This document shows, one piece after another, positions 1 to 42,774 of a DNA stretch of 42,774 nucleotides (the stretch's first letter is position 1; the number at the start of each line of letters is the position of its first letter). The notes under the pieces are model-generated. The model saw only the letters and a list, made by a program, of their open reading frames with translations. It was not told the DNA's origin and searched no databases. The translations under genes were made by a program, and so were the position numbers. The stretch lies in assembly GCA_945883755.1 (NCBI GenBank), contig CAMCXX010000002.1:1-42774 (forward strand). Reading direction: 5' to 3'. The DNA is from Bifidobacterium breve. GTDB lineage: Bacteria; Actinomycetota; Actinomycetes; Nanopelagicales; Nanopelagicaceae.

Positions 1-168
1 CTTCCAGAAGGTCATCCACTTTGGAGCGCTAAGGGCGTTTTGATCTCACCACATGTTGGTGGAAACACAACAGCATTTGAATCACGGGCCCGAAAATTGA
101 TTAAATCTCAATTGGAGTTATTGGCAGCAGGTAAGCCGCTAAATAACATTATCGTGGCTGGTAATTAG
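1..168 (+). CDS. D-2-hydroxyacid dehydrogenase, C-terminal fragment (partial)
   Basis: Frame 1 is open from the window edge to a TAG at 166-168 and gives 55 residues. The segment LPEGHPLW..SPHVGGNT is typical of the C-terminal end of NAD-dependent D-2-hydroxyacid dehydrogenases (glyoxylate/hydroxypyruvate reductase and phosphoglycerate dehydrogenase relatives), where the conserved His of the catalytic triad sits in a PHxGG motif. The N-terminal catalytic and Rossmann parts lie outside the window, so the substrate cannot be judged. Its last 20 bases overlap the 3' end of the convergent isomerase gene. It may belong to the same sugar-acid theme as the neighbouring leftward operon, but this is inference from position only. 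Confidence 0.8.
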   Translation, partial: LPEGHPLWSAKGVLISPHVGGNTTAFESRARKLIKSQLELLAAGKPLNNIIVAGN

Positions 169-1045
169 GCCAATACTTCTTTATTTTCTCCCTTAAGAAA
201 TCCGCGCTCTCATGCATCTGATCCATACCATCAACACCATCTTCAATAGAGATCCAAGAATCAAAGCCAACCGCTTTTAGAGTAGAAAAGATTGCATCGT
301 AATCATTTAACCCTTTGCCAATTACGCCATGCTTGAAAAATGAGACATACCCGGCGGTTCCACCCTCGGCTTTGCGCAGATCTTCAATGGTGCCATTTGC
401 TAAGTAACGATCACTTGCGTGCATAGTTACAACTCGGTGCTTTACCTTTTCTAATAATTCAAGTGGCTCTTCACCAGCAGCAATAGCATTAGATGGATCA
501 AAGTTAACCGCAAAGGTAGGAGATGGAATTCGATTAACTAATTCAACAAAGACATCCATCATCTGGGCAAACTCAGGTTCGGTCCAGAAATCATCCTTGT
601 AATGATTTTCTATAATTAAGGTAATACCTAAGCTTTCAGCGGCTGGAATACAAGCGTTAATCGAATCAACCACATAATTCATACCCTCTTCCCGGGTAAT
701 ATCTTTACGGCGTTGTCCTGATAAAACGCGGCAGTACTTTGCGCCAAGGGCTGCGCTCATTTCCAGGGACCAAATCTCTTTTTCAATCTCTTTTTTACGA
801 AGTTGTGCATCTGGAATTGTGAAATCTGGTGAGGCACACATCATTGGAATTACCATCCCAGTATCTTCAACCGCTTTGCGAATCTGTGCCCAATTCTTTT
901 CATCCTTTACATCAGCAAAATCATTGTAAAACTCAAGTCCATCAACATTTAACTCATTACCTAATTTAATCCACTCATAAATACTCATTTGGCCAGCAAC
1001 TAATTGCTTAATGAATCCCTTAGGAAAGGCGGCTAACTTTGGCAT
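149..1045 (-). CDS. sugar phosphate isomerase/epimerase, xylose isomerase-like TIM barrel
   Basis: A 298-residue protein of the AP-endonuclease-2/xylose-isomerase-like TIM-barrel superfamily, which includes hydroxypyruvate isomerase, IolE, IolI and ketose 3-epimerases. The expected divalent-metal ligands are visible at strand ends: Glu146 (LIIENH), Asp183 (NFDPSN), His209 (TMHASD) and Glu268 (SIEDG). Length is normal for the family and there is no signal peptide, so it is cytoplasmic. The ATG follows directly on the stop codon of the upstream SDR gene (no gap), so the two are translationally coupled. It is the last gene of the leftward operon. The fold is secure; which sugar or keto acid it isomerises is not readable from sequence. 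Confidence 0.85.
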   Translation of the reverse strand: MPKLAAFPKGFIKQLVAGQMSIYEWIKLGNELNVDGLEFYNDFADVKDEKNWAQIRKAVEDTGMVIPMMCASPDFTIPDAQLRKKEIEKEIWSLEMSAALGAKYCRVLSGQRRKDITREEGMNYVVDSINACIPAAESLGITLIIENHYKDDFWTEPEFAQMMDVFVELVNRIPSPTFAVNFDPSNAIAAGEEPLELLEKVKHRVVTMHASDRYLANGTIEDLRKAEGGTAGYVSFFKHGVIGKGLNDYDAIFSTLKAVGFDSWISIEDGVDGMDQMHESADFLREKIKKYWPNYQPR

Positions 1046-1813
1046 CTACTTCTCTGGATTTCTGCCGATAATTGAGAATTGTTCAAGTTCAACTACTGAG
1101 CCAGTAAATGGCTTTGATTCATCACCCATCCAATAAACACAGGCGGTTGCTAATTGTTCAGGTGTGCTCATAACTCCAAAGGGAATATTGTCGCGGCCTA
1201 ATTTTTCTGGCCAACCCTCTGGTAATCCCTTAGCAATCTGATCTACATACTCGCGATCGGTCAGGATCCAACCTGGATTGATTAGATTAAATCTAACCTT
1301 ATCTACGCCATGGGCATTAGCTAAGTTACGAGTCATCGTTTGCAAACCAGCCTTGCCAATACTGTATGCAAGCAGTGAGGATTCACCGCTGTATGCATTG
1401 ATCGAGCCAATATTTAAAACACAACCTTGGGATTTTTTCAGGTGGGGGAATGCAGCCTGGATTAAAAATAAGGCGGACTGCAAATTAACCGTAATTGTTT
1501 TGGTAAAGGCCTCTGGTGTTAGAGCACTTAAGTTGTTTCGTTCGATAATCGCTGCATTATTTACCACCGCATCAATACCACCAAACGCTGCGATAGCCGC
1601 CTCAACTATTTTCTTTGGTGTTGCTGGATCTGCTAAATCAGCAATACATAAGGATGCATTTGCGCCAAGTTGGGAAACTACTTTTTCGCCATCTGATTTT
1701 TCAATCCCATGAATTAAAACTTTGGCACCCTCGGAAACAGCGCGAGTAGCAATCGCTTTACCAATTCCGGAGGTAGCACCGGTAATAATTATTACCTTAC
1801 CTTTTAATCTCAT
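1046..1813 (-). CDS. SDR-family NAD(P)-dependent oxidoreductase
   Basis: A 255-residue classical short-chain dehydrogenase. The N-terminal nucleotide motif TGATSGIG is at about residues 12-19, NNAA follows mid-protein, and the catalytic Ser plus Tyr-x-x-x-Lys appear as GSINAYSGESSLLAYSIGK. The second Rossmann strand ends in IHG rather than an acidic residue, so NADP cannot be excluded. Such enzymes oxidise or reduce a secondary hydroxyl on sugars, polyols or keto acids. It lies 15 nt after the zinc alcohol dehydrogenase gene and abuts the isomerase gene, so it probably acts in the same sugar pathway. The exact substrate is unknown. Confidence 0.87.
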   Translation of the reverse strand: MRLKGKVIIITGATSGIGKAIATRAVSEGAKVLIHGIEKSDGEKVVSQLGANASLCIADLADPATPKKIVEAAIAAFGGIDAVVNNAAIIERNNLSALTPEAFTKTITVNLQSALFLIQAAFPHLKKSQGCVLNIGSINAYSGESSLLAYSIGKAGLQTMTRNLANAHGVDKVRFNLINPGWILTDREYVDQIAKGLPEGWPEKLGRDNIPFGVMSTPEQLATACVYWMGDESKPFTGSVVELEQFSIIGRNPEK

Positions 1814-1828
1814 ATCAGTAACCCCACA

Positions 1829-2863
1829 TTAAACCGGCTTAATAACTGATTTTAGAACTTCACCAGATTGCATCTTCTCGAAGGCGGTCTGCCATTGTTC
1901 AATTGGAAATACGCCACCTAGTACCGGTGTTAAATCTAATTTTTCAGCGCCGAGCAAACGAAGTACTCGCTCCCACATTGGCCAGTTATGCGAGAAGGTG
2001 CCGCGTAGCGTTACATTTTTTGCAACCAATGGATCAAGTGAGAAATCAAGTGGTTGTGGACCCCAACCAACCTTGCTGATCCAACCGTCGGGGCGAACTA
2101 CATCGAGTGCATGTTTTAGTGATGCGCTAACGCCCGCTGCATCAACAACACCATCTGCACCTAAACCATCAATAGTTTTGGCCCACTCAGTGGCGTCGCC
2201 AATAATTACTTCACAGCCATAAGCCTTTGCAATATTTAATCGGTTGCGATCTTTTTCAAGTCCAACAAGTGCAACCTCAGCACCTGCAAGTTGGGCCATT
2301 GCAACTGCAAGAACACCAATTGGACCAGGCCCAAGTACAACAATGCGATCACCAGGTTTGATAAAGCCAGGTGCAATTGTTGAGCTGTATGCAACTGCGC
2401 AAGGTTCAGTCATTGCGGCAAACTCAAATGAGATATTTTCCGGAATTCGGTGCAACAAACGAGATGCCACCTTTGCATAACGTGTCATTCCGCCATTTAC
2501 GCCATAACCAAATCCTTTACGGTTTGGATCTAAGTTGTACTTACCAATTCGAGTCATTGGTGAATCAGCATCAATAACCGCAGCGGTTTCGGTAACTACC
2601 CGATCGCCCTCTTTCCACTTACCAGCTGCTTTAACATTTTTACCAAGCTCGGCGATAACACCACAAAACTCATGTCCTAAAACAACTGGGTAATTAACCG
2701 CCCAAGAGTTGGTGCCATGCCATTGATGAAGATCAGAGCCACAAACACTTACCGCTTCAACCTGCATAATCACATCATCATCACCGGCAACTGGTCGTTC
2801 AATCTCTTGTAATTCCACACTTAAAGGTTTAGATGAATAGTTAACTACGCCGATAGATTTCAT
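1829..2863 (-). CDS. zinc-dependent alcohol dehydrogenase (MDR family), polyol/sugar type, lacking structural zinc cysteines
   Basis: A 344-residue medium-chain dehydrogenase like the sorbitol/threonine/galactitol dehydrogenase group. Catalytic-zinc ligands are visible: Cys41 (CGSD), His64-Glu65 (GHEF) and Glu153 (TEPCA). The Rossmann motif GPGPIG is at 178-183. The lobe after GHE that usually carries four closely spaced cysteines for a structural zinc (about residues 90-120) has no cysteine at all; it reads TETAAVIDAD..YNLDPNRKGFGYG. Loss of the structural zinc is known in some family members, so the enzyme may still be active. It is the third gene of the leftward operon, 16 nt after the HPS-like gene. 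Likely role: NAD-dependent oxidation of a polyol or sugar-acid hydroxyl. Confidence 0.87.
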   Translation of the reverse strand: MKSIGVVNYSSKPLSVELQEIERPVAGDDDVIMQVEAVSVCGSDLHQWHGTNSWAVNYPVVLGHEFCGVIAELGKNVKAAGKWKEGDRVVTETAAVIDADSPMTRIGKYNLDPNRKGFGYGVNGGMTRYAKVASRLLHRIPENISFEFAAMTEPCAVAYSSTIAPGFIKPGDRIVVLGPGPIGVLAVAMAQLAGAEVALVGLEKDRNRLNIAKAYGCEVIIGDATEWAKTIDGLGADGVVDAAGVSASLKHALDVVRPDGWISKVGWGPQPLDFSLDPLVAKNVTLRGTFSHNWPMWERVLRLLGAEKLDLTPVLGGVFPIEQWQTAFEKMQSGEVLKSVIKPV

Positions 2864-2879
2864 TAATTAATCCTTGCTG

Positions 2880-3593
2880 TTAATTTTTTCTAGAAGTAAT
2901 TGCAATATCGCCGTAGGCGTGGACCTTTTCGCAAATTTTACGAAGTACCTCTTCCACATTTCCAGCACCTCGTGAAAATGAATCTGCATCAATTGCCAGG
3001 GGAGCACCAATTACAACAAGTGGTGCACCGTAGGAAGGTGAAGCGATCGCCTGTTCAAGTGATAAGCCACCAACTGCTTGCACTGGAACTCCAACTGCAT
3101 CTACGACAGCCTTTAATTGATCAAGTGGATTTGGTGGAACCTTTCCAGCAGCTGCGATTCCGCGACGCTCGTCATAACCAATGTGGTGAATCACCATGTC
3201 ACAACCTAAATCTTCAAGCATTCTGGCACCGGCGACCATATCTTCGCACCCTAAATTATCGCCCATCACTGTTACGCCACAATCCTTGCCAGCTTGCACA
3301 ACTACCTTGATGGTCTCTGGATGTGCACGTGCCATTACAACAACATGTGTTGCACCAGCCTTTGCCATCATCTGCGCTTCTAAGTAACCGCCATCCATAG
3401 TTTTTAAATCTGCAATAACTGGTGTATTTGGAAACTCGCTACGAAGTGCGCGAACACCATGTAATCCTTCCGCCAAGATAAATGGCGTACCTGCCTCTAA
3501 CCAATCAACACCAGCGCGCATGGCGGTGTGCGCCATCTCCATCGCCTCTTTAATATCGGTTAGATCTAAGGAAACTTGAACTATTGGCTTCAT
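2880..3593 (-). CDS. 3-hexulose-6-phosphate synthase-like protein (HUMPS / OMP decarboxylase superfamily)
   Basis: A 237-residue protein of the OMP-decarboxylase superfamily branch that contains 3-hexulose-6-phosphate synthase (HPS) and 3-keto-L-gulonate-6-phosphate decarboxylase (KGPDC). Active-site residues lie at the positions known for the family: Asp10, Glu33 and the Asp62-x-Lys64-x-x-Asp67 motif (ADLKTMDGG). Later, HHIGYDERRG resembles the HPS-type His-x-Gly-x-Asp rather than the KGPDC pattern. A phosphate-binding GG (QAVGGLS) is near residue 173. No phosphohexulose isomerase (PHI) is adjacent, which argues against a plain ribulose-monophosphate pathway. The gene lies 17 nt after an RraA-like gene; in some prokaryotes HPS and RraA domains are fused in one protein, so the pairing suggests functional linkage. 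Confidence 0.82.
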   Translation of the reverse strand: MKPIVQVSLDLTDIKEAMEMAHTAMRAGVDWLEAGTPFILAEGLHGVRALRSEFPNTPVIADLKTMDGGYLEAQMMAKAGATHVVVMARAHPETIKVVVQAGKDCGVTVMGDNLGCEDMVAGARMLEDLGCDMVIHHIGYDERRGIAAAGKVPPNPLDQLKAVVDAVGVPVQAVGGLSLEQAIASPSYGAPLVVIGAPLAIDADSFSRGAGNVEEVLRKICEKVHAYGDIAITSRKN

Positions 3594-3610
3594 CTGTAAG
3601 AAGGCTTCAC

Positions 3611-4282
3611 TTATAAAACACCAAACTTGGCAAATGCTTCTGAGGGTGGCATTCCTTGGCGAACTGCATCACGGAATAGATTCTCACCAGAGTTTTTCTC
3701 CTCTACGCGAGCAATTACCTCATCAATTAAATCAACTGGAATCACTGCAACGCCATCGATATCAGCCACAATCAAATCACCTGGATTAATCGTTACGCCA
3801 TCAATCACACAAGGCACATTGTGAGCAACTACTTCATAACGAGAGTTGATATCTAGTGGTGATGTGTCAACACCAAATACTTTAAAGCCCATCGCACGCA
3901 TTCTTACTGTGTCTCTGACTGGGCCATCAGTTAATGCACCTGCTACACCTTTGTGTTTACATGCAGTTGAAAGTAGTTCGCCCCAAAAAGCTGCTGGATG
4001 ATTACCACCATTATTTCTATTTGATGGTGTTACATAAACCTGATCCTCACCAACCTCATCTAGCGCCTTTAATAATCCAATATAAGGAACTTCTGGTGCT
4101 TCAAAAACCGCCTCGACCTTCACTGGAAATGCGTAACCCATCATTACGCCTTCGCCAGAGATCATTTCAATATCTGATTTCAAAATCTGATTTCGGTAAC
4201 CCATATGATCTAAGCAATCAGATGCAAGGGATGCGGTGAAGATTGTGGCCAATCTTTTCAGGTCATGTTTTTTGGAGGTCAT
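3611..4282 (-). CDS. RraA family protein (aldolase/decarboxylase-like)
   Basis: A 223-residue RraA-like protein (dimethylmenaquinone-methyltransferase-like fold), the family that includes 4-hydroxy-4-methyl-2-oxoglutarate aldolase and the RNase E inhibitor RraA. WGELL at about 100-104, DGPVRD at 119-124 and VADIDGVAV at 172-180 are hallmarks. In metal-dependent HMG aldolases the Arg-Asp pair is followed two residues later by an acidic residue; here that position is Arg127, so classical aldolase activity is doubtful. First gene of the leftward operon. The ATG has a -10-like TAATCT exactly 7 nt upstream and no evident ribosome-binding site, so a leaderless transcript is likely. The role is probably cleavage or decarboxylation of a keto acid, uncertain. 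Confidence 0.82.
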   Translation of the reverse strand: MTSKKHDLKRLATIFTASLASDCLDHMGYRNQILKSDIEMISGEGVMMGYAFPVKVEAVFEAPEVPYIGLLKALDEVGEDQVYVTPSNRNNGGNHPAAFWGELLSTACKHKGVAGALTDGPVRDTVRMRAMGFKVFGVDTSPLDINSRYEVVAHNVPCVIDGVTINPGDLIVADIDGVAVIPVDLIDEVIARVEEKNSGENLFRDAVRQGMPPSEAFAKFGVL

Positions 4283-4289
4283 GCAGAGA

Positions 4290-4295
4290 AGATTA
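4290..4295 (-). promoter_or_regulatory. -10 box of a leaderless promoter for the RraA-HPS-ADH-SDR-isomerase operon
   Basis: Read leftward, TAATCT ends 7 nt before the ATG at 4282, which puts the expected transcription start at or next to the A of the start codon. No Shine-Dalgarno-like purine run precedes the ATG. A perfect 10-bp palindrome, CTGGCGCCAG, at 4309-4318 lies just upstream, about where a regulator would cover the -35 area. No strong -35 hexamer is visible. Confidence 0.5.
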
Positions 4296-4391
4296 CGACT
4301 ATTTTTGCCTGGCGCCAGAACCCTTAACCACCACTTTAGAGCCCTGCGGGTATCTTTGTAACATTTAGGTAAATTGAGAAGAATTAAGTAA

Positions 4392-4408
4392 AAAGATGCG
4401 CAATCTTT
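4392..4408. promoter_or_regulatory. dyad in the divergent intergenic region, candidate operator
   Basis: AAAGAT and ATCTTT arms (6 bp perfect) surround a 5-base centre, GCGCA. The element lies between the two divergent sugar operons, about 13 bp upstream of a TTGACG hexamer (4421-4426) that could be a -35 for the rightward operon; the matching -10 (AAAGAT at 4444-4449, 17-bp spacer) is weak. No regulator gene is present in the window. Operator function is inferred only from symmetry and position. Confidence 0.35.
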
Positions 4409-4521
4409 ACCTGTTGATCGTTGACGACCTCACCTGAAAAGGCAAAGATCATCACAGGTTCGACGGTCCTCGTTGCGCCAAATCTCTTATAGAGACTCTC
4501 TTAAAAGAAATGGAGAATTGA

Positions 4522-5799
4522 ATGCGTAAAGGTTCAATTCGTCTGATTGCTGCAGCATCTGTAATGGCATTAGCCATCACAGGCTGTTCTTCATCAAGTG
4601 ATGATGCGGCAAATACAGACACAGAGTTTGAAATATTTACCTGGTGGGCATCTGGTGGCGAAGCTGCTGGTCTACAAGGAATGGTTGATGTATTTAACGC
4701 AGAAAACCCAGATACAGAGTTTATTAACGCCTCTGTTGCTGGTGGTGCTGGCGTAAACGCAAAGGCTGTTCTACAAAGCCGGTTAGATGCAAATGAGCCA
4801 CCTGATTCATTCCAGGCACATGCTGGTATGGAGCTAGATGGTTATGTACGTGGTGGACAATTAGAGGATTTAACATCTCTATACGAATCAGAAGGTTGGG
4901 ATGAAATTTTCCCATCTGACTTAATCAAAGCTATTACTGTTGATGGAAAGATCTACTCAGTTCCAGTAAACATTCACCGCGCAAACGTTTTGTGGTGGAA
5001 CCCTGCAACTGCAACAAAGGCTGGCATTACAAAAGCTCCTGAAACATTAGATGAGTTTTTTGCTGACCTTGAGAAGTTCAAGAAAATGGGAATCCCAGGA
5101 CTTGCACTTGCTGGAAAGGGAGACTGGGCGATTGCTCACCTTCTAGACTGGATGCTACTTGCGTCAATGGGTGCAGATAAGTTTGAAGGTCTTTACAACG
5201 GTTCAACTTCATGGACAGGTCCTGAAGTTGCTGCTGGTATCAAGAACTTCCAACGTGCACTTTCATACGGAAACAAGGGAGCAGGAAACCTTGATTGGCC
5301 AGATGCTGGAAAGTTAGTAACTGACGGCAAAGCTGGATTCTTCATCATGGGTGACTGGGCTTCAGCACAGTGGCAATCAGATGGATTAGTTCTAGGAACT
5401 GACTACACATATGCAGCAGCTCCAGGAACTGTTGGTACATACCAATGGCTATCTGATTCATTCACACTTCCAGTAGGCGCTCCAAACCGCAACGCTGCAA
5501 TCGCATGGTTGAAGGTTTGTGGATCTAAGGCTGGACAGGATGCATTTAATCCAAAGAAGGGATCTATCTCAGCTCGTACCGACTCAGATCTATCTCTTTA
5601 CGATGCATATCTACAATCTGCAGCTGCTGACTGGAAACAGGATCGCTTAGTCGGTTCAACAGTTCACGGAGCAACTGGAAATAACGCACTGATGGCTGCA
5701 TACAATGCAGGTGTTGGTAAGTACTTCTCAGGTGGATTCAAAGATAATGCTGGACTTGCTAAGGATCTTGCAGCAGCTTACGAAGCTGGCAAGGCTTAA
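4522..5799 (+). CDS. sugar ABC transporter substrate-binding lipoprotein (glucose/mannose-type)
   Basis: A 425-residue family-1 extracellular solute-binding protein. It has a basic N-terminus, a hydrophobic segment and a lipobox AITGC with Cys22 as the lipidation site, followed by a Ser/Asp-rich linker, so it is tethered outside the cell membrane. The mature N-terminus (EIFTWWASGGEAAGL, then NAKAVLQSRL and PPDSFQAHAG) resembles the binding proteins of CUT1 glucose/mannose importers such as that of Thermus. A GGAG lies 8-9 nt before the ATG. It is followed by a terminator hairpin and then two permeases, the usual arrangement giving excess binding protein over membrane components. The substrate is probably a hexose, inferred from family resemblance and the downstream sugar-oxidation genes. 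Confidence 0.9.
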   Translation: MRKGSIRLIAAASVMALAITGCSSSSDDAANTDTEFEIFTWWASGGEAAGLQGMVDVFNAENPDTEFINASVAGGAGVNAKAVLQSRLDANEPPDSFQAHAGMELDGYVRGGQLEDLTSLYESEGWDEIFPSDLIKAITVDGKIYSVPVNIHRANVLWWNPATATKAGITKAPETLDEFFADLEKFKKMGIPGLALAGKGDWAIAHLLDWMLLASMGADKFEGLYNGSTSWTGPEVAAGIKNFQRALSYGNKGAGNLDWPDAGKLVTDGKAGFFIMGDWASAQWQSDGLVLGTDYTYAAAPGTVGTYQWLSDSFTLPVGAPNRNAAIAWLKVCGSKAGQDAFNPKKGSISARTDSDLSLYDAYLQSAAADWKQDRLVGSTVHGATGNNALMAAYNAGVGKYFSGGFKDNAGLAKDLAAAYEAGKA

Positions 5800-5820
5800 T
5801 AGTTAGTCATAGATAAGTAA

Positions 5821-5858
5821 CTTTGCTGGGTGGATAAAACCGCCCAGCAAAGTTTTCT
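5821..5858 (+). terminator. Rho-independent terminator/attenuator after the binding-protein gene
   Basis: A 13-bp stem (5821-5833 pairing with 5840-5852, one G-U pair) closes a 6-nt ATAAAA loop and is followed by TTTTCTATTTTCTT. It sits between the binding-protein and permease genes, so partial read-through would set their expression ratio. Confidence 0.9.
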
Positions 5859-5905
5859 ATTTTCTTAGGTACACTGCAACAAATTGTTTTTGATAAGGGG
5901 GAGAT

Positions 5906-6820
5906 GTGTCTAAGCAACTTAATTTAAACAAACGCCCCATCTCCTCAAAAATAGGCGGATTACTCTTCGTACTGCCATCAATAATTACCGTTATTATTTT
6001 CGTGTATGGTCTAATTTTGTGGTCGGTCAATGTTTCACTTACAAATCAAAACTCTGGTACTAAAAAAGAGACCGAGTACGTTGGTTTAAAGAATTACACA
6101 GATCTAATCACCGATGAGCGCTTTACGCACTCCCTGGGCAACCTTGTTAAATTCACCGTTGTATTCATCCTCGGAACCCTAGTAACTGGTTTCATCATGG
6201 CTTTGCTTTTAGAAAAAGGAATTAAAGGTGAGGGTTTTTTCAGATCCTTCTACCTATACCCAATGGCCATCTCATTTATCGCCATGGGAACAGTTTTCAA
6301 TTGGCTTTTAAACTCAGCACGAGATGAAGAGGCGGGCGGATTAAATCTAGCTCTGCAAAAAATTGGCCTTGGGTTTTTACAAAATGATTGGTATGTCTCT
6401 CAAAATGGTGCAATGTTTTCGATGGCTATCCCTGCGATCTGGCAGATGTCTGGATATGTACTCGCCTTATTCCTAGCCGGGTTTAGAGGAATTCCAGATG
6501 ATATGCGCGAGGCAGCTCGTGTTGATGGCGCATCTGAGGCACAGATCTATCGACATGTTTTATTTCCTCAGTTGACTCCAACTTTGTTAACAATTCTTAT
6601 TATCTTGGGCCACATCTCAATGAAGGTTTTTGATTTAATCATTGGTATTAATGGAAAATCATATGTAACGCAAGTGGTTGCAGTTTATATGTGGGAGGCT
6701 ACATTTGATCAACGTAATTACGCTAAAGGAACTGCGATCGCCATTGTTTTGCTAATCATGATCGCAATTGTGGTTGTGCCATACCTTCGTTATAACAGCA
6801 AACAACAGGCGTACCGCTGA
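5906..6820 (+). CDS. sugar ABC transporter permease, MalF/UgpA type
   Basis: A 304-residue inner-membrane permease with about six hydrophobic helices. The EAA loop that docks the ATPase reads EAARVDGASEAQIYRHVLFP at about residues 208-227. It starts at GTG 5906, preceded by a purine-rich AAGGGGGAG; the nearby ATG at 5904 is out of frame. Its TGA overlaps the next permease's ATG by one base, so the two are translationally coupled. It belongs with the binding protein upstream as a CUT1-type importer. No ATPase gene is nearby, so a shared MsmX/UgpC-like ATPase encoded elsewhere is likely. Confidence 0.9.
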   Translation: MSKQLNLNKRPISSKIGGLLFVLPSIITVIIFVYGLILWSVNVSLTNQNSGTKKETEYVGLKNYTDLITDERFTHSLGNLVKFTVVFILGTLVTGFIMALLLEKGIKGEGFFRSFYLYPMAISFIAMGTVFNWLLNSARDEEAGGLNLALQKIGLGFLQNDWYVSQNGAMFSMAIPAIWQMSGYVLALFLAGFRGIPDDMREAARVDGASEAQIYRHVLFPQLTPTLLTILIILGHISMKVFDLIIGINGKSYVTQVVAVYMWEATFDQRNYAKGTAIAIVLLIMIAIVVVPYLRYNSKQQAYR

Positions 6821-7737
6821 TGAGTAAGGATATAGTCGACTTAATCACCGCAAGCCCAAGCGCACGCAACAAGAAGCGTAAGTTAAATGGCAAAGAGAAG
6901 TTTTGGTTAATTTTCCGCTACGTATCCCTTACCTTTATTTGGTTCCTGGTTGTAATGCCGATCTACGTTATGGTGATCAACTCCCTTAAAGGTGTAAAAA
7001 ATGTTTACCTAACCAACGCCTTTAAATTGCCAGAAAAGCTAGATTTTTCTGCTTGGTCTGTAGCATGGAATGGAACTGATTACTTCCCGCAGGCGATCTC
7101 CGACTCAATGACGAGAACCCTATTCTTTGTAATCCAATCATCGATTATTTCAGCAATCATTGGATCAATTAATGGTTATGTATTTGCTAAATGGAAGTTC
7201 AGAGGCTCAAACATAATTTTCACATTATTCCTCTTTGGCATGTTTATTCCATATCAAGCGATCATGATTCCGCTGGTCCGACTTTCAACCGAGGTAGGTA
7301 TTAATAAATCAATATATGTCTTGGTCTTAGCGCATGTGATTTACGGTATTCCAATTTGTACTTTGATTTTCCGTAATTATTACGAAAGCATCCCAAATGA
7401 ATTAATTGAAGCGGGTCGAGTTGATAAGGCATCAATGATCCGAATTTATCGCTCAATTATCCTGCCGCTTTCAATTCCAGCTTTCGTTGTTGTACTAATC
7501 TGGCAATTTACCTCTGCCTGGAATGATTTCCTCTTTGCGATATTTTTAACAGGTGGATCACCTAAATTATCTGTTGCAACTACCGCACTGAACTTCATTA
7601 CTGGATCCTCTAACCAGATTTACTACGGCGTAAATATGACCGCATCCTTAATCGTTTCTCTTCCTACCTTGGTCGTTTACATCTTCTTAGGTCGCTACTT
7701 CCTACGAGGATTACTAAGTGGTTCGCTAAAGGGATAA
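6820..7737 (+). CDS. sugar ABC transporter permease, MalG/UgpE type
   Basis: A 305-residue permease with a cytoplasmic basic N-terminus (ARNKKRKLNGK) and about six membrane helices. The EAA motif is EAGRVDKASMIRIYRSIILP near residue 198. It ends in the usual short RGLLSGSLKG tail. It forms the heterodimeric channel with the preceding MalF-type permease, with a one-base overlap (ATGA). Three bases separate it from the SMP-30 lactonase gene, tying transport to catabolism in one transcript. Confidence 0.9.
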   Translation: MSKDIVDLITASPSARNKKRKLNGKEKFWLIFRYVSLTFIWFLVVMPIYVMVINSLKGVKNVYLTNAFKLPEKLDFSAWSVAWNGTDYFPQAISDSMTRTLFFVIQSSIISAIIGSINGYVFAKWKFRGSNIIFTLFLFGMFIPYQAIMIPLVRLSTEVGINKSIYVLVLAHVIYGIPICTLIFRNYYESIPNELIEAGRVDKASMIRIYRSIILPLSIPAFVVVLIWQFTSAWNDFLFAIFLTGGSPKLSVATTALNFITGSSNQIYYGVNMTASLIVSLPTLVVYIFLGRYFLRGLLSGSLKG

Positions 7738-7740
7738 TGC

Positions 7741-8634
7741 ATGACAATCTCAGTTGAAGTATTTGATACACGGCACAATCAATTAGGTGAAGGTCCAACC
7801 TCATCTGGTCCCTCAAATAACCATGTGCAGTGGTGTGATATTTATGGCCATGAAATCAGATGGCGTGATCTAGTAACTGGTAAAACTGGTGAGTATAAAA
7901 CTGCTGAAGATGTTGGCTTTCAAATTCCACGCACTGTTGGTGGAGAGATACTAGGAACTGCAAACGGTCCAGTACTTCGTGATCTTGATGGAAAATTGCA
8001 CCTGCTGCCAACCCGCGAGGATGCTGATGGATTTAAAGATAAAAATGTTGTGCGTTGGAATGATGCAAAGGTTTCACCAACTGGTGAATTATTTTTAGGA
8101 TCGATGGCTTATGAGAATCAAAGCAATGAGGGAGCTTTCTACCGATTAAGCAAAGATGGAAAAAAACTAGATCGATTATTTGGCGAGGTCGGAATCTCTA
8201 ACGGTATGGATTGGAGCATCGATCAAACCCGAATGTTTTACATCGATACCTTAGCGATGAAGGTTGAAGTTTTTGATTACAACAATGGCCAAATCAGCAA
8301 CCGTCGAACATTGGTTGAGATAACTGATGGCATGGGTTATCCAGATGGCATGTGCGCAGATGCCGACGATAATATCTGGGTCGCCTTCTGGATGGGCTCT
8401 TGCGTTCGATCCTTTGATGGCAAAACTGGCAAGCAGCTTGCAGAGATTAAATTACCAACCCAGAAAATTACCTCATGTTGTTTTGCTGGTGAAAAGTTAG
8501 ATCAATTGATCATTACATCTGCGGTTGGAAATCCTGGCGAAGCGATTGATATGGATCAATTTCCACAAGCTGGCTTTCTATTTATTGCACAGCCAGGAGT
8601 TGTTGGTAAAAAAACAAATCTATTTGGTGCGTAA
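7741..8634 (+). CDS. SMP-30/gluconolactonase/LRE-family sugar lactonase
   Basis: A 297-residue six-bladed beta-propeller of the SMP-30/regucalcin family, which hydrolyses aldonolactones to the acids. Metal ligands match the family: Glu17 (LGEGP), Asn154 (GISNGMDW) and Asp202 (YPDGMC), with Arg105/Asn107 in the substrate pocket (RWNDAKV). No signal peptide, so it acts in the cytosol on the product of a sugar 1-dehydrogenase. It is placed directly after the permeases and before a KDG-type kinase, matching the second step of an Entner-Doudoroff-like oxidative route. The sugar specificity cannot be read off. Confidence 0.88.
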   Translation: MTISVEVFDTRHNQLGEGPTSSGPSNNHVQWCDIYGHEIRWRDLVTGKTGEYKTAEDVGFQIPRTVGGEILGTANGPVLRDLDGKLHLLPTREDADGFKDKNVVRWNDAKVSPTGELFLGSMAYENQSNEGAFYRLSKDGKKLDRLFGEVGISNGMDWSIDQTRMFYIDTLAMKVEVFDYNNGQISNRRTLVEITDGMGYPDGMCADADDNIWVAFWMGSCVRSFDGKTGKQLAEIKLPTQKITSCCFAGEKLDQLIITSAVGNPGEAIDMDQFPQAGFLFIAQPGVVGKKTNLFGA

Positions 8635-9564
8635 TTGAAGGTTGATCTCTTTACCTTTGGTGAGGCTCTTTCAGTATTTATCTCCAGCGATACAGATTCA
8701 GTATTAACCGCTACCAAGTATGAACGAGTAACTGCTGGGGCAGAGGTAAATGTGGCGGTGGCGCTAGCCAGACTTGGATTAAATGCTGAATACTTTTCTA
8801 GATTTGGTATGGATGAGTTAGGTGATGTAATGATCGCTGATATTGCTGCTGAAGGTGTTGCGGTTTCTACTGTAAAGCGAGTGCCATTTTTTACCGCTGC
8901 CATGGTTAGAAATCCTGGTAAGGATGCACCGGTAGGAATTAGTTATCTGCGCAAGGGATCGGCAGCATCAACAATTGAGCCAGCAGATATAACAGATCAG
9001 ATGATCTCATCTGCTCGCTGGGTGCACACAACAGGTATTACCTGCGCAATTTCAATGAGTGGCGCAGCTGCTGTAGCACACACTTTGTTGCGAGCAAAAG
9101 CGCTTGGGGTAAAGAGCAGCTTTGATTTAAATCTTCGGCGTAAATTATGGAGTGATGAAGATGCTGCAAAAACCTTAAATCCATTAGCCAGCAATGTTGA
9201 ATTTTTAATTGGTGGCGAAGGTGAGTATGAGGTTGTCTTTGGTAGCAAAGATGCTAAATCGGTATTAAAGGATGCAAATGATCGTGGCTGTGTAATTGCA
9301 GTAATGACTAATGGTGATCAGCCCCTCAGATACTCGATAAATGGTGAGTATGGTGAAGTTATTCCACCAAAGGTCATTGCAGTAGATCCAGTTGGTTCAG
9401 GAGATGCCTTTACTGGCGGCACTATCGCTGGCTTATTAAGTGGAATGGATCCATTAGCTGCCCTGCGTCAAGGAACTAGGTCTGGAGCATCTGTAGCAAG
9501 TATGTTTGGTGACTGGACTGGATTACCAACTGGAAGTGGAGGAGTGATTAATGAAAACCGTTGA
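8635..9564 (+). CDS. PfkB-family carbohydrate kinase, probable 2-keto-3-deoxy-sugar-acid kinase
   Basis: A 309-residue ribokinase/PfkB-fold kinase. The N-terminal FTFGEALSVF and AGAEVNVAVALARLG match 2-keto-3-deoxygluconate kinases, and the C-terminal signature DPVGSGDAFTGG carries the catalytic base Asp257. The TTG start at 8635 abuts the lactonase stop codon; no later start preserves the first beta strand. It overlaps the aldolase gene by 14 nt. A kinase followed immediately by a KDPG-aldolase-type gene strongly suggests that it phosphorylates a 2-keto-3-deoxy aldonate; gluconate versus galactonate stereochemistry is undecided. Confidence 0.88.
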   Translation: MKVDLFTFGEALSVFISSDTDSVLTATKYERVTAGAEVNVAVALARLGLNAEYFSRFGMDELGDVMIADIAAEGVAVSTVKRVPFFTAAMVRNPGKDAPVGISYLRKGSAASTIEPADITDQMISSARWVHTTGITCAISMSGAAAVAHTLLRAKALGVKSSFDLNLRRKLWSDEDAAKTLNPLASNVEFLIGGEGEYEVVFGSKDAKSVLKDANDRGCVIAVMTNGDQPLRYSINGEYGEVIPPKVIAVDPVGSGDAFTGGTIAGLLSGMDPLAALRQGTRSGASVASMFGDWTGLPTGSGGVINENR

Positions 9565-10168
9565 TGCACTTCTGAAACACAAAATTATGGGATTGGTTCG
9601 CTCAAATGATCAAGCAACGGGTCAAGCGATGGCAGAGGCTATGGTCAACGCTGGTATCCGCGCTATTGAAATAACATTAACAACACCTGGTGCATTAGAT
9701 ATTGTTGAGAAGATGTCACAGAATAAAGAGTTGACTGTTGGTGTAGGCACTGTAATCAGCAAAGAGGGTGTTAAGGGCGCTGAAAAAGCTGGTGCAAAGT
9801 TTATTGTTTCGCCAAATACCGATACCGATGTAATTGAAAAAACTAAGAGTTTAGATATGGTTTCTATGCCAGGTGTTGCAACTGCAACTGAGGTTGGCCG
9901 AGCGTTAAAAGCTGGCGCAGATATTTTAAAGTTATTTCCAGCTAGCACCTACGGTCCAGCACATTTAAGAGCGCTGCGTGATCCATATCCGGGTCAACTA
10001 TGGTGCCCAACCGGTGGCATATCTTTAGGAACTGTTGATGATTGGTTTGCTGCCGGTGCTAATTTAATTGGTTTAGGTGGGCCTTTAACAAAGGGCGGTG
10101 TAGGTAAAGTCAGTGAAAATGTAACCGCATTTTTAAATGCGGTGTCATCAGCGAGTAAGGCGGGTTAA
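9551..10168 (+). CDS. eda: KDPG/KDPGal aldolase family (2-keto-3-deoxy-6-phosphogluconate aldolase)
   Basis: A 205-residue class I aldolase of the Eda/DgoA family. The Schiff-base Lys127 is in ILKLFPAS and the general-base Glu40 in AIEITLT; VGVGTV, FIVSPNTD, MPGVATATE and PTGGI are the other family blocks. In E. coli Eda an Arg follows the Glu strand (TLRTE); here it is TLTTP, so phosphate or substrate contacts may differ. It should cleave the 6-phospho-2-keto-3-deoxy acid into pyruvate plus glyceraldehyde 3-phosphate. A GGAGG precedes the ATG inside the end of the kinase gene, supporting this start. Confidence 0.87.
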   Translation: MKTVDALLKHKIMGLVRSNDQATGQAMAEAMVNAGIRAIEITLTTPGALDIVEKMSQNKELTVGVGTVISKEGVKGAEKAGAKFIVSPNTDTDVIEKTKSLDMVSMPGVATATEVGRALKAGADILKLFPASTYGPAHLRALRDPYPGQLWCPTGGISLGTVDDWFAAGANLIGLGGPLTKGGVGKVSENVTAFLNAVSSASKAG

Positions 10169-10173
10169 TTACT

Positions 10174-10923
10174 ATGAAATTAAAAGGTCATCATATTTTT
10201 GTTACAGGTGGCGCGAAGGGTATTGGCGAAGCGATTGTTCGTGATTGCCTGAAAGAGGGCGCCAAGATCTCCTTTGTAGATATTGATGTTGCATCGGGTG
10301 AAAAATTAGCCGCAGAACTTGGTTCATCAGTTAAATTTATAAAGGCTAGTGTTGCAAAATTTGCTGAACTTTCTAAAGCTTTTAACGAAGCAACAATCGC
10401 CTTTGGTGAGGTAACAGGTGTGGTTAATAACGCTGGCGTTAACTCTCACGCCGATCCAGTAACCATGAGTGATAAAGAGTGGGATGATTTTTTTGATGTT
10501 GATATGAAGCCGGTTTGGTTAACGGCAAAGCTAGCCCTTCCAGCGATGCGCAAGGCGGGCAAAGGATCGATTGTAAATATCTGTTCAATTCATGGACGTC
10601 TGACCTACCCAGGATTTTTTCCATATGGCGCTGCAAAATCAGCGGTTCTTGGATTAACTCGAAATTTAGCGCTTGATGAAGGAAAGTATCAGATTCGAGT
10701 AAATGCGGTATCTCCTGGTTACATTCTTACCGATCTAACTAAAGGTTGGTTAAGTGCAGAGGCTGGTCGCACTGAACGTGCTACCTCAATTCAGCCAATG
10801 GGCAGAATGGGTGAGCCGGAGGAGGTTGCCAAGGTAGTTACATTTTTATTATCTGATAAATCTACATATGTAAGTGGATCTGATTGGGCTGTTGATGGCG
10901 GATTAGGAGCACGATCAGCATGA
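10174..10923 (+). CDS. SDR-family dehydrogenase, candidate sugar 1-dehydrogenase (tandem copy 1)
   Basis: A 249-residue classical SDR with TGGAKGIG near the N-terminus, VNNAG mid-protein, catalytic Ser in NICSIHG and Tyr-x-x-x-Lys in FPYGAAK. The second beta strand ends SFVDID; the acidic residue there favours NAD over NADP. It is placed after the aldolase gene and overlaps the next SDR by four bases. In an oxidative sugar route such a protein could be the aldose 1-dehydrogenase that feeds the lactonase, or a dehydrogenase on the keto-deoxy acid. It is clearly related along its length to the following SDR. Confidence 0.88.
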   Translation: MKLKGHHIFVTGGAKGIGEAIVRDCLKEGAKISFVDIDVASGEKLAAELGSSVKFIKASVAKFAELSKAFNEATIAFGEVTGVVNNAGVNSHADPVTMSDKEWDDFFDVDMKPVWLTAKLALPAMRKAGKGSIVNICSIHGRLTYPGFFPYGAAKSAVLGLTRNLALDEGKYQIRVNAVSPGYILTDLTKGWLSAEAGRTERATSIQPMGRMGEPEEVAKVVTFLLSDKSTYVSGSDWAVDGGLGARSA

Positions 10924-11678
10924 TTCTAAATGGCGAACATTTATTTGTAACTGGTGGGGCAGCTGGAATCGGTGAAGCGATTGTAATTGGTGGCGCTAAA
11001 GAGGGTGCCAAAGTCTCCTTTGTTGATATAGATGATGCCAAATCCCTAGCTCTGGTTGAGAAGTTAAGTAAAGAGGGCTTTCAAGTTCAGTATCAACATG
11101 CTGATGTTACAAATTATGAAAACTTTGAAAGCGCTTATAAGAAATTAACCTCAACCTATGGTGATGTAACAGTTGCCGTCTCAAATGCAGGACGTAACTC
11201 TTACGCCGATCCTGTTGAGTATCAAGAGGAGGAGTGGAACTCATTTTTTGCACTTGATTTGAAATCTAGTTGGTACGTTGCCAAGTTATGTTTGCCAGCG
11301 ATGCGTAAATCAAAGTACGGCTCAATTGTAAATATCTCATCAATTCATGGCCGAATGTCTCGTCCAAACTTTTTCCCATACTCTGCTGCTAAGGGCGGCA
11401 TCGTAGGTTTATCTCGCAACCTGGCTCTTGATGAGGGCAAGAATGGCATTCGAGTTAACTCAGTCTCTCCCGGAACAACTGCCACACCATTATTGAAAAG
11501 CTATATGGCGACATTTCCAGATGAGAAAGCACATGCCTTATCAGTTGCACCTAATGGTCGATTTGGAAGCCCTGAAGAGATTGCAAATGTTATTTTGTTT
11601 ACGCTTTCAAAGGATGCATCCTTTATCAATGGCGCTGACCTAATGGTTGATGGCGCGCTTCACTCGCGCTACGCCTAA
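10920..11678 (+). CDS. SDR-family dehydrogenase (tandem copy 2)
   Basis: A 252-residue classical SDR beginning at an ATGA overlap with copy 1. Motifs are TGGAAGIG, SFVDIDDA (NAD-type acidic residue), SNAGRNSYADPV, Ser in NISSIHG and catalytic Tyr/Lys in FPYSAAKGG. Shared blocks with copy 1 (GEAIV, KEGAK, NLALDEGK, IRVNSVSPG) indicate tandem duplication followed by divergence. The NNAG motif is changed to SNAG here. The stop lies at 11678, and the convergent lactate dehydrogenase gene ends at 11679 with no gap. It probably acts on a related but different hydroxyl in the same pathway. Confidence 0.87.
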   Translation: MILNGEHLFVTGGAAGIGEAIVIGGAKEGAKVSFVDIDDAKSLALVEKLSKEGFQVQYQHADVTNYENFESAYKKLTSTYGDVTVAVSNAGRNSYADPVEYQEEEWNSFFALDLKSSWYVAKLCLPAMRKSKYGSIVNISSIHGRMSRPNFFPYSAAKGGIVGLSRNLALDEGKNGIRVNSVSPGTTATPLLKSYMATFPDEKAHALSVAPNGRFGSPEEIANVILFTLSKDASFINGADLMVDGALHSRYA

Positions 11679-12899
11679 TTACTTTCTTAGGGTTACAAAC
11701 TCCGGCGTAAGTTCTGCGATATTTCGCGCACCCATTAACTTCATAGCGGTCTCCATCTCAAAGCGCAATGTATCTACCACCTTTTGCACACCCGCACGGC
11801 CCGCTGCCATCGCACCGTAAAGATAAGCACGTCCAATCAGAACTGCATCTGCACCAAGGGCAATAGCAGCAAGAACATCAGCACCACTCATTACTGCGCC
11901 ATCAATAAAGATTTGTGTGCCTTTACCTTTTTTACCAACTGCCTTACGAATTTCTGGCAAAATCTCAAGCGGGACCACTGATTTATCTAATTGCCGTCCA
12001 CCATGATTTGAAATAATAATTGCATCAACGCCAATTTTGGCTAACTGCTTGGCATCCTCAACTGATTGAATGCCTTTGATTATCAACTTACCCTGCCAGA
12101 CCGAGCGTAGCCACTTCACATCTGCAAAGGTGACCGCCGGATCAAAGACGGTAGCTGCAATTTCAGATAAAGGTTTGTTGAAGTTACGAAAGGTTGCAAA
12201 CTCAAGCGGGGCGGTGGTTAGCAAATTAGCCCACCATCTTGGCTTTAGCGCCATATCAAAAAATGTTTTTAAACCGATCTTTGGTGGAACTGTTAAGCCA
12301 TTTCGAATATCCCGCCATTTGATGCCACCCACAGCTGTGTCGACGGTGAGAATCAAGCCTTCAAAGCCAGCATCCTTTGCACCATATATAAATTGAAGTG
12401 ATTGATTGCGATCCCGCCATAAGTAAAGTTGAAACCAACGTCGAACGCCAGGAACCTGATCTGCGATCTCTTGGGATGAGGTAGTTCCCATAGTCGAAAG
12501 TGAGTAGATTAAATTATTCTCTTCGCAAACCTTGGCCACCATTGGCTCACCTTCATAATGCATCATTCTGGTATAGCCAGTGGGAGCAAAAATTATAGGG
12601 AGCGCAGAATCTTGTCCGACAATTCTGGTTGTTAAATCTACTTTAGAGACATCACGTAGGACTCGAGCATTAAATTGCACATTTGAAAAAACTTCAGCCG
12701 AACGCTTGTATGAGATCTCATCATTGGCGCCACCATCCACATAATCAAAGACCGCTTTTGGCACACGCTTGCTAGCTAGAACTCGAAGCTCAGCAAGGTT
12801 GACCGTTTTTTTTAACTTGCGATCTTGAAGGGGAAATTTAGGAAGGGACCAGCCCAGAAGTGGTTTGATATTTTTCCATCTTGGGAATTGTCTTTTCAC
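11679..12899 (-). CDS. lldD: FMN-dependent alpha-hydroxy-acid dehydrogenase (L-lactate dehydrogenase type)
   Basis: A 406-residue protein of the FMN-dependent 2-hydroxy-acid oxidase/dehydrogenase family. It shows DYVDGGANDE near residue 52, the flavin and substrate blocks FAPTGYTRM, QLYLWRDR and LTVDTAVGG, and the active-site signature SNHGGRQLD, followed by IFIDGAVMSGADVLAAIALGA. Closest in layout to LldD, oxidising L-lactate to pyruvate and passing electrons to the membrane quinone pool, but other 2-hydroxy acids such as glycolate are possible. It starts at GTG 12899; a -10-like TACACT 6 nt upstream and no ribosome-binding site suggest a leaderless mRNA. It sits between the two sugar importers. 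Confidence 0.88.
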   Translation of the reverse strand: MKRQFPRWKNIKPLLGWSLPKFPLQDRKLKKTVNLAELRVLASKRVPKAVFDYVDGGANDEISYKRSAEVFSNVQFNARVLRDVSKVDLTTRIVGQDSALPIIFAPTGYTRMMHYEGEPMVAKVCEENNLIYSLSTMGTTSSQEIADQVPGVRRWFQLYLWRDRNQSLQFIYGAKDAGFEGLILTVDTAVGGIKWRDIRNGLTVPPKIGLKTFFDMALKPRWWANLLTTAPLEFATFRNFNKPLSEIAATVFDPAVTFADVKWLRSVWQGKLIIKGIQSVEDAKQLAKIGVDAIIISNHGGRQLDKSVVPLEILPEIRKAVGKKGKGTQIFIDGAVMSGADVLAAIALGADAVLIGRAYLYGAMAAGRAGVQKVVDTLRFEMETAMKLMGARNIAELTPEFVTLRK

Positions 12900-12905
12900 T
12901 TCGAA

Positions 12906-12911
12906 AGTGTA
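12906..12911 (-). promoter_or_regulatory. -10 box of a probable leaderless lldD promoter
   Basis: Leftward TACACT lies 6 nt before the GTG start at 12899. No Shine-Dalgarno sequence is present in between. A convincing -35 is not seen. Confidence 0.4.
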
Positions 12912-13007
12912 AGCGAAGCAATCTCATTTGGCCCAACCGATGCGGCAACTAGTGCTTTCGATTAAGGAATACAACTGAAACTAGAAAATTACAAAGTTCC
13001 ATTAATC

Positions 13008-13045
13008 ATTAGGTTCCAGGAAGAGACTCAATCCCAGAACCTAAT
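13008..13045. promoter_or_regulatory. inverted repeat in the lldD/importer-2 intergenic region
   Basis: ATTAGGTTC (13008-13016) and GAACCTAAT (13037-13045) are perfect 9-bp inverted arms separated by 20 bp, with GG/CC pairing possible slightly further in. The element lies between the divergent lldD and second binding-protein genes, in a 439-bp stretch (12900-13338) with no convincing gene. It could be a paired operator site or an RNA stem; there is no T-run after it, so it is not a terminator. Confidence 0.4.
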
Positions 13046-13154
13046 CGCACCATACGGTTTAATGCCGAAGCTACTGCTAGATAATTTGAGGCGAAAACAA
13101 CAGCCCTTTAGACTCATAGGGCCGGTAGGCCTCCTTAGGACTTGATGGAGCTAT

Positions 13155-13185
13155 GCCCAAACTGAGAAATGGGCTGAATTTCTCA
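13155..13185 (+). promoter_or_regulatory. two overlapping, mutually exclusive stem-loops upstream of importer 2
   Basis: Stem A pairs GCCCA (13155-13159) with TGGGC (13170-13174). Stem B pairs TGAGAAAT (13163-13170) with ATTTCTCA (13178-13185), 8 bp with a 7-nt loop. Both use bases 13163-13174, so only one can form. A second TGAGA follows at 13191. The best promoter seen lies downstream of this, so the element may instead act as DNA, or belong to a longer transcript. Confidence 0.35.
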
Positions 13186-13246
13186 TATTTTGAGATATTT
13201 TGATAAGGCGATGATCATTTATGGCAAAAAAACTGCTCAATTTTTA

Positions 13247-13275
13247 TAGTCATAAGGTATGAAAATCGTTATGAT
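13247..13275 (+). promoter_or_regulatory. putative promoter for the second sugar importer
   Basis: TAGTCA (13247-13252) and TATGAT (13270-13275) are separated by 17 bp and match the consensus at four and five positions. A 6-bp inverted repeat, TCATAA/TTATGA (13250-13255, 13269-13274), overlaps both boxes and could be the operator of a repressor. The transcript would carry a leader of about 55 nt with an AAGGAGAG ribosome-binding site before the ATG at 13339. Confidence 0.5.
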
Positions 13276-13338
13276 TCAAATCACGGGCTATCAATTAAAT
13301 CAATTAATTGCCAAGCCACCGCTTAATTAAGGAGAGAT

Positions 13339-14589
13339 ATGAAAGCTAAGAAAATCATTAGCGTGATTTCAAGTTCTGTATTAGCACTTGGATTGGTAAC
13401 CATTCCAGTATCCATTGCTCATGCAAAACCCGTAGAAATCACCTACTCAAACTGGCAGTTCGCTGAGCCAGGTCGTGGCGAAGCACTTCAGAAATTAATT
13501 GATGAATATAATTCAAGTCAAACAAAGATTAAAGTAAAATCAATTTCCTACCCGTACGCAAGTTATTCAACTACCATCTTGACTCAACTTGGCGCACGGT
13601 CCGGGCCTGACGTTGTAAATTTTGACTACGACGTTTTCTTAAGAGCTAACCAGGCTCGATTGGTTTCTGCATTGCCAGCAATCAAAGCTCCAAAAGCTGG
13701 ATTTGCTTCATATGATAAGAACTACATCAAGTCCGGTAAGCGATACGGCGTAACTTGGCAAAGCACCGGCTACTCTCTTATTTGCAATAAGAAATTACTA
13801 GCCGCTGCTAACCTTACTTGTCCAAAAACTTACGATGATTTCAAGGCAGCAGCAGCTGCTACTACAAATGGAACCACTCAATACGGTTTTGCATTTAGAA
13901 ATACAATGACTCAAACCAGCGGATGGTGGTTCGACCTAAGTAACTTCGTCTTCGGTTTCGGTGGTCGTTGGACAGATGCAAAAGGTAATCCAACAATTAA
14001 CTCTGCCCTAGTGCAAAAAGCTGTAACTGAGTACAAGGACTTCTTTGACAAGAAGTACATTCCTCAGGGACTAACTGCGACTGAATACCGTCGTTTGTTC
14101 TGGGAAGAGAAAATTGCTATGACCCTTGATAATGGATCTTTGCCAACAGTTTATACAACAGGCAATCCAGCTATTAAGGATAATCTTGTGATTGAAAAAT
14201 CTCCTTTCCCTAAGGATGCAAACGCTCAAATCTTGATCGGCACCCATATCAATGCAAATAGTAAGAAGCAAAAAGAGGCTGCAGCATTTATAAGCTGGCT
14301 AGTCACCGATGCTACTCAAGCAAAGATTATGGAAGCTATGACTGCGGAGGCTGCTGCTACTAAAAAAGCTCCACCACCAGCACTTGTAGCAAGAGCACCT
14401 TGGCTAAAGGATTTCCAAAAATATGCACCAAACGGGATTTTGGTTCTTCCTCAAGGCGCTGAACTAGCGACTGAAGAGATCAGAACCATTGTTCTCACCC
14501 AAGTTGACAAAATGCTTCGATCTGGAGTTTCAGTGAAGGATGGACTCGACGCGGCGCAAAAATCAGTAAAGGAACTCCTAGGTAAGTAA
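13339..14589 (+). CDS. sugar ABC transporter substrate-binding protein without lipobox
   Basis: A 416-residue family-1 solute-binding protein (MalE-like). The N-terminus has basic residues, a hydrophobic core and a signal-peptidase-I-like AHA|K site near residue 29, but no lipobox cysteine, unlike the first binding protein. The mature start, VEITYSNWQFAEPGRGEAL, resembles MalE-like oligosaccharide or glycoside binders. A strong AAGGAGAG precedes the ATG. It is followed by a perfect terminator hairpin and two permease genes. The ligand is unknown; neighbours (P450, enolase-superfamily gene) give only weak hints. If monoderm, the cell would need another way of retaining this protein. Confidence 0.87.
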   Translation: MKAKKIISVISSSVLALGLVTIPVSIAHAKPVEITYSNWQFAEPGRGEALQKLIDEYNSSQTKIKVKSISYPYASYSTTILTQLGARSGPDVVNFDYDVFLRANQARLVSALPAIKAPKAGFASYDKNYIKSGKRYGVTWQSTGYSLICNKKLLAAANLTCPKTYDDFKAAAAATTNGTTQYGFAFRNTMTQTSGWWFDLSNFVFGFGGRWTDAKGNPTINSALVQKAVTEYKDFFDKKYIPQGLTATEYRRLFWEEKIAMTLDNGSLPTVYTTGNPAIKDNLVIEKSPFPKDANAQILIGTHINANSKKQKEAAAFISWLVTDATQAKIMEAMTAEAAATKKAPPPALVARAPWLKDFQKYAPNGILVLPQGAELATEEIRTIVLTQVDKMLRSGVSVKDGLDAAQKSVKELLGK

Positions 14590-14600
14590 GTAAGAAAAAC

Positions 14601-14637
14601 TAAGGTGGGGTATTGAAAAATACCCCACCTTATTTCT
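14601..14637 (+). terminator. Rho-independent terminator/attenuator after the second binding-protein gene
   Basis: A perfect 14-bp stem (14601-14614 with 14619-14632) closes a GAAA tetraloop and is followed by TTTCT. As in the first importer, it separates the binding-protein gene from the permeases. Confidence 0.9.
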
Positions 14638-14656
14638 AGTCAGAGAGGTTGGTATC

Positions 14657-15538
14657 TTGAGAGTTTCACCGAAGTTAACCAATTGGTTTCTGCTTGGACC
14701 AGCATTCTTTTTCTTAGCAATAATTTTAGGTTTTCCACTATTACGAGGACTCCAACTCAGCTTTACTGAGACAAACACTCTCAATCCAAATGAAAGTACA
14801 TATGTTGGCCTAGATAACTACACAAATCTTTTTTCCTCTTCAAGTTTTTTGCCTGCTTTAATGGTAACCATTACTTATGCATCATTGGCTGTAATCGGAG
14901 CTTTAATTGTTGGAATGACTACTGCATTGATAATGAATCGCACCGCTGCCTCAAAATTTTGGGTGAGAACCTTTGTCACATTGCCTTGGGCCGCCCCTCC
15001 TGTAGCCGTTGCGCTGATCTTTTTGTGGATATTTAATCCACAAAATGGTGTTGCAAACTATGCATTGCGGGTTCTGGGTCTAGGAGGGAATGGAACTCAG
15101 TGGTTTAGTAACCCATCCTTAGCTATGCCAGCGCTTTTAGCTGTCACAATCTGGATGACTTTCCCATTAACAAGTTTAATTTTTTTAGCTGCACTTCAGT
15201 CAGTTCCAAAGGAGCTCAGTGAATCTGCCATGATTGATGGTGCCTCATCTCGAAAAATTCTTTGGCACGTTACTTTTCCGATTATTAAGCCAACCATTTA
15301 TGTAATGACACTTCTACTCTCTATTTGGGCGTTGAGACGTTTTGATATTATTTGGATTCTTACCGAAGGTGGGCCAGTTGAGAAAACAACTACCCTGGTT
15401 ATTAAGTTATACCGAGAGGCTTTCTCATACTCCCGGTTGGGTTCTTCAGCTGCCATTGGAATGATCGGTTTCGTATTCTCAGTCCTGCTTACTTTCTTTT
15501 ACTTCAAAGCTAATAAAAAAGCAGAAGAGGCGATGTAA
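14657..15538 (+). CDS. sugar ABC transporter permease, MalF type (importer 2)
   Basis: A 293-residue membrane permease with about six hydrophobic helices. The EAA-type loop reads ESAMIDGASSRKILWHVTFP near residue 191. The TTG start at 14657 follows an AGAGG-like site 7-8 nt upstream, and no later start keeps the first helix intact. Its stop codon overlaps the next ATG by one base. It is the partner of the following MalG-type permease. No ATPase is nearby. Confidence 0.88.
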   Translation: MRVSPKLTNWFLLGPAFFFLAIILGFPLLRGLQLSFTETNTLNPNESTYVGLDNYTNLFSSSSFLPALMVTITYASLAVIGALIVGMTTALIMNRTAASKFWVRTFVTLPWAAPPVAVALIFLWIFNPQNGVANYALRVLGLGGNGTQWFSNPSLAMPALLAVTIWMTFPLTSLIFLAALQSVPKELSESAMIDGASSRKILWHVTFPIIKPTIYVMTLLLSIWALRRFDIIWILTEGGPVEKTTTLVIKLYREAFSYSRLGSSAAIGMIGFVFSVLLTFFYFKANKKAEEAM

Positions 15539-16380
15539 TGAGTAAATTAACTATTACCAAAAGAATTCGAAATATCCCTATTCAATTACTAGTCATCCTG
15601 ATCTCTTTTATTGCGGTTTTTCCAATTTATTGGATGTTCAATACCGCATTGACCACCACTAGTGAGATGTTCTTAGAAAAACCTAAACTTTGGCCAAACA
15701 GTTTGTCCTTAGGCGGATTTGCAGATGTATTTGATGAACTTGAAATTGCGCTGTGGGTCAAAAATACTTTTGTTATAGCTTTAGGATCAACGGTAATGAG
15801 TTTACTTCTAGCTATATTTGCCGCTTACGGATTATCCAGGAGAAAGTTTTACGGCAAAGGATTTTTTGGCTTTATTCTTTTTGCAACACAAATGCTTCCA
15901 GAGGCCTTATTAGTAGTGCCGCTTTATGCTGTGTTTATCAAGTTAAGTTTGATTAACAGTTTGACTGGTCTGGTTATTGTAAATACTGCATTTGTCATGC
16001 CAATTGTGATTTGGGTGTTAAAAGGGGCGATTGATAGTGTTCCGTATGAATTAGAGCAGGCTGCATTAATTGATGGATGTTCAGTTTTTCAGATTCAACG
16101 GTTAATAATTTGGCCTTTGATCGCACCATCTATTGTGGCTTCGGCAGTATTAGCCTTTTTTCATGGCTGGAATGAGTATCTATTCGCGACAACCTTTATT
16201 CTCGATAGTGCAAAGCGTCCGGCCTCAACCGGTCTTGCAACTGTGTTGGGCGAGCTAGCAACTGATCTAGAGGTTGTTATGGCAGGTGCAATTCTTTATA
16301 CAGTTCCACCAATTATATTTTTTATGCTTATTCAAAAGAGAATTGTTGCTGGACTGGCAAGCGGTGCAGTAAAAGGTTAA
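15538..16380 (+). CDS. sugar ABC transporter permease, MalG type (importer 2)
   Basis: A 280-residue permease whose ATG overlaps the stop of its partner (TAATG). The EAA motif is EQAALIDGCSVFQIQRLIIWP near residue 174, and the C-terminus is AGLASGAVKG as in CUT1 permeases. Six membrane helices are apparent. It ends one base before the convergent P450 gene, and no terminator can be seen between them, so transcripts from the two sides may run into each other. Confidence 0.89.
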   Translation: MSKLTITKRIRNIPIQLLVILISFIAVFPIYWMFNTALTTTSEMFLEKPKLWPNSLSLGGFADVFDELEIALWVKNTFVIALGSTVMSLLLAIFAAYGLSRRKFYGKGFFGFILFATQMLPEALLVVPLYAVFIKLSLINSLTGLVIVNTAFVMPIVIWVLKGAIDSVPYELEQAALIDGCSVFQIQRLIIWPLIAPSIVASAVLAFFHGWNEYLFATTFILDSAKRPASTGLATVLGELATDLEVVMAGAILYTVPPIIFFMLIQKRIVAGLASGAVKG

Positions 16381-16381
16381 T

Positions 16382-17557
16382 TTAAAAGGTGATAACCATT
16401 TTGGTTGGACCGGTATTGCCACTATCTGGCAGGTAGGTATCTCCTGGAGCAACCCGCATGTTAGGTAGTCGAGTAGCAAGGGCTTTGAATGCCTCTTTCA
16501 TATCTAATCTTGCAACGTAGTGACCGATGCAATGGTGCATTCCACCACCAAAACCAAAGTGTGGAGCGCGCTCGGCAGTTATATCAAACTCATTATTAAC
16601 AAACTTTCTCGGATCACTGCCAGCTGGAATAGTTAATAAATGAATAGTTGTTCCCGCTTTAATTGTTAACTCTTTGTACTCGATATCAACAGATGCCTCA
16701 CGGGATACCCAAGTGATTGTGGGGTTTACTCTCATGATCTCCTCCACCGCCACACGTGCCAAATCTGGATTTTCTCCAAGCAACTCCCATTGTTTTGGAT
16801 GATTTGAAAAGGTCTTAATTCCTAAGCCAATTTGATTTCGGGTTGTATCAAAGCCGGCAAATATCAAAAGCGAGACCAGCGAGAGTAGCTCCTCATCGGT
16901 GATTGCTTTTCCATCCAAGGTTGCTTTTAGAAGTGTTCCGACAAAATCATCCTTGGCGCTAAGCCGGCTTTTTTGGATTAACTCACTTGAGATATCTAAG
17001 ATACCTTGCAATCCCGCTTCAATTAAAGGCAAATCCTCTTTAATAGTTACGCTAAAAACATAACCAAGATTGGTTGCTAAATCAGCGACTTTTGGCCATA
17101 ACTCATTATCTAAACCTAATAATCCAGTAATTACTCTGGCGGAGAATGGTTCAGCAAACTCGCTCATGAATTCACAGCTGCCTTTATCAATAAAGTTATC
17201 GATTAACTCATTAGCAAGGGCTGCAAAAAACGGCGCCAGTGGTTCGATAGTTTTTGGCGAAAAAGCAGGACCTGCCAATTTCCGAAGTCGCAGATGATCT
17301 TCGCCCTCAACACTTAGTAGCATTTTTTGCCACCAATCAGCTAACAAACCATCCTTAATCCCATAATGAGATGGCCATTTTCGAGTTCCCTGAAAGAGTC
17401 TTTTATCTTTTAATAAATTGTTGGCATCCTCATAACGTAAAACTGCGATTCCAAATGGAGTGGTTGCATGCCAATTACTTTCACGCGCATCCATAACCTG
17501 ATCAGATCGGATTGAAAACCCCGGCTGATTAAAATCTAGAAAGGCAGTTTTTTTCAC
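16382..17557 (-). CDS. cytochrome P450, translated from directly behind a tRNA
   Basis: A 391-residue soluble bacterial P450 of normal length. The I-helix oxygen-activation motif AGFDTT is at 234-239, the K-helix ExxR at Glu273-Arg276, and the heme-ligand loop FGFGGGMHHCIG has Cys343. It needs redox partners (ferredoxin and reductase), none of which is adjacent. The GTG start at 17557 lies one base after the discriminator base of the tRNA, leaving no room for a ribosome-binding site; the first in-frame ATG (residue 22) would cut into the conserved N-terminal block. The oxidised substrate is unknown. Position beside the second importer may mean a transported or sugar-linked substrate, but this is only inference. 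Confidence 0.9.
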   Translation of the reverse strand: MKKTAFLDFNQPGFSIRSDQVMDARESNWHATTPFGIAVLRYEDANNLLKDKRLFQGTRKWPSHYGIKDGLLADWWQKMLLSVEGEDHLRLRKLAGPAFSPKTIEPLAPFFAALANELIDNFIDKGSCEFMSEFAEPFSARVITGLLGLDNELWPKVADLATNLGYVFSVTIKEDLPLIEAGLQGILDISSELIQKSRLSAKDDFVGTLLKATLDGKAITDEELLSLVSLLIFAGFDTTRNQIGLGIKTFSNHPKQWELLGENPDLARVAVEEIMRVNPTITWVSREASVDIEYKELTIKAGTTIHLLTIPAGSDPRKFVNNEFDITAERAPHFGFGGGMHHCIGHYVARLDMKEAFKALATRLPNMRVAPGDTYLPDSGNTGPTKMVITF

Positions 17558-17558
17558 G

Positions 17559-17632
17559 TGGGGCGAGTAGGGCTCGAACCTACGACGACCGGATTATGAG
17601 TCCGGGGCTCTAACCAACTGAGCTATCGCCCC
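17559..17632 (-). tRNA. tRNA with CAT anticodon (elongator Met, or Ile2)
   Basis: Leftward 74-nt cloverleaf. Acceptor stem GGGGCGA/TCGCCCC with discriminator A, D-arm AGCTCAGTTGGTTAGAGC, anticodon stem CCGGA/TCCGG around loop CTCATAA (anticodon CAT), T-arm GTAGG TTCGAGC CCTAC. The 3' CCA is not encoded. The D-arm differs from initiator tRNAs, so this is an elongator Met tRNA or the lysidine-modified Ile2 tRNA, which share this anticodon. Confidence 0.93.
17604..17632 (-). repeat. repeat copy 1 (5' part of the CAT tRNA), att-like
   Basis: These 29 bp of the intact tRNA gene (5' acceptor strand, D-arm and start of the anticodon stem) recur at 19034-19062 in the same orientation with one mismatch (C versus T). 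The pair flanks one gene. Confidence 0.85.
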
Positions 17633-17645
17633 TTGTACTTCACAT

Positions 17646-17651
17646 TCTATA
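17646..17651 (-). promoter_or_regulatory. -10 box of the tRNA (and probably P450) promoter
   Basis: Leftward TATAGA ends 13 nt before the 5' end of the tRNA, giving a short 5' leader for RNase P. No strong -35 is visible. Since no other promoter precedes the P450 gene, this one probably serves both. Confidence 0.45.
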
Positions 17652-17676
17652 AGACCGCCTTACTATGACCGAAAAA

Positions 17677-17690
17677 CTGCTAATTAGCAG
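17677..17690. promoter_or_regulatory. 14-bp perfect palindrome upstream of the CAT tRNA
   Basis: CTGCTAATTAGCAG is a perfect palindrome about 26 bp upstream of the tRNA -10 box. The remaining sequence to 17893 (about 200 bp) holds no convincing gene; it may contain the promoter of the enolase-superfamily gene. An octamer ATTAGCAG from this palindrome also occurs just beyond the second tRNA-derived repeat. Confidence 0.35.
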
Positions 17691-17893
17691 CCAGCCCAGT
17701 TGAATTATAGAACAGCGCGACCTGCTCTACTGGCCTTATAACCGAGCCTGATTCAGACCTTACATATGGAAGTGAACTTTCGAGGGGGATACTTTCATAG
17801 GGATTTGAAATAGACTAGAAGTCAGAGATTTCGATACGGTGCAATTAGATCGTTTCAACTCTTTTTGTCAGCGAATTGAACGGAGTCCCGCCG

Positions 17894-19033
17894 GTGAAGG
17901 TTGTAAGCCTTGAAACTTTTATCGTAAATGTTCCTTACAAGCGAACAGAGGTTAGCTCAGTTGTTTTTCGAAGCGGTGTCACATCAGTGATCATAAAGCT
18001 AACGACCGATAATGGAGTTGTTGGCTGGGGAGAGGCTTGTTCTGGCGCTGATGTTTATTCGATAGAAGCTGCCATTAAGGCAATGTTTCCGTTTATCGAA
18101 GGTAAATCGCCATGGAATTCTGCAGAGTTAAGGCGAGATGCATTTCATCGTGGTCTTTGGGCCTATCGCGTATCGACAGGTAATTTTGCATGGGCAGCAA
18201 TTGATATGGCGCTCTGGGATATCTGCGGAAAAAGCGCAAATTTGCCAGTTTATAAATTGCTTGGAGGAGCAGTTAGGTCAGAAGTGGATTATTTCTTCTA
18301 CCTGGGTCATGGAACTACTTCAGACATTGCCGCACAATGCGCTGAAGGAATGAGCTTCGGCTATGAAACTTACTACTTAAAAACTGGAATTGACATTGAA
18401 CGTGAATTGGAAATGGTTGCAACAATTAGGGAAGCTATCGGGCCTAAGAATCGCATACGTTTGGATTCAAATGGTGCGTGGTCCCTTCAAGATGCTCCAA
18501 GAAACTTAAAAAAATTTGAGCGTTACGATATTGATTTTATTGAGCAGCCAGTTCCCGAAAACCCAATGTCACTTATGGCAAATTTACGCAGCAAAACCTC
18601 GATCCCGCTTGCGGCAAATGAGGGCCTGTGGAGCGAAGAGGATGCTAATCGATTGATTATGAATCAAGTTGCGGATGTTTATACTTTTTCACCATACTGG
18701 GTCGGAACTCTTGAAAAATTCAAACAAGTTTCATATGTGGCTAATGTTATGGGAAGTAAGGTTTGCCGACATACTCACGGTGAAATGGGAGTAGCAGCAA
18801 CAGCTTTTCATCACGCAAGTTTGACAATATCTAATTTGGTTTTGGGCAATCAACAGACGGCGGCTCACATAGAGGGTGATATCTTGGAGACCGAAATTCC
18901 GATTTCGAAATCACCAAAATGGGGATTACCAGAAGGCGCTGGGCTTGGATTTGCAATTAATGAGCAGGCTCTTTCCATAGGAGTAAGTAGATTTGCAAAA
19001 GAGGGACAGTATTTTCCGTATGGACAGATCTAA
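17894..19033 (+). CDS. enolase-superfamily enzyme, mandelate racemase/MLE-like, probable sugar-acid dehydratase
   Basis: A protein of about 379 residues with the enolase-superfamily capping domain and barrel. Metal ligands are Asp191 (RLDSNG), Glu217 (FIEQP) and Glu243 (AANEG). The base on the second barrel strand is reduced to one lysine, Lys163 (YYLKTG), the other KxK position being Tyr161. His293/His295 and Glu297 (CRHTHGE) are candidates for the opposite-face acid/base. This pattern fits acid-sugar dehydratases better than cycloisomerases, but the substrate is open. I prefer GTG 17894 because a GGAG ends 8 nt before it; a TTG at 17876 is in frame but has no such site. The gene stands alone between the two tRNA-derived repeats. 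It might supply the dehydratase missing from the 4.5-11.7 kb operon. Confidence 0.83.
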   Translation: MKVVSLETFIVNVPYKRTEVSSVVFRSGVTSVIIKLTTDNGVVGWGEACSGADVYSIEAAIKAMFPFIEGKSPWNSAELRRDAFHRGLWAYRVSTGNFAWAAIDMALWDICGKSANLPVYKLLGGAVRSEVDYFFYLGHGTTSDIAAQCAEGMSFGYETYYLKTGIDIERELEMVATIREAIGPKNRIRLDSNGAWSLQDAPRNLKKFERYDIDFIEQPVPENPMSLMANLRSKTSIPLAANEGLWSEEDANRLIMNQVADVYTFSPYWVGTLEKFKQVSYVANVMGSKVCRHTHGEMGVAATAFHHASLTISNLVLGNQQTAAHIEGDILETEIPISKSPKWGLPEGAGLGFAINEQALSIGVSRFAKEGQYFPYGQI

Positions 19034-19062
19034 GGGGTTCTAACCAACTGAGCTATCGCCCC
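19034..19062 (-). repeat. repeat copy 2, tRNA 5' fragment (att-like scar)
   Basis: A leftward copy of the tRNA 5' end, acceptor strand plus D-arm, matching 17604-17632 at 28 of 29 positions. The sequence beyond it does not continue as a tRNA: no anticodon or T-arm follows, so it is a fragment, not a gene. It begins right after the stop of the enolase-superfamily gene. Confidence 0.85.
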
Positions 19063-19166
19063 CATTATTAGCAGGTGCGTATGCCTTACACCCTCTTGAT
19101 CCTGATGATTTGATCAGAATATGCAGTTTTTTCGATTAACCTCCCGATAGATCAAGATTTTATAAG

Positions 19167-19172
19167 GATAAT
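19167..19172 (+). promoter_or_regulatory. -10 box of a possible leaderless promoter for the M23-like gene
   Basis: GATAAT lies 6 nt before the ATG at 19179, the spacing expected for a leaderless mRNA. TATAAG (19161-19166) next to it is an alternative -10. No clear -35 is seen. Confidence 0.35.
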
Positions 19173-19178
19173 CGCGGT

Positions 19179-19793
19179 ATGAAATTACTTCGAGTATTAG
19201 CCTTATCAATAATAATTCCAACTCAATTATTAATTTTTACGCCGCCCGCTACTGCTGCACCAATCTATGTATTTCCGATTACTAATTGTGTGGCTACCTA
19301 TGGCAAGTACCATCACAATTACCCAGCCACCGACATTAATACAAAAAGAGGATGTGCATTTGTTGCCCCAACTGCAGGAGTAGTAGATGTGGTTTTAGCA
19401 AAGGATGTATGGAGTGGAAAAACAAATTTAGGACAGGATCGTGGCGGCCTAGCTGTTGGAATAATTGGCGATGATGGTGTGCGATATTACGGTTCGCATT
19501 TATCAAAAATCGAGCCTGGAATTGCTGCCGGAGTACGTGTTGCTGCTGGCGCCAAATTAGGAGAGGTTGGAAGTACCGGATCTGCTCGTGGAACTAAACC
19601 ACATCTGCACTTTGGCATCTCATGGCCTACAGATAACAGTGTCTGGTGGGTAAGGCGAGGTGTTGTTGCGCCATGGAAATTTCTAGAGGCGTGGAAAGCT
19701 GGCAAGGATTTATCGCCGGCAAAAGCTGTTAATGCAGCGAAGCTAAGATTAGGTGAAATTCCACCTGAACCAAAAAATGAGGTTAGGAAATAA
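19179..19793 (+). CDS. secreted M23-family metallopeptidase-like protein
   Basis: A 204-residue exported protein. Residues 1-27 form a signal peptide (basic start, hydrophobic core, ATAA cleavage region). The body is a LytM/M23 fold: a zinc-site region YHHNYPATDINTKRG, then FVAPTAGVVDVV, and the His-x-His motif PHLHFG near residue 145. The first zinc-ligand block is HHNYPATD rather than the standard HxxxD, a spacing variant to note when judging activity. Such enzymes cut peptide cross-links in peptidoglycan during growth or division. It is a single-gene unit between the tRNA-derived repeat and a bidirectional terminator. Confidence 0.83.
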   Translation: MKLLRVLALSIIIPTQLLIFTPPATAAPIYVFPITNCVATYGKYHHNYPATDINTKRGCAFVAPTAGVVDVVLAKDVWSGKTNLGQDRGGLAVGIIGDDGVRYYGSHLSKIEPGIAAGVRVAAGAKLGEVGSTGSARGTKPHLHFGISWPTDNSVWWVRRGVVAPWKFLEAWKAGKDLSPAKAVNAAKLRLGEIPPEPKNEVRK

Positions 19794-19796
19794 AGT

Positions 19797-19847
19797 AAGG
19801 CCCACTATTTCTAGTAGGCCTTAAATAATTCGAGTTAAAAACTCGAG
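19797..19847. terminator. bidirectional terminator between the M23-like gene and cspA
   Basis: Stem 1 pairs 19797-19808 (TAAGGCCCACTA) with 19813-19824, 12 bp with one mismatch and a TTTC loop. Stem 2 pairs TCGAGTT (19831-19837) with AACTCGA (19841-19847). Both sit between the convergent genes. Leftward, stem 1 is followed by TTACTTTATTT, so it can stop cspA transcripts as well. Confidence 0.8.
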
Positions 19848-19858
19848 TTAATGGTTAT

Positions 19859-20062
19859 TTAAGCAGGATTTACAGCGTCAGCCTGAGGACCCTTAGGACC
19901 TTGGACTACTTCGAATGTAACTGCTTGACCCTCTTCAAGAGACTTGTAACCGTTTCCTTGGATTGCTGAGTAGTGAACGAAAACATCTTGTCCGCCACCA
20001 TCAACTGCAATGAAACCAAAACCCTTTTCAGAGTTGAACCACTTAACTGTACCTGTTGCCAT
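19859..20062 (-). CDS. cspA: cold-shock domain protein, CspA family
   Basis: A 67-residue protein that is one cold-shock domain. RNP1 is KGFGFI at about residues 13-18 and RNP2 is VFVHY at about 27-31; the start [10 protein letters not shown] is characteristic. It binds single-stranded nucleic acid and acts as an RNA chaperone. An AAGGA lies about 13 nt before the ATG. Upstream, leftward CATAAT (20081-20086) could be the -10 box, and an inverted repeat CTTATT/AATAAG (20094-20110) lies just beyond it. The short leader this implies is unlike the long thermosensor leader of E. coli cspA. Confidence 0.95.
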
Positions 20063-20216
20063 TTAGCTTTTATTCCTTCGATTATGTTTGACACTTATTA
20101 ATTCAATAAGCGCCGGTCTTTCTTCTTACAGCTAGACCCAATCAACAAACCGTGGAACGGGTACTGCCAAGCGTCGGACTGAGGCAAACTTTACCCTGCT
20201 ATTGAGGAATAGTGAA

Positions 20217-20236
20217 AAGAGATGTATACATCTCTT
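20217..20236. promoter_or_regulatory. 20-bp perfect palindrome between cspA and the DUF3145 gene
   Basis: AAGAGATGTATACATCTCTT is a perfect 20-bp palindrome in the 247-bp divergent gap. It is flanked by a looser 7-bp inverted pair, GTACTGC (20161-20167) and GCAGTAC (20242-20248). There is no T-run next to it. A dimeric-regulator operator is the simplest reading. Confidence 0.55.
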
Positions 20237-20250
20237 ACTAAGCAGTACTG

Positions 20251-20301
20251 CACTTCAGAGCTAAATGGGCTGGGGAAGGTCACATATAGTGATCTGAAGT
20301 G
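20251..20301 (+). promoter_or_regulatory. inverted-repeat structure upstream of the DUF3145 gene
   Basis: CACTTCAGA (20251-20259) pairs perfectly with TCTGAAGTG (20293-20301), enclosing a small TCAC-ATATA-GTGA hairpin (20280-20292). The right arm ends exactly where the GAGG ribosome-binding site (20301-20304) begins. TATAGT at 20285-20290 inside it also looks like a -10 box, so the symmetry may be a DNA operator rather than an RNA fold. Confidence 0.45.
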
Positions 20302-20309
20302 AGGAAATA

Positions 20310-20813
20310 ATGAGTAAAGCGGTTTTTTACGCTGGTGATCTGCGGATTTACTCTGTGCCATCAGCCTTAATTGCCCATGTTGAATGGGCTATCAATCAGC
20401 AACTTGGCCAATCTCTCCAATTTGATTGGATCCCACAACCCTTATCTCCTGGTGCATTTGCCCTGGAAATGAGTTGGCGAGAGCCCACCAATATTGCCGG
20501 CAAATTAGCTATCTCCTTAAAAAGTTGGAGTTTGATTCGCTTTGAAATTCATGAGAGTAATTCAAAGTACTTAGATGGCATCTTATTTAGATGCACACCA
20601 GATTTAGGTTTACATCAAATAAGTGCTGGCCCTACCGGAGAGTTAATGATTAATGAGAATTCGATTAAAAGAGTTATTGCAACTGCAACTAGCCAAAAGA
20701 AATTGGTAAGTAATCTAGAAAATATCCTAGGGAGTGAGTGGGATATTGAATTAGAACCATTTCGTATTGCGCTCGCAGAGATTCATCAACAAAAGTTCAG
20801 CCAAATTGGCTAG
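20310..20813 (+). CDS. DUF3145 family protein, actinobacteria-specific
   Basis: A 167-residue cytoplasmic protein with the DUF3145 pattern known in actinobacteria: SVPSALIAHVEWAI near the start, DWIPQPLSPGAF, then MSW, SLIRFEIHE and RCTPDLGLHQISAGPTGE. No catalytic motif, signal peptide or membrane segment is evident. Function is unknown in the whole family. It is the first gene of a small rightward pair with the SIMPL-domain gene (9 nt gap) and has an unusually symmetric upstream region, so it may be tightly regulated. Confidence 0.85.
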   Translation: MSKAVFYAGDLRIYSVPSALIAHVEWAINQQLGQSLQFDWIPQPLSPGAFALEMSWREPTNIAGKLAISLKSWSLIRFEIHESNSKYLDGILFRCTPDLGLHQISAGPTGELMINENSIKRVIATATSQKKLVSNLENILGSEWDIELEPFRIALAEIHQQKFSQIG

Positions 20814-20822
20814 GATAGGGAT

Positions 20823-21560
20823 ATGGAAAATAGTGAACGTAATCGCTTTGTCGCAATAATCGCGGCCGCAGCTGTTTTATCCTCTGGCTTAACGCTTGGC
20901 CTATTTCAAGTTGGGGGCGGATTAGCATCTCGTTCAGCAAATGCAATTACGGTAACTGGCACCGCATCTGAAGATGCAACTGCAGATAATGCAGTCTGGA
21001 CCTTGAATTTAAATGAGTCACAACCAACATTAGCTTCATCAGTAAAAAAGATTGATGCAACTGCAGAGTCATTAAAGAAATACTTATTAAATGGTGGAAT
21101 TGCTGAGGACCAAATCGAGTACGGTCCAATCAATAGCAATGCAGTTCCCGAGTACAACAATGGCAATCCAACCGGTCGGGTTCTTGCCTATCAGGCTTAC
21201 CGCACAGTTACTGTGCGAAGCAAAGATGTAAAGTTAATTGAGAGATTAAGTAACAATATTGGCTCATTACTTGCCACCGGAGTAAATGTCGGAAATTATG
21301 GACCGGCTTACTACATTTCAACTTTAGATCAGATGCGATCAAAGCTACTTGCCGCAGCTATGAAGGATGCGCAAGAGCGAGCAAAGGCGATCACCGAGGC
21401 GGTTGGCGGAGGTGTTGGTCCATTGTTATCTGTAACAAGCGGTCCGACTCAGGTCACAACCATAAACTCCCTAGAGCGTGCTGCTGGTGGTGTCTATGAT
21501 GTTTCAACCATCGAGAAGACGGTAAACGTTACATTATCTGCAAGCTTTAAATCTAACTAG
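20823..21560 (+). CDS. SIMPL domain-containing protein (DUF541)
   Basis: A 245-residue exported or membrane-anchored protein: residues 8-33 form one hydrophobic segment (FVAIIAAAAVLSSGLTLGLF), and the rest is a SIMPL/DUF541 domain with the typical ITVTGTASEDATADNAVW opening, central YQAYRTVTVRSKDV and AMKDAQERAKAITEA. Relatives include E. coli YggE, linked to oxidative-stress protection, without a known reaction. It lies 9 nt after the DUF3145 gene. Its 3' end overlaps the convergent SGNH hydrolase gene by 8 bases. Confidence 0.85.
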   Translation: MENSERNRFVAIIAAAAVLSSGLTLGLFQVGGGLASRSANAITVTGTASEDATADNAVWTLNLNESQPTLASSVKKIDATAESLKKYLLNGGIAEDQIEYGPINSNAVPEYNNGNPTGRVLAYQAYRTVTVRSKDVKLIERLSNNIGSLLATGVNVGNYGPAYYISTLDQMRSKLLAAAMKDAQERAKAITEAVGGGVGPLLSVTSGPTQVTTINSLERAAGGVYDVSTIEKTVNVTLSASFKSN

Positions 21561-22416
21561 CTATCAGTAACTCAATCTTCTCTGGATCAGATTCAATTTG
21601 ATACAGAAAGGATAATTCACTTCTGAGCTTTGCCGGCTTTACCGTTTCAATCAAAACTTTGATTGATTCAATTACCATTAAGATCATAGCTGCAGGCAAT
21701 AAATCAACACTGCGCTTGAAAAACCAGGGCGTGCCATTTCGTAGCATCCACTTTATCTTTTCGGTACGAGATTTTATATTAACCTCAAACTTTGATGGAA
21801 TTGAAATTGCCCAGCCACGTTTGCGTAACTGTTCTGCGATCTTCCTAGCCAACATAAAGTGGCCAGCTGGCCCTGGGTGCATTCGATCAATATGCCAATT
21901 TCGCAAATTGTGAACATCCTCAATGCTTCTGGTTTTGACTGAAACAATCTCAAATTCGAGGGCAATTTTTCGGTAGACCGCATTAACTGCATTTACTCGC
22001 TTGTTTAAAACTCTGCCCAGCAACTTTGGTAATTTAAGCAGTTGCAGGGGATCATGTAATTCGACCATGACAATCTCACTACCAAGAGCTAATAGGTTAC
22101 GGCAGATGTATTGCAAATTTTCATGGAGTGAAATTGGATCAAAACCATTTCTTAGTAAATCATTTCCACCCACAATCACGGCACAAATATCTGGGTTTAG
22201 TTGCAATGCTTTCTCTAATTGGACCTGGGCAACCTCAGATGATTTTGCTCCTGGACGAGAGAAGTTAAAGTAATCACAACCATCTTGAAAATTTTCGGAT
22301 AGAAATCCTGCCCACCCGCGAAACACTCCTGTCTGCACCTCATCGCCGGTTCCATACGCAGCACTATCTCCGAGGACAACAAAGGTAGGACGTACTTTGA
22401 CCGCTTCTAAAATCAT
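21553..22416 (-). CDS. SGNH/GDSL-family hydrolase
   Basis: A 287-residue esterase-like protein. Block I is VVLGDSAAYG (nucleophile Ser18), block III is VGGNDLL, and block V is DRMHPGPAGH with the Asp/His pair. There is no signal peptide, so it probably works in the cytosol or at the inner membrane face; a C-terminal hydrophobic stretch (LPAAMILMVIESIKVLI) could attach it to the membrane. It is the last gene of an operon with two GT4 glycosyltransferases, 2 nt after the second one. A role in deacylating or modifying a glycolipid intermediate is plausible but inferred only from neighbours. Confidence 0.82.
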   Translation of the reverse strand: MILEAVKVRPTFVVLGDSAAYGTGDEVQTGVFRGWAGFLSENFQDGCDYFNFSRPGAKSSEVAQVQLEKALQLNPDICAVIVGGNDLLRNGFDPISLHENLQYICRNLLALGSEIVMVELHDPLQLLKLPKLLGRVLNKRVNAVNAVYRKIALEFEIVSVKTRSIEDVHNLRNWHIDRMHPGPAGHFMLARKIAEQLRKRGWAISIPSKFEVNIKSRTEKIKWMLRNGTPWFFKRSVDLLPAAMILMVIESIKVLIETVKPAKLRSELSFLYQIESDPEKIELLIAS

Positions 22417-22418
22417 AT

Positions 22419-23579
22419 CTAGGCCGCTTTTAATCTTCGTTTTGTGGAGTACATGCGAGGTTTTGCATCATGGATGCTCAGCATTTGATCTATTGTGTTA
22501 CGCCAAGAGTATTTTTCGGCACGAATTCGTGCGTTCACCCTAAACTTATTATTAAATAGCACTTGCTCAACCGCAGCAGCAAAGGCCGTGCCATTATTTT
22601 CGGCAACCAAGCCTGCTTGATCATCTTGATCAATTCCTAAAATTTCACCCACTGCGCTGCTAGAAGATGCAACTACCGGCACGCCCGAGGCAAGTGTTTC
22701 AAGTGCCGACAAACAAAAGGTTTCTAATGGACCAGGCGCCATCACAACATCAGCGCATGATAAATATTGGGCAATCTTTTCTCTGCTGGCTACGTAACCG
22801 ACCATATTAACTGGTAGTCCTGTGGTTTGTTTTCTAAATTTACGCCAAAGGGCGCCACCGCCAATGACAACCAGTTTTGCATTAACGCCACGTTTTCGTA
22901 ATTCGGTTAACGCTTCCAGTACTCGTTGCGGCTCTTTTTCTGGCGATAATCTGCCACAGTACATAAGTAGAAAATCATGTGAGCCCTTTAACTCTCGTTT
23001 TAGCCTTCGGTCAAAGCGGTCAGGAGTAAAGCTTTGTAAATCAACACCAAGTGAGATCTTTCTTAAATTTGATATACCAATTGCCTTAAACTCGGCACCC
23101 GCAAAATCAGTTGTGACTACTACTTGGTCAAATCTTTTAGAGAGCCTACGGTTTTGAGTGTTCACAAGAAATCTTCTAAATAAGGTTGGTATATAGGGAA
23201 AGAAGCGTTTAGCAAGTCCAGATAAGGTTTCATGGCTAAAGACGACAGATGGAATCTTCATCTGTTTTGCCCACTTACCAACTTTGAAAAGGGTAAATCG
23301 ATCAGAAATTTCTAGTCGATCAGGCTTTAGGTATTCAAGCAGGGTGAGTAATTGCTTGTTACTTTTTATTACTTGATACCCACCAGTAAATGGCAATGTT
23401 CTGCTAGGTAGTTCGATTCTAGTCCCAAATGGCGTTGTTTCTTGAAAAAATCTGGGACCAGGAACGATGTAAATAAAATCATGTCCATATCGTTTATAAC
23501 CTCGGCCTAATTCATGGATAGTTGTTTTAATTCCCCCTGAGGTAGAGCCGTAAAAATTAGCAATATGAATGATTCTCAC
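22419..23579 (-). CDS. glycosyltransferase family 4
   Basis: A 386-residue GT-B glycosyltransferase. The N-terminal domain opens with IIHIANFYGSTSGGIKTTI, and the C-terminal nucleotide-sugar domain has YCGRLSPEKEPQRVLEAL and the GT4 end motif PGPLETFCLSALETLASGVPVVAS. GTG start overlapping the previous stop by four bases (GTGA). It probably transfers a hexose from a nucleotide sugar to a lipid or glycan acceptor on the cytoplasmic face. Being paired with an MgtA-like mannosyltransferase suggests successive steps of an envelope glycolipid. Confidence 0.87.
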   Translation of the reverse strand: MRIIHIANFYGSTSGGIKTTIHELGRGYKRYGHDFIYIVPGPRFFQETTPFGTRIELPSRTLPFTGGYQVIKSNKQLLTLLEYLKPDRLEISDRFTLFKVGKWAKQMKIPSVVFSHETLSGLAKRFFPYIPTLFRRFLVNTQNRRLSKRFDQVVVTTDFAGAEFKAIGISNLRKISLGVDLQSFTPDRFDRRLKRELKGSHDFLLMYCGRLSPEKEPQRVLEALTELRKRGVNAKLVVIGGGALWRKFRKQTTGLPVNMVGYVASREKIAQYLSCADVVMAPGPLETFCLSALETLASGVPVVASSSSAVGEILGIDQDDQAGLVAENNGTAFAAAVEQVLFNNKFRVNARIRAEKYSWRNTIDQMLSIHDAKPRMYSTKRRLKAA

Positions 23580-24727
23580 GCCACTACTTCCTGTCGCTTA
23601 CGTTCAACGATTGCTTTATCGTTGATTAACTCCTGGTAGTGATTGATTAGCTCCTGATTAATTGAGGACCAGGTCCTTGATTTGACTGATTCACGTGCTG
23701 CAATTCGCATCTGTTTATGATCCACCCGTGAACGGTGAGTTCGGATGATTTTTTGTAACTCTCTCTCATCTTTCGTATTTACAATGTAACCAGTCTTGCT
23801 ATTTGTTACCAGATCTGCTGGCCCACCAGTATTTGGCACCACACAAGGAATTCCAGATGCCAGCGCCTCTTGTACTGCTTGGCAAAAGGTTTCACGAGGT
23901 CCTGGATGAATAAATAAATCAAAGCTGGCATAAATTTCAGCCAACTCTTCGCCGCTTTTAAATCCTAGAAATATAGCATTTGGTAATTGTTGTTCCAATC
24001 TCTTTCGATGGGGCCCTTCGCCAACAATTACTAACTGCAGAGTTGGATCACCAGCAATAGCTGCTAAGTCACTAACTCTTTTTTCTTGTGCCAATCTGCC
24101 AACAAAGCCAACTATTAATCTGCTGCGATCTGAACCTTTCCATTGATTGCGCAATTTATGATTTCGCTTATTTGGAGTAAATAACTCTGCATTTACACCA
24201 CGGCGCCACAGGTAAACATTTGGCACATCAGCTAGATGAAGATCAAGGCAAGCAGAGGTTGATGGCGCTAATGTGCGATCAGTTTGGGCATGAATTCGAT
24301 AAAGAATTTTCTGCAAAGATTTTTCTGCGCTACCAAAACCATATTGTTTGGCAAAGCCACCTAAATCTGTTTGATAGACCGATAGGGTCGATATGCCAAG
24401 CCGCTTGCCTATCTTGGCCACATAACTTCCAAGCGCAAATGGTGACGCCAAGTGAATAACATCGGGTGCAAAACCGTCAATTAGATGTTCTAATCTTTTT
24501 TGCGGCAAACCCATCGGCATTCCGACAGGTAAAAGATTTTGTAGCGCGATTGCAGATGTTGTCCTTACGGGATATCCCGCGTACTCGCTGGGAGTGCCCT
24601 CAGAACTTGGAGCAATTACCAATGCTTGATGCTTCTTCTCCTGTAAGTGTTCAAGAATTCGAAGTACGGAATTGGTAACACCGTTGATGTTGGGAAGAAA
24701 GGATTCTGTGACGACCGCTACTCTCAT
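23576..24727 (-). CDS. mgtA: GDP-mannose-dependent alpha-mannosyltransferase, MgtA-like GT4
   Basis: A 383-residue GT4 enzyme closely resembling mycobacterial/corynebacterial MgtA (Rv0557 type). It opens with VAVVTESFLPNINGVTNSVL, then VIHLASPFALG, STLSVYQTDLGGFAKQYG, TLAPSTS and the C-terminal VGFVGRLAQEKRV and PGPRETFCQAVQEALASGIP. MgtA adds mannose to glucuronosyl diacylglycerol in those bacteria. It is the first gene of the leftward envelope operon. The upstream promoter (TTAACC-17-TATAGT) gives a leader of about 25 nt. The exact acceptor lipid here is not known. Confidence 0.85.
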   Translation of the reverse strand: MRVAVVTESFLPNINGVTNSVLRILEHLQEKKHQALVIAPSSEGTPSEYAGYPVRTTSAIALQNLLPVGMPMGLPQKRLEHLIDGFAPDVIHLASPFALGSYVAKIGKRLGISTLSVYQTDLGGFAKQYGFGSAEKSLQKILYRIHAQTDRTLAPSTSACLDLHLADVPNVYLWRRGVNAELFTPNKRNHKLRNQWKGSDRSRLIVGFVGRLAQEKRVSDLAAIAGDPTLQLVIVGEGPHRKRLEQQLPNAIFLGFKSGEELAEIYASFDLFIHPGPRETFCQAVQEALASGIPCVVPNTGGPADLVTNSKTGYIVNTKDERELQKIIRTHRSRVDHKQMRIAARESVKSRTWSSINQELINHYQELINDKAIVERKRQEVVA

Positions 24728-24759
24728 GGTTTAAAGGATCAGGTGTGATCAAAGCCTCA

Positions 24760-24788
24760 ACTATAGATTTAGGTTAAGTGTTGGTTAA
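24760..24788 (-). promoter_or_regulatory. putative promoter of the GT4-GT4-SGNH operon
   Basis: Leftward TTAACC (24783-24788) and TATAGT (24760-24765) are 17 bp apart, matching the consensus at four and five positions. The ATG is at 24727. It is back to back with the etfBA promoter. Confidence 0.55.
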
Positions 24789-24802
24789 GGGTGGGTGAAA
24801 GA

Positions 24803-24830
24803 TTGGCTCGCTTGCTGGAACTAGTAATCT
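24803..24830 (+). promoter_or_regulatory. putative leaderless promoter of etfBA
   Basis: TTGGCT (24803-24808), a 16-bp spacer and TAATCT (24825-24830) lie so that the -10 box ends 7 nt before the ATG at 24838. The transcript would begin at or beside the start codon. The same TAATCT-N7-ATG arrangement occurs before the RraA-like gene. Confidence 0.6.
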
Positions 24831-24837
24831 TCGGGGT

Positions 24838-25647
24838 ATGAAGATTGCGGTTTGCGTAAAGCAGGTACCAGACTCTTGGGCTGAGAAAAAGATGGCTAAT
24901 GGTCTATTAGATCGCGCAAGTGTTGATGCAGTTTTAAATGATTTAGATGAGTACGCAGTTGAAGAGGCGCTGCGAATTGTTGAAGCAAACTCAGCATCTG
25001 GCGAGGTTGGCGAAGCAAGTGGTCACTCTGTAACAATCATTTCAATGGGGCCAGAGCGCGCAACTGAGGCACTTCGTAAGGCACTTTCAATGGGCGCCGA
25101 TGATGCAATTTTAATTAGCGATGCCGCATTATCTGGATCTGATGCGCTCGCTACCTCCTTAGTTTTAGCGGAAGTAATTAAAAAAGGTAGTTACGACCTA
25201 GTTATTTGTGGAACTGAAAGTACAGATGCACGTATGAGCGTTGTTCCAGCAATGTTGGCCGAGCGCCTAGGTGTTGCGCAATTAACCTTTGCCGGCAAGG
25301 TGAAGGTAGATCCGGCTGCTGCAACAGTTGAGATTGATCGAGTAACTGAGTTTGGCACTGAAACGATGAATGCAAAGTTTCCAGTTGTGTTATCGGTAAT
25401 TGAGAAGATTAATGAGCCACGTTACCCATCATTTAAGGGAATTATGGCGGCGAAGAAAAAGGTCATTACAACTATGTCATTAGCTGATGCTGGTGTTGCT
25501 GCTTCAGATGTTGGCTCATCCGCAGCCTGGTCAACGGTTAAGGATGCACTTCCTCGTCCGGCTCGCACTGCTGGCATCAAAGTTACTGATGAGGGTGAAG
25601 GCGGCAGTAAGTTAGTTGATTTCTTAGTAGAGAAGAGATTGGCATGA
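24838..25647 (+). CDS. etfB: electron transfer flavoprotein, beta subunit
   Basis: A 269-residue EtfB/FixA. The start MKIAVCVKQVPDSWAEK, then LNDLDEYAVEEALRI, SMGPERATEALRKALSMGADDAI and CGTESTDARM are family blocks; the last shapes the AMP/nucleotide pocket. With EtfA it forms the soluble heterodimer that takes electrons from acyl-CoA and other dehydrogenases and passes them to the respiratory chain. The stop overlaps the etfA ATG by four bases. Confidence 0.95.
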   Translation: MKIAVCVKQVPDSWAEKKMANGLLDRASVDAVLNDLDEYAVEEALRIVEANSASGEVGEASGHSVTIISMGPERATEALRKALSMGADDAILISDAALSGSDALATSLVLAEVIKKGSYDLVICGTESTDARMSVVPAMLAERLGVAQLTFAGKVKVDPAAATVEIDRVTEFGTETMNAKFPVVLSVIEKINEPRYPSFKGIMAAKKKVITTMSLADAGVAASDVGSSAAWSTVKDALPRPARTAGIKVTDEGEGGSKLVDFLVEKRLA

Positions 25648-26588
25648 GTTCAGTAATCTTTTTAGTTGATCACAGCGGTGGCAAGATTTCAAAAGCCGCG
25701 GGTGAGCTAGCAACCTTTGCAAAAGGTGTTGGCCAATCAGTTGCCGTAGTTTTATCCAGCAATCCAGCTGAGATTATTACTCAATTAAGCGCCTTCGGAG
25801 TAGATAAGGTGATTACCGCATCTGGTGATTGGGATAAGTACTCTTCAGCGGCAGCAGCCGAAGCATTGGCACAGATTATGGAGTCTGAAAAACCAGCAGC
25901 AGTTTTAATTACCTCTTCAGCCCGTGGCAAAGAGATCGCTGGTCGATTAGCTGTAAAGAGTAAGTCAGGAATTATTACAGATGCGATTAATGTTGATAAA
26001 GAGTTGATTACAACTCAATCTGTCTTTGGTGGTTCAACAACAGTACATTCTGCAGTTATTACCGGAACTCCAATTATTACCCTGCGCTCTAACTCAATTG
26101 AAGCGGTTGCAGCACCATCTACTCCAACAGTTTCCGAGTTTGCTGTAACTATTTCAGATAATGCAAAGCTATCAACAGTTACTGCAGCCACTCCAGCGGT
26201 AAAGGGTGGGCGACCAGAGTTGACCGAGGCATCAATTGTGGTTTCTGGTGGACGTGGTACAAATGGAGATTTCAAACCAGTAGAAGCCTTTGCTGATTCA
26301 CTAGGAGCCGCAGTTGGCGCATCCCGTGCTGCAACTGATGCTGGTTGGTATCCACATACTCATCAGGTTGGCCAAACTGGAAAGACTGTAAGTCCACAAC
26401 TCTATGTTGCTGCTGGAATCTCTGGCGCGATTCAACACCGTGCTGGTATGCAAACCAGTAAAACCATTGTGGCTATCAATAAGGATCCAGAGGCACCAAT
26501 TCTTGAACTTGCAGATTTTGCAGTAGTTGGCGATCTATTTAATGTGTTGCCACAGGCTACGCAGGCAATTGTTGCCCGCAAAGCTTAA
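25644..26588 (+). CDS. etfA: electron transfer flavoprotein, alpha subunit
   Basis: A 314-residue EtfA/FixB. The C-terminal FAD-binding domain is intact: [46 protein letters not shown] as a continuous block, then [13 protein letters not shown] and the end [13 protein letters not shown]. The N-terminal domain pairs with EtfB. It is translationally coupled to etfB. Only 47 nt separate it from the cysteine desulfurase gene, a neighbour order also known in other actinobacteria. Confidence 0.95.
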
Positions 26589-26623
26589 TTACGCTTAATA
26601 ACTGCTCTATCACCGCCTGGCTT

Positions 26624-26629
26624 TAGACT
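26624..26629 (+). promoter_or_regulatory. -10-like box before the cysteine desulfurase gene
   Basis: TAGACT ends 6 nt before the ATG at 26636, again the leaderless spacing. A -35 box is not evident, and read-through from etfBA is also possible. Confidence 0.3.
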
Positions 26630-26635
26630 AGGCAA

Positions 26636-27813
26636 ATGGCCGTTCATTCATCTCAGATCTACTTTGATCATGCCGCAACTACACCAATGGTGCAGCCGGC
26701 AATTGATGCCTTAACCGCCCAATTGTTAAAAACTGGCAACGCCTCTAGCTTGCACAGCACAGGTCGTTCGATTCGAAAAGAGTTAGAAGAGGCTCGAGAA
26801 TCAATTGCAAAAGCTGCAGGATGTTCAGCGATCGATGTAATTTTCACTGGTACTGGAACTGAAGCGGATAATTTAGCTATCAAGGGTTTGTACTGGCTGG
26901 GTGCAAAGGCTGGCAAAAACATAATTATTACCTCAACCTTTGAACATCATGCAGTTATGGATCCAATTAAATGGTTGCAAGAGCATGAGGGTGCAACTGT
27001 TATCGAGATTCCAGTCAGCAAAACGGGATCACTTGATTTAACTGCGCTGCAAGCTGCGGTTACTCAACATGGCGCAAAGGTGGCGTTTATCTCAATTATT
27101 CACGCCAACAATGAGATCGGAACTGTTCAACCAATTGATCAGGTAGTCAAGATCGCCGGTGGTATTCCAGTTCACTCCGATGCAGTACAAAGCTTTGGCA
27201 AGATTGATTTTAACTTCAACCAACTTGGATTAACCGCTGCAACTATCAGTGCCCACAAAGTGGGTGGGCCACTTGGTGTTGCAGCTTTAATTCTTAAAAA
27301 AGGTGTGAATATCGAGCCAGTACTTCATGGTGGCGGTCAAGAGCGAGATATCAGAAGCGGCACCTTCAATGCACCCGGGATTATTGCCTTTGCCTCGGCT
27401 GCAAGTAATGCGATGATCCATATGCAAGCTCGCGATGCGAAGATCAGAAAATTAAAAAGTTTATTAATTACCAAAGTTTTAGCAGCAGTTCCTGATGCTT
27501 GGGTAAATGGTCAATCAGAAAACTCATTGCCGGGTGTAGTAAACATAACCTTTCCAGGAAGTGATAATGAGGGATTGTTATTACTCCTTGATATGGCAGG
27601 TATTGCTTGTTCTACTGGCTCTGCTTGCAGTGCTGGTGTGCATCGACCAAGCCATGTCTTAATGGCAATTGGTTTAACCGAGGATGAAACAACCTCATCC
27701 CTTAGATTCTCACTTGGTGAATCAAATACTGAAGAGGAGATCGATAAGTTAGCTGCAGTTATTGCATCAGTTGTTGAAAAATCTAAATCTGCCGCAAACA
27801 AAAAGGTATCTAA

Positions 27814-27817
<4 letters not shown>
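26636..27817 (+). CDS. iscS: cysteine desulfurase (IscS/NifS type)
   Basis: A 393-residue PLP-dependent enzyme. It begins IYFDHAATTPM; the PLP lysine is Lys208 (SAHKVGGP), His105 is in TFEHHAVMD, and the sulfur-accepting loop STGSACSAG carries Cys331, with another Cys at 325. It removes sulfur from cysteine as a persulfide. Directly followed by mnmA with a four-base overlap, so its persulfide is probably used for tRNA thiolation as well as for Fe-S clusters. Confidence 0.94.
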
Positions 27818-30944
<3,127 letters not shown>

Positions 30945-30953
30945 ACTAGGAAT

Positions 30954-31070
30954 ATGAATTTACTTAGCGAGGTAATCCGCGAACTTCCCGCCCCGCCAAT
31001 CTTTTTTGGCCTATTTGCCTTTGGAACCTTGTCACTGCTTCTTTACTTAACACTTCGAATTGATCGGTAA
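30954..31070 (+). CDS. small single-pass membrane protein, 38 aa
   Basis: ATG 30954 to TAA 31070 gives 38 residues: a short polar start, PAPP, one hydrophobic helix (FFGLFAFGTLSLLLYLTL) and a basic tail, RIDR. An AGGA lies 3 nt before the ATG. The gene fits exactly between ligA (9 nt gap) and nadD (11 nt overlap), so it is in the operon and its stop lies inside nadD. Short PxPP-helix-basic membrane proteins near nadD are, to my recollection, also found in other actinobacteria. No function is known; it is easy to miss because of its size. Confidence 0.65.
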   Translation: MNLLSEVIRELPAPPIFFGLFAFGTLSLLLYLTLRIDR

Positions 31071-31644
31071 TAGAATCCAAAAGATCGCAATTGTTGGTGG
31101 CACCTTTGATCCAATTCATCTAGGTCACTTAAAGATCATCTCTGAGGTCGCCAAAAAATTTGAAAAGGTAATTGTTATTCCAACTGGTGATCCCTGGCTT
31201 AAAGCAGCAAAGCCAATCGCAACTGGTGAGCAACGGGTTGCGATGGCACAAACTGCGGTTAACTCATTAAATCTGGCGGATCAAGTGGTGGTTTCAGCGA
31301 TTGAGGTTAAGCGAGCTGGCCCAAGTTATGCAATTGATACTGTGACTGCACTGAAACAAATTTATCCAGATGCCAGTTTTACCCTGGTATTAGGAAGTGA
31401 TGCAGCAAAAAATCTAGCTAAATGGCATCGCAGTGATGAGTTACAAAAATTAGTTGAAGTATTGGTTGTAAAGCGAGCATCTGTACCGGCAAGTGAATTT
31501 CCCGAGATTCAGATCGATGCGCCAGAGATATCATCTACTGAAATTAGAGATAAGGTTGCGCATTCACAGGAGATAGCTGATCTTGTTACTCCTACAATCT
31601 CCACCTTTATTAGGGAGCACCAGCTTTATGTCAGTCAGCGCTAA
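31060..31644 (+). CDS. nadD: nicotinate-nucleotide adenylyltransferase NadD
   Basis: A 194-residue nucleotidyltransferase making deamido-NAD from NaMN and ATP. The nucleotide motif GGTFDPIHLGHLKI holds His-x-Gly-His, and the C-terminal SSTEIRDKV is the second signature. The TTG start at 31060 is the only usable start after the in-frame stop at 31048; it overlaps the small membrane-protein gene by 11 nt, so translation is probably coupled to it. rsfS overlaps its end by 17 nt. Confidence 0.93.
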   Translation: MIGNRIQKIAIVGGTFDPIHLGHLKIISEVAKKFEKVIVIPTGDPWLKAAKPIATGEQRVAMAQTAVNSLNLADQVVVSAIEVKRAGPSYAIDTVTALKQIYPDASFTLVLGSDAAKNLAKWHRSDELQKLVEVLVVKRASVPASEFPEIQIDAPEISSTEIRDKVAHSQEIADLVTPTISTFIREHQLYVSQR

Positions 31645-31981
31645 AACTATTGAGCTAACGAGATTAGCTGCACAAGCATTGGCGGACAAACTTGGTGAGG
31701 ATATTTCAGCGATTGATCTTTCTGAGCAATTAGTTTTAAATCAAGTTTTCTTAATTGCCACTGGAAATAATGAACCACAATTGGATGCAATGGCAGATGA
31801 GGTTCAGCGTAAGCTACGCGAGATTGGTGAAAAACCGGCACGAGTTGAAGGAACTGGGCAATGGATCCTGCTTGATTACAGTGATTTAGTTGTTCACATC
31901 CAAAGCAAAGAGCTGCGTTCTTATTACATGCTAGATCGGCTTTGGAATGATTGTCCAAAGATTGAAGTTGCGGTTAAATAG
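31628..31981 (+). CDS. rsfS: ribosome silencing factor RsfS (Iojap)
   Basis: A 117-residue RsfS/Iojap protein, which binds ribosomal protein L14 and blocks subunit joining under starvation. Typical blocks are FLIATGNNEPQLDAMADEV, WILLDYSDLVVHI and YYMLDRLWND. I chose ATG 31628 over an upstream in-frame start at 31583, because the conserved domain begins right after it and an AGGGAG lies upstream within nadD. The nadD-rsfS order is widely conserved. Confidence 0.94.
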   Translation: MSVSAKTIELTRLAAQALADKLGEDISAIDLSEQLVLNQVFLIATGNNEPQLDAMADEVQRKLREIGEKPARVEGTGQWILLDYSDLVVHIQSKELRSYYMLDRLWNDCPKIEVAVK

Positions 31982-31986
31982 TAATT

Positions 31987-32643
31987 ATGAGCGAGGCTAA
32001 TTTAAAGGTTGTTATTTGGCGACATGGTCAAACCGATTGGAATATTGAAAATCGCTTTCAAGGACATAGTGATATCCCACTAAACAAGGTGGGTGAGTAT
32101 CAAGCACGTGAAGCAGCAAAGGTTTTAGCAGGCATGAATCCAGATCGAATTATCGCAAGTGATTTACTGCGAGCCAAAGCAACTGCACAAGCACTTGCAG
32201 ATTTAGTTGATTTAAAGGTTGAGATTAATCCACTTCTGCGCGAAACAAATGGCGGTAAGTGGGAGGGCAAGACTGGCCCCGAGAATCGAATTGAGGATGG
32301 CGAGTACTTTGTTAAGTGGATTGATGGTCATGATGAGCCAGCTGGTCACACGGGTGAGCGACGCAGTGAGGTTGCCGCTCGCGCTGTTAGTGTGGTTGAA
32401 AAAGAGAGCAGTAACTTCTCTGGAACTTTAGTACTTGTAACTCATGGTGGAACTGCGCGTTGTTTACTGGGATCAATTCTTAAATTGCCATTGCCACAGT
32501 GGGGCGTAATCGGCGGCTTATCAAATGCTTGTTGGTCGGTGCTAGAACTTACAAAACATCATGGTGACTCTCGATGGTATTTGGCAGAACACAATGCTGG
32601 TTCACTACCTGAGCCTGTCTTTGGAGATGATGCAGTTAATTAG
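31987..32643 (+). CDS. gpgP: histidine phosphatase, glucosyl-3-phosphoglycerate phosphatase-like (GpgP)
   Basis: A 218-residue histidine-phosphatase-superfamily enzyme. The phosphohistidine motif is WRHGQTDWN, LRETNGGKWEG holds the catalytic Glu region, and VTHGGTARCLLGS the second His. The C-terminal KLPLPQWGVIGGLSNACW closely resembles mycobacterial GpgP (Rv2419c), which also follows nadD and rsfS; that enzyme dephosphorylates glucosyl-3-phosphoglycerate to glucosylglycerate, an osmolyte and polysaccharide primer. A general phosphoglycerate-mutase-like phosphatase is the alternative. Confidence 0.8.
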   Translation: MSEANLKVVIWRHGQTDWNIENRFQGHSDIPLNKVGEYQAREAAKVLAGMNPDRIIASDLLRAKATAQALADLVDLKVEINPLLRETNGGKWEGKTGPENRIEDGEYFVKWIDGHDEPAGHTGERRSEVAARAVSVVEKESSNFSGTLVLVTHGGTARCLLGSILKLPLPQWGVIGGLSNACWSVLELTKHHGDSRWYLAEHNAGSLPEPVFGDDAVN

Positions 32644-32682
32644 ATAAGGTCAGCACTCAACACACTCCATTAATTTGGAGAT

Positions 32683-32755
32683 GGGGCTGTAGCGCAGCTG
32701 GTAGCGCACTTGCATGGCATGCAAGGGGTCAGGGGTTCGACTCCCCTCAGCTCCA
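32683..32755 (+). tRNA. tRNA-Ala (GGC anticodon)
   Basis: A 73-nt cloverleaf: acceptor GGGGCTG/CAGCTCC (one G-U), D-arm AGCGCAGCTGGTAGCGC, anticodon stem CTTGC/GCAAG with loop ATGGCAT (anticodon GGC), T-arm AGGGG TTCGACT CCCCT, discriminator A. CCA is not encoded. A small CTCCA/TGGAG hairpin (32665-32680) ends just before it. Confidence 0.96.
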
Positions 32756-32791
32756 CGTAAAAGTAAATTAAGAAAAATAGGGGAGCGCAAA

Positions 32792-33730
32792 GTGGATACG
32801 GTAACAATTCCAGATCGCTGGAGTGCTGCCAATCTGCCTGATCTTTCGGGAAAAAGATTTTTAATTACTGGCGCAACTAGTGGAATCGGATTAGCAGCAG
32901 CAACTGAGCTAGCCAGGCGAAATGCAAAGGTAATCATCACTGCTCGCAGTGCGGCAAAGGGTGAGGCTGCTAAAAGACAAATTGGGCCTGGATTAGTTGA
33001 AGTACTAGAACTTGATCTAACTGATCTGGCATCTGTTAAAAAAGCAGCTGAATCAGTAAGTGATGATCTTGATGTTTTAATTTTAAATGCCGGTGTAATG
33101 GCGACACCATTTGCCAAAACTAAGGATAATTTTGAGCTACAAATGGGAACCAATCATTTAGGGCATTTTGCTTTTGCCGGATTGCTTCACCAAAAAGTTC
33201 GCGAACGAATGGTTGTGGTCTCAAGCTTTGTGCATCGGATGGGAAGCTTTGGCGATAACTCACAAATTGCAATTAAGGATATCTGCCTTGGTATCGGCAA
33301 GTACCAACCTTGGGCTGCTTATAGCGCAAGCAAATTAGCAAATTTATTGTTTGTCGCCGAAGTTGAGAGATTGCGGATTCAAAATAATTGGTCATTTAAA
33401 CCAATTGCGGTTCATCCAGGTTACTCAAATACAAATTTGCAAGGTGTTGCACCGCAGATGAAGGGCAATAAGTTAGAGGCACAGGTGATCGGCGGAATGA
33501 ATAGCATTTTCGCCCAAAGCGCTGCCCGAGGTGCGCTACCAACATTATGTGCATCGGTCTTTCCAGATTTAATGGGAGGCTCATTTATCGGACCAAATGG
33601 TTTGATGGAGATGCGTGGTTATCCAAAGTTAACGCGTGCACGAGCCCTGGCATATGATCAAACATTGGCTAGAAATCTTTGGGAAGTAAGTGAAGAGTTA
33701 ACTGGAATTAAGTGGCCAAAAAATGCATGA
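32792..33730 (+). CDS. SDR-family oxidoreductase, retinol-dehydrogenase/protochlorophyllide-reductase-like
   Basis: A 312-residue SDR longer than the classical ones, like the retinol dehydrogenase/WW-domain oxidoreductase group. The motifs are ITGATSGIG near residue 25, ARS after strand 2 (NADP-type), [14 protein letters not shown], catalytic Ser in VVSSFVHR and Tyr-x-x-x-Lys in [10 protein letters not shown] chose GTG 32792 because GGGGAG ends 6 nt before it; longer in-frame starts would run back into the tRNA gene. It overlaps leuS by 8 nt. Substrate unknown. Confidence 0.85.
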
Positions 33731-36179
33731 GGCTTATGATTTTAAAGCGGTTCAGGATAAATGGTTGCCAGTTTGGGACAAGCTGCAGCCCTTCAAATCA
33801 GGCAGCGATGATGATGCTCGGCCAAAGAAGTATGTCTTGGATATGTTTCCTTATCCATCGGGTGATCTTCATATGGGACATGCAGAGGCGTATGCACTGG
33901 GCGATGTAATTGCTCGGTACTGGGTTCAAAAAGGTTTTAATGTTATGCATCCAATTGGTTGGGATGCATTTGGCTTACCAGCTGAAAATGCTGCGATTAA
34001 ACGTGATGCTGATCCGCGCCAGTGGACCTACGAAAATATTGCAGTTCAAAAAGCTTCGATGCGCCGATACGCCTGCTCATTTGATTGGGATCGAACTCTT
34101 CATACTTGCGACCCCGAGTACTACAAGTGGAACCAATGGTTGTTTTTACAGATGTACAACAAGGGCTTGGCTTATCGAAAAGATTCAGCGGTTAATTGGT
34201 GTCCCGATTGCCAAACTGTTTTAGCTAATGAGCAGGTAGTTGCTGGCCTTTGCGAGAGATGCGATAGCGCAGTAACAAAGAAGAAGTTAAATCAGTGGTA
34301 CTTAAAGATCACCGATTACGCCGATCGTTTGCTTGATGATATGGATCAACTAGAGGGTAAGTGGCCAGATAAAGTTTTAACGATGCAACGAAATTGGATT
34401 GGTAGATCTAATGGATTTGAGGTTAAATTTGAAATCGAAGGTGAAGCAGATCCTGTAACCATTTATACGACTCGATTAGATACATTGCATGGAGCAACAT
34501 TTATGGTGGTTGCTGCTGATAGCGCATTTGCCGCTAGGTTAGCGAGCGGCAGCTCAATCGAGGGAGAGTTTAAAAAGTACCTAGATTCAGTAAAGGCTGC
34601 CTCAGATATTGATCGATTAGCTACAGACCGGCCAAAAACAGGAGTTTTTCTAAATCGATTTGCAATAAATCCAGCAAATGGTGAACGGATTCCAATTTGG
34701 GCATCTGATTATGTCCTAGCGGATTATGGAACTGGAATCATTATGGCTTGCCCGGCGCATGATCAACGAGATTTGGATTTTGCAAAAGCCTTAGGTTTGC
34801 CGATCCGAGTTGTAATTGAAACTGGCGAGGCAGATCCAAATGAAAGCGGCGTAGCAACTTCAGATTACGGAACTTTGATTAATTCTGGCACTTTAAACGG
34901 GCTTGCTTCTCTGGATGCAGTTGAGAAATTAATTGCAGAGTTAGAATCAAAAAAACTTGGAAAACGTGCCCGTAATTATCGTTTACGGGATTGGTTAATT
35001 TCTCGTCAAAGGTTTTGGGGAACACCGATTCCAATTATTCACTGCGAAAAATGTGGTGAGGTGCCAGTTCCAGAGAGCCAACTTCCGGTCGAGTTACCAA
35101 GTGCAACTGGTTTAGATTTAAAACCTAAAGGTTCCTCCCCATTGGGAGCAGCAAGTGATTGGGTAAATGTCTCTTGTCCAAAATGTAATGCGCCAGCAAA
35201 ACGTGATGCTGACACAATGGATACCTTCTTTGACTCATCTTGGTACTACCTGCGCTACACATCAGTAGATAGAGATGATGTTGCCTTTGATAAAAAGGCG
35301 GTTGAAACTTGGTTGCCGGTTGATCAGTATGTAGGGGGTGTAACACATGCGATCTTGCACCTTTTGTACTCACGCTTTTTTACCAAGGTACTGCATGATT
35401 TAGGCCATTTAAACTTCACCGAGCCATTCACTAGATTGTTAAATCAAGGAATGGTTTTAATGGATGGTTCAGCCATGAGCAAGAGCCGTGGCAATCTAGT
35501 GAAATTATCAGATGAGTTAAACACTCATGGTGTGGATGCGATCCGGGTAGCGCTGGTCTTTGCTGGCCCGCCTGAGGATGATATTGATTGGTCAGATGTT
35601 TCACCTGCGGGATCATTAAAGTTTTTAAACCGCGCTTGGCGAATAGCCGGTGATATCAGCAGTAAGCCTGGGGTTAATTTCAAAGATGGTGATGTTGCGC
35701 TACGCAAAGTTACGCATAAATCATTAAATGATATCTCCCTAGCTGTTGAATCCTTTAGATTTAATGTTTGTATCGCTCGCATTATGGAGCTAGTGAATGC
35801 CACCAGAAAGGCGATTGACTCTGGATGTGGTGGTGCAGATCCTGCGGTACGCGAGGCGGCAGAGATAATTGCGATCGCACTCTCATTAGTTGCGCCATAC
35901 ACAGCGGAGGAGATGTGGGAAAAATTAGGTCACAAACCAGCGATAGCAAATGCTGGCTGGCCAGTTGTAGATCCAGCACTTCTTGAAGATGATGCAGTTG
36001 AGGTAGTTCTACAGATTAATGGCAAGATCATTGATCGATTAGAGGTCTCTCCAAGTATTACTAAAGAGAATCTTGAGATTGCCGCCCGTGCCAATGAGAA
36101 GGTGGCAGCAGCCTTATCTGGCGTCGAGGTTAAAAAATCTATTGTAGTTGCACCAAAGCTTGTGAATTTCGTAATTTAA
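33723..36179 (+). CDS. leuS: leucyl-tRNA synthetase
   Basis: An 818-residue class Ia synthetase of bacterial length. HIGH appears as HMGH (50-53), the zinc-type insert has CPDC and CERC, the CP1 editing domain includes [12 protein letters not shown] and the aspartate region [16 protein letters not shown], and KMSKS appears as AMSKSRGN. The C-terminal anticodon-binding and tail domains are complete. ATG 33723 overlaps the SDR gene by 8 nt. It charges tRNA-Leu in the cytosol. Confidence 0.96.
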
Positions 36180-36220
36180 TTTCCACAGCTAGGCACTTAA
36201 TCTAAAAAGTTAACTCTGAT

Positions 36221-36829
36221 TTGCGGCAAACTGCGCAGGTGTTTGACTTAAATATCTCACCAGAACAAAAGCGGGCGTTAATAATCTTGGCAACCTTCTG
36301 CCTTGGGGTTGGTGGTTTTTTCTTTCTAAACTCTAGGCCGGCTGCCACATTGCAAAGTGCGCCCGATATTTTGCAAGAGATCGCCCCTAGCAGCGCTGAA
36401 AGTACAACTACTACGGTAATTGTAAATGTTGCTGGCAAGGTAGTAAAGCCTGGTGTTTATCAATTACCAACTGGCTCTCGTGTTGTGGATGCACTAACAA
36501 TGGCTGGCAATCAATTACGTGGTGTTGATATCAGCGATATCAACTTAGCCAGATTATTAGTTGATGGTGAGCAGATTTTGGTAGGCACACCTGCTGCGAC
36601 AATTGCAAAGAGATCTGCCGCCAGGGTTACCAGTAATAATCCACTTGATCTCAATCGGGCAACCGCCAGCCAACTCGATACCTTGCCTGGAATTGGACCA
36701 GTTACTGCGCAACGAATCCTGGATTATCGCGCCAAGGTTGGCCGAATTAACGCAGTAGATGAGCTGAAGAAGATCTCTGGTTTGGGTGGGGCAAAATTCG
36801 AAGAGATCAAAAACTTACTTCGCGTGTAA
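36221..36829 (+). CDS. comEA: ComEA family DNA-binding protein (SLBB + helix-hairpin-helix)
   Basis: A 202-residue protein with one N-terminal membrane helix (ALIILATFCLGVGGFFFL), an SLBB domain (NVAGKVVKPGVYQLPTGSRV) and paired helix-hairpin-helix motifs (LDLNRATASQLDTLPGIGP and ELKKISGLGG). It binds double-stranded DNA outside the membrane during transformation. The TTG start at 36221 has weak upstream signals; an in-frame GTG at 36239 is an alternative. The stop overlaps the ComEC start by one base. Confidence 0.9.
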   Translation: MRQTAQVFDLNISPEQKRALIILATFCLGVGGFFFLNSRPAATLQSAPDILQEIAPSSAESTTTTVIVNVAGKVVKPGVYQLPTGSRVVDALTMAGNQLRGVDISDINLARLLVDGEQILVGTPAATIAKRSAARVTSNNPLDLNRATASQLDTLPGIGPVTAQRILDYRAKVGRINAVDELKKISGLGGAKFEEIKNLLRV

Positions 36830-39072
36830 TTGATTACCGATTACTTGTAATCGCAACTGCACTTTGGTCAGGTGCGGCGACGATTGGTCTATTTCCAAGT
36901 TTTAAACTTCTCGCCTTTTCCAGCTTATTACTGGCTGCACTTTTTTTACGGCAAAAGATCTGGCTGATTCTAATTATTGCCGCACTAATTGGTGGCAGCC
37001 TAATGTCAATTCGCCAAGCAGCACTGGCAAATAATTTGGTTATCTCCTCATTTAATCAAAAGGTAGAGATTATTGCCGAAATTAGAAGTGATCCACTGAT
37101 TCGTGGTGGCAAAGTTTTTGGCTCAACGAAAATGCCAGACCAACAAAGCTTTCTTATTTCAGTGCAAAAAATCAATAATGTAGTAATTAACCTTCCCATG
37201 CGGATGCTGGTTCCAGTAGGTCAAAATCTGCACCTTAATCAGCAAATAAAAGGCTCAGTTAAGATAATTAAAAGTAAAGAGGCGAAGGTAGCTGCGCTGG
37301 CAGTTGCAGCTTCAGAAATAGAGATCTTGGCGCAGCCAAAGCGACTCTTTTCAATTACCGATCAGATCCGCAGCTCCTTTCGATCACTTGTGCCTAAAAG
37401 TGATCTCGGCTCGTTAATTCCTGGTTTGATTTTGGGGGATACCTCATTACAAAGTGAGGAGTTTACAATTGCAATGCGCCGGGTTGGCTTTTCACATTTA
37501 ACCGCAGTAAGTGGTGCGAACTTTGCCTTAGTTGCTGGCTTTGTTTTATGGCTGATGCAATATTTAATTCGCTCCATCAGGACTCGGCTGATAATTACCG
37601 CATTTGTTTTAATTCTTTTTATCTTTTTAGTAAGACCCACGCCCTCAGTCTTACGGGCTGCGGTAATGACCGCTGTCTTACTGGCGGCTAGATATCGCGG
37701 AGATAACTCACTTGGATTACCTGCACTAGGTGCTGCAATTGGCTTGCTAGTTTTACCTGATCCATTTCAGGCGATTGATCCTGGTTTTGCCCTTTCAGTA
37801 TTAGCAACTGCTGGAATTTTGATTATGGCACCACATATGAGTAATTGGTTAGCAAAGCGAATTAAGTGGAGCTGGCTAGCTGAGGCTATTGCAATTCCAA
37901 TTTCAGCAACCTTGTTTTGTACACCAGTAGTTGTGGCTTTGTCTGGCCAGTTTTCATTAATCACCGTACCTGCCAATATTTTGGCTTCACCAGTAATTGG
38001 TCCAATTACCGTGATTGGTTTTGTCGCTGCCCTGTTCGCAGCGGTTCTACCTAAGCTCTCATCACTGCTTCTGATCTTTACCTATCCGATGGCAGGTTGG
38101 ATAGTTTGGCTTTGTAACTTTGGGGCATCCTTTGCAGTACTTAAATTCTCATCTACCTTATTTTTCATAGCTTTGCTTTTGATCTTTACCGCCCTATTTT
38201 TAAAGAGAAAGTGGCGCCCCTTATTACTTGTTGCAATCCTTCTTCTATCACATTTGACCTATACCAAGATCAGTTGGCCAGGTTCAGCTTGGCAGATTGC
38301 TAATTGCGATGTTGGCCAGGGAGATGCGCTGGTAATTAATCTAAAAAAGAGTAATGCGATAGTGATTGATGTTGGTCCAGAACCATCCTTAATAGATAAC
38401 TGTCTACGCAGATTGGGCGTTAAACAAATCTCATTGCTGGTATTAACACATTTTCATGCCGATCATGTTGCTGGCTTATCCGGTGCAATTAAGAATCGTG
38501 ATGTTAAACAGGTATGGATCACCAATAATTTACAGCCAGCTGCTGCCTATGAAAACTCAATGAGTTTGCTAGATAAAACGACGGTAAGACAGGTTGTTGC
38601 TGGTGAGCAATTTCAGATAGCTGATACAAAGATTTCAGTTTTGTGGCCAGAAAGGTATCAAGGCAGTTTTGCCTCACTTCCCGGTGATGGCTCTGCTATT
38701 AATAACGCCAGTATTGCTTTGCTGATCAAATCAAAAAATTTAAGTATTTTTACATCGGGTGATTTAGAGCCACCAGTTCAGGAGTTGTTAACCACCCACC
38801 CACTTCTTTCTCCAGTTGATATCTATAAGGTTGCACACCATGGCTCTGCTTATCAGTACCTACCCATGCTTGATAAAATCAAACCATCGGTAGCGGTGAT
38901 CAGTGTGGGTGCTGCAAATAATTATGGCCACCCATCGCTCGAGCTGATCGGTGAGTTTGAGAAAAGGGGAGTTAAGGTTCTGCGAACCGATAAATCTGGT
39001 GGGATTGCGATCACCGCACCCAATAAGATCAGGGTTACAGGAAAAGATTGGTGGCGGATTCGGTGGGGTTAG
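36829..39072 (+). CDS. comEC: ComEC/Rec2 competence channel, apparently starting at ATT
   Basis: A protein of about 747 residues forming the DNA-uptake channel. The order is N-terminal helices, a DUF4131 region, the Competence-domain helices (LTAVSGANFALVAGF), then a C-terminal metallo-beta-lactamase domain with THFHADH and HHGSAY. The first ATG in frame is at 37003, but 58 codons upstream of it read as coding: DYRLLVIATALWSGA, then two hydrophobic helices, as expected for ComEC. No ATG, GTG or TTG exists in that frame back to the stop at 36760. ATT 36829, overlapping the comEA stop by one base, is the best start. If not used, the protein would begin at 37003 and lack its first helices. Confidence 0.85.
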   Translation: MDYRLLVIATALWSGAATIGLFPSFKLLAFSSLLLAALFLRQKIWLILIIAALIGGSLMSIRQAALANNLVISSFNQKVEIIAEIRSDPLIRGGKVFGSTKMPDQQSFLISVQKINNVVINLPMRMLVPVGQNLHLNQQIKGSVKIIKSKEAKVAALAVAASEIEILAQPKRLFSITDQIRSSFRSLVPKSDLGSLIPGLILGDTSLQSEEFTIAMRRVGFSHLTAVSGANFALVAGFVLWLMQYLIRSIRTRLIITAFVLILFIFLVRPTPSVLRAAVMTAVLLAARYRGDNSLGLPALGAAIGLLVLPDPFQAIDPGFALSVLATAGILIMAPHMSNWLAKRIKWSWLAEAIAIPISATLFCTPVVVALSGQFSLITVPANILASPVIGPITVIGFVAALFAAVLPKLSSLLLIFTYPMAGWIVWLCNFGASFAVLKFSSTLFFIALLLIFTALFLKRKWRPLLLVAILLLSHLTYTKISWPGSAWQIANCDVGQGDALVINLKKSNAIVIDVGPEPSLIDNCLRRLGVKQISLLVLTHFHADHVAGLSGAIKNRDVKQVWITNNLQPAAAYENSMSLLDKTTVRQVVAGEQFQIADTKISVLWPERYQGSFASLPGDGSAINNASIALLIKSKNLSIFTSGDLEPPVQELLTTHPLLSPVDIYKVAHHGSAYQYLPMLDKIKPSVAVISVGAANNYGHPSLELIGEFEKRGVKVLRTDKSGGIAITAPNKIRVTGKDWWRIRWG

Positions 39073-40007
39073 TTTTAATTCAAGGTGCGGAAGGGTTACT
39101 TGCTGACCGCGCAATCACAAAAATTCTCACCGCAAATCCGACCGCCACAACCACAACGCTCATCGCCGATGAGATAGAGGTAGGTACGATCACAGATTCA
39201 CTTGCTCCATCATTGTTTGGTGATGCTCGTATTGTGGTTATTAAAGAGATCCAAGATTTAACCGCAGATTGCAGTGATGAGATTATCGAGTATCTAGTTG
39301 ATCCAGATGAGAGTTTAAATTTAGTTTTATGGCACAAGGGTGGGGTCAAAGGAAAAGCTTTAGTTGATAAGGTTAAAAAAGCTGGTGCTGAAGTAATTGC
39401 GGCAGAGGCGATAAAAAAAGATAGTGATAAGGCAGAGTTTGTTCACAGCGAGTTTAAAAGATTAGGCAGAAAGATCTCGAGCGAAGCGGTGCAAGCTTTA
39501 ATTGATTCATTAGGCAGTGATCTTCGCGAATTAGGCGGTGCATGTTCACAACTTGCTAGTGATGTTTTGGCTGGCAAAGTAATTGATGAGGATGATGTAC
39601 TTGCATACCAAAGAGGACGAATAGAAACTACTGGCTATGATGTTGCAGATGCAGTATTAGATGGCAAGACCGCTTTAGCCCTAATCTCGCTGCGAAATGC
39701 AATCAATACCGGAACCGATCCAGTTTTAATTATCAGTGCAATTGCCGCATCTATTCGAACGATGGCTAAAGTTTCCGGCGCCTCCCGTGGCTTAAAATCT
39801 TATGATCTCGCTTCTCAACTTGGCTTACCGCCATGGCAGATAGATAAAGCTCGCCGGCAGTTAAGTGGTTGGAGTGAGAATGCATTGGCCCGATCAGTAA
39901 TCACCTTGGCGCAAGCTGATGCTGATATCAAGGGGGCGGCGGCAGATCCGGCATATGCACTTGAGCGAGCAATAATCACCATTAGTACCGCTCGTGGCAG
40001 TAAGTAA
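39048..40007 (+). CDS. holA: DNA polymerase III delta subunit HolA
   Basis: A 319-residue protein (or slightly shorter) with the HolA clamp-loader pattern: VLIQGAEGLLADRAI at the start, SLFGDARIVVIKEIQDL, the Glu/Asp-rich region and the helical C-terminal domain DLASQLGLPPWQIDKARRQL. It opens the beta clamp as part of the clamp loader. TTG 39048, GTG 39051 and GTG 39063 are all possible starts; AGGA at 39039-39042 favours one of the first two. It overlaps the comEC end by about 25 nt. Confidence 0.9.
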   Translation: MVADSVGLVLIQGAEGLLADRAITKILTANPTATTTTLIADEIEVGTITDSLAPSLFGDARIVVIKEIQDLTADCSDEIIEYLVDPDESLNLVLWHKGGVKGKALVDKVKKAGAEVIAAEAIKKDSDKAEFVHSEFKRLGRKISSEAVQALIDSLGSDLRELGGACSQLASDVLAGKVIDEDDVLAYQRGRIETTGYDVADAVLDGKTALALISLRNAINTGTDPVLIISAIAASIRTMAKVSGASRGLKSYDLASQLGLPPWQIDKARRQLSGWSENALARSVITLAQADADIKGAAADPAYALERAIITISTARGSK

Positions 40008-40018
40008 ATACGCTCAGT

Positions 40019-40047
40019 TTGAGCCTAATCAAGTGCGCTGATACGAT
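40019..40047 (+). promoter_or_regulatory. putative rpsT promoter
   Basis: TTGAGC (40019-40024) and TACGAT (40042-40047) are separated by exactly 17 bp. A transcript starting near 40054 would have a leader of about 48 nt with AAGGA before the GTG of rpsT. Confidence 0.65.
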
Positions 40048-40101
40048 GCGCCTTCTGTAAAACTTACCTAATTAAATTTCAAGTGAAAAGGAACTCTATT
40101 C

Positions 40102-40371
40102 GTGGCAAATATTAAGTCGCAGATCAAGCGCATCCGCACCAACAATAAGGCGCAGGATCGCAACAAGGCGTACCGCTCAGCATTGAAGACAGCGATCCGT
40201 CGGTTCCGCGATGCAATTACAGCTGGCGACAAGAGCAAGATCACCGCTGAACTTCGTGATGCAAATCGATCATTGGATATGGCTGTTTCAAAGGGCGTAA
40301 TCCATGCAAACCAAGCAGCAAATAAAAAGTCAGCGTTAGCTAAATTAGCTAACAAAGCTGGCGCACGTTAA
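40102..40371 (+). CDS. rpsT: 30S ribosomal protein S20
   Basis: An 89-residue, strongly basic protein with the S20 pattern [20 protein letters not shown] at the start and [20 protein letters not shown] at the end. It binds 16S rRNA early in assembly. GTG start with AAGGA about 9 nt upstream. It has its own promoter and lies between holA and lepA, the common actinobacterial order. Confidence 0.96.
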
Positions 40372-40409
40372 TTCACCAGTAAATTTAACGGCGTAGGGGC
40401 AAAGTAGCG

Positions 40410-42269
40410 ATGCCTGCAATTGATTCAGCAAAAGCGCCACAACCGGCATCCACAAATCCAAATCAGATTCGTAATTTTTGCATTATTGCTCATATCGATC
40501 ACGGTAAATCTACTTTGGCAGATCGCATGCTTGGAATCACCGGTGTTGTAGAAGATCGAAATATGCGAGCCCAGTACTTAGATCGTATGGATATTGAACG
40601 CGAACGCGGCATTACAATTAAAAGCCAAGCGGTGAGACTGCCTTGGAAATCTGGAATTGATAATCAAGATTACATATTAAATATGATCGATACACCCGGT
40701 CACGTAGATTTTACCTATGAGGTATCGCGCTCGCTAGCAGCGTGCGAAGGAGCAATCTTATTGGTGGATTGTGCTCAAGGAATTGAGGCGCAGACCTTAG
40801 CTAATCTCTATTTAGCAATGGAGAACAACCTAACCATCATTCCAGTATTAAATAAGATTGATCTGCCAGCTGCTCAGCCAGAGAAGTTTGCCATTGAGTT
40901 AGCAAAATTAATCGGTTGTGAACCCGAGGATTGTCTTCGCGTTTCTGGTAAAACTGGTGATGGCGTTGTAGAACTTCTTGATCAAATTGTTAAGTTAATT
41001 CCACCTCCAACTGGTGATGCCAAGGCCCCGACCAGAGCATTAATTTTTGACTCAGTTTACGATCTATATCGCGGCGTAGTTACCTATGTTCGAGTAGTTG
41101 ATGGACACCTATCGCCAAGAGATCAGATTCAAATGTTTTCAACTGGTGTCAGACATGAGATGTTAGAGGTTGGAGTTATCTCACCTGAACCAATTGCTAG
41201 CAAAGGATTGGGAGTTGGCGAGGTCGGCTACTTAATTACCGGCGTAAAAGATGTTCGCCAATCAAGAGTTGGTGACACTGTGACTACCTACAACAATCCA
41301 ACTACAAATCCACTAGCTGGGTATAAAGATCCCAAGCCAATGGTTTTCTCTGGTTTATTTCCAATTGATGGTGCTGAGTATCCAATGCTTCGTGAGGCGC
41401 TAGATAAATTACAGTTAAATGATGCGGCCTTAGTCTTTGAACCAGAATCTTCGACTGCACTTGGTTTTGGTTTCCGTTGCGGCTTCCTAGGTCTTTTACA
41501 TATGGAGATTGTGCGCGAGCGACTAGAACGTGAAGCGGGCTTAACCTTAATTTCTACTGCGCCAAGTGTGGTCTACAACGTCTCGTTAGATAATGGTGAA
41601 AAGTTATTGGTAACAAATCCATCTGAGTATCCAGATGGCAAAATTGCAGAGGTACTAGAGCCCGTAGTTAAAGCAACAATTTTATCTCCTGCTGAATTTA
41701 TTGGCAGCATCATGGAGCTTTGCCAACAACGGCGCGGAATATTAAAGGGTATGGATTATTTATCTGAGGATCGTGTTGAAATTCGCTATACCTTGCCGCT
41801 TGCTGAAATCGTCTTTGATTTCTTTGATAATTTGAAATCCAGAACTCGCGGTTACGCCTCCCTTGATTATGAACCAACTGGTGAAGAGGCAGCGGATTTA
41901 GTTAAGGTGGATATCTTGCTGCAGGGCGAGAAGGTAGATGCATTTAGTCAGATTGTGCACCGCGACAAAGCGTATGCATATGGTGTGATGATGACAGAGA
42001 AACTGCGCGAATTAATTCCACGCCAACAGTTTGAAGTACCTATTCAAGCTGCAATCGGTGCCAAGATCATCGCTCGTGAAAATATCAGAGCGATACGGAA
42101 AGATGTTTTAGCTAAGTGTTATGGCGGAGATATCACACGAAAACGTAAATTACTTGAGAAGCAAAAAGAGGGTAAGAAGCGAATGAAGATGGTTGGGCGA
42201 GTCGAGGTGCCACAAGAGGCCTTCATCGCTGCCTTAACAACTGATTCAGATAAGGCAAAAGAAAAGTAG
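40410..42269 (+). CDS. lepA: elongation factor 4 (LepA)
   Basis: A 619-residue translational GTPase. G-domain motifs AHIDHGKST, the switch region [20 protein letters not shown] and NKIDLP are present, followed by the EF-G-like domains II, III and V and the LepA-specific C-terminal domain ([20 protein letters not shown], then [22 protein letters not shown] in two parts). It acts on stalled or early-elongating ribosomes. The ATG at 40410 follows a GGGG-containing leader. Five bases separate its stop from the hemW start. Confidence 0.96.
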
Positions 42270-42273
42270 TTAA

Positions 42274-42774
42274 GTGAATCTCTCATTTTACGTTCATATT
42301 CCATACTGCGTAAAACGTTGTGGTTACTGTGATTTTAATACCTACACCCCATCAGAGCTGCAGATCTCAGATGGCCTTGCCCAAATCTCTAACTCATATA
42401 TTGATTTAGCCATTCAAGAGATTGAGCAAGCCAGGTTGCAGGTAGGTGAGGCAACTGTGCCAACGATTTTCTTTGGTGGTGGAACTCCCTCGTTAATGGA
42501 GGCAGCTGATATTGCTCGGGTAATTACAAAGATTAAAAACTCCTTCCTGTTAAGTGATGATTGTGAAATTACATTAGAGACCAACCCGGACACGGTAGAT
42601 AAGCAGAAGCTAGCGGCTTTTAAGGATGCTGGAATTAATCGAATATCTGTCGGCATGCAATCTGCGGTTGCCCATGTATTAAAAACTTTAGATCGAACTC
42701 ATAATCCACAAAATTTGCAGCAGGTTACCCAATGGGCAAGTGAGGTTGGCTTTAAAGATATTTCGGTGGATTTA
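42274..42774 (+). CDS. hemW: radical SAM heme chaperone HemW, 5' part (partial)
   Basis: GTG 42274 opens a frame running to the window edge (167 codons). The start NLSFYVHIPYCVKRCGYCDF carries the radical-SAM CxxxCxxC motif, followed by FFGGGTPSLM, LETNPDTV and RISVGMQS, all typical of HemW rather than the oxygen-independent coproporphyrinogen oxidase HemN. HemW binds heme and delivers it to respiratory enzymes. It follows lepA as in other actinobacteria. The 3' end is outside the window. Confidence 0.92.
   Translation, partial: MNLSFYVHIPYCVKRCGYCDFNTYTPSELQISDGLAQISNSYIDLAIQEIEQARLQVGEATVPTIFFGGGTPSLMEAADIARVITKIKNSFLLSDDCEITLETNPDTVDKQKLAAFKDAGINRISVGMQSAVAHVLKTLDRTHNPQNLQQVTQWASEVGFKDISVDL

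Follow-up and report, generated by a model that had tools for sequence, protein, structure and literature searches.

A single-gene insertion at the 5' half of tRNA-Met, a probable decayed integrative island in a genome-streamlined bacterium

Islands that integrate at tRNA genes usually replace the 3' half of the gene, and the host promoter stays in charge. Mycobacteriophage cores typically take in the tRNA 3' half (PMC10865867), and according to a review bacterial tRNAs retain their promoter with very few exceptions (PMC8371274). The configuration filter of Islander discards 5' fragments located downstream and 3' fragments located upstream, and consequently admits 5' fragments upstream (PMC4383910). 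For the Thermococcales element pTN3 the attB site is the tRNA 5' half, with a 41-bp core common to attP and attB (PMC5495485); the tRNA is rebuilt but parted from its original promoter, and the integrase gene overlaps the att site (PMC5495485; PMC8371274). Integration into a tRNA 5' half is rare but established, being represented by pTN3 and permitted by Islander. The tycheposons of Prochlorococcus and of freshwater and marine Methylophilaceae combine a tRNA border (tRNA-Met in the Methylophilaceae), a tyrosine recombinase and nutrient-related cargo (PMC10872708). A limited literature search found no description of the site presented below.

The locus described here lies in a window of 42,774 nt, the whole stretch of DNA that was analyzed, from a small freshwater bacterium represented by a single genome assembly of 38 contigs that is 80.8% complete. 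A first-pass annotation, made from the sequence alone, had drawn attention to a repeat of the 5' part of a tRNA gene on either side of a single metabolic gene, and had read the arrangement as the footprint of an integration at the tRNA 5' end.

The interrupted tRNA-Met locus

The repeat is as the first-pass annotation described it: 28 of 29 nt are identical in the two copies, which lie on the same strand at a spacing of 1430 nt (Table 1). It spans tRNA-Met positions 1-29, comprising the 5' strand of the acceptor stem, the D arm and the start of the anticodon stem. An ungapped scan with the 29-nt query over 945 kb of the 998-kb assembly returned the tRNA (29/29) and the copy (28/29), after which no match exceeded 19/29 (same strand) or 20/29 (opposite strand). 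The 29-nt copy is not background, because only two partial tRNA copies exist outside tRNA genes in these 945 kb, which hold 26 tRNA genes, and each of the two lies next to its own parent tRNA.

Table 1. Features of the tRNA-Met locus (coordinates of the window)
Feature	Position	Strand	Basis
Cytochrome P450 gene, adjoining the 3' end of the tRNA	16382..17557	-	ORF, domain search and alignment
Intact tRNA-Met(CAT)	17558..17632	-	ARAGORN and alignment with relatives
tRNA positions 1-29, putative insert-borne 5' part (repeat copy)	17604..17632	-	Repeat; native flank adjoins the other copy
Inserted DNA, 1,401 nt (repeat spacing 1,430 nt)	17633..19033	.	Missing from ten congeneric empty sites
Leader between tRNA and enolase-superfamily gene, divergent intergenic region	17633..17893	.	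Comparison with other loci
Candidate -10 element TAGAAT (tRNA strand), 11 nt upstream of tRNA-Met	17644..17649	-	Sequence, inference only
Enolase-superfamily (MR/MLE) gene, probable start GTG 17894	17876..19033	+	ORF, Pfam and DNA homology
Native 5' part of tRNA-Met in displaced position (repeat copy; tRNA positions 1-29, one substitution)	19034..19062	-	Repeat, relatives' alignment and genome-wide partial-copy survey
Native upstream region of tRNA-Met, now severed from the tRNA	19063..19178	.	Alignment with relatives
M23 peptidase gene, conserved neighbor marking the native site	19179..19793	+	Domain search and family-wide positions

The alignment with relatives that the annotation had proposed, looking for an intact tRNA without the intervening gene, found that situation in ten congeners, in which the intact tRNA-Met lies 98-141 nt from the same M23 peptidase gene and neither insert nor enolase gene is present. 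The sequence past the 29-nt copy in the window resembles the upstream flank of the intact tRNA-Met in congeners, and the conserved core of that flank (GTAAGGTATGACACTMAC, tRNA strand) is altered in the window. Because the native upstream flank continues from the displaced copy, it is this copy that is the native 5' part, and from the empty sites and the position of the native flank it follows that the intact tRNA starts with element-borne sequence. The insert would then have supplied both a replacement tRNA 5' half and a replacement upstream region, which is what the annotation had required of an element using the 5' end as its target, and its reading of an integration footprint there is supported. 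The insert may now drive transcription of tRNA-Met; the putative -10 element in the leader was not reported by a promoter scan.

Both copies in the window have A at tRNA position 7, where all congeners compared have G; the acceptor pair 7:66 of the window tRNA-Met is A:U, and it is G:C in the congeners examined. As A7 is present in both copies, the 5' half of the element matched the window lineage exactly; for an element that has travelled far this would not be a requirement. The shared A7 is a puzzle: gene conversion may have levelled the copies, or else the element had become adapted to the window lineage.

The interval between the copies contains one long gene, encoding an ORF of 385 aa, and no integrase was found in it, in agreement with the annotation. 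Both MR_MLE_N and MR_MLE_C exceed the Pfam cut-off in the product, which places it in the enolase superfamily, as a putative enzyme of the sugar-acid type; its nearest solved structure is 2pgw, and among the NCBIfam equivalogs it scores far below every cut-off, so that the assignment goes to the superfamily and not to a subgroup or substrate. The gene probably starts at GTG 17894, since DNA homology to other family members sets in at about position 17891. Homology to its nearest relatives ends precisely at the stop codon (19031-19033), which is exactly the right edge of the insert and abuts the tRNA fragment. The leader has no match to the other loci compared. It contains a perfect 14-nt palindrome, CTGCTAATTAGCAG, at 17677-17690, a possible regulator site.

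The enolase-superfamily gene is found in 8 of the 296 genomes of the family, representing 4 of its 17 genera. Its closest kin is in another genus of the same family (82% identity), and in the tree the family members cluster together, with moderate support near the window gene (88/85). According to the annotation, an insertion would have been contradicted had every relative carried this gene and this fragment; instead, none of the 24 remaining genomes of the genus contains the gene (E<=1e-40). The comparison of base and codon composition, also proposed by the annotation, was run and helps neither way: the GC content is 43.2% for the insert and 43.0% for the genome, the codon score of the gene is at the 11th percentile, and neither marks the insert as foreign, which is what a gene originating in the family should show.

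On its other side, the 3' flank of tRNA-Met varies among congeners. Sugar-type ABC transporter genes and the P450 gene adjoin the tRNA 3' end in the window (13339-17557), and congeners carry other genes there; a second variable site may exist on that side.

Islands at the same tRNA in other genera

The positions of tRNA-Met and of the M23 gene were combined across the 296 genomes of the family and the regions were then read; an order-level search added no genomes beyond the same 296. Four more tRNA-Met 5'-half fragments are present at the same site, in genomes G074, G139, G236 and G291, which belong to three other genera. The fragment comprises tRNA positions 1-43 in G074 and G291, 4-43 in G139 and 1-41 in G236. 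The order of intact tRNA, cargo, integrase remnant and 5' fragment is complete in G074 (insert of 11.1 kb) and G139 (13.9 kb); G236 and G291 show the fragment end, and the intact tRNA was not found on their contigs. Genomes G239 and G289 have the same flanks as G236 and G291, respectively, next to an intact tRNA, and provide empty-site references. The insertion in the window, the empty sites and the 5' polarity are thus established, and so is the recurrence at this tRNA, with integrase remnants, in three further genera.

These remnants are of tyrosine-integrase type and abut the 5' fragment in all four genomes. The G074 remnant (116 aa) matches PF00589 (Phage_integrase) with an E value of 6e-4, which is below the cut-off, and a PHROG integrase family with an E value of 4e-7. 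A C-terminal piece, clearest in G291, has matches in G139, G236 and G074 with 56-82% identity over 27-43 aa. In all four the integrase frame ends within the tRNA fragment, and in G291 the final residues and the stop codon are tRNA sequence. The C-terminal piece alone is not recognized by Pfam or PHROGs; we take it for integrase because it follows the G074 piece and has a YxH-type motif. The G236 remnant is frameshifted, G139 retains the end only and the G291 remnant runs off the contig. Neither the enolase nor the integrase C-terminus has a relative in viral contigs, and phage records contain no relative of the integrase C-terminus; plasmid records contain distant enolases only, the best among the matches listed being 33% identical.

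Cargo is visible in three of the four islands and is catabolic: two MR/MLE genes in G139, amidohydrolase, dehydrogenase and ABC transporter genes in G074, and a GFO/IDH/MocA oxidoreductase in G236. The annotation had offered a decayed island and a recurrent site for catabolic genes as alternatives, and the 5' fragments and integrase remnants of the four genomes lend support to both. On the other side of tRNA-Met, 3'-half fragments start at position 32-35 (G087 and G226). Because the 5' fragments end at 41-43 and the 3' fragments start at 32-35, the crossover probably took place in or near the anticodon loop. The window has a 5' fragment at the native tRNA-Met position with cargo before the intact tRNA; its fragment stops at position 29, directly against the enolase stop codon, where those of the four islands reach 41-43 and adjoin an integrase C-terminus. 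It is a probable decayed relative of the 5'-half tRNA-Met islands of the family and not a proven member.

Other tRNA-bounded inserts and fragments were also encountered. The window genome has a tRNA-Val(GAC) with a 20-nt copy of its own 3' end 533 nt downstream on the same strand (C3:97579-98204), an insert on the classic 3' side with no integrase and nothing more than a possible frame for a small membrane protein. In genome G087 a 44-nt copy of the tRNA-Met 3' half (positions 32-75) is separated from the tRNA by an insert of about 0.9 kb (C81:1012-2025), which has one ORF of 185 aa without Pfam match and no integrase. In G074, tRNA-Met 3' fragments (C7:62669-62698 and 64304-64346) lie close to the gene next to which the 3' fragment of G087 is situated, and the G074 tRNA-Met appears, judging from these fragments, to have taken islands on both sides. 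A tRNA-Met 5'-half fragment of G074 is found at an unrelated place (C5:35570-35613), near agmatinase-like and ABC permease genes. The window leader resembles the G074 leader near the tRNA (TCTTRTAGARTRTGRAG, tRNA strand), a stretch too short as proof of homology.

Several candidates were set aside. Wide tRNA-Met/M23 gaps in the family (0.4-11.7 kb) are mostly not such insertions, being without a tRNA fragment except in the window and G074; many hold a recurring gene block that we take, by eye, to be carotenoid-like. The partial tRNA of G091 lies beside NN in a scaffold, and those of G052 and G132 are cut by contig ends. The sole viral contig that matches the 5' half was considered as an attP and carries an intact tRNA-Met instead.

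Origin of the insert

The window locus is likely to be a decayed integrative island at a tRNA-Met 5'-half attachment site, reduced to one gene. A tyrosine integrase would have inserted the island into tRNA-Met, with the 5' half of the gene as the attachment site. The element would have brought its own tRNA 5' half and upstream DNA, recombination would have generated an intact tRNA with an element-derived 5' half, and the native 5' half and promoter region would have been pushed away, next to the M23 gene. The integrase gene would have been situated at the far end of the element, running toward and ending inside the displaced fragment as in the relatives, whose integrase lineage the window insert presumably used. 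The integrase end would subsequently have been lost from the window, most likely by a deletion from just past the enolase stop codon to tRNA position 29, which would have removed the integrase and tRNA positions 30-43 and left one catabolic gene. Such a deletion would be the simplest account of what is missing. Counting against a decayed island are the end of the window fragment at position 29, where related fragments reach 41-43, the A7 shared by both copies, the dependence on one incomplete assembly, and the integrase itself, of which no sequence is left in the window and no intact copy of the fragment-abutting kind was found in the 296 genomes.

The lack of an integrase could also be original. 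A minimal one-gene element might never have had its own integrase and might have been integrated in trans by that of a related element, as a satellite-like cassette. The insert is tight, its right edge being the stop codon itself, and the G087 and tRNA-Val(GAC) loci provide two more small integrase-free inserts between a tRNA and its own fragment. However, the integrase remnants at the fragment in all four 5'-side relatives make loss simpler, and a search of the assembly for a helper integrase yielded only two tyrosine recombinases, on contigs C4 and C26, with open frames of 301 and 308 aa, which we take to be the size of chromosomal Xer proteins. We consider such an element unlikely, and we are equally doubtful of the wider proposition that the family keeps a cassette-like system in which trans-acting integrases put very small one-gene inserts, lacking an integrase of their own, at tRNA halves on one side of the gene or the other. 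Were that system real, genes would be gained at almost no extra DNA and the tRNA promoter would be rewired.

It is less probable still that no integrase was involved at all, incoming DNA with a tRNA-Met 5' half having been joined by homologous and illegitimate recombination. Four other genomes that share the tRNA, the side and the polarity, and have integrase remnants, speak against such a capture, even though it would accommodate the missing integrase, a fragment that ends at 29 as opposed to cores of 41-43 nt, and the lineage-specific A7 in both copies, as in a locally generated duplication. The incompleteness of the assembly and its 38 contigs raise the question of an artefact or a chimeric contig, which we regard as very improbable: nothing is broken in the gene, its stop codon, the fragment or the native flank, and they follow one another as expected, the repeat is merely 29 nt long with copies that differ by one base, and the same structure is seen in independent assemblies.

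Comparison with known tRNA-associated elements

If the window locus is a decayed island, then one family of bacteria contains a recurrent site, in five genomes of four genera, at which the 5' half and the promoter region of a tRNA are replaced. This would be a family of genome-streamlined bacteria that keeps catabolic cargo while the integrase decays, a concrete route for very small genomes to acquire single metabolic genes, and a test case for mobile elements taking over tRNA expression.

As in Islander-type tRNA islands, the window has an intact tRNA at one end and a displaced cognate fragment at the other, in the same orientation and on the correct side, and the empty site is present in relatives, here ten congeners. 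The usual core of such islands is the 3' half and the tRNA retains its own promoter, whereas the 5' half is replaced in the window. Islander requires an integrase inside the island; the window copy is without one, and remnants are found in G074, G139, G236 and G291. With pTN3 the window shares a tRNA that, to judge from its flanks, appears to have acquired a new 5' half and to have been parted from its original promoter region. However, pTN3 is archaeal, and its integration disrupts the integrase gene; the window has no integrase, the integrase frame of the relatives merely ends within the core, and the cargo is catabolic. Tycheposons are much larger, at 4-200 kb, and the window insert is without their tyrosine recombinase, but the two have in common streamlined planktonic hosts, a tRNA border and nutrient-related cargo.
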